A DNA stretch of 42,265 nucleotides from an uncultured Porphyromonadaceae bacterium (GTDB taxonomy: Bacteria; Bacteroidota; Bacteroidia; Bacteroidales; Muribaculaceae): positions 1 to 42,265 of the forward strand of contig CAMWLS010000018.1 in the NCBI GenBank assembly GCA_947175205.1, in the 5' to 3' direction. Both the position numbers and the translations under genes were made by a program. The notes under the pieces were generated by a model. The model had not been told where the DNA came from and did no database searches. It worked only from the letters and a program-made list of their open reading frames with translations. Shown in pieces: positions 1-42,265 of this stretch. Positions within the stretch are counted from its first letter, which is position 1. Each line of letters opens with the position of its first letter.

Positions 1-70
1 TTTTTTCAACCCTAAGACTGATTACGACCTTCCTCTACGTCTCGTGGGCTCGTAGATGTGTATAAGAGAC
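1..70. other. Illumina Nextera i7 adapter/primer left at contig end (not genomic)
   Basis: Positions 39-70 match the Nextera read-2 transposon end in 31 of 32 bases (one mismatch at 53). The eight bases 31-38 (tcctctac) equal the i7 index written in Nextera primer N712, exactly where an index should sit. Positions 7-30 match the 24-base P7 primer in about 16 of 24 bases, as expected from a noisy read end, and a T-run precedes it. The order P7-index-transposon end is that of a library molecule. The matches are seen in the sequence; primer identities are from memory of the kit design. Real genomic sequence probably begins at about 71-73. Confidence 0.93.
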
Positions 71-84
71 CTATTATGACAATA

Positions 85-116
85 CTTGACATGGGCTTCA
101 AAATGTATTAACTTTG
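85..116 (+). promoter_or_regulatory. Predicted Bacteroidota promoter of the ftsX operon
   Basis: A perfect TAnnTTTG -7 box (TAACTTTG, 109-116) lies 20 bases downstream of a CTTG -33-like element (85-88), the spacing expected for the Bacteroidota primary sigma factor. It would give a leader of roughly 55 bases before the ATG at 178. The site lies just inside the adapter junction and appears intact. Confidence 0.6.
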
Positions 117-177
117 CAGTTGATTTTGCCCTTAACAGGCACAATTTGTATAATAGCCTTTCATTTTCAGCCGCCAC

Positions 178-1071
178 ATGTCTGAAACCTCTCATAAATC
201 TTCTGCACGAGTATCCATTCTTGGTTCCCGCCTGACATCAATTGTCAGTGTCACACTGGTACTCCTTATTTTAGGCGTTATAGGAATAGTTTTTATAGCA
301 TCCCAGAGCGCCACTCGCGAGCTTAGAAGCCACACACCCCTGACCGTAGAACTTGAGAACGATACCACAGATTCCACTGCCACAGCTCTGACAAGATATT
401 TCGGGCGCACTCCATACGCAGCCACAGTCCAGTATCTCTCAGCACAGGAAATACTGGAGCAGGAAATGAGCGTTGACCCGGGCAGAATAGATCCTGAACT
501 GCTGGACACCAATCCTTTCAGCGCTGAAATCACAGTAACACTTAAGCCTGAATATTCCCACCCTGACAGTATCGCAGCCATCCGCGCCTCGCTGGCCGGA
601 AATCAGTATATCTCCTATATTAGTGTTGAAGCTCCGGTGGTTGAGCAGAGCATCAGTTTTGCAGACCGCCTCACGCTAATTCTCATCTGTGTGGCTGGCG
701 CAATGCTTCTTATTTCCTTTGTCCTTATTAATAACACCATATACCTCTCTGTTTATTCACGCCGCTTCATCATACACACCATGAAACTGGTGGGTGCTAC
801 CGGCTCATTTATCCGTGCACCATTTATTCGTGCAGGACTTGTCTGCGGTCTGATTGCAGGCATCCTGGCTTCCGGAATTTTAGCCGCTTCCACACCCTGG
901 ATAAGCTCACAGATGGTTACCATTACCGGGGAGAATCCCCTCCCGTGGGATAAGATGAGTATACTGCTTGGTGCTTTGGTAATTATAGGCTTACTCCTGA
1001 GCACCCTGGCGGCCACCATGGCTACAAACAGATATCTGCGTAGCAGCTACGATAAAATGTTTAAAAAGTAA
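178..1071 (+). CDS. ftsX: Cell division protein FtsX (permease-like)
   Basis: FtsX is the membrane partner of the ATPase FtsE; the complex couples the divisome to peptidoglycan hydrolase activation. The 297-residue protein has the family layout: a short cytoplasmic N-terminus, a first membrane helix at about 22-44, an extracytoplasmic domain at about 45-160, then three helices at about 161-183, 210-235 and 258-283. The short loop KLVGATGSFIRAPF after helix 2 is the FtsX-permease signature. The ATG at 178 sits about 60 bases after a good -7 box. ftsE is not in the window. It heads a run of same-strand genes (DUF3098, uppP, truB, queA) with gaps of 0-25 bases, the order commonly seen in Bacteroidota. 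Confidence 0.93.
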   Translation: MSETSHKSSARVSILGSRLTSIVSVTLVLLILGVIGIVFIASQSATRELRSHTPLTVELENDTTDSTATALTRYFGRTPYAATVQYLSAQEILEQEMSVDPGRIDPELLDTNPFSAEITVTLKPEYSHPDSIAAIRASLAGNQYISYISVEAPVVEQSISFADRLTLILICVAGAMLLISFVLINNTIYLSVYSRRFIIHTMKLVGATGSFIRAPFIRAGLVCGLIAGILASGILAASTPWISSQMVTITGENPLPWDKMSILLGALVIIGLLLSTLAATMATNRYLRSSYDKMFKK

Positions 1072-1080
1072 ATTAACCAT

Positions 1081-1464
1081 ATGTCAGACTCATACAGTAA
1101 AAAATCCGCAAACAAAACACAACGCGCCACCAACCCGCGCAATCAGTTCAGCACCTCTGCGGAGAAGCCCCTGATAGAGAAAGTCCCGGCTGAAAAGCGA
1201 GCCCTCATGCGAAATAACTATTTCTGGATGTGCATTTCCGGAGCCCTGATAGTTTTAGGTTTCGTTCTCATGGCCGGCAAGGCATCCGGTTTTGATGCCT
1301 TTAATCCAGACATTTTCAGTACCCGCCGCATAGTAGTGGGACCATTCATAACCTTTTTGGGATTCATCCTTATGGGTATAGCCATCATACTTAAGCCCTC
1401 TGACAAACTAATTCCAACTTTCCGCAGTGATAAAAAAGAAACGGAAATATCTGAAGAAAAATAA
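1081..1464 (+). CDS. DUF3098 family small membrane protein
   Basis: This is a 127-residue protein with a basic, Ser/Asn-rich cytoplasmic N-terminus (1-42), two membrane helices (about 47-66 and 84-105) and a charged C-terminal tail. Size, two-helix layout and position between ftsX and uppP match the DUF3098 family, which in Bacteroidota regularly sits at this spot. Its biochemical function is unknown to me. Location suggests an accessory role in cell envelope or division, which is inference only. Its TAA stop shares one base with the uppP ATG (TAATG), so the two are probably translationally coupled. Confidence 0.85.
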   Translation: MSDSYSKKSANKTQRATNPRNQFSTSAEKPLIEKVPAEKRALMRNNYFWMCISGALIVLGFVLMAGKASGFDAFNPDIFSTRRIVVGPFITFLGFILMGIAIILKPSDKLIPTFRSDKKETEISEEK

Positions 1465-2291
1465 TGGATACATTACAAGCTCTGATAATGGGTATAGTGC
1501 AAGGTCTGGCTGAGTACCTGCCCATAAGCTCTTCCGGACATCTGGAAATATGCCGCGAGATTTTAGGCCTCGACCTTCCCGCTGAGGCCGCTCTTGAATT
1601 TGATGTCACCTTACACGTAGCCACAGTCCTCAGTACCATTGTGGTCCTGTGGCGCGAGTTTCTCCCCCTTTGTACATCATTCTTCACCTTCAAGCGGGAC
1701 AGTAACTTTTACTACGTATGTAAGATACTGGTATCATGCATTCCCGTAGCCATTGTAGGCCTGTGCTTCAAGGACTTTGTTGAACAGTTCTTCGGCAGCG
1801 GCCTGCTCACCGTTGGTATCTGCCTGTGCATAACTGCAGCACTTCTCGCATTCAGCTACTTTTACCGCACCCGCCCGCTCATAAATGCGCCGGCCGGCTC
1901 TCATCCTTACAAAGGACGTGACATAACCTGGATTGACGCCTTTGTCATAGGTTGTGCGCAGGCTGTGGCTGTTTTACCCGGCCTTTCACGCTCCGGTTCA
2001 ACCATTGCCACAGGTATAATTATCGGTGACCGCCGCGACCTCCTGGCTCGTTTCTCTTTCTTCATGGTAATTATCCCCATTCTGGGTGAGGCCCTTCTGG
2101 ATTGCAAGAAGATTATTGCCGGTGAAAGCAGCGGTAACATAGAATTTATCCCCCTCCTTGTAGGCTTCCTTGCATCATTCATTGTGGGATGCTTGGCATG
2201 TAAGTGGATGCTCAAAATAGTTCAGCGTGGTAAAATGATATGGTTTGCCGTTTACTGTCTTATTGTGGGTATAATCTGCATTATTTTCTAA
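1464..2291 (+). CDS. uppP: Undecaprenyl-diphosphatase UppP/BacA
   Basis: This integral membrane phosphatase converts undecaprenyl diphosphate to undecaprenyl phosphate, regenerating the lipid carrier for peptidoglycan and surface glycans; it also confers low-level bacitracin resistance. At 275 residues it has the normal family length. Both signature loops are present: AEYLPISSSGHLE near the N-terminus (with E17 and H26) and GLSRSGST in the second half, carrying the catalytic arginine. The remainder is a series of hydrophobic helices ending in an unbroken hydrophobic C-terminus. The ATG overlaps the stop of the DUF3098 gene by one base, and truB starts one base after its stop, so this is clearly mid-operon. 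Confidence 0.96.
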   Translation: MDTLQALIMGIVQGLAEYLPISSSGHLEICREILGLDLPAEAALEFDVTLHVATVLSTIVVLWREFLPLCTSFFTFKRDSNFYYVCKILVSCIPVAIVGLCFKDFVEQFFGSGLLTVGICLCITAALLAFSYFYRTRPLINAPAGSHPYKGRDITWIDAFVIGCAQAVAVLPGLSRSGSTIATGIIIGDRRDLLARFSFFMVIIPILGEALLDCKKIIAGESSGNIEFIPLLVGFLASFIVGCLACKWMLKIVQRGKMIWFAVYCLIVGIICIIF

Positions 2292-2292
2292 A

Positions 2293-3024
2293 ATGAACTT
2301 CATAGAAGGAGAAATAATATATATAGACAAACCCCTGAAATGGACATCCTTTGATGCCGTCAGCCGTATCCGCAAAGTTATCAGCCGCAGGCTTGGTATC
2401 AAAAAACTTAAGGTGGGGCATGCAGGGACTCTTGACCCCCTGGCCACAGGAGTAATGATACTGTGCACAGGCCGAGCCACTAAGCGCATTGAGGAACTCC
2501 AGGCAGGTGTCAAAGAATATATAGCCACCATACGGCTGGGCGCCACCACACCATCTTTTGACCTTGAGACAGATGTTGACGCCACATATCCCACTGACCA
2601 TATCACAAGAGAGCTGGTAGAGCAAGTTCTAAACGCCTTTATAGGGACAATAGAACAGCTGCCTCCCGCTTTCTCCGCAAAGAAAGTTGATGGTCAGCGG
2701 GCATACCTCCGCGCCAGGAAGGGACAGGAGGTAGAGCTCAAACCCAAGACTCTGGTAATTGATGAAATTGAGCTCATGGACTTTTCTCCACAGGAAATTA
2801 CCATTAGAGTGCTCTGTGGCAAAGGCACCTACATCCGCGCACTGGCGCGCGACATAGGACTGGCCCTTAATTCCGGCGCCCACCTTACCGCCTTACGACG
2901 AACCAGAGTTGGAGACATTACTGTTAAAGACTGTCTCACCATAGAAAAGGCCGTGGAATTACTGTCCTGCGTGCCCGTGGAATTTCCTGAGGACTATCCC
3001 ATCCCGGAAAAATTAAAAAACTAA
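2293..3024 (+). CDS. truB: tRNA pseudouridine(55) synthase TruB
   Basis: TruB isomerises U55 in the T-loop of tRNAs to pseudouridine. The 243-residue protein carries the TruB core motif VGHAGTLDPLATG (41-53), in which D48 is the catalytic aspartate, plus the KGTYIRALARDIG motif in the second half that supports the active site. The N-terminal IDKPLKWTSFD strand is also typical. It is shorter than E. coli TruB (314 residues) because the C-terminal PUA-like extension is reduced, which is usual in Bacteroidota. It begins one base after uppP and is followed 25 bases later by queA, another tRNA-modification enzyme. Confidence 0.96.
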   Translation: MNFIEGEIIYIDKPLKWTSFDAVSRIRKVISRRLGIKKLKVGHAGTLDPLATGVMILCTGRATKRIEELQAGVKEYIATIRLGATTPSFDLETDVDATYPTDHITRELVEQVLNAFIGTIEQLPPAFSAKKVDGQRAYLRARKGQEVELKPKTLVIDEIELMDFSPQEITIRVLCGKGTYIRALARDIGLALNSGAHLTALRRTRVGDITVKDCLTIEKAVELLSCVPVEFPEDYPIPEKLKN

Positions 3025-3049
3025 AACATAGAACAATTTCCCATATCTG

Positions 3050-4099
3050 ATGAAACTGTCACAATTTCACTTCAATCTCCCAGAAGAACACATTGCCAAA
3101 TATCCCGTTCAGCACCGTGACGAATGTCGCCTGATGGTGGTCAATCGCAAAACCGGCGAAATACAGCATAAGATTTTTAAAGACATTCTGGATTACTTTG
3201 GCGAGGGTGACCTGATGCTCTTCAATGACACCATGGTATTCCCGGCTCTCCTGTACGGAAACAAAGAGAAAACCGGTGCCCGTATAGAAGTTTTTCTGCT
3301 GCGTGAGCTCAATGCTGAAAACAAACTCTGGGATGTCCTGGTGGAACCCGCTCGCAAGATTAGGATTGGTAACAAATTATACTTTGGAAATGATGAAGCC
3401 ATGGTTGCAGAGGTGATTGACAACACCACCTCGCGCGGCCGCACACTCCGCTTCCTCTATGACGGTGATCATGAGGAATTCAAAAAAGCACTTTTTGAGC
3501 TGGGAAACACACCCGTTCCCCAGTATCTCCAGCGTGACCCTGAACCGGAAGACGCTGAGAATTATCAGACCATCTACGCCGCAAAAGAAGGCGCTGTGGT
3601 GGCTCCCGCTGCCGGGCTGCATTTCTCACGCGAGCTAATGAAACGCCTTGAAATAAAGGGCGTTGAACAGGGCTTTATTACAGTCCATAGCGGACTGGGG
3701 ACATTCCGTGAAATAGATGTGGAAGACCTCACCAAGCACCGCATGGACTCTGAAGAAATGGAAGCCACTGAAAGCCTGGTGAACAAGGTGAATCAGGCTA
3801 AAGATGAAGGCCGCCGTATATGCGCCGTGGGCGCTTCAGTTCTCCGCGGAATTGAAAGCGCAGTCAGCATGGGCGGGCACATGAAAGTATACAAAGGTTG
3901 GACTAACAAGTTTATCTTCCCCCCTTATGACTTTACAGTAGCCACCTCGCTGATTTCCAATTTCCATCTCCCCTACTCCACCATGCTCATGCTTGTAGCT
4001 GCTTTCGGCGGCTATGACCTTATTATGAACGCATATCAGGAGGCCATCAAAGAGGGTTACCGCTTTGGAGCTTATGGTGATGCCATGCTCATCATCTGA
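3050..4099 (+). CDS. queA: S-adenosylmethionine:tRNA ribosyltransferase-isomerase QueA
   Basis: QueA transfers and isomerises the ribosyl group of S-adenosylmethionine onto 7-aminomethyl-7-deazaguanine in tRNA, giving epoxyqueuosine at the wobble position. The 349-residue length fits the family. Recognisable segments are the N-terminal [10 protein letters not shown] with [10 protein letters not shown], the [11 protein letters not shown] strand, the central [11 protein letters not shown] segment, [20 protein letters not shown], and the C-terminal [23 protein letters not shown]. It is the last gene of the ftsX-queA run; 53 bases separate it from lptD with no clear terminator or promoter, so lptD may be read through from here. 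Confidence 0.97.
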
Positions 4100-4152
4100 C
4101 ATTACACCATTTTTTCGGGACCCCAATTCCGTACTGATTCACAGAAATACAG

Positions 4153-6918
4153 GTGTTTAAATACAAATATACCGTTATCTTACTCTTACTGCTGGCCGTG
4201 CTCCCGGGCATGGCCGGCTTGAGCCGTGCTGTAATGGAAGACTCTGAATCCCCCATGCCGGCTGATAGCGCTATATCTGACTCCCCCGTATTCCTGACTC
4301 AGGATGGTGATTCACTGCTCAGCCACGGCACTGACTCACTGATCTTGCTCCAGCCTGAGCTTCCGGATTCTGACACCCTGAAACGCTACAAATCCAGAAT
4401 AGTACGCACACGCACTGACCTGGACAACTCCGTCAAGTTCAGCGCTTCTGACTCCATGGTACTCCTCCGCCGTGACAGCGCTTACCTCTTTGGAAGCGGA
4501 AACGTGGAGTACGGTGAAATTGACCTCAGGGCAAACATCATATCCATGAACCTCCACAACAGCACCGTGGATGCCCAGGGCACCTATGACAGCCTTGGCA
4601 CGCCCCTCGGAACACCGGTGTTTAAAGAAGGCCAGGATGAATATGAAGCCCGTACAATGAGCTATAACTTCCGTACTCAGAAAGGTTATATCACCAACGT
4701 CATCACCCAGCAGGGTGAAGGCTATCTCACCGGAGGAATCACTAAAAAAGACTCCACTGACGCCTTTTATATAAAGGACGGACGCTACACCACATGTGAT
4801 AATCATGACTGTCCCCATTTCTACTTCAATATAACCCGAGGAAAAATGCGCGCAGGTAAAGACGTTGTCACCGGTCCCGTTTACATGGTTCTTGCCGGCC
4901 TTCCACTGCCGCTGGCACTCCCGTTTGGATATTTCCCGTTTTCTGAGAATTACTCTTCAGGCGTGATTTTTCCGTCATTTGGTGATGATTACCAGCGCGG
5001 ATTCTATCTGAGCAACGGAGGATATTACCTGGCACTCTCTGACTACGCTGACCTTGCACTCACCGGTGAAATTTACACCAAGGGCTCATGGGGCATCCAG
5101 GCGCGCTCCAGCTACGCAAAGAGATACAAGTTCTCAGGAAACTTCAACATCTCATTCCTCAAAACCATTTACGGCGAGAAAGGTGATCCTGACTACTCTG
5201 CTATGACCAACTTCCAGGTCCTCTGGAGTCACAATCAGGATTCTAAAGCTAATCCCAACCTGAATTTCTCTGCATCAGTAAACTTTGCCACAAGCGGTTA
5301 CCTGCGTAATGACGTTGCCTCATATTATTCCAACGCATTTACAGAAAACACCAAGAGCAGTACTGTTAACATGACTTACCGGTTCCCGGGAACCAAGTGG
5401 TCTGTTTCCGCAACCATGAATATATCTCAGAGAACACAGGACTCTACTCTGGCCGTGAGCTTCCCCAATTTCACCGTAAACCTTTCACAGGTGGCACCGT
5501 TCAAGCGCAAACATGCTGCCGGAGCTGAAAAATGGTATGAGAAAATACGCCTCTCTTATAACGGACAGTTCCAGAACTCTCTGACTGCTAAACAGGACCA
5601 GTTTTTCAAAAAAAGCCTCATTAAAGACTGGCGCAACGGCATGCGTCATAACATCCCCATTTCCGCCACCTTCAATGCCTTCAATTACCTTAACATCACG
5701 CCCTCTGTAAACATCACTGACCGCATGTACACACAGAAAGTACGCAGACAGTGGGACCCTAACGCAGCCGCTGAAGTGGCGGACACCACATACAGCCTCT
5801 ATAATGTGTATGATTTCAACGCCTCTCTGTCCCTTGACACCAAGGTTTACGGTTTCTGGCAGCCGCTGGGCTTTCTGGGGAAAAAGATTAAAATGATTCG
5901 TCATGTCATGACACCCTCAGTATCACTGAGCGGTGCACCTGACTTCGGTTCCAAGTTCTTTGGCTATTACGATACTTACACATACATTGACCCTCAGGGT
6001 AATCCGCAAGAAGTAACATACTCCATGTTCCCTAACGCATTGTACGGCGTTCCCTCACGCGGCAAGCAGGGAGTGGTAAGCTTTAATCTTGCCAATAATC
6101 TTGAAATGAAAGTACGTCAGGATAACGACTCCGTTCCTGACGCAGAAAAGAAAATATCCCTGATAGAAAACCTCTCTATTTCTGAAAGCTATAATTTTGC
6201 CGCTGACTCATTAAACTGGAGTAACATCAACACTAACCTGCTGTTGCGCCTTACCAAGAATTTTAATCTTAATCTGAACGCAGTCTGGGACACATACACT
6301 TACCAGCTGAACCAGAACGGAAATCCAGTCCGTGTGAACATTCCCCGCTGGAAAGCCGGCAAGGGTCTCGGACGCCTCAGTAGCACAGGTACTTCTTTCA
6401 GCTATACATTTAATAACGATACCTTCCGCAAGAAGAACAAGAGAACAACGTCTCCGGAAACATCCGCTGACCCCAACTCACAGGACAGCAACCCCAACTC
6501 CCCGTCTGACTCTGACGGCGATGATGCCATAATCCTTGATGATGGATATGAGAAATGGAAATGTCCATGGAGCTTGACGCTTAACTACTCCATCTCATAC
6601 GGTTACGGAGCTTTTAACAAACAGAAAATGGAGTATGACGGAAAGATTAACCAGAATCTGAGCTTCTCCGGCAACATTTCTCCCACCCCAAACTGGAACT
6701 TCTCATTCATGGCTTCATATAACTTTGACACCAAAAAACTGGCTTACATGAACTGCAACATCAGTCGTGACCTGCACTGTTTTGTCATGAGCGCCAGCTT
6801 TGTCCCCGTAGGACCGTACAAGAGTTATAACTTCCACATTGCCGTGAAATCCTCCATGCTCTCTGACCTCAAATATGACAAGCGCTCCTCTCTTTCAAAC
6901 GGAATGCAGTGGTACTGA
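4153..6918 (+). CDS. lptD: LptD-like LPS-assembly outer-membrane protein (OstA family)
   Basis: This is the outer-membrane translocon that places LPS in the outer leaflet (partner LptE, not in the window). The start is GTG at 4153; it gives a credible signal peptide (FKYKYTVILLLLLAVLPGMAGLSRA), whereas the next ATG at 4210 would delete it. After an acidic, Ser-rich spacer (about 27-75) comes an OstA/LptA-like jellyroll region (about 90-230), with repeated short strands such as YLFGSGNVEYGEIDL, and then a long C-terminal beta-barrel ending in the aromatic NGMQWY. Cysteines are C215, C220, C804, C868 and C876. Residues 766-792 are an Asp/Ser/Pro/Asn-rich low-complexity segment between barrel strands. 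Length (921) is typical of Bacteroidota LptD, larger than the 784 of E. coli. Confidence 0.88.
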   Translation: MFKYKYTVILLLLLAVLPGMAGLSRAVMEDSESPMPADSAISDSPVFLTQDGDSLLSHGTDSLILLQPELPDSDTLKRYKSRIVRTRTDLDNSVKFSASDSMVLLRRDSAYLFGSGNVEYGEIDLRANIISMNLHNSTVDAQGTYDSLGTPLGTPVFKEGQDEYEARTMSYNFRTQKGYITNVITQQGEGYLTGGITKKDSTDAFYIKDGRYTTCDNHDCPHFYFNITRGKMRAGKDVVTGPVYMVLAGLPLPLALPFGYFPFSENYSSGVIFPSFGDDYQRGFYLSNGGYYLALSDYADLALTGEIYTKGSWGIQARSSYAKRYKFSGNFNISFLKTIYGEKGDPDYSAMTNFQVLWSHNQDSKANPNLNFSASVNFATSGYLRNDVASYYSNAFTENTKSSTVNMTYRFPGTKWSVSATMNISQRTQDSTLAVSFPNFTVNLSQVAPFKRKHAAGAEKWYEKIRLSYNGQFQNSLTAKQDQFFKKSLIKDWRNGMRHNIPISATFNAFNYLNITPSVNITDRMYTQKVRRQWDPNAAAEVADTTYSLYNVYDFNASLSLDTKVYGFWQPLGFLGKKIKMIRHVMTPSVSLSGAPDFGSKFFGYYDTYTYIDPQGNPQEVTYSMFPNALYGVPSRGKQGVVSFNLANNLEMKVRQDNDSVPDAEKKISLIENLSISESYNFAADSLNWSNINTNLLLRLTKNFNLNLNAVWDTYTYQLNQNGNPVRVNIPRWKAGKGLGRLSSTGTSFSYTFNNDTFRKKNKRTTSPETSADPNSQDSNPNSPSDSDGDDAIILDDGYEKWKCPWSLTLNYSISYGYGAFNKQKMEYDGKINQNLSFSGNISPTPNWNFSFMASYNFDTKKLAYMNCNISRDLHCFVMSASFVPVGPYKSYNFHIAVKSSMLSDLKYDKRSSLSNGMQWY

Positions 6919-6959
6919 TACAGTTTCAGTCTCACTTATCCGTAACCGGAAAACTGTAT
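6918..6959. repeat. Inverted repeat after lptD
   Basis: Perfect 9-base arms, atacagttt (6918-6926) and aaactgtat (6951-6959), enclose 24 bases. It starts at the lptD stop codon and lies immediately before a much stronger terminator hairpin, so it could be a first RNA stem that protects the lptD 3' end. No U-run follows it. Confidence 0.45.
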
Positions 6960-6976
6960 AACCACATTTCCTGATA

Positions 6977-7030
6977 AAGAAGTCCACCCCACAAAGTTTT
7001 GAATTTAACTTTTGTGGGGTGGGCTTCTTT
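6977..7030. terminator. Bidirectional terminator between lptD and the SPOR lipoprotein gene
   Basis: A 19-base stem with a single G-U pair (arms about 6977-6995 and 7011-7029) has a 15-base loop and is flanked by A-rich sequence on the left and T-rich sequence on the right (ttcttta). It lies between convergent genes and can serve both lptD (+) and the lipoprotein gene (-). Confidence 0.85.
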
Positions 7031-7044
7031 ATTAGGGATAATAG

Positions 7045-7560
7045 TTAGCGCCCGGTTCTCAATATATAAGGGATAGGTTCTCTCAGCGCCACAGGACTCT
7101 TCTCCTTTAGAGTGCGCAAGCCGGCCATGGCCTCCTCCATTGTGCGGTAACTCCCGCTCAGGATGAAATAATAAGGTTCAGAAGTCTCCACTATAAATGC
7201 ACCCGGAAAGCCGCCCTCCACCAGGCGCTCCCGCAGTGACATGGCATTAAACTTCTGCTTGAACTTACCGGCCACAACGGAAAAAGGTTTCAGACTCTCC
7301 GCAATACCCCCGCCGTCAGCCGTAATCCTGACATGACGTGTCACCACATCCGCCGTATCTGTTCCTGACACAACATACTCGCTTGAAGATGCCTTTCTCA
7401 GCTTTCCATATATGGTACTGTCCAGCTGCTCACGCGCATCTCCGCCACGCATGGCACGCTCATAGGCAGCCTTATAGTGCTCCTGTGAGGGCTTACAGCC
7501 CGATGGTAAAAGAGCCCATGCAAGGACTCCGGCCAGATAAATCAGAGTGCGCTTCCTCAT
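7045..7560 (-). CDS. SPOR-domain lipoprotein
   Basis: The 171-residue protein has an N-terminal signal with the lipobox LPSGC (lipidated C22), so it is predicted to be anchored in a membrane on the periplasmic side. Residues about 92-168 look like a SPOR domain: a KPFSVVAGKF strand, a helix with NAMSLRERLVEGGF, the PYYFILSGSYRTMEEA segment and a final strand reading IPYILRTG. SPOR domains bind denuded peptidoglycan at division sites, so a role in envelope division is likely but inferred. It begins one base after the ilvA stop codon, which indicates co-transcription with ilvA. This pairing has no obvious biochemical logic and may simply reflect operon packing. Confidence 0.75.
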   Translation of the reverse strand: MRKRTLIYLAGVLAWALLPSGCKPSQEHYKAAYERAMRGGDAREQLDSTIYGKLRKASSSEYVVSGTDTADVVTRHVRITADGGGIAESLKPFSVVAGKFKQKFNAMSLRERLVEGGFPGAFIVETSEPYYFILSGSYRTMEEAMAGLRTLKEKSPVALREPIPYILRTGR

Positions 7561-7561
7561 T

Positions 7562-8755
7562 TTACTTTACCTTATAACCCGCTGCGGTAAAAGCCTCGCG
7601 GATGCTCTCTATATGGTCATGGTCGCGCGTCTCAAGCTCCAGCCTTATAGTACAGCCGTTGATTGAACCTGAGCTGTTTATACGTTCATGAGTTACAGAA
7701 ATTATATTGCCGCCTAACTGCGCCACAACATCACACACACCTGAAAGCTGACCCGGTTTATCATCAAGATCTATGATGAATGAGTGATTACGTCCGCTCT
7801 TGTTCAAACCCTTGTTAATTACTCTGCTCAGGGTGTTGACGTCAATATTTCCTCCTGAGACAAGACACACCACCTTCTTACCCTTGATGGGTACCTTATT
7901 AAACATGGCGGCTGCCACGGCAACGGCGCCGGCGCCCTCAGCCACTATCTTCTGATTCTCCAGCAACAGAAGAATGGCTGCGGCAATCTCATCATCAGAA
8001 ACTGTCACGACCTCATCCACATACTTGTTGCACATCTCAAAAGTATTTACTCCGGGCTCTTTCACTGCAATACCGTCTGCAATGGTATTCACCTCATTAA
8101 GATGACTGATACTGCCTTCCTGCAGGGACGCCACCATGGAAGGCGCGCCTGATGACTGCACTCCATACACCTTTATCTCCGGTCTCAGAGTCTTTATTGT
8201 GAAGGCCACTCCGGAAATCAGGCCGCCACCGCCTATAGGCACTATTACCGCCTCAACATCAGGCAACTGTTCCAGTATTTCAAGAGCAATGGTCCCCTGA
8301 CCCGCTATAACCTTCTCATCATCAAAGGGGTGCACAAAGGTATAACCATATTCTTTCTGAAGCTCCATGGCACGCGCATAAGCATCATCATAAACGCCGG
8401 GTACCAGACATACTTCTGCTCCGAATGCCTTGGTTGCCTCCACCTTTGATATGGGAGCTCCGGCAGGCAGACATATGAGTGACTTTATACCGTTGTGCGT
8501 GGCTCCAAGTGCTACACCTTGCGCGTGATTTCCAGCCGAGCACGCAATTACTCCGCGGGCTTTCTCCTCGTCTGTAAGCTGGGAAATTTTATAATACGCT
8601 CCCCTGAGTTTAAATGAACCGGTCAGCTGAAGATTTTCTGCCTTAAGATACACTTCCGCCTCATTGTTTACTTTAGGAGCAGGTATGATAGCAGTGAGCC
8701 TGGCTACATTCTTAAGCACGGCAGCTGCATTAAATACATCACTGATTTCAAGCAT
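7562..8755 (-). CDS. ilvA: Threonine ammonia-lyase with C-terminal ACT domain
   Basis: This PLP enzyme deaminates threonine to 2-oxobutanoate, the first committed step of isoleucine synthesis. The PLP lysine is K49 in TGSFKLRGA. SAGNHAQGVA, the glycine loop PIGGGGLISG and the late LVSGGNIDV strand complete the fold-type II active site. Residues about 325-397 form one ACT-like regulatory domain (FIIDLDDKPGQLSGVCDVVA). Length 397 and a single ACT domain match the medium form rather than E. coli IlvA (514 residues). A longer reading from a TTG at 8782 is possible, but that codon lies inside the predicted -7 box (8780-8787), so the ATG at 8755 is chosen. It is followed after one base by the SPOR lipoprotein. 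Confidence 0.94.
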   Translation of the reverse strand: MLEISDVFNAAAVLKNVARLTAIIPAPKVNNEAEVYLKAENLQLTGSFKLRGAYYKISQLTDEEKARGVIACSAGNHAQGVALGATHNGIKSLICLPAGAPISKVEATKAFGAEVCLVPGVYDDAYARAMELQKEYGYTFVHPFDDEKVIAGQGTIALEILEQLPDVEAVIVPIGGGGLISGVAFTIKTLRPEIKVYGVQSSGAPSMVASLQEGSISHLNEVNTIADGIAVKEPGVNTFEMCNKYVDEVVTVSDDEIAAAILLLLENQKIVAEGAGAVAVAAAMFNKVPIKGKKVVCLVSGGNIDVNTLSRVINKGLNKSGRNHSFIIDLDDKPGQLSGVCDVVAQLGGNIISVTHERINSSGSINGCTIRLELETRDHDHIESIREAFTAAGYKVK

Positions 8756-8779
8756 AGTCTTTGATTTTTTCTTACATTG

Positions 8780-8787
8780 CAAAGTTA
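8780..8787 (-). promoter_or_regulatory. -7 box of the ilvA promoter
   Basis: On the minus strand this reads TAACTTTG, a perfect TAnnTTTG. It predicts transcription starting near 8774 and a leader of about 19 bases before the ATG at 8755. No convincing -33 TTTG was found at the expected distance. Confidence 0.6.
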
Positions 8788-8807
8788 ATAAAACGAAATA
8801 AAAAATG

Positions 8808-8815
8808 TATCTTTA
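8808..8815 (+). promoter_or_regulatory. -7 box of the FKBP gene promoter
   Basis: TATCTTTA matches TAnnTTTG in 7 of 8 positions (last base A) and lies 17 bases before the ATG at 8833. It is divergent to the ilvA -7 box, only 20 bases away, so the two promoters share the same short region. Confidence 0.4.
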
Positions 8816-8832
8816 CGGCCAAATTTATTTGT

Positions 8833-9231
8833 ATGGCTAAACCGGAATACATATTAAAAAATCGCAAGTGGCTGGAAGAAAAGGCCGCAGAACCCGGAGT
8901 GATGCCTCTTGATAAAGGCATATTTTATAAAGTTCTTAAACGCGGCAACAGCGCTCTCCCCTCTCCACGACGCAACAGCGTGGTCTCTGTGCATTATACC
9001 GGTCGCACCATTAACGGCAAAACCTTTGACAGTAGCCGTGGTGGCACTGCCCCCGCTTTTCGTCTCACTGACCTAATCCCCGGATGGATTATTGCCCTAC
9101 AGCAGATGCATCCCGGTGACCGCTGGGAACTTTACATCCCGGCTGAACAAGCATATGGAAAGTTTAATCAACCGGGCATCCCGGGCGGCTCCACCCTCAT
9201 TTTTGATGTGGAACTGCTTGCTGTCCATTAA
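8833..9231 (+). CDS. FKBP-type peptidyl-prolyl cis-trans isomerase
   Basis: FKBP isomerases speed cis-trans rotation at proline peptide bonds. The 132-residue protein has an N-terminal helix (about 10-22) and one FKBP domain (about 45-132) with the characteristic strands VVSVHYTGRTINGKTFDSS, FRLTDLIPGWIIALQQM, ELYIPAEQAYGK and a closing STLIFDVELLAV. There is no signal peptide from the ATG at 8833, so a cytoplasmic location is expected, unlike most Bacteroidota FKBPs, which are exported. Upstream in-frame codons would add hydrophobic and basic residues across the promoter region and are not favoured. The next gene begins 11 bases downstream, so both are probably on one transcript. Confidence 0.9.
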   Translation: MAKPEYILKNRKWLEEKAAEPGVMPLDKGIFYKVLKRGNSALPSPRRNSVVSVHYTGRTINGKTFDSSRGGTAPAFRLTDLIPGWIIALQQMHPGDRWELYIPAEQAYGKFNQPGIPGGSTLIFDVELLAVH

Positions 9232-9241
9232 TAAATATATT

Positions 9242-9748
9242 ATGAAAAAATTCATACTTACTCTCTTTGGCGCTCTCATGTGCGCCAGCGCCGCAACGGC
9301 CCAGATTGAAATCACTAAAGTAGATGCCTTTAACGGTAGTGAAGCCGCCTTTATGGATATGGCTGTGACAGCCGCTGAAAGCTCTGTTGTAGACGGCGGT
9401 GTTGCTGACGGCGCAGTTATCATCCTTAATGGCGCATGGCATGCCACCGGCAAGCCCGCAAACGGCAAATCATCCATTGAAGTAGCCCTCTCAAAGGCCC
9501 GCAAGAAAAACCTTAAGGAAGCCGTAATTTACTCAGTGGCACAGCCCACCACTGCTGCCGGTAAAGCCCTGGCTGAAGCGGCCGTAAAGGAAGTTGTATT
9601 CCTTATCCCCGCTGAGCGCGTGGTGGCTAACGGAATCTATAAACAGGAGGACTACACTCACGCAGAAACTGATTCTGAAGAAACATCCGCTGTACCCGCC
9701 CGTAACGTGGCTGACCCATCTCTGATTAAAGCCCTGAACCTCAAGTAA
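9242..9748 (+). CDS. Exported guanine/cytidine-deaminase-fold protein lacking zinc ligands (predicted pseudoenzyme)
   Basis: The 168-residue protein has a clear signal peptide with cleavage near ASAATA/Q21. The mature part follows the purine/cytidine deaminase pattern: helix FMDMAVTAAESSVV (37-50), strand DGAVIILNG (56-64), then SSIEVALSKARKK, LKEAVIYSVAQPTTAAG and VKEVVFLIPAE. In active enzymes these positions read HAE and PCxxC. Here the zinc histidine is S78 and the two cysteines correspond to T103 and A106; only the catalytic glutamate E80 remains. It therefore should not bind zinc or deaminate by the usual mechanism. The alignment is made by eye against guanine deaminase/TadA sequences known to me. 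It follows the FKBP gene by 10 bases, and its stop overlaps the convergent yhcC stop by 8 bases. Confidence 0.65.
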   Translation: MKKFILTLFGALMCASAATAQIEITKVDAFNGSEAAFMDMAVTAAESSVVDGGVADGAVIILNGAWHATGKPANGKSSIEVALSKARKKNLKEAVIYSVAQPTTAAGKALAEAAVKEVVFLIPAERVVANGIYKQEDYTHAETDSEETSAVPARNVADPSLIKALNLK

Positions 9749-10658
9749 GGTCCTTTGAAGCTTCTTTATAATACTCCTTAAGCTTGTTTTCAAGCATCTG
9801 GGCAAACTGATAATTTTTCATTCCCCATTTCGGGGCTATAACCATATCTGAGGGTGCCTGCGCCACAAAGCGGTCTATCGCTATGTGAGCCGGCACCCTT
9901 GAGATTATCTTCATACACAACTGTGAATAACTTTCAGGCGTAAACAGGGTAATATCCGCATTACCGGACTCATACATCCGGGCCAGTGGAGTTCCCTTAA
10001 TTACCTGTAGCTGATGAAACTTTAGGACCTCCGGAGATAAAGCACACGCAGCGTCCACCGTCTCCAGCATCATCTTTTCATCCTCTCCCGGCAGGCCCAT
10101 TATGAAATGCAGTCCCACCTTAAGACCTGCTTCATGACTGCGTTTAACCGCATCCACGGTTTGTTCCCAGCTGTGACATCTGTTTATCAGCTCCAGCGTC
10201 CGGTTATGCGCACTCTCTGCCCCATATTCCATGAGCACCTTACACTCTCGGTTAAGCTCGCTTAACACATTCAGAAGCTCATCAGGAACGCAGTCTGGCC
10301 TGGTACCAATTATTATACCCACAGTTCCCTCCGTGGCTGCTGCGCGCCTGTACAAGTCCATAAGACGGTCCATCTGTCCGTGCGTACTGGTATAACTCTG
10401 GAAATACACCAGAAAACGCATATCCTTATACTTACGCCTGAAAAATTCGCGTCCGGCATTTATCTGTTCCTCCAGACTCTGCCATGCATTAAGCCCCACG
10501 GGGGAGAAAGAGGCATTATTGCAGTAAATACAGCCACCTCGCCCTAAAGTGCCGTCACGGTTGGGACAGCTCAGACCCACATTCACCGGAATCTTCTGAA
10601 CCTTTCCGGTAAAGATTTCCGCTAAAAACTCACTGTATTCCTTAAAATATCTTCCCAT
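9741..10658 (-). CDS. Radical SAM protein, YhcC family (TIGR01212)
   Basis: The 305-residue enzyme carries a cysteine cluster C31-x11-C43-x2-C46 in CPNRDGTLGRGGCIYC, the spacing of the YhcC/TIGR01212 radical SAM group, which is expected to bind a [4Fe-4S] cluster and S-adenosylmethionine. GIIIGTRPDCVPDE, LMEYGAESAHNRTLELINR and GLHFIMGLPGEDEKMMLETV are further family segments. The substrate is not established here. The ATG at 10658 starts one base after the aroC stop codon; a longer upstream reading would run into aroC and lacks family similarity. It is the last gene of the ybaK-aroC-yhcC operon. Confidence 0.9.
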   Translation of the reverse strand: MGRYFKEYSEFLAEIFTGKVQKIPVNVGLSCPNRDGTLGRGGCIYCNNASFSPVGLNAWQSLEEQINAGREFFRRKYKDMRFLVYFQSYTSTHGQMDRLMDLYRRAAATEGTVGIIIGTRPDCVPDELLNVLSELNRECKVLMEYGAESAHNRTLELINRCHSWEQTVDAVKRSHEAGLKVGLHFIMGLPGEDEKMMLETVDAACALSPEVLKFHQLQVIKGTPLARMYESGNADITLFTPESYSQLCMKIISRVPAHIAIDRFVAQAPSDMVIAPKWGMKNYQFAQMLENKLKEYYKEASKDLT

Positions 10659-10659
10659 A

Positions 10660-11661
10660 TTATACCCTGGCAAGACGCGCTTCCAGCATGGCATCAGCCA
10701 TCATCATGGCAGCCACGGCTTCAACCACCACCACCGCACGCGGAAGCACACAAGGGTCATGACGCCCGGTGATACTCACCATACATTCCTCGCCTGAAGT
10801 ATTTACAGTGCGCTGAACACATGCGATGGAAGCCACAGGCTTGAAAGCAACCCTGAATTCTATGCTGTTCCCGTTGCTTATACCTCCCTGTATGCCGCCG
10901 GAATAATTAGTCCGGGTGCGCACCTCTCCGTCTTCAGTATAAAACTCATCAGCCACCTCGCTACCGCGCAGTGTACAGCCCTCAAATCCCATACCGTACT
11001 CCCATCCTTTGGCAGCCGGAATACTCATTATTGCGGCTGCCAACCGGCTTTGAAGTTTATCACCCAGCGGCGCACCCCACCCGGCAGGAACATTGTCAAT
11101 ACGGCAGCTGATAAATCCGCCTACACTGTCCATTTCAGCTCTTGCAGCCTGTATAACCTCATTAAACCGCTCCTGGCAGCGTTCTTTCCCAACCTGGTCA
11201 ATCCGGGCAGAAACCGTTACGCCTGCCGTACGCAGAAGCATCATGGCAAAGGCTCCCGCCACCACACGGCACGCCGTTTCCCGCGCGGATGCACGGCCTC
11301 CTCCGCGGTAATCCCTTACACCATAACGAGCCTCATAAGTAAAATCAGCATGACCGGGACGATACACATCACGCAGCTTCTCATAGTCAGCGCTCCGCAC
11401 ATCAGTATTTCTTATAATAAAACCTATCGGAGTACCCGTGGTCTTACGCTCAAAAATTCCGGAAAGCAGTTCCACACGGTCAGCCTCATTACGTGCGGTC
11501 CCAAGTTGTGTCCCTCCGGGACGCCTGCGCCGCATTAACTCTTTCAGCAAATCCTCATCCACTTCCAGACCGGCAGGCAGACCGTCAATAATACCGCCTA
11601 TGGCAGGACCGTGACTCTCACCAAAAGTAGTGAGAGTTATATACTTACCCCAGCTGTTCAT
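10660..11661 (-). CDS. aroC: Chorismate synthase
   Basis: AroC makes chorismate from 5-enolpyruvylshikimate-3-phosphate, needing reduced FMN; chorismate feeds aromatic amino acid, folate and quinone synthesis. The signature FGESHGPAIGGIIDG (13-27) is present, followed by RRRPGG, the YRPGHADFTY segment and the RGGGRASARETACRVVAGA flavin/phosphate-binding motif. SGGIQGGISNG and the C-terminal GRHDPCVLPRAV are also typical. Length 333 is slightly short (usual about 350-360) because the extreme C-terminal tail is truncated, with no sign of a frameshift. The start overlaps the ybaK stop by 4 bases (ATGA), so the two are translationally coupled. Confidence 0.97.
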   Translation of the reverse strand: MNSWGKYITLTTFGESHGPAIGGIIDGLPAGLEVDEDLLKELMRRRRPGGTQLGTARNEADRVELLSGIFERKTTGTPIGFIIRNTDVRSADYEKLRDVYRPGHADFTYEARYGVRDYRGGGRASARETACRVVAGAFAMMLLRTAGVTVSARIDQVGKERCQERFNEVIQAARAEMDSVGGFISCRIDNVPAGWGAPLGDKLQSRLAAAIMSIPAAKGWEYGMGFEGCTLRGSEVADEFYTEDGEVRTRTNYSGGIQGGISNGNSIEFRVAFKPVASIACVQRTVNTSGEECMVSITGRHDPCVLPRAVVVVEAVAAMMMADAMLEARLARV

Positions 11662-12140
11662 TCCTGTACAAGATCTGTTACCGTACCACCAGCATATGCT
11701 ATCAGCTCCGCAGGATTTATTTTTAACTGTAAACCTCTCTGGCCGGCGCTTACATAAATATAATCATAATCCGTGGCCGTACTGTGGAAAAAAGTTGGAA
11801 ACTGCTTTTTCATCCCTATGGAAGTGCAGCCTCCACGCATATAGCCTGTAAGCGGCAGCAGCTCCTTTTGCGGAATTAAATCAGCCTTCTTGGAACCCGC
11901 GGCAGCTGCGGCCTTCTTAAGGTTTACCTCTTTATTCCCCGGAACCACACATACAAAATATCCGGTCTTTTCTCCATGGAGTACCAGGGTCTTGAAAACA
12001 CGATTAATATCTTCACCTAACTCCTCAGCCACATGGTCCGCCGCCAGATTATCAGGATCTACCTTATATGGAATAAGTTCATATGTTATGCCCGCCTTAT
12101 CCAGCAGGCGCGCGGCATTTGTTTTCTGCATCTTACTCAT
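11658..12140 (-). CDS. ybaK: Cys-tRNA(Pro)/Cys-tRNA(Cys) deacylase YbaK/EbsC
   Basis: This trans-editing factor hydrolyses Cys misattached to tRNA(Pro). The protein (160 residues from the ATG at 12140) is a single YbaK/aaRS-associated domain. K50 in NRVFKTLVLHG corresponds to the conserved catalytic-pocket lysine, and GGCTSIGMKKQ is the second conserved loop. The open frame extends upstream to a TTG at 12149, but that codon lies in a perfect -7 box (12147-12154). The ATG at 12140 would be nearly leaderless; the ATG at 12131 (MQKTNAARLLDKAG) would have a leader of about 10 bases and aligns well with family N-termini, so it is a good alternative. The gene heads the operon with aroC and yhcC. 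Confidence 0.9.
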   Translation of the reverse strand: MSKMQKTNAARLLDKAGITYELIPYKVDPDNLAADHVAEELGEDINRVFKTLVLHGEKTGYFVCVVPGNKEVNLKKAAAAAGSKKADLIPQKELLPLTGYMRGGCTSIGMKKQFPTFFHSTATDYDYIYVSAGQRGLQLKINPAELIAYAGGTVTDLVQE

Positions 12141-12146
12141 AATTCG

Positions 12147-12154
12147 CAAAGATA
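12147..12154 (-). promoter_or_regulatory. -7 box of the ybaK-aroC-yhcC operon promoter
   Basis: On the minus strand this reads TATCTTTG, a perfect TAnnTTTG, only 6 bases before the ATG at 12140. Transcription should start at about 12140-12143, so the mRNA is either leaderless or uses the ATG at 12131. Confidence 0.6.
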
Positions 12155-12254
12155 ATAATATTTAGCTCCTCATACAACATATTCCATGCTTCCGCGTTAT
12201 TATATCACCTGACCGCACTTAATTAAGAATATTCCTGTATTAAAAGACATTTCT

Positions 12255-12467
12255 ATGATTCTGTATTACATTTTCATCCTTCTTTTTGTTGCCATAGGGA
12301 TTTCATGCATTGCTTACAGTGTAGTTCACATATTCCACTTGAATCCCCGTTGCGCTACATATTCTGAAAACTGCTCGCACCAGATAAGAAATATCCTGGG
12401 AGGCATAGGGCTCATAGCACTGGGCTTCCTCTTTTATATCACAAAAATCACAGATATAGCCATATAA
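12255..12467 (+). CDS. Small two-helix membrane protein, uncharacterised
   Basis: The 70-residue frame starts with ATG and encodes a hydrophobic N-terminal helix (about 2-26), a short loop with HLNPRCATYSENCSHQIR (cysteines 33 and 40), and a second helix (about 47-64). This two-helix profile with a polar loop is typical of small inner-membrane proteins, and there is no competing gene on either strand. I do not recognise a family. No clear -7 box precedes it. A strong imperfect inverted repeat follows at 12497-12533. It lies alone between the divergent ybaK operon and pheS. Coding status rests on composition only. Confidence 0.45.
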   Translation: MILYYIFILLFVAIGISCIAYSVVHIFHLNPRCATYSENCSHQIRNILGGIGLIALGFLFYITKITDIAI

Positions 12468-12496
12468 GGCTTATACAAGAAGTATATGTCAGCCAT

Positions 12497-12533
12497 ATGA
12501 CCTTATAACCACTCATAAGGCCATAGCTGACGT
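12497..12533. repeat. Imperfect inverted repeat between the small membrane gene and pheS
   Basis: The sequence tgtcagccatatgacctta is followed a few bases later by taaggccatagctgacgtca, which is close to its reverse complement with a bulge. The stem could form in RNA of either strand. No T-run follows, so a classic intrinsic terminator is not shown. It is the only notable structure in the roughly 165-base gap before pheS. Confidence 0.4.
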
Positions 12534-12601
12534 CATACACTGTTACGCCGCTTTAATAACATATTTTTTTAAGCCTCTGATGCTGTCACAAAAAAAATTA
12601 C

Positions 12602-12609
12602 TACTTTTG
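12602..12609 (+). promoter_or_regulatory. -7 box of the pheS promoter
   Basis: TACTTTTG matches TAnnTTTG perfectly and lies 23 bases before the pheS ATG. An A-run (12590-12597) sits directly upstream; no clear -33 TTTG. Confidence 0.55.
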
Positions 12610-12632
12610 CGTTATTAAAGCATTTTCACTCT

Positions 12633-13652
12633 ATGATAGATAAAATTAACGCCCTGCGTGCTGAAATTGCCGCCATAAATACTGCAACAGCGGAACAAGC
12701 TGAAGCTTTGCGTATCAAATACTTAAGCAAGAAAGGTGCCGTAAATGCACTTATGGCTGACTTCCGTAATGTACCCGCTGAACAAAAACGGGAAATTGGT
12801 CAGGCCATAAACGACCTTAAGAATTTTGCAACAGAACATATTAATCAGCTACGCGAATGCTCACAGCAGTCAGTCCGGGAGTTTGCCCACATTGACCTTA
12901 CCCGTACACCCGCTCCCGTGCGCCTGGGAACACGTCACCCCCTGTCACTGGTAAGGGAGCAGATTATAGACATCTTCCGCCGTCTGGGCTTTAATATTGC
13001 GGAAGGACCTGAAATTGAAGATGACTGGCACGTTTTCAGCAGCCTCAACTTTGCTGACGACCACCCTGCCCGTGACATGCAGGACACATTCTTCATTCAG
13101 CGTAACCCTGACGTACTCCTGCGCACACACACATCTTCCGTGCAGACACGCGCCATGGAGCACACCCAGCCCCCCATCCGCATTATTTGTCCCGGACGCG
13201 TTTACCGTAACGAGGCCATAAGCGCACGCGCGCACTGCTTCTTCCATCAGGTGGAAGCACTGTATGTTGACACTGATGTCACCTTTGCTGACCTGCGTCA
13301 GACACTGCTCTACTTTGCACGCGAGATGTTCGGACCGGAAACCAAGATTCGCCTCCGCCCCAGTTACTTCCCCTTCACTGAACCCTCTGCAGAAATGGAT
13401 ATCAGCTGCAACATCTGCGGTGGCAAAGGCTGCGGATTCTGCAAACACACAGGATGGGTTGAGATTCTCGGTTGCGGTATGGTAGACCCCAACGTTCTGG
13501 ACGCTTGTGGAATTGACTCTAAAAAATACACAGGCTTTGCTCTCGGAATGGGCGTGGAACGTATCACCAACCTTAAATATCGCGTGAATGACCTGCGCAT
13601 GTTCTCTGAAAACGACATCCGCTTCCTTAAAGAATTCACATCAGCAAGATAA
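12633..13652 (+). CDS. pheS: Phenylalanine-tRNA ligase alpha subunit
   Basis: PheS is the catalytic subunit of the (alpha-beta)2 phenylalanyl-tRNA synthetase; the beta subunit gene pheT is not in the window, so the pair is split. The 339-residue protein has the N-terminal coiled-coil tRNA-binding region (about 1-85) and a class II catalytic domain. Class II motifs are visible in GPEIEDDWHVFSSLNFADDHPARDMQDTF-type sequence (about 125-153), FHQVEALYVD (204-213) and FALGMGVERI (302-311). A CX2CX4CX2C knuckle (C259, C262, C267, C270) is inserted before GWVEILGCGMV; E. coli PheS lacks it. A -7 box lies 23 bases upstream and a hairpin follows, so it is probably transcribed alone. Confidence 0.97.
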   Translation: MIDKINALRAEIAAINTATAEQAEALRIKYLSKKGAVNALMADFRNVPAEQKREIGQAINDLKNFATEHINQLRECSQQSVREFAHIDLTRTPAPVRLGTRHPLSLVREQIIDIFRRLGFNIAEGPEIEDDWHVFSSLNFADDHPARDMQDTFFIQRNPDVLLRTHTSSVQTRAMEHTQPPIRIICPGRVYRNEAISARAHCFFHQVEALYVDTDVTFADLRQTLLYFAREMFGPETKIRLRPSYFPFTEPSAEMDISCNICGGKGCGFCKHTGWVEILGCGMVDPNVLDACGIDSKKYTGFALGMGVERITNLKYRVNDLRMFSENDIRFLKEFTSAR

Positions 13653-13661
13653 AGAAAATCG

Positions 13662-13685
13662 CTCATGCCGCATTAGCGGTATGAG
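13662..13685 (+). terminator. Hairpin after pheS, probable terminator
   Basis: Ten-base arms ctcatgccgc and gcggtatgag (one G-U pair) enclose a four-base loop, followed by a modest T-rich stretch (cattttat). It lies 10 bases after the pheS stop. Confidence 0.6.
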
Positions 13686-13742
13686 ACTCCATTTTATCAG
13701 GCTCTTATATCTCGTTTTATCAGATACTTACATCTCAGATAA

Positions 13743-14147
13743 ATGTCTGCATCAGTTTTAAATACCCTCCTTGACATAGCTTTTGTAGCCGCCGGCGGAG
13801 CCTTAGGCGCTACTTCACGCTATGGAGTGGAACACATGGGTATCTTTGACAATGATAAATATTACTATACCGTTGCCATAAACATCACCGGATGCCTGGT
13901 AATTGGTATACTCTGGGGTCTGCTGCATTACTGGAACGCTCCGCGCGGCTGGTACCTCTTTCTCCTCACAGGATTCCTGGGAGGGTATACCACATACTCC
14001 GCTTTCACACTGGATGCAATAGAACTTATACACAAAGACATGCCGTGGAGAGCGTTGTGGTATGTTGCCATTACCTTCATAGGAGGCCTTGGTGGCTGCG
14101 CGGCCGGCTTTTATAGCATAATGAAAATATTCAAAATAAACTATTGA
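13743..14147 (+). CDS. crcB: Fluoride ion channel CrcB/Fluc
   Basis: CrcB forms a dual-topology dimeric channel that expels fluoride. The 134-residue protein has four hydrophobic helices and the family motifs: GGALGATSRYG near the N-terminus, the VAINITGCLVIG helix with the conserved asparagine, and TGFLGGYTTYSAF, which carries the pore phenylalanine and the Na+-site loop. A single crcB is present, consistent with a homodimer. I searched the 90 bases upstream for a fluoride riboswitch (crcB motif) and saw nothing matching it. The stop codon abuts nth, whose frame opens at an overlapping TTG, so the two genes may be on one transcript. Confidence 0.93.
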   Translation: MSASVLNTLLDIAFVAAGGALGATSRYGVEHMGIFDNDKYYYTVAINITGCLVIGILWGLLHYWNAPRGWYLFLLTGFLGGYTTYSAFTLDAIELIHKDMPWRALWYVAITFIGGLGGCAAGFYSIMKIFKINY

Positions 14148-14161
14148 GTAGCACCTCAGCT

Positions 14162-14824
14162 ATGCGTCAGCAGGAACGATATCGCAGATTGGTGGAACGC
14201 TTTGAGCAGATTATGCCCGTGGCTGAGACCGAGCTACATTTTGATTCCCCCTATCAGCTACTGGTGGCCGTCATCCTCTCCGCCCAGTGTACTGACAAGC
14301 GCGTTAACATGGTGACTCCTGAATTCTTCCGCGCTTTTCCTGACGTTTATAAACTGGCTGAAGCCACGGAAGTAGAGATTTTTGAGTACATAAAAAGCAT
14401 CTCGTACCCAAACAACAAAACACGGTCACTGAAAGGCATGGCCCGCATGCTGGTGGACAAATTTAACGGAGAAGTCCCGGATAATATTGATGACCTCCTG
14501 CTCATTCCCGGCGTAGGCCGTAAGACAGCAAACGTAATACTCTCCGTCATCTTTAACAAGCCGGCCATGGCAGTAGACACCCACGTATTCCGTGTCAGTG
14601 AACGCCTGGGACTCACCACACGCAGTAAGAATCCGCTTCAGACGGAACGCAAGCTGACCGCAGAACTGCCTAAGGACATCATTGCCAAGGCCCACCACTG
14701 GCTCATTCTCCATGGCCGCTACGTATGCAAGGCACGCAAGCCCCTTTGTGATCAGTGCCCACTCACTGATTTATGCCGTCACTACTCCAAGACTCACCCT
14801 GAGAATAAAGATAAAGAACAGTAA
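14162..14824 (+). CDS. nth: Endonuclease III
   Basis: This bifunctional DNA glycosylase/AP lyase removes oxidised pyrimidines in base excision repair. From the ATG at 14162 it is 220 residues. The helix-hairpin-helix LLLIPGVGRKTANVILSVIF holds the catalytic lysine K121, D139 in AVDTHVFRV is the second catalytic residue, and the C-terminal [4Fe-4S] loop is C189-x6-C196-x2-C199-x5-C205, the exact endonuclease III spacing. A TTG at 14144 overlapping the crcB stop would add six residues and is a possible alternative start. The TRIC channel gene starts 25 bases after the stop. Confidence 0.97.
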   Translation: MRQQERYRRLVERFEQIMPVAETELHFDSPYQLLVAVILSAQCTDKRVNMVTPEFFRAFPDVYKLAEATEVEIFEYIKSISYPNNKTRSLKGMARMLVDKFNGEVPDNIDDLLLIPGVGRKTANVILSVIFNKPAMAVDTHVFRVSERLGLTTRSKNPLQTERKLTAELPKDIIAKAHHWLILHGRYVCKARKPLCDQCPLTDLCRHYSKTHPENKDKEQ

Positions 14825-14849
14825 AAACCGTCCTTACTTTCATTACACC

Positions 14850-15491
14850 GTGGGAGAAACCTTCCTTTTTATCATAGAAATGCTGGGTACCGTGGCCTTT
14901 GCCATCTCCGGCATACGTCTGGCTGCAGCAAAGAGATTTGACTGGTTCGGAGCCTACGTTGTAGGACTCGTCACCGCCATTGGGGGCGGTACACTCCGTG
15001 ATGTACTCCTTAACGCCCCCGTTTTCTGGATGCAGACATGGTCATATCTTGGCGTAACCGGAATATCACTTCTGGCGGTGATCATCTTCCGCCGTGCTCT
15101 GGTTGGCGGTATGCGCACCCTATTCATCTTTGACGCTATAGGTCTGGCCCTCTTTGTGGTTGTTGGAATTGAAAAAACACTTATTTACGGATACCCCGTG
15201 TGGGTGGCTATTGTAATGGGTATAATAACGGGTTCATTCGGTGGAGTAATACGTGACATCCTCATAAATGAAGAACCCCTCTTCTTCCATAAAGAAATAT
15301 ACGCCACCGCCTGCCTTGCCGGCGGAATAGTTTACTGGCTCCTGATGTACACCGGCCAACTCACCGTGGTCCCACAGATAGGCTGCGCTACCACCGTAAT
15401 AGGCCTGCGCTGCCTGGCCGCAAGATACCACTGGTCACTTCCCATCCTTAAAGTAGATCCTGCAGCCCTCCCTGAGAATACAGACTCCTGA
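14850..15491 (+). CDS. TRIC-type (UPF0126/YicG) membrane channel protein
   Basis: The protein belongs to the UPF0126 family, related in structure to the trimeric intracellular cation (TRIC) channels, with seven predicted helices arranged as two inverted repeats. Each repeat contains a glycine-rich kinked helix: LVTAIGGGTLRDVLL in the first half and GIITGSFGGVIRDILINEEP in the second. From a GTG at 14850 it is 213 residues, the usual size. The frame is open further upstream into nth, but that part is an out-of-frame shadow of nth. The ATG at 14880 would cut into the first helix. The ion transported is not known from the sequence. Confidence 0.85.
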   Translation: MGETFLFIIEMLGTVAFAISGIRLAAAKRFDWFGAYVVGLVTAIGGGTLRDVLLNAPVFWMQTWSYLGVTGISLLAVIIFRRALVGGMRTLFIFDAIGLALFVVVGIEKTLIYGYPVWVAIVMGIITGSFGGVIRDILINEEPLFFHKEIYATACLAGGIVYWLLMYTGQLTVVPQIGCATTVIGLRCLAARYHWSLPILKVDPAALPENTDS

Positions 15492-15494
15492 CAA

Positions 15495-15612
15495 ACCCTC
15501 CCTTAGATTTCAAATCCACATAAACCCTCCCTTAAAATTCAGACTCCCGGGAGACCCTCCCTTAGATTTCAAATCCACATAAACCCTCCCTTAAAATTCA
15601 GACTCCTGATAC
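15495..15612. repeat. 59-bp tandem repeat (2 units), each made of 29- and 30-bp subunits
   Basis: Two 59-base units (15495-15553 and 15554-15612) are identical over about the first 53 bases. Inside each unit the core accctccctta occurs twice, at 15495, 15524, 15554 and 15583, giving alternating spacings of 29 and 30 bases. Odd subunits continue gatttcaaatccacataa and even ones aaattcagactcc. A fifth partial copy (cagactcctgac, 15481-15492) begins inside the last codons of the TRIC channel gene. No open frame is conserved across it. Confidence 0.93.
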
Positions 15613-15636
15613 ACTCTTAACATTTTAACCCATAAC

Positions 15637-16068
15637 ATGCTTCCCGGCCCTGAACTTACCCGTTTAATAAAATACGGCACAGTAGGAGTGATAAACACAC
15701 TGGTGTGTCTGGGTGTGATTGCTCTGTGTAAATCACTCCTTATGATCAATCCCCTGGTTTCTAATTTTGCCGGATACACTGCCGGACTCATCTGCTCCTT
15801 CTTCTTTAACAAGACCTGGGTTTTCAAGAGCACCGGAAAATACACCTCTGAGGCATTCCGCTTTGCTCTCGGATGGGGCACTTGCTACCTTCTTCAGTTA
15901 GGATTTTTATGGTTGATTTGGGAGCACACAACGCTGAAAAACTTTGAACACGCACTAGGGGGGTACACTCTATCAGGCTATGGTATTTCCACTATTCTCG
16001 CCATGGTTTTATACACTGTTTTGAACTTTTTATATAACCGTTTTATCACCTTCCGTAACATAAAATGA
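15637..16068 (+). CDS. GtrA-like family membrane protein
   Basis: This is a 143-residue, four-helix membrane protein. The N-terminal LIKYGTVGVINTLVCLGVIA and the FFFNKTWVFKS segment after helix 2 are hallmarks of the GtrA family, whose members help move polyprenol-linked sugars across the membrane for surface glycan decoration. The C-terminal half repeats the pattern, ending in FLYNRFITFRNIK. No glycosyltransferase gene is adjacent, so the sugar is unknown. The stop overlaps the next start by four bases (ATGA), coupling it to exonuclease III. It is separated from the upstream channel gene by the tandem repeat, and no -7 box is visible there. Confidence 0.85.
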   Translation: MLPGPELTRLIKYGTVGVINTLVCLGVIALCKSLLMINPLVSNFAGYTAGLICSFFFNKTWVFKSTGKYTSEAFRFALGWGTCYLLQLGFLWLIWEHTTLKNFEHALGGYTLSGYGISTILAMVLYTVLNFLYNRFITFRNIK

Positions 16069-16829
16069 AACTTTACAGCTGGAATGTAAACGGCCTGCGG
16101 GCTCTGGTAAAGAAAGGATTTGAAGACATTTTCTCCGCTCTTGACGCTGATATGCTATGCTTACAAGAGACTAAACTTTCTGATGGTCAGCTTGATATGG
16201 AATTTGAGGGTTATACCTCATACTGGAATTACGCCCTCAAGAAAGGATACTCCGGAACGGCCGTATATTCCCGACTCACACCCCTTAAAGTGACACGGGG
16301 AATAGGACGGGCTGAACACGACACAGAAGGCCGCGTGCTGACACTTGAATACCCAACATTCTATCTCATAACAGTTTACACCCCCAACTCACAGACTGAG
16401 CTTGCCCGTCTGGACTACCGCATGAAGTGGGAAGATGCTTTCCTTCAGTATGTTACAGAGCTGGACCGCACAAAGCCTGTAATAATCTGCGGAGACCTCA
16501 ACGTGGCGCATACGGAGATAGATCTCCGCAATCCTAAGACAAACAGCCGCAGCGCGGGCTTCACTGATGAGGAGCGGAACTGCCTGACACGCCTGTTATG
16601 TTCCGGATTCACAGACACTTACCGCTACCTACACCCTGATACTACAGACGCTTACACCTGGTGGTCATACCGCATGAAAGCCCGAGAGAAAAACGTAGGC
16701 TGGCGCATTGACTACTTCCTGATTTCCAACAGATTACTTCCGCAACTGCTCAGCGCTGACATCCACGCAGACATCACAGGCAGCGACCACTGCCCGGTCT
16801 CCATTACCCTGGCAGACAACCCATCCTGA
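16065..16829 (+). CDS. xth: Exodeoxyribonuclease III (AP endonuclease)
   Basis: This Mg2+-dependent AP endonuclease / 3'-5' exonuclease acts in base excision repair. The 254-residue protein shows the exonuclease-endonuclease-phosphatase motifs: the opening WNVNGLRALVKKG with the metal-binding Asn, LQETKL with the metal-binding Glu, the TVYTPNSQ segment, ICGDLNVAHTEIDL with catalytic Asp/Asn, and the C-terminal GSDHCPVSI with catalytic Asp-His. Length and spacing are normal. It sits four bases inside the upstream GtrA gene's stop. nth, the other base-excision enzyme, is 1.2 kb upstream on the same strand. Confidence 0.96.
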   Translation: MKLYSWNVNGLRALVKKGFEDIFSALDADMLCLQETKLSDGQLDMEFEGYTSYWNYALKKGYSGTAVYSRLTPLKVTRGIGRAEHDTEGRVLTLEYPTFYLITVYTPNSQTELARLDYRMKWEDAFLQYVTELDRTKPVIICGDLNVAHTEIDLRNPKTNSRSAGFTDEERNCLTRLLCSGFTDTYRYLHPDTTDAYTWWSYRMKAREKNVGWRIDYFLISNRLLPQLLSADIHADITGSDHCPVSITLADNPS

Positions 16830-16936
16830 ACATCCCTGATTCACAGACCGTTATCCTATATCTTTAACTGACACTATGCTCCTCTAAGCAATATTTCCTA
16901 CCCAATTTTAAGCCTGGGAGCAAATATCTGATAACT

Positions 16937-16974
16937 AAAAAAGCGATGCCGCCCCGGCTCAGGGACGACATCGC
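16937..16974 (-). terminator. Terminator of the tsaB-fumarase operon
   Basis: A 13-base stem with two C-A mismatches (arms about 16943-16955 and 16962-16974) is followed on the minus strand by TTTTTT (16942-16937). It lies about 20 bases beyond the fumarase stop codon. Confidence 0.8.
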
Positions 16975-16994
16975 CTTATTTATCTGATGAATAA

Positions 16995-18644
16995 TTACTT
17001 AACCACGGGACAGCCTTTACAGCGTTCCATAATTTCAGTAAAGAAATCATTTCCCTTGTCATCTACAAGAATGAATGCGGGGAAGTCCTCAACTTCAATT
17101 TTCCATATAGCTTCCATGCCCAGTTCAGGATATTCCAGTAATTCAACACTCTTGATTGAGTTCTGAGCAAGCACAGCAGCCGGACCTCCGATAGAACCTA
17201 AGTAAAAGCCACCGTGTTCCTTACATGAGTCCGTAACCTGTTTAGAGCGGTTACCCTTGGCTATCATTATCATGGAACCACCCGCGCTCTGAAATTGATT
17301 TACGTAACTGTCCATACGCCCGGCCGTTGTGGGGCCAAAAGAACCGGAAGCCATACCTGCCGGAGTCTTGGCAGGGCCTGCGTAATAAATGGGATGCTTC
17401 TTAAGGTATTCTGGCATAGGCTCTCCACGGTCCAAACGTTCCTTAATCTTGGCATGAGCTATATCACGACCCACTATAATGGTTCCGTTAAGTGACAGAC
17501 GGGTTGACACCGGATACTTGCTCAGTTCTGCAAGAACTTCAGGCATGGGACGGTTAAGGTCAATCTTAACAACCTCACCCTCACCGGCCTTACGGTATTC
17601 CTCCGGGATGAGTTCACCGGGATTGCTATCAAGTTTCTCTATCCACAGGCCCTCACGATTAATCTTTGCCTTAACGTTACGGTCAGCAGAACAGCTTACG
17701 CCCATACCAATGGGACAAGAAGCACCATGACGCGGCAGACGTATCACGCGTATGTCATGAGCGTAATACTTGCCTCCAAACTGAGCACCAAGACCCAGTT
17801 CTTCAGCAGCTTTCTTAAGCTCCTTCTCCAGCTCTACGTCACGGAACGCATGACCCAGCTCATTACCCTTTGTGGGCAGATTGTCATAATACTTCACAGA
17901 CGCCTTCTTAACTGTGGTAAGATTCATCTCTGCAGAAGTACCGCCTATAACAAATGCAATGTGATAAGGAGGACAGGCGGCTGTTCCCAGGGTACGCATC
18001 TTGTCCACAAGGAAGGGGACAAGGGTTTTGGGATTAATTGTAGCCTTGGTTTCCTGATAAAGATAAGTCTTGTTGGCTGAGCCACCGCCCTTGGCAACAA
18101 AGAGGAAATGATACTCATCACCCTCTGTGGCGTGAATGTCTATCTGAGCGGGAAGATTACATCCTGTATTCACCTCATCATACATGGTCAGAGGCGCATT
18201 CTGGCTATAACGCAGGTTATCTTCAGTATAAGTCTTGTAAACACCTAAAGAGATACGTTCTTCATCATTACATCCGGTGAAAACCAGCTGACCTTTTTCC
18301 GCATGGCAGATTGAAGTTCCGGTGTCCTGACAGAAAGGAAGCTGCCCCTTGGCAGCCACCTCCGCATTACGCAGCATGGTGAGAGCCACAAACTTGTCAT
18401 TCTCACTTGCCTCAGGGTCAGAAAGAATTTTTGCCACCATTTCATTGTGCTCGCGGCGCAGCATGAAAGAACAGTCATGTGTGGCCTGACGGGTCAGCAC
18501 TGTAAGCGCTTCCGGGTCTACTACCAGAAATTCGTGGCCTCCCCAGTTCTCAACCTTGACATAGTCAGATGTCAGGTGATAATACTCCGTGGTATCAGAC
18601 CCCAGAGGGAACATGGGCTGATATTTAAAAGGTTTAGTAGCCAT
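16995..18644 (-). CDS. fumB: Fumarate hydratase, class I ([4Fe-4S])
   Basis: The enzyme interconverts fumarate and malate; in anaerobic Bacteroidota it mainly runs toward fumarate in the reductive branch that ends in succinate. At 549 residues it is the single-chain class I form, like E. coli FumA/FumB. The three predicted cluster ligands are C105 (LPFCQDTGT), C224 (TAACPPYH) and C318 (GVSCSADRN), the same residue numbers as in E. coli FumA. The C-terminal domain has [25 protein letters not shown]. The A/B symbol is a convention; the class I assignment is firm. It starts 30 bases after tsaB, with which it is probably co-transcribed. Confidence 0.95.
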
Positions 18645-18674
18645 ATTTAAGCTTTAGTTAAGTATAGATGGTTA

Positions 18675-19376
18675 TTATATCTGTTTCTTTGGTTTTGTGG
18701 TTTGGAACGCTTTCAGATAATTAGGCGTACAGTAAGCGGTATCCAGAAATTCCTTCCTGTGCCACGCCAGTTCTGCAAGTGCCACCATTTCAGAGGCCAG
18801 CGGTATAATTCCGGGGACAAAAACCACATTATTCCGCAGCATGAACAGCGGCTGTGCCTTATCCATTCCGTCACCCATCATGTACACAGGGCGTCCGCTG
18901 TCCATAAGTTCTGAATAACTGTCAGCAGCCAGAATCATGGGACCGGGCTCCCGCAGTACCGTTAGGGCCATATCAAACGCAGCGGTAAACACCTCCATGC
19001 GCCTGGCATCTATCATGGGGATAAGAATAGAGTCAGCCTCCGGCTCCGGGTTGTTCCCAAACATTACCGTGGTTGCAAGGAGCTTCAGAGTGTCCACCCC
19101 AATCATGGGAATATTCAGTGAATATGCAAGCCCTTTTGCCATACTGAGGCCTATACGAAGTCCCGTGTAGCTGCCGGGGCCCATGGAAACAGCCACGGCA
19201 TCTACGCGAAGCTCATGAGCCGCAGCATGATCCAGACAGTGTTTCACAAAATCAGCCAGCAGAGAGGCATGATTTCGCGCCTGCGTTTCAGAACGCTGCG
19301 TAAGCACCATTCCGTCTGCTGACAGGCATACTGAACATGCCGTGGTGGAAGTGTCTATACAGATGAGTACTGCCAT
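18675..19376 (-). CDS. tsaB: tRNA t6A biosynthesis protein TsaB
   Basis: TsaB partners TsaD and TsaE in adding threonylcarbamoyl to A37 of ANN-decoding tRNAs. The 233-residue protein shows the ASKHA-fold N-terminus LICIDTSTTACSVCL, an NHASLLADFV helix, and the diagnostic VSMGPGSYTGLRIGLSMAKGLAY segment. The C-terminal half is variable, as usual. The ATG at 19376 is used; a longer reading would start at 19403, inside a perfect -7 box (19401-19408). Fumarase follows after 30 bases. TsaD and TsaE are outside the window. Confidence 0.93.
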   Translation of the reverse strand: MAVLICIDTSTTACSVCLSADGMVLTQRSETQARNHASLLADFVKHCLDHAAAHELRVDAVAVSMGPGSYTGLRIGLSMAKGLAYSLNIPMIGVDTLKLLATTVMFGNNPEPEADSILIPMIDARRMEVFTAAFDMALTVLREPGPMILAADSYSELMDSGRPVYMMGDGMDKAQPLFMLRNNVVFVPGIIPLASEMVALAELAWHRKEFLDTAYCTPNYLKAFQTTKPKKQI

Positions 19377-19400
19377 AAGTAATTTTCCGGGAATTTTACG

Positions 19401-19408
19401 CAAAGTTA
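19401..19408 (-). promoter_or_regulatory. -7 box of the tsaB promoter
   Basis: The minus strand reads TAACTTTG, a perfect TAnnTTTG, 24 bases before the tsaB ATG. It is divergent to the yicC -7 box, 43 bases away. Confidence 0.6.
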
Positions 19409-19450
19409 CATTTTTTTTATGAACACCACCTCTTGTACTATAAAAATTTT

Positions 19451-19458
19451 TATCTTTG
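19451..19458 (+). promoter_or_regulatory. -7 box of the yicC-gmk-nadD operon promoter
   Basis: TATCTTTG is a perfect TAnnTTTG, 25 bases before the yicC ATG. The in-frame codon at 19433 lies upstream of this box and cannot be the start of transcripts made here. Confidence 0.6.
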
Positions 19459-19483
19459 CATTACAGATATAATACACACGGAC

Positions 19484-20371
19484 ATGTTACATTCAATGAC
19501 CGGTTTCGGCCGTGCTGAAGCACACACTGCTGACCATCTGATTACCATAGAGATAAAGACTCTCAACAGCAAACAGCTGGAGCTTTCCATGCGCGTACCA
19601 TCATGCTACCGCGCCATAGAGGGCGCGCTCAGGAATATGGTCTCACATTCTCTGGAGCGTGGAAAAATAGATATATCCATCTGCCGCGAGAACACATCCG
19701 GCAATGTGGCTGTCACCCTGTCTGAAAAAGCACTTGAAGGTTATAAAAAACAGTTTGACACCCTCTCAGAAAAGCTGGGAGTCAATCCTCCGGCTGATTT
19801 CTGGAGCGTGGTTACACGCATGCCTGATGTCATGGAGAATAATCTTCCCTCCGCTTCCTGTGCCGCTGAAGAAGATGAATGTAAGGCTGTGGAAAATTGC
19901 CTTAAGGAAGCTCTGGAGCATGTGAATTCCTTCCGCGCTACTGAGGGCGCAAAGCTTGAGCTTTTCTTCATGGAGCGCATTAAGGAGATAACTGATTTAC
20001 TGTGTCAGATAACACCCTATGAGCAGGAACGTGTTCCGCGCATCAAACAGCGCCTGGCAGAAATGCTTGCCAGAATACCTGAAGCAGAGCCTGACAGCAA
20101 CCGCCTGGAGCAGGAACTGATTTATTACATTGAGAAACTGGACGTGACTGAGGAGAAGCAGCGTCTGGGTCAGCATCTGAGATACTTTATTGAAACTCTG
20201 GAGCTCCCCACTCCCGGCCAGGGCAAGAAATTGGGCTTCATCTCTCAGGAGATGGGCCGCGAGATAAATACTTTGGGAAGTAAGAGTAACCATGCAGAGA
20301 TGCAAAAAATAGTGGTTAGGATGAAAGACTCCCTGGAGCAGATAAAAGAACAGGTCTTAAATACATTATAA
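19484..20371 (+). CDS. YicC/YloC family endoribonuclease
   Basis: YicC proteins are ring-forming endoribonucleases linked to RNA turnover. The 295-residue protein begins with the family signature MLHSMTGFGRAE, followed by IEIKTLNSKQLELSMRVP and a C-terminal DUF1732 region ending KLGFISQEMGREINTLGSKS with NHAEMQKIVVRMKDSLEQIKEQ. The ATG at 19484 places this signature at the very N-terminus. gmk starts six bases after the stop, the pairing seen in many bacteria (yicC-gmk), and nadD and DUF5063 follow on the same strand. Confidence 0.93.
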   Translation: MLHSMTGFGRAEAHTADHLITIEIKTLNSKQLELSMRVPSCYRAIEGALRNMVSHSLERGKIDISICRENTSGNVAVTLSEKALEGYKKQFDTLSEKLGVNPPADFWSVVTRMPDVMENNLPSASCAAEEDECKAVENCLKEALEHVNSFRATEGAKLELFFMERIKEITDLLCQITPYEQERVPRIKQRLAEMLARIPEAEPDSNRLEQELIYYIEKLDVTEEKQRLGQHLRYFIETLELPTPGQGKKLGFISQEMGREINTLGSKSNHAEMQKIVVRMKDSLEQIKEQVLNTL

Positions 20372-20377
20372 AAGTTC

Positions 20378-20959
20378 ATGCAAGACCATAATCACGGGCG
20401 TCTTATCATACTTTCCGCCCCCTCAGGCAGTGGCAAAAGCACCATAATAAATGCCATGCTGAAAGAAAAGAAACTGCCTCTGACATTTGCTGTATCAGCC
20501 ACTAACCGTCCGCCAAGACCCGGTGAGAAAGACGGTGTGCACTATCATTTTTTAAGCACTGAAGAATTTCAGGATGCCATAACCCGTAAACTCTTTGTGG
20601 AATACGAGGAAGTATATCCCGGACGTTATTACGGCACACTGCGGTCTGAGCTTGACAGCCGCCTGGCAAAAGGGGAACACGTCATACTTGACCTGGATGT
20701 CTGCGGAGGCATTAACGTCAAGAAGCAGTACGGTGCATCAGCCACCAGCATCTTTATCATGCCACCGAGTACTGAGGCATTAAAAGAGCGCCTTACAAGT
20801 CGCGGAACGGAGACCCCGGAGACACTTCAGGCACGTCTGCAGAGAGCAGAATATGAAATCAGCCTTGCACCTCAGTTTGACCACTGTGTAATAAATGATG
20901 TGCTGGAGAATGCTGTGGACCAGACCACAGAGATAGTAAACAACGCCTTACTGTCTTAA
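20378..20959 (+). CDS. gmk: Guanylate kinase
   Basis: Gmk phosphorylates GMP to GDP using ATP. The 193-residue protein has the P-loop LSAPSGSGKST (12-22), the GMP-binding region SATNRPPRPGEKDGVHYHF, VEYEEVYPGRYYGT, LDLDVCGGINVKKQY, and the lid segment LKERLTSRGTETPETLQARL. Length is normal (about 190-205). It is six bases downstream of yicC and 41 bases upstream of nadD, so the nucleotide and NAD steps are probably one transcript. Confidence 0.97.
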   Translation: MQDHNHGRLIILSAPSGSGKSTIINAMLKEKKLPLTFAVSATNRPPRPGEKDGVHYHFLSTEEFQDAITRKLFVEYEEVYPGRYYGTLRSELDSRLAKGEHVILDLDVCGGINVKKQYGASATSIFIMPPSTEALKERLTSRGTETPETLQARLQRAEYEISLAPQFDHCVINDVLENAVDQTTEIVNNALLS

Positions 20960-21000
20960 AACAGTTCATAAAAGAAATAACACATTATACACCATATCGC

Positions 21001-21636
21001 ATGAAACGTCACTCACCGCTGATAGCTGTTCCTGACACTGGCGCACCAGTCCAGAAGGTGGGAATCTTAGGAGGCTCTTTCAATCCGGTTCATATAGGAC
21101 ACCTGATGCTGGCGTCATATCTGGTACAGTGGGGCTATGTAGACTCTGTATGGATGACTCTTTCTCCTCTTAACCCCCTTAAAGACGCCCGGCAGCTTGT
21201 TCCTGACCTGAAGCGTCTGAACATGATTGCCATTGCCACACGTGACACACCGGGAATTGAGACATGTGATATTGAATTGTCCATGCCTCGCCCGTCATAT
21301 ACCATAAATACACTGGATTTATTAAGACACCGTTATCCCACTAAGGATTTCAAGCTGATTATAGGCAGTGACAACTGGGCTATATTTGAGAAATGGAAGG
21401 ATTACCAAAGAATTCTTGATGAATACGGAGTGCTGGTTTATCCACGCCCCGGATTTGAGATTAGGAATAGGATAGTTGACGGCATGGAGGTTGTGGACGC
21501 TCCCACCACCACCCTCTCAAGTTCTTTCATCCGGGCAGCCTTGGCCAAAGGCAAGGATATGAATATATTCCTCCCGCAGGGCGTTTACAAGTACATATGT
21601 GCCAATAAACTGTACATTCCTGAAGATAAACGCTGA
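21001..21636 (+). CDS. nadD: Nicotinate-nucleotide adenylyltransferase
   Basis: NadD joins ATP and nicotinate mononucleotide to give deamido-NAD in NAD synthesis. The 211-residue protein has the nucleotidyltransferase motif GGSFNPVHIGHL (24-35) with the H31-x-x-H34 pair, the central TINTLDLLRHRYP and LIIGSDNWAIFEKW segments, and the C-terminal SSSFIRAAL, a variant of ISSTxxR. It has an N-terminal extension of about 18 residues ahead of the first strand compared with many NadD proteins; an alternative downstream start is not obvious. The next gene begins 7 bases after its stop. Confidence 0.95.
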   Translation: MKRHSPLIAVPDTGAPVQKVGILGGSFNPVHIGHLMLASYLVQWGYVDSVWMTLSPLNPLKDARQLVPDLKRLNMIAIATRDTPGIETCDIELSMPRPSYTINTLDLLRHRYPTKDFKLIIGSDNWAIFEKWKDYQRILDEYGVLVYPRPGFEIRNRIVDGMEVVDAPTTTLSSSFIRAALAKGKDMNIFLPQGVYKYICANKLYIPEDKR

Positions 21637-21643
21637 AAAGTCT

Positions 21644-22138
21644 ATGGATACAAACTCACTTGCACTTGTGGCACTGGCAAGACAGTACTGTGCTGAGATA
21701 GATAATACCGTTCAGAATCCGGTGGAGCGCCCGGCTCTGCTGAAAATGTGCGTGCGCCTGCTGCCCCGTATTTACATTGCTCTCTCTGACTTACCGGATA
21801 AAGAATGGGACAGCACCGGATATATATCTAATGTGATAGAAGAAGATGAGTATAACGCTGTGCGTAACCGTCTGCAGGCCATATTAGGAGAGGATGACAC
21901 TTATCTTGAGGTCTTTGAAGAAGACATGAAATACAGTGACACGCCCATTGCCGCAAGTATCTCTGAGGGTCTTGCTGACATTTATCAGTCCATGTATAAC
22001 TTCACTGAAACGGTACGTGAGGCTCCGGAAGAAGTAATCACAGAGGCCCTTGAAGCCATTAAGGAAGAATTCCGCACTTTCATTTCCGTAACCATCTGCA
22101 ATATCATGCGCCCCCTCAACATGCTGTATAATTCATAA
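21644..22138 (+). CDS. DUF5063 domain protein
   Basis: This is a 164-residue, acidic, all-helical soluble protein without signal peptide or membrane helix. The MCVRLLPRIYIALSDLP segment and the acidic helices with DDTYLEVFEEDMKYSDTPIAASISEGLADIYQ are features I associate with the DUF5063 family of Bacteroidota. The function is unknown. It starts 7 bases after nadD, so it is in the yicC-gmk-nadD operon. The open frame extends upstream to 21599, overlapping nadD, but the ATG at 21644 gives the family-like N-terminus. Confidence 0.75.
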   Translation: MDTNSLALVALARQYCAEIDNTVQNPVERPALLKMCVRLLPRIYIALSDLPDKEWDSTGYISNVIEEDEYNAVRNRLQAILGEDDTYLEVFEEDMKYSDTPIAASISEGLADIYQSMYNFTETVREAPEEVITEALEAIKEEFRTFISVTICNIMRPLNMLYNS

Positions 22139-22185
22139 AAAGCCATTATTTCTATTTCAGAAGAACCCCTAACATTTATTATCCC

Positions 22186-23475
22186 ATGCAAGAAATAAAA
22201 TCTCTCCTTAACTTCCTTGACTCTTCTCCGGTGAATTTCTGGGCCGTTGAGACCCTGAGAAAACTGCTTGAGAGTAAAGGATACATACATCTTGACACCG
22301 CAGACCACTGGGAAATAAAAACCGGCGGCAAATACTTTATAACTCATAACGGCTCAGCGCTGCTGGCTGTACATACCGGTGATAATCCGTCAGCAGGATT
22401 TAAAATAATATCCGCTCACAGTGATTCTCCGGGCTTCAGAATTAAGCCCCACCCCGCCATGCGTACAGCCGGGAACATTATAAAGCTTAACACGGAGGTG
22501 TACGGAGGTCCCATATTATATACATGGTTTGACCGCCCGCTGTCCATTGCTGGCCGGGTAATAAGTCGCGGTCAGAATCCGCTCCATCCTCGCACCACCC
22601 TTATGCGTGTTGACGCTCCCATACTTACCATTCCTCACCTTGCCATACACTTTAACAGGGCTGTGAATGAGGGCAATCCACTCTCGCGTCAGAAAGATAT
22701 GCTACCCGTGTTGGGTCACATCTCAGAAAACCTTGAGGCTGATAACATCATTTCGGATTTAATAAAAGAGCATACAGGAATTGACAAAAAAGACCTTCTG
22801 GACTTTGACCTTTCTCTTTACGACACCTCAAAAGCAGGGACAGTGGGCCTGGACGGGCAATATATAAGCTCCGGACGTCTGGATGACCTCAGCATGGTAC
22901 ACGCAGCTGTGTGCGCCCTGACTGAAGCCACGCCGTCAGATAAAAGTATGAGCTGCGTAATGGCCATTTTTGACAATGAAGAAACAGGCTCTGGCACCAA
23001 ACAGGGAGCCGCTTCTCCAATACTGCATCATTTCATGCAGCGCATAGTAAACGGGCTTGGCGGTAATTCGGAGGACTATCTGCGCAGCGTGGCTCGCTCA
23101 TTCATGATTTCAGCTGACAATGCCCACGGAATACACCCCAACTATCCTGAAAAACAGGATCCCACAAATCACCCGGTATTGGGAGGTGGCCCTGTTATAA
23201 AAATCAATGCCAACTGCAAGTATATGACTGACGCAGACAGCGCAGCGGTGTACCGCACCGTCTGTGAGGAAGCCGGTGTCCCGGTACAGACATTTGTAAA
23301 CCACAGCGATACCGCAGGTGGATCCACTCTGGGCAACATCCTGACCTCTCAGATTCCTCTCAGAGGCGTGGATATGGGAGCCCCGCTGTGGGCCATGCAC
23401 AGCGTTCGAGAGACTGCCGCGGCCATTGACCACATTTATACAATTAAATCATTTAAAACTTTCTATAACCTTTAA
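22186..23475 (+). CDS. apeB: M18 family aminopeptidase
   Basis: M18 metallopeptidases remove N-terminal acidic or other residues from peptides in the cytoplasm as large tetrahedral oligomers. The 429-residue length fits. Metal ligands can be placed at H78 in IISAHSDSPGFRIKP, D and EE in AIFDNEETGSGTKQGA, D in ISADNAHG, and the C-terminal H in NHSDTAGGSTLGN. No signal peptide. It lies 47 bases after the DUF5063 gene and may be the last conserved member of that operon; the small exported protein follows after 10 bases. Confidence 0.94.
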   Translation: MQEIKSLLNFLDSSPVNFWAVETLRKLLESKGYIHLDTADHWEIKTGGKYFITHNGSALLAVHTGDNPSAGFKIISAHSDSPGFRIKPHPAMRTAGNIIKLNTEVYGGPILYTWFDRPLSIAGRVISRGQNPLHPRTTLMRVDAPILTIPHLAIHFNRAVNEGNPLSRQKDMLPVLGHISENLEADNIISDLIKEHTGIDKKDLLDFDLSLYDTSKAGTVGLDGQYISSGRLDDLSMVHAAVCALTEATPSDKSMSCVMAIFDNEETGSGTKQGAASPILHHFMQRIVNGLGGNSEDYLRSVARSFMISADNAHGIHPNYPEKQDPTNHPVLGGGPVIKINANCKYMTDADSAAVYRTVCEEAGVPVQTFVNHSDTAGGSTLGNILTSQIPLRGVDMGAPLWAMHSVRETAAAIDHIYTIKSFKTFYNL

Positions 23476-23485
23476 TTTACAGACA

Positions 23486-23869
23486 ATGAAAAGAGTATTA
23501 TTCAGCATGGCTCTTATGCTGTGCGCAGTTATGGGTGCTAACGCAGGTGTCCTGGACGACATATTCAATAAGGCAGCTAAAAATGCAGCAATGGCCATGG
23601 ATATTCCCGCACAGCAGTTAAAAGAAGAAGGCTTTACAAGCGGCAAGATGGCCATGGTAAATAAAGAACAGGCCATGGAAGCGCTTAATTCAATTCCTGA
23701 CACTGTGGAGCTTGGCTTCAAAGGAGAAGAAGAGGGAATGAACATCTGTGTATGGATTGAGCCGGAAGGAGAACAGTACGTGGGTCTTGCTTACGTTAAC
23801 GGTCAGGGCATGTATATGCTCATGCTGATGCGCGGTGAGAAATCAGCATTTGAGAATATGGCTAAGTAA
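23486..23869 (+). CDS. Small exported protein, uncharacterised
   Basis: The 127-residue product has a signal peptide (MKRVLFSMALMLCAVMGANA, cleavage after 20). The mature part begins GVLDDIFNKAAKNAAM and ends with a strand-rich region containing GMNICVWIEPEGEQYVGL and a very methionine-rich QGMYMLMLMRG. I do not recognise the family. It starts 10 bases after the aminopeptidase stop and ends just before a strong terminator, so it is probably co-transcribed with apeB. Methionine is unusually common (about 14 of 127). Confidence 0.75.
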   Translation: MKRVLFSMALMLCAVMGANAGVLDDIFNKAAKNAAMAMDIPAQQLKEEGFTSGKMAMVNKEQAMEALNSIPDTVELGFKGEEEGMNICVWIEPEGEQYVGLAYVNGQGMYMLMLMRGEKSAFENMAK

Positions 23870-23894
23870 TTCCAGACTCAACCTCTTTTAACTT

Positions 23895-23934
23895 TAAGCT
23901 GTACCATTTTAACATGGCTACAGCTTATTTTTTA
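23895..23934 (+). terminator. Strong intrinsic terminator after the small exported protein gene
   Basis: Arms taagctgtaccat (23895-23907) and atggctacagctta (23914-23927) pair with one bulged C and a six-base loop, followed directly by a run of T (TTTTTTAT). It ends the yicC-to-23869 gene run. Confidence 0.88.
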
Positions 23935-24083
23935 TAATTTATATTTATCACGGTTAAGGGTATTTAAATCAGCATCCACATATTTAAACTTTTCCTTTTC
24001 CGCATTGTCTTAGATATAAAACAGGAGAAAAACACCTGCTATGATTCACAATACTAAAATACTAACCATTAAAACTGACAATT

Positions 24084-24704
24084 ATGAAACTGAAACTTAT
24101 TACACTTGCCCTTGTTGCTTTTTTGGGGATGAACGGCATCAGCGCCATGGCGCAGAACACAGATAACCAGAAAAAGTGCAGCAAGGAAAAGACTGAATGT
24201 AAAGCAAAGAAAGACAAGAAGATGCGTGGGGGAATGGATGAAACCGTATTCTTTGAGGGAATCACCCTAACTCCCGAACAGCAGACCAAACTGGATGCCA
24301 ACAATGTTAAACGCCAGGAAGCACGTAAGGCTGCAATGGCGGACAGCACAAAACAGCGCCCTGACCGAAAGCAGATGATGCGTAATTATATTACCGAGGT
24401 TAAGGAAGTTCTTTCACCCGAGCAGTATGTAGTCTTCCTTGAAAACGTGGCCGTAAACCAGGGCAACAAGGCCCAGGCTATGGGAAAGAAGATGGAAATG
24501 AAAGCCCGCAAGGATTTAAAGAAAGGTAAGAATGTGGGGCATCAGGAAATGAAAAAGGCTGACGGCAAGTTTGATAAAGCTGTAAAAAACGGCAAGGAGA
24601 AGGTAAAAGACATCTCCAAGGCTTCAAAGAAAGAAATGAAAAAGGCCGCCAAAGCCACCAAGAATACCGTTGAAAAGGGTGTTGAAAAAGTAAAGAACAT
24701 ATAA
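24084..24704 (+). CDS. Exported LTxxQ-like protein with lysine-rich histone-H1-like tail
   Basis: The 206-residue protein has a signal peptide ending at AMA/Q24. The mature N-terminus is basic (KKCSKEKTECKAKKDKK). The middle holds two LTxxQ-like motifs, LTPEQQ (62-67) and LSPEQY (110-115), on predicted helices, as in Spy/CpxP-type periplasmic proteins of Bacteroidota. The last 73 residues contain 25 lysines with repeated KKA/KKE steps and no aromatic core, resembling a histone H1 or phasin-like disordered tail. I infer a periplasmic, polyanion-binding or chaperone-like protein. It stands alone, between a terminator upstream and another downstream. Confidence 0.7.
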   Translation: MKLKLITLALVAFLGMNGISAMAQNTDNQKKCSKEKTECKAKKDKKMRGGMDETVFFEGITLTPEQQTKLDANNVKRQEARKAAMADSTKQRPDRKQMMRNYITEVKEVLSPEQYVVFLENVAVNQGNKAQAMGKKMEMKARKDLKKGKNVGHQEMKKADGKFDKAVKNGKEKVKDISKASKKEMKKAAKATKNTVEKGVEKVKNI

Positions 24705-24752
24705 CACGCCACTATATTTAATTATTAAGAGGAACACATACTCTTACTTGCT

Positions 24753-24790
24753 AAACGCGGACGAGGCCATAATTCTCGCCCGCGTTTTAT
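24753..24790 (+). terminator. Terminator after the lysine-rich protein gene
   Basis: Arms aaacgcggacgag (24753-24765) and ctcgcccgcgttt (24775-24787) pair with one A-C mismatch and a nine-base loop, and the stem runs into TTTTAT. Confidence 0.82.
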
Positions 24791-24921
24791 TCAGACCCCA
24801 TTTTTAGAGCGTTTACACCAAACACTATACCTCTGTTCCGTACTCACCGGGCAGGATAATTTTTCCGTTAATTTTTTCATGATTTTACACCGCACTATGT
24901 GTGAGGTGTATTTTTTTTTTG

Positions 24922-24929
24922 TAATTTTG
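24922..24929 (+). promoter_or_regulatory. -7 box of the purH-mre operon promoter
   Basis: TAATTTTG matches TAnnTTTG perfectly, after a run of ten T, and lies 35 bases before the purH ATG at 24965. A GTG reading start at 24929 falls on its last base and is excluded. Confidence 0.6.
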
Positions 24930-24964
24930 TGGTCTCAAACACTTTATACATCACAATTTTTCCA

Positions 24965-26533
24965 ATGAGTACATCCAATAACCATTCTGAGGCGGCTTCC
25001 ATGAAGCCTATCCGCACCGCCCTTGTCTCAGTGTATCACAAAGATGGTCTTGATTATATCCTTAAGAAACTCCACGCTGACGGCGTGACACTGCTCTCTA
25101 CAGGCGGCACCCGTGAGTTCATTGAGTCACTGGGTCTGCCCTGCAAGGCGGTGGAAGACCTTACAGGCTACCCCTCCATACTTGGTGGCCGAGTTAAGAC
25201 TCTTCACCCCAAGGTTTTTGGCGGTATACTCAGCCGCCGCGATAACGAAGGTGACCGCAGGCAGACAGAACAGTATGAAATTCCGGCCATTGACCTTGTG
25301 ATAGTGGACCTGTACCCGTTCAGTGAAACTGTTGCCTCCGGTGCTTCTCAGGAAGATATCATTGAAAAAATTGATATAGGCGGCATATCTCTTATCCGTG
25401 CCGCAGCCAAGAACTTTAATGATGTGGTAATAGTGGCATCCAAAGCCCAGTACCCTGTACTTGCCGGAATACTTGACCGTCAGGGCGCAAACACCACACT
25501 TGCTGAAAGAACTTTCTTGGCCCGCGAAGCTTTCAGCGTTTCATCAAAATATGACAGCGCCATTTACAACTACTTCTGTGATGTTCAGCCTGAACCCGCC
25601 CCCACCGGACTGCGTTACACTCTGGACAACCGCATGAGTCTGCGCTACGGCGAGAATCCTCATCAGGAAGGTTGTTTCTATGGCAATTTCAATGAACTGT
25701 TCACTCAGCTTCACGGCAAAGAAATATCATATAACAACCTTCTGGATATTGACGCAGCGGTATCGCTGGGAGCTGAATTTAACGGAGAAGAGCCCACCGT
25801 GGCCATTCTCAAGCATAACAACGCATGCGGTCTGGCAACCCGTGGAACCCTCACTGAGGCCTGGAAAGATGCTCTGGCAGGCGATCCGGTTTCAGCATTC
25901 GGCGGAGTTATCATTACTAACGCCGCAGTTGACGCGCACGCCGCAGAGGAAATTGGCAAAATCTTCTTTGAGGTAATCATAGCCCCCTCTTACAGCGAGG
26001 ACGCTCTCACCATTCTGCGCCAGAAGAAAAACCGCATCATACTCCTGCAACACGCTCAGGTAAGCACCACAAAGACCATACGTACGGTTCTCAACGGCGC
26101 TCTGGTTCAGGAACGCGACCTTAAACAGGAAGTATCTGAAGACCTCAAGCTGGTGGCCGGTGACAAGCTCACTGAGCAGATGGTTGCAGACATGCTCTTT
26201 GCTAACAAAATTGTAAAGCACTCAAAGAGTAACGCCATAGTCCTGGCCCGTAACGGACAGCTGATTGCATCCGGTGTGGGACAGACATCACGTGTTGACG
26301 CCCTGTGTCACGCAATAGAGAAAGCAAAATCATTTGGTTTTGATCTTCACGGAGCTGTTATGGCATCTGATGCCTTCTTCCCTTTTGCTGACTGCGTGGA
26401 AATAGCACATGCTGAGGGCATAGACACAGTGATACAGCCCGGTGGCTCCATCCGAGACACTGATTCCATTGATTACTGCCGCAATAACGGCATGACCATG
26501 GTAATGACCGGATTCAGACATTTCAAACATTAA
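24965..26533 (+). CDS. purH: Bifunctional AICAR formyltransferase / IMP cyclohydrolase
   Basis: PurH performs the last two steps to IMP. The N-terminal cyclohydrolase domain (about 15-150) has an ALVSVYHKDGLDYI start, LSTGGTREFIE, GYPSILGGRVKTLHPKVFGGIL and VVDLYPF. The C-terminal transformylase domain shows LRYGENPHQEG, AILKHNNACGLA with the catalytic Lys-His, DPVSAFGGVIITN and, at the end, DAFFPFADCVEIAHAEGI and PGGSIRD. At 522 residues it is normal. The N-terminal 13 residues before MKPIRTAL are poorly conserved, so the ATG at 25001 is a possible alternative. mreB follows 27 bases later. Confidence 0.97.
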   Translation: MSTSNNHSEAASMKPIRTALVSVYHKDGLDYILKKLHADGVTLLSTGGTREFIESLGLPCKAVEDLTGYPSILGGRVKTLHPKVFGGILSRRDNEGDRRQTEQYEIPAIDLVIVDLYPFSETVASGASQEDIIEKIDIGGISLIRAAAKNFNDVVIVASKAQYPVLAGILDRQGANTTLAERTFLAREAFSVSSKYDSAIYNYFCDVQPEPAPTGLRYTLDNRMSLRYGENPHQEGCFYGNFNELFTQLHGKEISYNNLLDIDAAVSLGAEFNGEEPTVAILKHNNACGLATRGTLTEAWKDALAGDPVSAFGGVIITNAAVDAHAAEEIGKIFFEVIIAPSYSEDALTILRQKKNRIILLQHAQVSTTKTIRTVLNGALVQERDLKQEVSEDLKLVAGDKLTEQMVADMLFANKIVKHSKSNAIVLARNGQLIASGVGQTSRVDALCHAIEKAKSFGFDLHGAVMASDAFFPFADCVEIAHAEGIDTVIQPGGSIRDTDSIDYCRNNGMTMVMTGFRHFKH

Positions 26534-26560
26534 AATTAACTGTAAAAGTAACGCTGTAAA

Positions 26561-27580
26561 ATGAGACTTTTCTCGCTAACCAAGGAAATAGCCATTGACC
26601 TTGGAACCGCAAACACCATAATTATCCATAACGACAAGATAGTTATCAACGAGCCCTCCATTGTGGCACTGGACACGCGCACAGACAAGCTGATTGCCGT
26701 TGGTCATGAGGCACACATGATGGAAGGTAAGAGCCATCCGCGTATACGCACCGTGCGTCCGCTGCGCAAGGGTGTGATTGCTGACTTCAACGCCGCTGAG
26801 CTCATGATTCGCGGTCTGGTTAAGAAAGCCAGCGCAAAAAACAACTGGTTTTCTCCTTCACTGCGTATGGTGGTGGGCATTCCCTCAGGCTCAACGGAGG
26901 TTGAAATCCGTGCCGTGCGTGACTCTTCTGAACACGCTGACGGCCGTGACGTCTACATGATTTATGAGCCCATGGCCGCTGCTCTGGGTATAGGTCTTGA
27001 TGTTGAGGCTCCGGAGGGTAACATGATTGTGGATATAGGTGGCGGTACCACTGAAATTGCCGTTATCTCCCTGGGAGGTATTGTCAGCAACAAGAGTATA
27101 CAGGTGGCCGGTGATGACCTCACTGAAGATATAGAGAGCCACATGCGCCGCGCCCACAATGTTAAGGTAGGCACACGTACCGCTGAACAGATTAAACTCC
27201 ACGTGGGTTCTGCTCTTACTGAACTTGAGAATCCTCCGGAGGACTTCATCATTCACGGTCCCAACGTCATGACTTCACTCCCCATGGAGGTGCCTGTAAG
27301 CTATCAGGAAATTAGTCACTGTATAGAAAAGACCATTAGCAAGATAGAGGCCGCTGTCCTGGGTGCCCTGGAACAGACACCCCCCGAGCTTTATGCAGAC
27401 ATTGTACGCAACGGTATCTACCTGGCCGGTGGAGGCGCCATGTTACGCGGTCTTGACAAGCGTCTGACTGACAAAATTGGCATACAGTTCCATGTTGCTG
27501 AAGATCCTCTTCTGGCCGTTGCCAAGGGTACCGGAGTGGCACTGAAGAATATTGACAAATTCTCTTTCCTTATCCGCTAA
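26561..27580 (+). CDS. mreB: Rod shape-determining protein MreB
   Basis: MreB is the bacterial actin that organises lateral wall synthesis. The 339-residue protein has the phosphate-1 loop IAIDLGTANTIII, the phosphate-2 loop IVDIGGGTTEIAVISLGGI, and the adenosine motif GIYLAGGGAMLRGLDKRL. The N-terminal MRLFSLTKE is a likely membrane-targeting amphipathic segment. It is preceded by purH (27 bases) and followed by mreC (27 bases), with no promoter or terminator in either gap. The gene order purH-mreB recurs across Bacteroidota in my knowledge. Confidence 0.97.
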   Translation: MRLFSLTKEIAIDLGTANTIIIHNDKIVINEPSIVALDTRTDKLIAVGHEAHMMEGKSHPRIRTVRPLRKGVIADFNAAELMIRGLVKKASAKNNWFSPSLRMVVGIPSGSTEVEIRAVRDSSEHADGRDVYMIYEPMAAALGIGLDVEAPEGNMIVDIGGGTTEIAVISLGGIVSNKSIQVAGDDLTEDIESHMRRAHNVKVGTRTAEQIKLHVGSALTELENPPEDFIIHGPNVMTSLPMEVPVSYQEISHCIEKTISKIEAAVLGALEQTPPELYADIVRNGIYLAGGGAMLRGLDKRLTDKIGIQFHVAEDPLLAVAKGTGVALKNIDKFSFLIR

Positions 27581-27607
27581 GCTTAGCAATATACACCGCA
27601 CTGAGCT

Positions 27608-28477
27608 GTGAATGAGTTCTTTAACTTCTTTCACCGCCACAGCAAGTGGCTGGTGTTTCTGATATACGTAATTCTTAGCTGCGTACTGCTGGTAAAGTCA
27701 TCCCCTTATCAGCAGCACGTTTACCTTACCTCAGCCAACACCGTGGCATCTGCCGTCTACGGCGGTGCCAATAATGTCACATCATATTTCAATCTCCGCC
27801 AGAACAACGAGGACCTGAACCGCAGGAACGCTGAGCTTCAGGCTGAAGTAATTCATCTGCAGCAACGCCTTCAGGACTTGAGCGAGAAATATGGGACAGA
27901 CACCATGCGTCTGGACAGCACAGTGATGCCATTCCGCTTCATTGTGGCCCATGTGATAAATAACTCCGTGGCGCGACCCTATAACTATCTCACTATAAAC
28001 AAGGGCTCTGCTGACGGCGTGAAGCCTGAATGGGGCGTAATTGACCAGAACGGTGTGGTGGGAATAGTGAGCAATGTGGGTACTCACAGCGCACGCGTCA
28101 TTTCACTGCTTAACCCCAATTTCCGGCTCTCCTGCAAGATTAAAGGCAGTGAGTACTTTGGCTCCCTGGTATGGGACGGTAATGACCCGCGCATGGCGTT
28201 GCTGGAAGAACTTCCCAGACATACCCAGTTTACACCCGGAGACACCATTGTCACCAGCGGTTACTCAGCGGTTTTCCCCGCCGGAATACCCGTGGGTGTG
28301 ATTGAGGACAGCGGTGACCATAGGGCCGAGAACTTTTTCACTCTACACATAAGACTGCTATCTGACTTTACCGGTCTTAACAACGTTCAGGTGGTGGTGA
28401 ATAACCTGCGCCAGGAGCTCAAGGAACTTGAAAGCACTGATGACAACGGCGAAACTAAAAAATATCCCGTAAACTAA
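27608..28477 (+). CDS. mreC: Rod shape-determining protein MreC
   Basis: MreC is a periplasmic scaffold of the elongasome that activates PBP2. The 289-residue protein starts with GTG (NEFFNFFHRHSKW follows, as in other Bacteroidota MreC), has one membrane helix (about 13-29), a coiled coil (about 60-95, NEDLNRRNAELQAEVIHLQQ), and the beta-rich MreC core (about 105-275) with TINKGSADGVKPEWGVI, GIVSNVGTHSARVISLLN and IVTSGYSAVFPAGIPVG. A nearby ATG at 27612 is in another frame and cannot start this gene. Confidence 0.93.
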   Translation: MNEFFNFFHRHSKWLVFLIYVILSCVLLVKSSPYQQHVYLTSANTVASAVYGGANNVTSYFNLRQNNEDLNRRNAELQAEVIHLQQRLQDLSEKYGTDTMRLDSTVMPFRFIVAHVINNSVARPYNYLTINKGSADGVKPEWGVIDQNGVVGIVSNVGTHSARVISLLNPNFRLSCKIKGSEYFGSLVWDGNDPRMALLEELPRHTQFTPGDTIVTSGYSAVFPAGIPVGVIEDSGDHRAENFFTLHIRLLSDFTGLNNVQVVVNNLRQELKELESTDDNGETKKYPVN

Positions 28478-28489
28478 AATCTCAGCATC

Positions 28490-29017
28490 ATGAACAAGAC
28501 TATACTTACATTATTTATACTATATCTGGTGCTGATACCCGTACAGGCTGTTGTTTTCAACAACCTGATACTCTTCAACGTGGCCATACCCATCGTATTC
28601 ATATACGTAATTATCTCGTTACCTATGACCATTGGTACCAACGTGGCGCTGACTATAGGTTTTTTCACCGGTCTGACCATGGATATATTCATGGATACAG
28701 CGGGCATGAACGCTCTTGCATGTACCGTCCTGGCCTTTGTGCGCCGCCCGGTATATCATTTATACACCACACCTGAAGATGATGCCATGGGAATGATGCC
28801 CGGCACCCGCACCATGGGAACAGCGGCATACCTGAAGTATCTCTTCTCTATGACCCTGATTTACTGTCTTACTCTTTTCAGCGTTGAAGCATTCCAGTTC
28901 CGCAATCTTCCGCTGATGATGCTGCGCATGGCTTGCTCAACAGCCTTCTCATTTATAATCCTCCTGGCTGTCAGCGCTTTTGTGCGCACACGTAAACCTT
29001 CTATGCACGGTGCGTAA
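28490..29017 (+). CDS. mreD: Rod shape-determining protein MreD
   Basis: The 175-residue integral membrane protein has about five helices, of the MreD type, with the helix pair containing GFFTGLTMDIFMDTAGMNALACTVLAFVRRP. MreD links MreC to the PBP2-RodA synthase. Identification rests on hydropathy, the short G-x-x-x-D-x-F motif and its position between mreC (12 bases) and mrdA, whose GTG start lies 8 bases inside its end. Confidence 0.9.
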   Translation: MNKTILTLFILYLVLIPVQAVVFNNLILFNVAIPIVFIYVIISLPMTIGTNVALTIGFFTGLTMDIFMDTAGMNALACTVLAFVRRPVYHLYTTPEDDAMGMMPGTRTMGTAAYLKYLFSMTLIYCLTLFSVEAFQFRNLPLMMLRMACSTAFSFIILLAVSAFVRTRKPSMHGA

Positions 29018-30866
29018 AAATTATAATCTTGAAAAAAGAAAATATGTAATTGCGGCATTTATACTTATTATTGCCGGCATTTATCTATGGCGTCTCTATG
29101 ACCTGCAGATTAATGACGCGCGCTATAAGGAGTCAGCTGACTCAAATGCCTTTCTGCGCAAGACGGTGTACCCCTCGCGCGGACTGATATATGACCGTGA
29201 CAGCATGCTGATAGTTTACAATCAGCCGGCTTACGATGTCATGATAATTCCTAAAGACCTGACACAGTTTGACAGCGTGGATTTCTGCAACACGCTGAAC
29301 ATAGACCTCCCGGTCCTCAGGGAGCGGTTTGCTGACCTGCGGCGCTCTCCGGGATATTCAGCGTATACACCTCAGCGCCTGATTTCTCAGCTATCCTCCC
29401 AGGATTACGGACGGCTGCAGGAAAAACTATACCGCTTCCCGGGCGTATTCATTCAGAAAAGAATCATCCGGCAGTACAACGTTAGCTCAGCCGCCAACAT
29501 TCTGGGTAACATCCGTGAGGTTTCCGGTGAGGATGTTAAAAGAGACGCTTACTATCAGGCCGGTGACTACACCGGTGACCTGGGCGTGGAAAAGAGCTAT
29601 GAAACATACCTCCGCGGTCAGAAAGGCATGGAAATACTTATCCGTGATGCCCGCGGACGTATTCAGGGACGCTATGAGGACGGTGCCAAGGATGTGCCCG
29701 CCATTTCAGGTCATGACCTGTATCTGAGTATTGACATGCGGCTGCAGCAGTATGCTGAATCTCTCATGGTGGGTAAACGCGGTGCCGTGGTTGCCATTCA
29801 GCCAAAGACCGGTGAAATACTCTGCATGGTTTCCGCTCCCGGTTACGACCCACGCCTTCTTGTGGGACGTGAGCGAGGTAAGAATTACAAGATGCTGGCT
29901 CAGGATGAAAGCTGGCCCCTGTTTGACCGTGCCCTAATGGGTGCTTATCCGCCTGGCTCCACATTCAAACCCACCCAGGGACTTATTCTGCTGCAGGAGA
30001 ATATTATCACCCCGCAAACCGCATATCCATGCTATCACGGATACATTAACGGCGGCCTGCGCGTGGGTTGCCACTCCCACGGCTCACCGCTCCCGCTTAA
30101 ACCGGCTCTCCAGACCTCCTGTAACGCCTTCTTCTGCTGGGGATTCAAGGCCATGATAGACCGCAGATCCAAGTACGGCTCTTCAGCCAAGGCTTTTGAA
30201 GTATGGAAAAACCATCTGGTTTCCATGGGCTACGGATATAAACTCGGTGTGGACCTTCCCGGTGAAAGCCGCGGATTCATCCCTAATGCCGCATTCTATG
30301 ATAAATTTTACAAGGAAGGACGCTGGAGCGCCAACACCATAATCTCTGTTTCCATAGGTCAGGGTGAGATTCTGGCCACACCACTGCAGATAGCCAACCT
30401 CTGTGCTACCGTGGCTAACCGCGGCTGGTTCATAACACCCCACGTGGTCAGGAATATTCAGGACTGCCCTCTGCCTGAAACCAGCACTGCCGTACGCCGC
30501 CCCACCATTGACCCCAAGTGGTATGATGAAGTGGCCCAGGGCATGCGTATGGCCGTCACAGGCGGTACCTGCCGCAGGGCAGCTCTGCCAGGCATAGAAG
30601 TAGCCGGTAAGACCGGCACCGCGCAGAACCCGCACGGAAAAGACCACTCTGCCTTTATGGGTTTTGCGCCTTATGAAAATCCGGAAATTGCTATTGCCGT
30701 TTACGTGGAAAACGCCGGCTTCGGTGCCACATACGGTGTACCCATAGGCTCACTGGTAATGGAGAAATACCTCACCGGTGAAATCTCTCCGGCACGCAAA
30801 GCCATGGAAACCCAGATGCTAACCTCAACTCTTTCTTATGAAAGCCCTAAACGTAAGTCTAAATAA
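29010..30866 (+). CDS. mrdA: Penicillin-binding protein 2 (peptidoglycan D,D-transpeptidase)
   Basis: PBP2 cross-links new peptidoglycan during elongation. The GTG at 29010 overlaps mreD by 8 bases and gives RKNYNLEKRKYVIAAFILI, a short cytoplasmic end followed by one membrane helix. The dimerisation/pedestal region is at about 45-230 (YPSRGLIYDRD). The transpeptidase has STFK with nucleophile S317, S370-C-N372, and K534-T-G. At 618 residues it is a normal PBP2. The frame extends upstream to 28980 within mreD, but those codons have no family similarity. rodA starts 29 bases before the end of this gene. Confidence 0.95.
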   Translation: MRKNYNLEKRKYVIAAFILIIAGIYLWRLYDLQINDARYKESADSNAFLRKTVYPSRGLIYDRDSMLIVYNQPAYDVMIIPKDLTQFDSVDFCNTLNIDLPVLRERFADLRRSPGYSAYTPQRLISQLSSQDYGRLQEKLYRFPGVFIQKRIIRQYNVSSAANILGNIREVSGEDVKRDAYYQAGDYTGDLGVEKSYETYLRGQKGMEILIRDARGRIQGRYEDGAKDVPAISGHDLYLSIDMRLQQYAESLMVGKRGAVVAIQPKTGEILCMVSAPGYDPRLLVGRERGKNYKMLAQDESWPLFDRALMGAYPPGSTFKPTQGLILLQENIITPQTAYPCYHGYINGGLRVGCHSHGSPLPLKPALQTSCNAFFCWGFKAMIDRRSKYGSSAKAFEVWKNHLVSMGYGYKLGVDLPGESRGFIPNAAFYDKFYKEGRWSANTIISVSIGQGEILATPLQIANLCATVANRGWFITPHVVRNIQDCPLPETSTAVRRPTIDPKWYDEVAQGMRMAVTGGTCRRAALPGIEVAGKTGTAQNPHGKDHSAFMGFAPYENPEIAIAVYVENAGFGATYGVPIGSLVMEKYLTGEISPARKAMETQMLTSTLSYESPKRKSK

Positions 30867-32316
30867 CCGCACCCCCTCACTGCTGCGTGACTTTGACTGG
30901 TTCACCCTGCTGCTTTACATCCTCATGGTCACCGCAGGCGTGATAAGTATTTACGCGGCAAGCTATGACTTTGATCAGGCTTCACTGCTGAACGCTGATG
31001 AGTTTTCCGGCAAACAGATAAGGTGGATAGGGCTGGCTGGAATCCTGGCCTTCTTCATAATGCTCATAGACCCCCGTATGTTTGAGACATACGCCTCCCC
31101 CATTTATGTGGTTACCCTTATTCTCTTGCTGATAACACCGTTCATTGCACATGATATAAAAGGCTCGCGCTCCTGGATTTCATTCGGGTCCATGAGCTTG
31201 CAACCGGCTGAATTTGCCAAATGCGCCACGGCACTGGCCCTGGCTAAACTCTTTTCAGGATACCAGTTCTCGCTCAATGCCAAACTGTCAAATTACGTAA
31301 GAGCCATACTCATCATAGTCTTGCCTATTGTCCTCATTCTGGCCCAGAATGAAACAGGAACAGCCCTGACATTCATGGCTCTTTTCTTTGTTCTATACCG
31401 TGAAGGCATGAGCGGCCTCATACTCTTTGCCGCCCTGATGGCTGTGACAATCTTTGTCTGCGCTGTAAAATTTACTGACAGCACTGTCTTGGGCATGCCC
31501 TCCGGCGAGTTCTGGATTATGGTGGCCGTTGCAGTCATTATCACGTCCATGACCTTAATATATGAACGGACATTGCGCGTGGTGCGTAATGTCTTTTGCG
31601 GAATCGCAGCCGTATGTCTGGCGTGCTGGGCCCTGAGTGCATGGTTTGGAACAGAACTGCGTGCATTGCCCATTGGTTTGGGTACAATAGGCGTAACGGC
31701 TGCATATCTCATTTTTGAGGCCTTGCGCACCGGTAAACGCGCCCTGCTCATTCCCGCTGCCACTGCCGTCCTTTCCATAGGATTCATGTTCTCCGTGGGG
31801 GCCGCTTTCAACCATCTTCAGCCACATCAGCAACAACGCATAAAGGTAGTGTTAGGCATTGAAGATGACCCGCGCGGCGCTGGATATAACGTAAATCAGT
31901 CAAAAATAGCCATTGGCTCAGGCGGCTTTACCGGTAAAGGCTTCCTGAACGGAACCCAGACCAAGCTTAAATATGTGCCTGAACAGCACACTGACTTCAT
32001 CTTCTGCACCATAGGTGAGGAAGAGGGCTTTGTGGGTGCACTGACCGTCACCTTTCTCTTTCTGGCCATGATTCTGCGTATAATACATCTTGCTGAACGT
32101 CAGCCCACCACCTTCGGGCGCGTATACGCTTACTGTGTGGCATCATATCTGATATTCCATTTCTGCATAAACATTGGTATGGTGATAGGATTATGTCCCG
32201 TCATTGGCATTCCTCTGCCCTTCTTCAGCTATGGTGGTTCATCGCTCTGGGGTTTTACCATACTGCTATTCATTCTTCTTAAGATTGACGCTGCACGGAA
32301 GCGTAAAAGAGTATGA
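30838..32316 (+). CDS. rodA: Peptidoglycan glycosyltransferase RodA
   Basis: RodA is the SEDS-family polymerase that works with PBP2. The 492-residue protein has 10 or more helices. Conserved loops are KGSRSWISFGSMSLQPAEFAK (catalytic-region loop after helix 4), ILAQNETGTAL, and the large extracellular loop with YNVNQSKIAIGSGGFTGKG and VPEQHTDFIFCTIGEEEGFVG carrying the key acidic residues, ending in GIPLPFFSYGGSS. It is about 120 residues longer than E. coli RodA owing to extra central helices (about 215-315), usual for Bacteroidota. The ATG overlaps mrdA by 29 bases. Confidence 0.95.
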   Translation: MKALNVSLNNRTPSLLRDFDWFTLLLYILMVTAGVISIYAASYDFDQASLLNADEFSGKQIRWIGLAGILAFFIMLIDPRMFETYASPIYVVTLILLLITPFIAHDIKGSRSWISFGSMSLQPAEFAKCATALALAKLFSGYQFSLNAKLSNYVRAILIIVLPIVLILAQNETGTALTFMALFFVLYREGMSGLILFAALMAVTIFVCAVKFTDSTVLGMPSGEFWIMVAVAVIITSMTLIYERTLRVVRNVFCGIAAVCLACWALSAWFGTELRALPIGLGTIGVTAAYLIFEALRTGKRALLIPAATAVLSIGFMFSVGAAFNHLQPHQQQRIKVVLGIEDDPRGAGYNVNQSKIAIGSGGFTGKGFLNGTQTKLKYVPEQHTDFIFCTIGEEEGFVGALTVTFLFLAMILRIIHLAERQPTTFGRVYAYCVASYLIFHFCINIGMVIGLCPVIGIPLPFFSYGGSSLWGFTILLFILLKIDAARKRKRV

Positions 32317-32389
32317 CGTGTGAACATATTTGCTGAATGTGCTGTTAAATAATTATAACAAGTACATTCAACTTATAAAAAACACACAC

Positions 32390-33685
32390 ATGAGTCCCAG
32401 ACACTTCATCACAGCTGCTTTATTGGCCACATACGGGCTGTCAGCAGCAGCACAGTCATCTGACGCCCCTCAGGATACTTTCCTTATCCCGGAACGCGCC
32501 GTGGTACTTACCGGAGGTAAAGAAATAAAGTTCCACAATCAGGTGGGAATCCTTTACTCAGAGGAGGACCTCAGTTTCAATGATCCCCGCGCTCCCCGCT
32601 TTCTCTTCCTTGACCGTGAGGGTAAAGTGGCTTTAGGTATAGGCGGTTATGTAAAAGGCGTGGCCATGTATGACATGGACGGTGCCATTAACAGTACCGG
32701 TTTCACCACCTATGACATTCCCGTACCCATGAATCCGGCCCAACGCAACCGTTTTGGTGCTGATGCATCTCACTCTACCATCTTCCTGAAACTTGCCGCC
32801 AACTCTGAAAAGCTGGGTCAGATTACAGTTTACATGCAGACAAGCTTCACCGGGGATGACGGCGGTTACGGACTGGCCCTCAAGCAAGCATACGTACAGG
32901 TTGGAAACGTTACAGCCGGTAAGGCCCGCTCAACCTTTGCTGACGGAGCCACACAGGCGCCCACCATTGATTCAGAGGGTCCCTCCGGACAGATTGACAA
33001 AAAGAATATTCTCTTTAGATATACCACTCCATCATTCAAGGGCTTTAAGGCTGCCGCCTCAATTGAAGTACCCACTGCCACCTACTCCCTGGGTGACGGT
33101 CAGAACTCTCAGAGTATAGCTCAGCGTTTCCCTGACATTCCCGCATATATACAGTACGGATGGGATGGCGGTGACAGCCACGTGCGCCTCTCCGGAATCT
33201 ACCGCAGGCTCAGTTACCGTAACCTGGTGGAAAGCAAGAACTGTTGGGCCAGCGGATGGGGCGTGCACCTGAGCACCATATCTAATATTGCTGCCGGATT
33301 CCAGTTCTACGGACACATTGCATACGGTAAAGGAATTACATCATATCTGAATGACCTTGAAGGTGACGGTTATGACCTTATACCCACCAACACCCCCGGT
33401 GAACTGAGGGCTCCCAAATCCATGGGATGGGCTGCCGGTATCATTTACAATGCTTCTGACAAGCTCATGATGTCAGCCGGATACAGCCAGGCACATATGT
33501 ACGGTACACAGATTCTGGGGCCCGACTCATACAAGAACGCAGGATATGCTGTTGCAAATGTGTTCTATAATCTGACTCCTGACTTCCAGATTGGCGCAGA
33601 GTATCTGCATGGCATACGTCGCGACATAAACAATCTCAGCGGCCACGCTAACCGCCTGGAAGTGTCCATGCAGTACAGTTTCTGA
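32390..33685 (+). CDS. DcaP-like outer-membrane porin
   Basis: The 431-residue protein begins with a signal peptide (SPRHFITAALLATYGLSAAA, cleavage before Q22) and continues as an amphipathic beta-barrel, ending in the outer-membrane signal MQYSF with terminal phenylalanine. The opening region with PRAPRFLFLDREGKVALGIGGYVKGVAMYD and SHSTIFLKLAANSEKLG strands resembles DcaP-type porins, which form trimeric channels for small acids. The substrate is unknown here. The frame opens at 32330, but the ATG at 32390 gives the signal peptide. A weak -7 box (CATATTTG, 32325-32332, 7/8) precedes it and a hairpin follows, so it is likely a separate unit from rodA. Confidence 0.8.
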   Translation: MSPRHFITAALLATYGLSAAAQSSDAPQDTFLIPERAVVLTGGKEIKFHNQVGILYSEEDLSFNDPRAPRFLFLDREGKVALGIGGYVKGVAMYDMDGAINSTGFTTYDIPVPMNPAQRNRFGADASHSTIFLKLAANSEKLGQITVYMQTSFTGDDGGYGLALKQAYVQVGNVTAGKARSTFADGATQAPTIDSEGPSGQIDKKNILFRYTTPSFKGFKAAASIEVPTATYSLGDGQNSQSIAQRFPDIPAYIQYGWDGGDSHVRLSGIYRRLSYRNLVESKNCWASGWGVHLSTISNIAAGFQFYGHIAYGKGITSYLNDLEGDGYDLIPTNTPGELRAPKSMGWAAGIIYNASDKLMMSAGYSQAHMYGTQILGPDSYKNAGYAVANVFYNLTPDFQIGAEYLHGIRRDINNLSGHANRLEVSMQYSF

Positions 33686-33705
33686 TACATACATTATCAT
33701 ACTTC

Positions 33706-33749
33706 AGACCCCGCTTCCCGGACTGTGTTAACACCAGGAAACGGGGTCT
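33706..33749 (+). terminator. Hairpin after the porin gene, possible terminator
   Basis: Arms agaccccg (33706-33713) and cggggtct (33742-33749) lie 20 bases past the porin stop, with further partial pairing inside. On the plus strand it is followed by AAAAATAG rather than T, so termination is not certain. Confidence 0.5.
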
Positions 33750-33757
33750 AAAAATAG

Positions 33758-33806
33758 TTAAACAGCTGTGGAGCGTTGAAACCAAAGACTCTCCACAGCT
33801 GTTTAA
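33758..33806. repeat. Perfect 16-base inverted repeat in the leader of the glutaminase-like gene
   Basis: Arms ttaaacagctgtggag (33758-33773) and ctccacagctgtttaa (33791-33806) are exact complements with a 17-base loop (cgttgaaaccaaagact). No T-run follows. It lies 57 bases before the ATG at 33863 and 8 bases after the preceding hairpin. It could be an operator-like site or an RNA stem in the 5' leader. Confidence 0.9.
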
Positions 33807-33862
33807 TATGCAGAAAAACGAAAGAAAAACACATAAAACAGAAAAACACACAAGGTAATACT

Positions 33863-34789
33863 ATGGAAAGAAAAATTTCATTAGATGACATCCGCAAAAC
33901 TGTGGATGAAGCTTATGAGAACTTCAAGAGTGTAAAAGAAGGAAGCATTGATTCACGTCTGAAAGACGTGGACCCTGAGAAGTTCGGTATCTCCGTTGTA
34001 CTGACTGACGGTACTGTAATAAATAAAGGTGATGCACAGGAAAAAGCAGCTATAGGCAATATCAGTAAGTTAGCCATAGCTTCCGTACTTCTTGCACAGA
34101 ATACTCCTGATGAACTTGTAAAGAAAAGCGGCAGCGCTGAATGTTGCTGCCACGGGAAGCAGAAACCTGATATACCCTTCAGTGCACATGGTATACGCGC
34201 CGTAAGTGCCGTGGCACCTCAGAATGACCCTGAAGGTAAATATGATATTCTGCTTAACCGTCTTATTGACATGGCCGGTGATGCCCCTGAATTTGATGAT
34301 AATCTTTACAAGACTCTTTCCGCACAGGCTAAGGAAGCTGACGTAGAGAATAAGATTGCCCAGGCACAGTATGACCTCTATGACAACACCGCCGTGGCTC
34401 TTGAGGTATATCTTAAACTTAATTCTCTCAAGATGTCTGCCCAGCAGTTGGCCACTATGGGTGCAACCATAGCCGCCGATGGTGTGAATGTGATAAACAA
34501 TAACGTGGTATTTGACGGCAGCATTGCGGCTAACATTGTCACACTGGCTGCAATCCACGGAAAAAAGAAAGCCATTCGTGGCTGGCTCATGAGTGTGGGC
34601 TTACCTGCAAAAGGAAGTTTTGCAGGCGCACTGGTAGCCATCCTGCCGGGATTTGGCGCCATTGCAGCTTACTCTCCGGAGCTTAACTGCTACGGACGTT
34701 CTGCCCGTGGTTCAGAGGCCATAAAGTACATTGCTAATAAACTTCAGCTTAATGTATTTGCCTCTGCACGTGTAAGCGTTGAGAAATAA
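33863..34789 (+). CDS. Glutaminase-family protein with altered active site
   Basis: The 308-residue protein has the length and fold of serine-dependent glutaminases (YbaS/YbgJ). Matching segments are DPEKFGISVVLTDGTVINKGD, the helix GNISKLAIASVLLA, NTAVALEVYLKLNSLKMSAQ with LATMGATIAADGVN, and VGLPAKGSFAGALVAILPGFGAIAAYSPELN. In active enzymes the helix carries S-x-S-K with the catalytic serine and lysine; here it reads N66-I-S-K69, so the nucleophile is asparagine. The NAGA motif and the KSGVGGG loop (here KGSFAGA, 250-256) are also changed. Residues 94-97 are CCCH. It may be inactive or have another activity. Alignment is from memory; a separate copy elsewhere could supply glutaminase. Confidence 0.75.
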   Translation: MERKISLDDIRKTVDEAYENFKSVKEGSIDSRLKDVDPEKFGISVVLTDGTVINKGDAQEKAAIGNISKLAIASVLLAQNTPDELVKKSGSAECCCHGKQKPDIPFSAHGIRAVSAVAPQNDPEGKYDILLNRLIDMAGDAPEFDDNLYKTLSAQAKEADVENKIAQAQYDLYDNTAVALEVYLKLNSLKMSAQQLATMGATIAADGVNVINNNVVFDGSIAANIVTLAAIHGKKKAIRGWLMSVGLPAKGSFAGALVAILPGFGAIAAYSPELNCYGRSARGSEAIKYIANKLQLNVFASARVSVEK

Positions 34790-34856
34790 GACATTTCTCA
34801 CTTGGTAGCAGACATTATTTGTGACCTTTATGGTTGAATGTTATATAATTCTGCAA

Positions 34857-34889
34857 GACCGTCCCATGACTTGATGTCACGGGGCGGTC
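34857..34889. terminator. Bidirectional hairpin between glutaminase-like gene and recQ
   Basis: Arms gaccgtcccatgac (34857-34870) and gtcacggggcggtc (34876-34889) pair with one G-U and one A-C mismatch and a five-base loop, between convergent genes. Flanking T-runs are short. Confidence 0.6.
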
Positions 34890-34909
34890 ATTGTATATGG
34901 ACATATTCA

Positions 34910-36835
34910 CTATTTTAGTCTGACTATATTGCTGAGCGGATCAAACTCAATCTGACCGTTCTCAGCCAAGGTACGCAAGCACTCCACTGCAGCGGCACTG
35001 TGTCTCCCGAAGGCCGTCCGGACAGTTTCAAGCTTCACACTGCCGCCGCAGGCCTTAAGCCATTTAAGCACCTCAGCCTCCTTGCTCCCGCTATCCCGGA
35101 CTCTTTTTTTAATCTTTTTCTGTTCACGGCACCAGTCACACTTTCCGCAGTTTCCTGAATCAGCTTCTCCAAAATAAGCCAGCATCCGGGCAGTTCGACA
35201 GCCGTCATCGCACCATATAAAACCTATGATGGCCTTAAGCCTTTCACGGGCACGCTTCAGACGGTTGTCATATACTTCTGCAGAGAGAATCACATGCCGC
35301 GGCAAAATGCGTCTCTGTGGATAATAAACATATGGAATCTCACGGCGCGGGATATAATCTATTATCTTACGCCTGCGCAGCCCCGTCAGAGTCTCATACA
35401 CAGCTGTCGTAGGAAGACCCAGGACCTCTCCCATGCGTATTTCATTCACAGCCACATAATCAGTAAAAAGTCCCGGAGAAACGCGCATCATCTCCTGAAA
35501 GACAGCAAGCTCTGTATCTGTAAAATCAAGTTCATAAATCTCATGACGCGCAAGAGGCACGTACACACGGGCCTTGGATGCCATCTCAGCATGAAACTCT
35601 ATATATCCTGCCAATGAAAGAATTCCGAGAGCGCTCATCACTCTCCTCATGGGCAGATTATATGTCAGGCAGAAACGGTCTAAGTCAAAGTCAAAAAGAC
35701 TGTTCTCTCCATAACCCACACTTAGATTAACAAAATTACCTACCAGCTCATACACTCTTCTGATGAAATCCGGTTCAGGGAACTGATCACTCAGACGTCG
35801 CTTTAGCAATGCCTTATCACTCTCGGCTACAAGTGCCACCGCCATAGACTCTTTCCCGTCACGACCCGCACGTCCTGCTTCCTGATAATATTCCTCCAGA
35901 GAGGATGGAAGGTCATAATGCACCACAAGGCGCACATCAGGCTTATCTATACCCATACCAAACGCCGTTGTAGCCACCATTACTCTCACTTCATCACGTT
36001 GCCATTGTTCCTGACGCTCTGTTTTTGTTTCAGCATCTAATCCGGCATGATATGCCAGTGCCTTTATGCCGTTCTGCTGCAATATAGCAGCAAGGTCAAC
36101 AGCTTTCTTGCGGGACCTCACATATATTATGGCAGTTCCTGAAGTACGGGAGAGTATAGTCAGGAGCATGTTTTCCTTATCCGCCGCCATTCTTACATTA
36201 CGGATGAGATAACTGATGTTCTCACGCCTGAAAGAATGAGTGAAGACTGCGGGCTCTCGTAACTGCAACCTCAAGGCAATATCTGCTGTTACCTCTGGCG
36301 TAGCAGTGGCTGTCAGAGCTAACACAGGAACCTGAGGCATCATGTTTCGCAGAGAACTTATACGCAGATATGAGGGCCTGAAGTCATATCCCCACTGAGA
36401 AATACAGTGAGCCTCATCCACCACTATAAGACTTATCTCCAGACCTGACAGAAGAAACAGAAACTCCGGGCTTGACAACCGCTCAGGAGAAACATATACA
36501 AGCTTGACCTTTCCAAGCCTGATACGGTCCGTGGCCAGTGTGCGCTCGCTGCGGGACATACCGCTGTAAAGCGCCACAGCTCTTATATCGCGTGCTCTCA
36601 GGTTATCCACCTGATCTTTCATCAGCGAAATAAGAGGAGTAATCACCAGCGTTATGCCCGGCATGAGCATGGCCGGAACCTGAAAAGTAATGGACTTACC
36701 TCCACCCGTAGGAAGCAGCCCTATGGTATCCCTGCCCTCCGTTACACTACGGATGATATCAGCCTGCATTGGCCTGAAACTGTCATAGCCCCAGTACCTT
36801 TGCAGAATCTCAAGCGCGGCGGTATCAGTGCACAT
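34910..36835 (-). CDS. recQ: ATP-dependent DNA helicase RecQ
   Basis: RecQ is a 3'-5' helicase for recombination and fork repair. The 641-residue protein has motif 0 ([13 protein letters not shown], 16-28), Walker A TGGGKS (43-48), DEAH box (140-143), the aromatic-rich loop [26 protein letters not shown], the second RecA lobe with [22 protein letters not shown] and [10 protein letters not shown], and a C-terminal zinc cluster with [12 protein letters not shown] followed by CGKCDWC. After a winged-helix region, the C-terminal 60 residues end with a short helical domain in place of a clear HRDC. The start overlaps recJ by 11 bases, so recJ-recQ is a coupled operon. Confidence 0.96.
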
Positions 36836-38549
36836 GAATCTGCTTCACCAGAAGCTGCATGGTGGAACCGGTGTTATGATGTCGCGTCTCTTCTATGGTA
36901 TAACAGATGTCAAAACTTCCTCCAGCCTTAATGTGGTCATAATACTGGGCGGCATTAAAGGCAATGGCGTTAAACACCTTGCCGCTGGTATCATCCACCA
37001 GCTCCAGCTTAAGATGCTCCAGGTTGCGTCCCACAAGTTTGCCGGTGCCAAAATCCTTCACATTACGTGTGCAGAACACAGGTTTCTGATTTCCGGTTCC
37101 GTATGGGTTAAAGAGCCGGAGAGTGGACACCAGTTCAGGAGTGATATTGGAGAAGTCTATGATAGCGTCAATGTCAAGCTGAGGTGTGAGCTGCTCCGGA
37201 GTGATATTTGCTGCCACGTATTCCTCAAATCTACGTGTGAATTCCGGGATATTCTCCACCTTAAGAGACAATCCCACGGCATATGTATGACCGCCAAAAT
37301 TCTCCAGCAAGTCACGGCAGCTCTCCGCAGCCTTATAGATATCAAAACCCTGGACTGAACGGCTGGAACCTGTTGCCAGACCGTTGGAAAACGTAAGCAC
37401 CACAGATGGTTTGTAATAAAGCTCCGTAAGGCGGGATGCCACTATTCCAATAATGCCACGGTGCCACTCCGGGTTATATATCACAATAGACTTTTTGGGG
37501 GACTGCATCTCACCGCGCTGCTCCAGTATACTGTTGGCCTCATCAGTAATGCGCTTGTCCAGTTCTTTCCTGTCACGGTTATACCTGTCTATCTCTAAAG
37601 CCCGCGCGGTAGCGTCTTTCATATCACGCGCCACAAGCAAATCCACCGCCTCACGACCACTCTGCATACGGCCGGATGCGTTTATACGCGGCCCTATCTT
37701 AAAGATAACGTCACTTATGGTAAGCTCACGCCCGTTGAGCCCGCAGGTACGTATCAGAGCGCGTAAACCCATGTTAGGATTAGAATTCAAGCGCTTCAGA
37801 CCCATATATGCCATTACGCGGTTCTCATCCACCATGGGTACTATGTCTGCGGCAATACTTACCGCCACCAGGTCAAGCATTCCTTCCAGCTCTGCTGTTC
37901 CCAGTCCGTTTGAGATGGAGAATGCCTGCATGAACTTATAACCCACACCGCATCCTGACAGATGCTGGCAAGGGTAAGTACTGCCCTCAAGTTTGGGATT
38001 CAGGATAGCTACCGCCGGAGGCAGCTGCTCATCCGGTACATGATGGTCACAGATTATAAAATCTATACCCAGTGTACGTGCATACTCTATTTCCTCTATG
38101 GCCTTAATGCCACAGTCAAGAATAATTATCAGTTTTACTCCGCGGGCAGCTGCTTCATCTATTGTCCTGTGAGATATGCCATAGCCATCATCATCCCTGC
38201 TGGGTATATCATAATCTATCTCACTGTAAAAGTTTGACAGATACTTATACACCAGCGCCACAGCAGTGGTCCCGTCCACGTCGTAATCGCCATAGACCAT
38301 TATTCTTTCTTTCGCCCCCATTGCCTGGTTCAGACGCTCCACAGCCTTGTCCATGTCCGGCATGGAGAAAGGGTCATGAAGGTCGCGTAGCGAAGGATGA
38401 AAAAATCTTTCAGCCTCTGCCACGGAGCGTATTCCACGTTGCACCAACAGCTCGCTTACGGGAGCGGTGTTGGCATAGCGGCGTGCCAGCTCGGTCTCTA
38501 ATTTCTGTTCTTCGGTTGTAAGGGGCAAGTAGTTCCATTTACTTGTCAT
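36825..38549 (-). CDS. recJ: Single-stranded-DNA-specific exonuclease RecJ
   Basis: RecJ is a 5'-3' exonuclease for single-stranded DNA, acting with RecQ in recombination and fork repair. The 574-residue protein has the DHH-phosphoesterase motifs: [33 protein letters not shown] and [11 protein letters not shown], then the DHHA1 region with [17 protein letters not shown] and the [21 protein letters not shown] segment, and a C-terminal OB-fold with [15 protein letters not shown]. It is the 5' gene of a recJ-recQ operon with 11-base overlap. A weak -7 box lies at 38650-38657. Confidence 0.96.
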
Positions 38550-38550
38550 T

Positions 38551-39014
38551 TATGTCATTCTTTTATTATCGAGCTTATACACCGGGAGGCTTTTTATTTT
38601 CAGAGGTATTAAGAGAGGTAAGATGAAGTCTACTCCGGCTATGTAAAGGCAAAAATACTGAAAAAATCTGATTTCTTTCAGCCTTTTAATCTTTTTTATG
38701 TAAAACATACCACTCCCGTCTGAACCGTGGTAATGACCGGACACAAACACAGCCGGAATTCTGTCTTTACAGAAAACCGGCCGGTCCGTTTCAACTATTT
38801 ATCTATGAAGTCCTCCAGGCCCCGGCATCACTGCCATCCACGGAGAATTTTGCTGCTTTGATAATATAACAAAGATGAGGCCTGAAATGCTTATTCATTT
38901 GGTTTAAAAGAGTTTAAAAGCTCTATATCCGTCTTAAAACAAAGAAAATGACCGCAAAGGACATAGACGCTCTGCCATCACCCTATGGAAGTCTCCGGCA
39001 TTATCATAAGGCAT
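38551..39014. other. Noncoding region upstream of recJ
   Basis: About 465 bases hold no convincing gene. Visible elements are a minus-strand -7 box TATTTTTG (38650-38657) that could serve recJ, a small hairpin ctgaaa...tttcag (about 38658-38681), and a hairpin ccgg-aattctgtctttacagaaaa-ccgg (about 38753-38780). A minus-strand frame ends one base before recJ, and a plus-strand ATG frame begins at 38948; neither shows family similarity. Confidence 0.6.
38650..38657 (-). promoter_or_regulatory. Possible -7 box of the recJ-recQ promoter
   Basis: The minus strand reads TATTTTTG, a perfect TAnnTTTG, about 100 bases before the recJ ATG. In A/T-rich sequence this could be chance; no -33 element was seen. 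Confidence 0.35.
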
Positions 39015-39053
39015 CAATTAAAAGTTCCCGGCCACTGCTGCAACCGGGAACTT
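39015..39053 (-). terminator. Terminator after the GH13 gene
   Basis: Arms aagttcccgg (39022-39031) and ccgggaactt (39044-39053) are exact complements with a 12-base loop; on the minus strand the stem runs into TTTAATTG. It lies about 23 bases after the amylase stop. Confidence 0.85.
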
Positions 39054-39075
39054 CTAAGGTATAGTTAATATCTGA

Positions 39076-41892
39076 TTAACGAACCACAACCTTGTAGCCG
39101 CGTCCGTCAACGTTTACTACGTACAGACCGGGAGTCAGGTTCTCAAAACCGCAGGGTACACCGCTGAGTGTGTATGCTGCAGCGCGGTTGTAATCACCAT
39201 TGATTACAATGCAGCCTTCGCCTCCTCTGACACTTACACTTGCAGTAACATCAGATGTAATATCATCTATGGCGTTTACAGTGTCAGTCATATATACAGC
39301 ATAGCTGTGGGCTGGAACTGTAACAGATGCCACACCGTTAGCCACACTTATTGAGGGCTCAAAGTCAGGAGCTGCGGTAAGCAGACGGGCATTAGAAGCT
39401 GTAAGACTCTTAACATCCACGTCTATCTTCATGGGCTGGCTTGAAGAAGTCACACTGGGGTTGATGAAAGCCACAATTTCCTTTCCACCCTTGGTTACAC
39501 GGATACTTCTGGGGTTTGTGAACACTGTGCTTGCACCGTTCTTGAACACAAATTCAGCGTCCTGTGCAAACAGGTCTTCATTCTGGGTACGTACATTACA
39601 GAGGGCTGCGTATGTGTCATGCAGCGCCTGAACATAAGGATTCTGCAGGTGATCCCAGATAACAATCTTGGGGCTGGTATCATTACCGCTGGAATTCTTG
39701 GTGGTCTGAGCGGCGCCCAGTTCACCAAACTGCCATATCATCTTGGAGCCGGGAGTAAGCAGCATCTGCACTGCCAGTGAACCCAGGCGGCGGAAGCTGG
39801 CCAGTGGCATACCGTCCTGTGTAGCCTTTACCTCAGCTACACCATAAGTATTGTTCTTGTAACCCATACGCTCCTCATCATGGCTTTCTGCGTATGAAAC
39901 GGTGCTGCCCCAGGGGCGGTTACCGTCCTTTGTGGCCAGGAAGCGGGTAAGTGAAGAATTTGAGGTCCAGCCCATAGAGTACTGGCATGAGCTATCATTG
40001 ATGTTTGCCCACTGGAGCATACCGTAATTACCCATTTCAATTTCTTCCTTTGCTCCGGCAAGGTTCTCATTAATATGGATACCGTCAGGTTTAACGCTCA
40101 TTATCACCTTGTGCAGGCGCTCAAGGTTTGCAATACGTGAGGGATTATAGGTATCTGTACCTTTATAAGTAGTATAGCTTTCATTGTCAGCCAGACCCTT
40201 GGTGAGGTCAAAGCGGAAACCGTCAACATTGTAAGCTGTCATCCAGTACTTGATGGCGTCAGTCCACTGCTGCTGAACCAGAGCAACACCCTGATTCCAG
40301 TCATTGAGCACGCTGTATGAGTGAGGTGCGGTCTTATTATAGAACGGGTTTTTACCCACATTGTACATCATATACCAGGGGTGAAGGCCGTCACTCTGAT
40401 TGAACACTATATCCAGCACAACAGCCATACCGTTCTTGTGGCACTCGTCAATAAAGTCCTTGTAATCCTTGGGACTACCATAGGCCTTATCAGGAGCCAT
40501 ATAGAAGTTAGTGTTATAACCCCATGAATTGTTACCGTTAAACTCCATTATAGGAAGAAGCTCAATCACATTAACGCCCAGAGCCTTGAGATAAGGAATC
40601 TTTTCCATGGCCAGGTGGAGGTTACCGTTACCGTTGGCTTCGCCCACAGTTCCGGTAAAGTCACGGAGCAGAAGCTCATAGATAATCAGGTTGTCATGTG
40701 AGGGAATGGTGAAAGGACTCCAGGTGTAATCATCAATATCGCCACGGTAAACAGCCAGAACCACATTGCTGAAAAGCTCATAGGGGTACTGAGGCATATC
40801 GGGGAATACTTCAGGCTTGATATACTTGTCATTATAGGGGTCAAGAACCAGGTGCGCATAGGGGTCACCAACGCTCTGAATACCATCCACGAGGTAATAG
40901 TAAGTATACCATTCATCATTTTTCAGACCATCCACAGTGCACCAGAAATAGCGGTCACCGTTATAATCCTGATAATGCATAACATTATCATCCTGAACGG
41001 TATAATTGTGCCATGAAGGAATCATGACCATATTGGTTTTCTGAGGAGCGGCCATACAGAATGTTACTGAACCGTCAGCGTTTTTCACTGCACCCATCTT
41101 GGGCACACCACCGGGATAAGTCAGCTCATCTGAAGCCTTGGGCCATGCTATACTGAGTGAAGAAGTAGCAACCTGACCATTAGCAAGTGTGGCACGTGCT
41201 GTAATCTCATAATAACCCTGCTCTTTACAGCTGTATGTATATTTGAGGGTGGTTGCGTCATTTACGGAACTCATGACAGTACCGTTCACCAGCAGCTCTA
41301 TCTTAGCTGCCGCCTCAGTGGTATTTACGGTATAGATGAAGTCTGCAGCCTTGTAGGTAACCTTGGCTGTACGGTTACAGGTAAGTGTTATGCCAAAGCC
41401 GGAAGGAAGGACATCCACAAAAATGTCACCCCCTGATGAAGTCTTACCGGTCTTGGAGCCGTCAGCATTACGGAACACAAGGGCTATACTTTTTACTGTT
41501 TCCTCCGGATCTGTGATTCCAAAATACTCTCTGAGGGTACCTATATTGAGAGTATACGTGTTAGGAGCCACATAAGTAAGCTGGTTCTTGGAGGTATTGG
41601 CCTCCTGGCTGTTGCTACCGTCAGAGCTGGGCCACGGAGTCTGTACATACCGCCAGTCAGAAGTGGTGGTTGATTTATTGGTAAGAACTCCTATATGGGC
41701 GTATACAGGAGTGGTGGAAGGAAGATTGGCAAGGCCATTGTTTCCCAGTGATGATTCAGCGTTATATGTCAGCACAATATTCTCTGACGTCTCCTGAAGC
41801 ACCGCAGGCTTGGTGGTGACTATCTGCGCCTGCACTCCCAGAGCGCACAGCAGAGCTATCACCGAAGCAAAAAAATTCTTGGTGTAAGTCAT
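39076..41892 (-). CDS. Secreted alpha-amylase-family (GH13) glycoside hydrolase with type IX-like C-terminal tail
   Basis: The 938-residue protein has a signal peptide (TYTKNFFASVIALLCALGVQA), two beta-sandwich regions (about 25-250), a CBM48/isoamylase-like region (about 262-400) and a GH13 TIM barrel (about 400-760). Conserved regions are LDIVFNQSDG (493-502), GFRFDLTKG with nucleophile D562, INEN with acid/base E609, and ESHD with D672. The usual DxxxNH reads DIVFNQ and NHD reads SHD, as in pullulanase-like branches. A C-terminal sheet (765-870) is followed by about 55 residues ending LTPGLYVVNVDGRGYKVVVR, which resembles a type IX sorting domain. Substrate is an alpha-glucan by family. 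No sus genes are adjacent. Confidence 0.9.
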   Translation of the reverse strand: MTYTKNFFASVIALLCALGVQAQIVTTKPAVLQETSENIVLTYNAESSLGNNGLANLPSTTPVYAHIGVLTNKSTTTSDWRYVQTPWPSSDGSNSQEANTSKNQLTYVAPNTYTLNIGTLREYFGITDPEETVKSIALVFRNADGSKTGKTSSGGDIFVDVLPSGFGITLTCNRTAKVTYKAADFIYTVNTTEAAAKIELLVNGTVMSSVNDATTLKYTYSCKEQGYYEITARATLANGQVATSSLSIAWPKASDELTYPGGVPKMGAVKNADGSVTFCMAAPQKTNMVMIPSWHNYTVQDDNVMHYQDYNGDRYFWCTVDGLKNDEWYTYYYLVDGIQSVGDPYAHLVLDPYNDKYIKPEVFPDMPQYPYELFSNVVLAVYRGDIDDYTWSPFTIPSHDNLIIYELLLRDFTGTVGEANGNGNLHLAMEKIPYLKALGVNVIELLPIMEFNGNNSWGYNTNFYMAPDKAYGSPKDYKDFIDECHKNGMAVVLDIVFNQSDGLHPWYMMYNVGKNPFYNKTAPHSYSVLNDWNQGVALVQQQWTDAIKYWMTAYNVDGFRFDLTKGLADNESYTTYKGTDTYNPSRIANLERLHKVIMSVKPDGIHINENLAGAKEEIEMGNYGMLQWANINDSSCQYSMGWTSNSSLTRFLATKDGNRPWGSTVSYAESHDEERMGYKNNTYGVAEVKATQDGMPLASFRRLGSLAVQMLLTPGSKMIWQFGELGAAQTTKNSSGNDTSPKIVIWDHLQNPYVQALHDTYAALCNVRTQNEDLFAQDAEFVFKNGASTVFTNPRSIRVTKGGKEIVAFINPSVTSSSQPMKIDVDVKSLTASNARLLTAAPDFEPSISVANGVASVTVPAHSYAVYMTDTVNAIDDITSDVTASVSVRGGEGCIVINGDYNRAAAYTLSGVPCGFENLTPGLYVVNVDGRGYKVVVR

Positions 41893-41974
41893 GGATAGGG
41901 TTTATAGGATAAAAATTTAGTTAATTCATGGTAAGAATGCGTAAGAAACAGGTATGCTTCTCCATATAGCAGAA

Positions 41975-41982
41975 CAAAAATA
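41975..41982 (-). promoter_or_regulatory. Possible -7 box of the GH13 gene
   Basis: The minus strand reads TATTTTTG, matching TAnnTTTG, 82 bases before the ATG at 41892. This is A/T-rich sequence and no -33 is apparent. Confidence 0.35.
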
Positions 41983-42216
41983 ATAAAATACCTATTAAGG
42001 TATAAAAAAGCCGCTCTCCTATTAAGCTTTATTAATATAATTTAAGATAGCCATCCTGCAATCTTCTCACCTGTCAAGGAGCGCTTCACCAATATTCTAA
42101 GAGCGTTCCAGAAGTTAGACACAAAACTTTTAGGGATACACTTCACTGGGCACGGAGTCTCTGTAGTATCCTTAATTTTCTTCTCCGTAAACAGCTCTTA
42201 GCTAATTAAGTAAAAG
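41983..42216. other. Noncoding right-end region
   Basis: This stretch between the GH13 promoter and the right-end terminator has no open frame that looks coding and no repeat. It is A/T-rich near 42000-42050. I see nothing else in it. Confidence 0.5.
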
Positions 42217-42247
42217 GAAAGAGCCCGGTACAATACCGAACTCTTTC
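42217..42247 (-). terminator. Terminator of a leftward gene beyond the right edge
   Basis: Arms gaaagag (42217-42223) with ggta (42227-42230) pair with tacc (42234-42237) and ctctttc (42241-42247), with a small internal loop (ccc/gaa) and a three-base loop. On the minus strand the stem is followed by CTTTTAC. A minus-strand gene therefore probably ends just right of this window. Confidence 0.65.
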
Positions 42248-42265
42248 TATTACCGGATAATGTTT

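Follow-up and report, generated by a model that had tools for sequence, protein, structure and literature searches.

A predicted exported deaminase-fold protein without zinc ligands, related to guanine deaminase, in Muribaculaceae

The locus and its predicted product

The window analysed here, the whole stretch of DNA considered in this work, is 42,265 nucleotides long. The gene under study and its parts lie at the following positions:

9242..9748, plus strand: predicted exported, zinc-less deaminase-fold protein, an intact frame of 168 aa plus stop
9242..9301, plus strand: predicted Sec signal peptide, residues 1-20, cut between ATA and Q, from the sequence pattern
9302..9745, plus strand: mature CDA-fold domain, from AlphaFold model mfa4adce7552d and fold matches
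9470..9478, plus strand: former HAE site, S77-S78-I79, zinc His and catalytic Glu gone, from hhalign and column counts
9542..9559, plus strand: former EPCxxC site, Q101-P102-T103-T104-A105-A106, both zinc Cys gone, from hhalign and column counts

The nearest neighbours encode an FKBP, a radical SAM protein, chorismate synthase, a YbaK-type editing domain and a PLP enzyme. The frame of the FKBP-type prolyl isomerase (8872-9228, plus strand; PF00254, E 1.3e-23) ends 10 bp before the exported gene, with which it may be co-transcribed, and it occupies the position held in some relatives by the gene for the active deaminase GuaD. Another neighbouring frame (7045-7560, minus strand) encodes a lipoprotein-like protein of 171 aa, which matched nothing in Pfam at E<=0.001 and whose C-terminus looks SPOR-like by eye.

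In the predicted model and its structure matches, an alpha/beta CDA fold spans the whole mature domain, placing the protein in the CDA-fold superfamily. The AlphaFold model gives helix a1 at residues 32-50, strands b1 at 58-62 and b2 at 65-70, and helix a2 at 78-86, followed by b3 at 94-100, a3 at 104-112, b4 at 117-122 and C-terminal helices. The original prediction had followed a deaminase fold along the entire mature protein and had named a model lacking it as grounds for rejection; the fold was found. The Pfam CDA zinc-binding family matched the window protein below threshold (E 0.0025, residues 35-121, nearly the full profile), and 27 of 29 aligned members also matched it at E<=1, with 5.1e-9 as the lowest value. 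A viral structure search returned phage and giant-virus deaminases as weaker fold matches only. When the window protein by itself was searched against PDB with phmmer, the only matches were to antifreeze proteins, RTX adhesins and galectins (E 0.029 or worse); these, and a single NCBIfam match (E 0.089), were judged to be chance.

The leader of the window protein consists of MKK and a hydrophobic stretch that runs to the predicted cut. A20 is conserved at 90% or more in the 29 rows of alignment A1, and pLDDT is low at residues 13-20. Comparing distinct full-length sequences, we found a hydrophobic leader in all 37 exported members (best 9-residue hydropathy at least 2.20); the active copies reach at most 1.83 in 60 of 61 cases, with one exception. 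Where a signal peptide had been proposed, the homologues share a hydrophobic leader; a strict AxA close to the predicted cut occurs in only 22 of the 37, the window protein among them. A lipoprotein reading was rejected: Pfam LPAM_1 matches just 7 of 29 members at E 0.17 or worse, and C14 lies outside any lipobox by eye.

The former active site

Profile-profile alignment of the exported and active copies with hhalign gave a probability of 99.2 and E 2.8e-19. In this register, the enzyme residues H-A-E-V correspond to S77-S78-I79-E80, and C-P-M-C corresponds to T103-T104-A105-A106. MAFFT joint alignments place the gap before helix 2 elsewhere, and neither placement yields a zinc His; we preferred the hhalign register because AEENAI and AEVNAI then coincide. 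The original prediction had assigned S78 to the zinc His, T103 and A106 to the two Cys, and a persisting catalytic Glu to E80. Its Cys positions stand, and loss of the zinc ligands with them. Its register around the His is one residue out, S77 and I79 being the matching residues, and the Glu does not persist in the window protein since I79 falls on it.

Across the family, a zinc His at 77 or 78 is found in 0 of 37 members, as is a zinc Cys at 103 or 106, so that neither the HAE nor the PCxxC motif of active GuaD is present; no alignment column carries His in four or more of the 37. The mature window protein itself contains no Cys and two His. Glu79 is kept in 24 of 37 members. The replacement residues are conserved, with Thr/Ser77 in 33, Asn100 in 32, Thr103 in 32 and Ala106 in 28 of the 37. 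Of the residues whose conservation the original prediction had proposed to check, T103 and A106 are conserved in most members, and the zinc His corresponds to S77, not S78.

Three further residues are invariant in eight active copies, namely the loop N50, the FSD D122 and the C-terminal Y164, which we take to have a role in guanine binding. In the exported members, the Asn at column 72, the Asp at column 134 and the terminal Tyr each occur in 0 of 37; the terminal Tyr is present in 56 of 59 GuaD rows. Since the zinc ligands, the Glu and these other invariant residues are gone, deamination is very unlikely. A candidate disulphide, C56-C111, was also noted (C56 in 20 of 37 members, C111 in 19, both in 15, one alone in 9).

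The exported family and its relation to GuaD

Searching 397 genomes from 30 genera of the window's bacterial family with a family profile, we found the exported protein in 38 genomes and 6 genera (E<=1e-22), and none of the 39 matched stretches contains an internal stop. On the genome contigs, an alignment-based scan identified 27 loci; a single-protein pattern scan of the same contigs found no relative. By record label, 15 of the 27 named loci are Muribaculaceae, mostly from the gut of sheep, goats, cattle, buffalo or deer, and the other 12 are Bacteroidales, Porphyromonadaceae or Odoribacter. Among the 30 best locus-bearing matches in an order-wide sample of 393 genomes, 28 lie outside the window's bacterial family, and all 28 are motif-intact; the remaining two are exported copies inside the family, one of them the window's. 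The exported pseudo-deaminase family is so far confined to one bacterial family, Muribaculaceae by record titles, and a strongly diverged dead copy outside it may sit among the weaker order-wide matches, which were inspected in part. Weaker second matches, considered as extra exported copies, proved to be GuaD, and a match in L014 (G039) was left uncounted as a 543-aa, amidase-like frame.

In the tree, all 37 exported rows form a single clade (SH-aLRT 100, quick method) on a stem of 2.46. The tree left out repeated genomes (L039-L065), the repeated window gene (L038), the frames L068, L082 and L133, matches below 40 bits and fragments below 140 aa, hence also a copy split across two contig ends (G048). 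It does not fix where the exported stem joins among the GuaDs; therefore, the case for duplication rests on gene order and distribution.

Concerning gene order, 11 of the 27 named loci have an intact GuaD on the same strand, at a distance of 2-27 bp upstream of the exported gene. With G061 added, GuaD is directly upstream in 12 of the 38 genomes; these belong to genera g5 and g14, and no other of the 6 genera shows the adjacent pair. For one active neighbour, the best solved relative is B. subtilis guanine deaminase (E 4.5e-43). By hand count, GuaD occurs in 19 of the 38 genomes, adjacent in 12 and elsewhere in 7. A full GuaD was not found in the other 19: nothing matched at E<=1e-25 in 18 of them, and G198 gave just a 91-bit partial match; 13 of these 19 genomes are at least 90% complete, and part of the absences may come from incomplete assemblies. 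The window's own genome, 98.7% complete, yielded no GuaD; its other PF00383 matches comprise a 345-aa frame of RibD size and proteins identified by eye as TadA, a dCMP-deaminase-like protein and a cytidine deaminase. Across the 397 genomes, the linkage between GuaD and the exported copy is not tight.

Matched loci show the two states directly. The order RpiB-GuaD-exported (L042, L059) contrasts with RpiB-exported (L045), and Bcp-GuaD-exported (L056) with Bcp-exported (L055), the RpiB and Bcp labels being given by eye; in L059, where the gene caller masked the pair, it was placed by a separate analysis of upstream genes. The downstream block of radical SAM, chorismate synthase and YbaK genes is common to the window and L039, L040, L044 and L049-L052, among others, and those named loci still contain GuaD. 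This gene order supports loss of the enzyme with the exported gene kept. In seven loci, including L048:3574-5883 and L058:3645-5906, a protein of about 750-770 aa lies upstream of the exported gene, often preceded by tilS; it is six-hairpin-glycosidase-like (PF17389) in L048 and L058, the two tested, and may be functionally linked to the exported gene.

To evaluate selection, we compared dN/dS in the mature part and obtained 0.033-0.10 in seven informative exported pairs; low values in these pairs indicate purifying selection on the exported gene in the relatives. Among the ten listed pairs, the window gene against itself (L001/L038), L018/L019 (dS 0) and L030/L031 (saturated) were left out of this range. 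For the 30 most alike pairs of active copies, the values that could be computed ranged over 0.014-0.24. The window protein differs from the consensus in 14 of the 40 best columns (2 of them gap columns), a joint maximum among the 37, and only one other exported row has an end branch longer than its 1.02. With these divergent columns, this long branch and no close relative for dN/dS, the window protein could be partly relaxed, and some relaxation or shift of function in the window species is possible.

Intact deaminases with leaders were seen separately. In another family of the order (G630; L133/L145), a GuaD-like deaminase with intact HAE and PCPMC carries a signal-peptide-like leader, MKRFAIIFALLAVVRICTAQ; of the 8 genomes in its genus, G630 alone matched this leader. 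At L140:1205-1780 (G780) and L141:1192-1761 (G652), an intact GuaD follows a lipoprotein-like leader containing LFLSSC or LFLSGC, with an internal Met as a possible alternative start; these are two of the five genomes examined in that genus. These separate cases suggest that export before loss of activity is feasible.

Interpretation and known systems

Our best explanation, which we favour with somewhat better than even confidence, is that the gene encodes an exported pseudo-deaminase that originated from a duplicated GuaD and is kept by selection for a non-catalytic function, binding or scaffolding, in the periplasm or beyond it. Its evolutionary part, taken alone, is very probably correct. 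A cytoplasmic GuaD-type gene would have given rise, most simply by tandem duplication, to a further copy that gained a Sec-type leader and then lost the three zinc ligands along with the loop Asn, the FSD Asp and the C-terminal Tyr, new residues becoming fixed at the old site (Thr/Ser77, Asn100, Thr103, Ala106). In the relatives, purifying selection keeps the exported copy, which outlasts its active partner. A working leader would separate the protein from GuaD and from cytoplasmic purines, and the second copy has probably taken up a new job outside the cytoplasm, where the vacated deaminase pocket or the fold surfaces would bind a small molecule or a protein.

Retention by selection, together with the conserved Thr/Asn set, points to a preserved surface or pocket, and thereby favours a periplasmic, non-catalytic binding or scaffold function; conservation at the assumed pocket positions (given below) is no more than suggestive of a ligand pocket. 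With catalytic residues lost and purifying selection in its relatives, the protein would be classed as a pseudoenzyme, as the original prediction had it: the zinc-less state and the leader are family-wide, and the informative pairs show strong purifying selection. From this we infer a ligand-binding or structural role. A more specific version, in which duplication, export and zinc loss produced a periplasmic ligand-binding protein with a Thr/Asn pocket, a new functional class of the CDA fold in gut Bacteroidales, is put forward tentatively.

A structural or envelope-assembly protein that uses the fold surfaces alone, its pocket filled, is unlikely. Several of the best-conserved columns, which include M40, A41, G57, Y97, F120 and Y138, look like core positions in the helices and strands of the model, and the former pocket of the window species is more hydrophobic (I79, A100, I122), both in keeping with such a protein; it would not account for the conservation of the polar residues N100 and T103 at the site. 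Alternatively, the protein could still be an enzyme, its old pocket now supporting a new chemistry that needs no zinc, through Thr103, Asn100, Glu/Gln101 and, in most members, Glu79. We consider this improbable. The replacement residues are indeed conserved, and 21 assumed pocket positions score weakly higher than 87 others (0.639 vs 0.553), which is suggestive of greater conservation in the pocket; however, 9 of 107 circular shifts score equally high, the window protein lacks both Glu79 and Asn100, and no candidate nucleophile or acid/base is invariant across the 37 members.

It is very doubtful that the dead copy forms a cytoplasmic hetero-oligomer with GuaD as an inactive, ADAT3-like partner. 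The position directly downstream of GuaD in 12 of 38 genomes would suit a partner, ADAT2/ADAT3 is a known precedent in the superfamily, and among the matches of the active neighbour was a chain called 'Probable inactive tRNA-specific adenosine deaminase-like protein 3'. However, the leader in every member points to a different compartment, and half of the genomes, the window's included, hold the exported gene where no full GuaD was found. Finally, a decaying pseudogene or decayed deaminase allele, to which the missing catalytic and zinc residues, the long stem and the long end branch in the window species could be ascribed, is highly improbable given frames free of stops, dN/dS of 0.03-0.10, shared replacement residues, a retained leader and one clade spanning six genera. 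Close homologues with HAE and PCxxC intact had been named as the sign of such an allele; the intact relatives belong to GuaD, a separate leaderless paralogue.

An exported pseudo-deaminase kept in this way would be an unusually readable example of lost chemistry and a kept fold, parent and offspring being adjacent in some species and the parent GuaD not found in others. If true, it would add an exported protein, from a little understood family of gut bacteria, to the zinc-less uses of the deaminase fold. Homology-based annotation could mislabel such genes as deaminases.

Among the literature matches listed, in a search mostly outside subscription journals, we found no account of an exported zinc-less family, and a search for an FdhD precedent found nothing. 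Plant guanosine deaminase (PDB 7dbf) is an active plant enzyme, and we know of no exported zinc-less counterpart of it.

The secreted toxin deaminases (MafB19-like, PF14437) share an exported deaminase fold, export being predicted here, and gave a weak Pfam match (E 0.011). PMC3482391 describes them with [HCD]xE and CxxC motifs and immunity proteins. In contrast, the window protein has no catalytic residues, carries neither motif and is a single small domain of 168 aa with GuaD ancestry. We set the toxin reading aside because this ancestry and architecture explain the protein better.

ADAT3/Tad3, the inactive subunit of a tRNA deaminase, is likewise a pseudo-deaminase of the same superfamily. 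ADAT3 partners ADAT2, whereas the exported family has a leader and persists where no GuaD was found.

Another close system is the GuaD-type guanine deaminase, as in B. subtilis GuaD (PDB 1wkq/1tiy); the GuaD structure paper is cited in PMC11988482. The fold, the length and the overall alignment are the same. Unlike GuaD, the exported family lacks the zinc ligands, the loop Asn, the FSD Asp and the C-terminal Tyr, is shorter around helix 2 and carries a hydrophobic leader.
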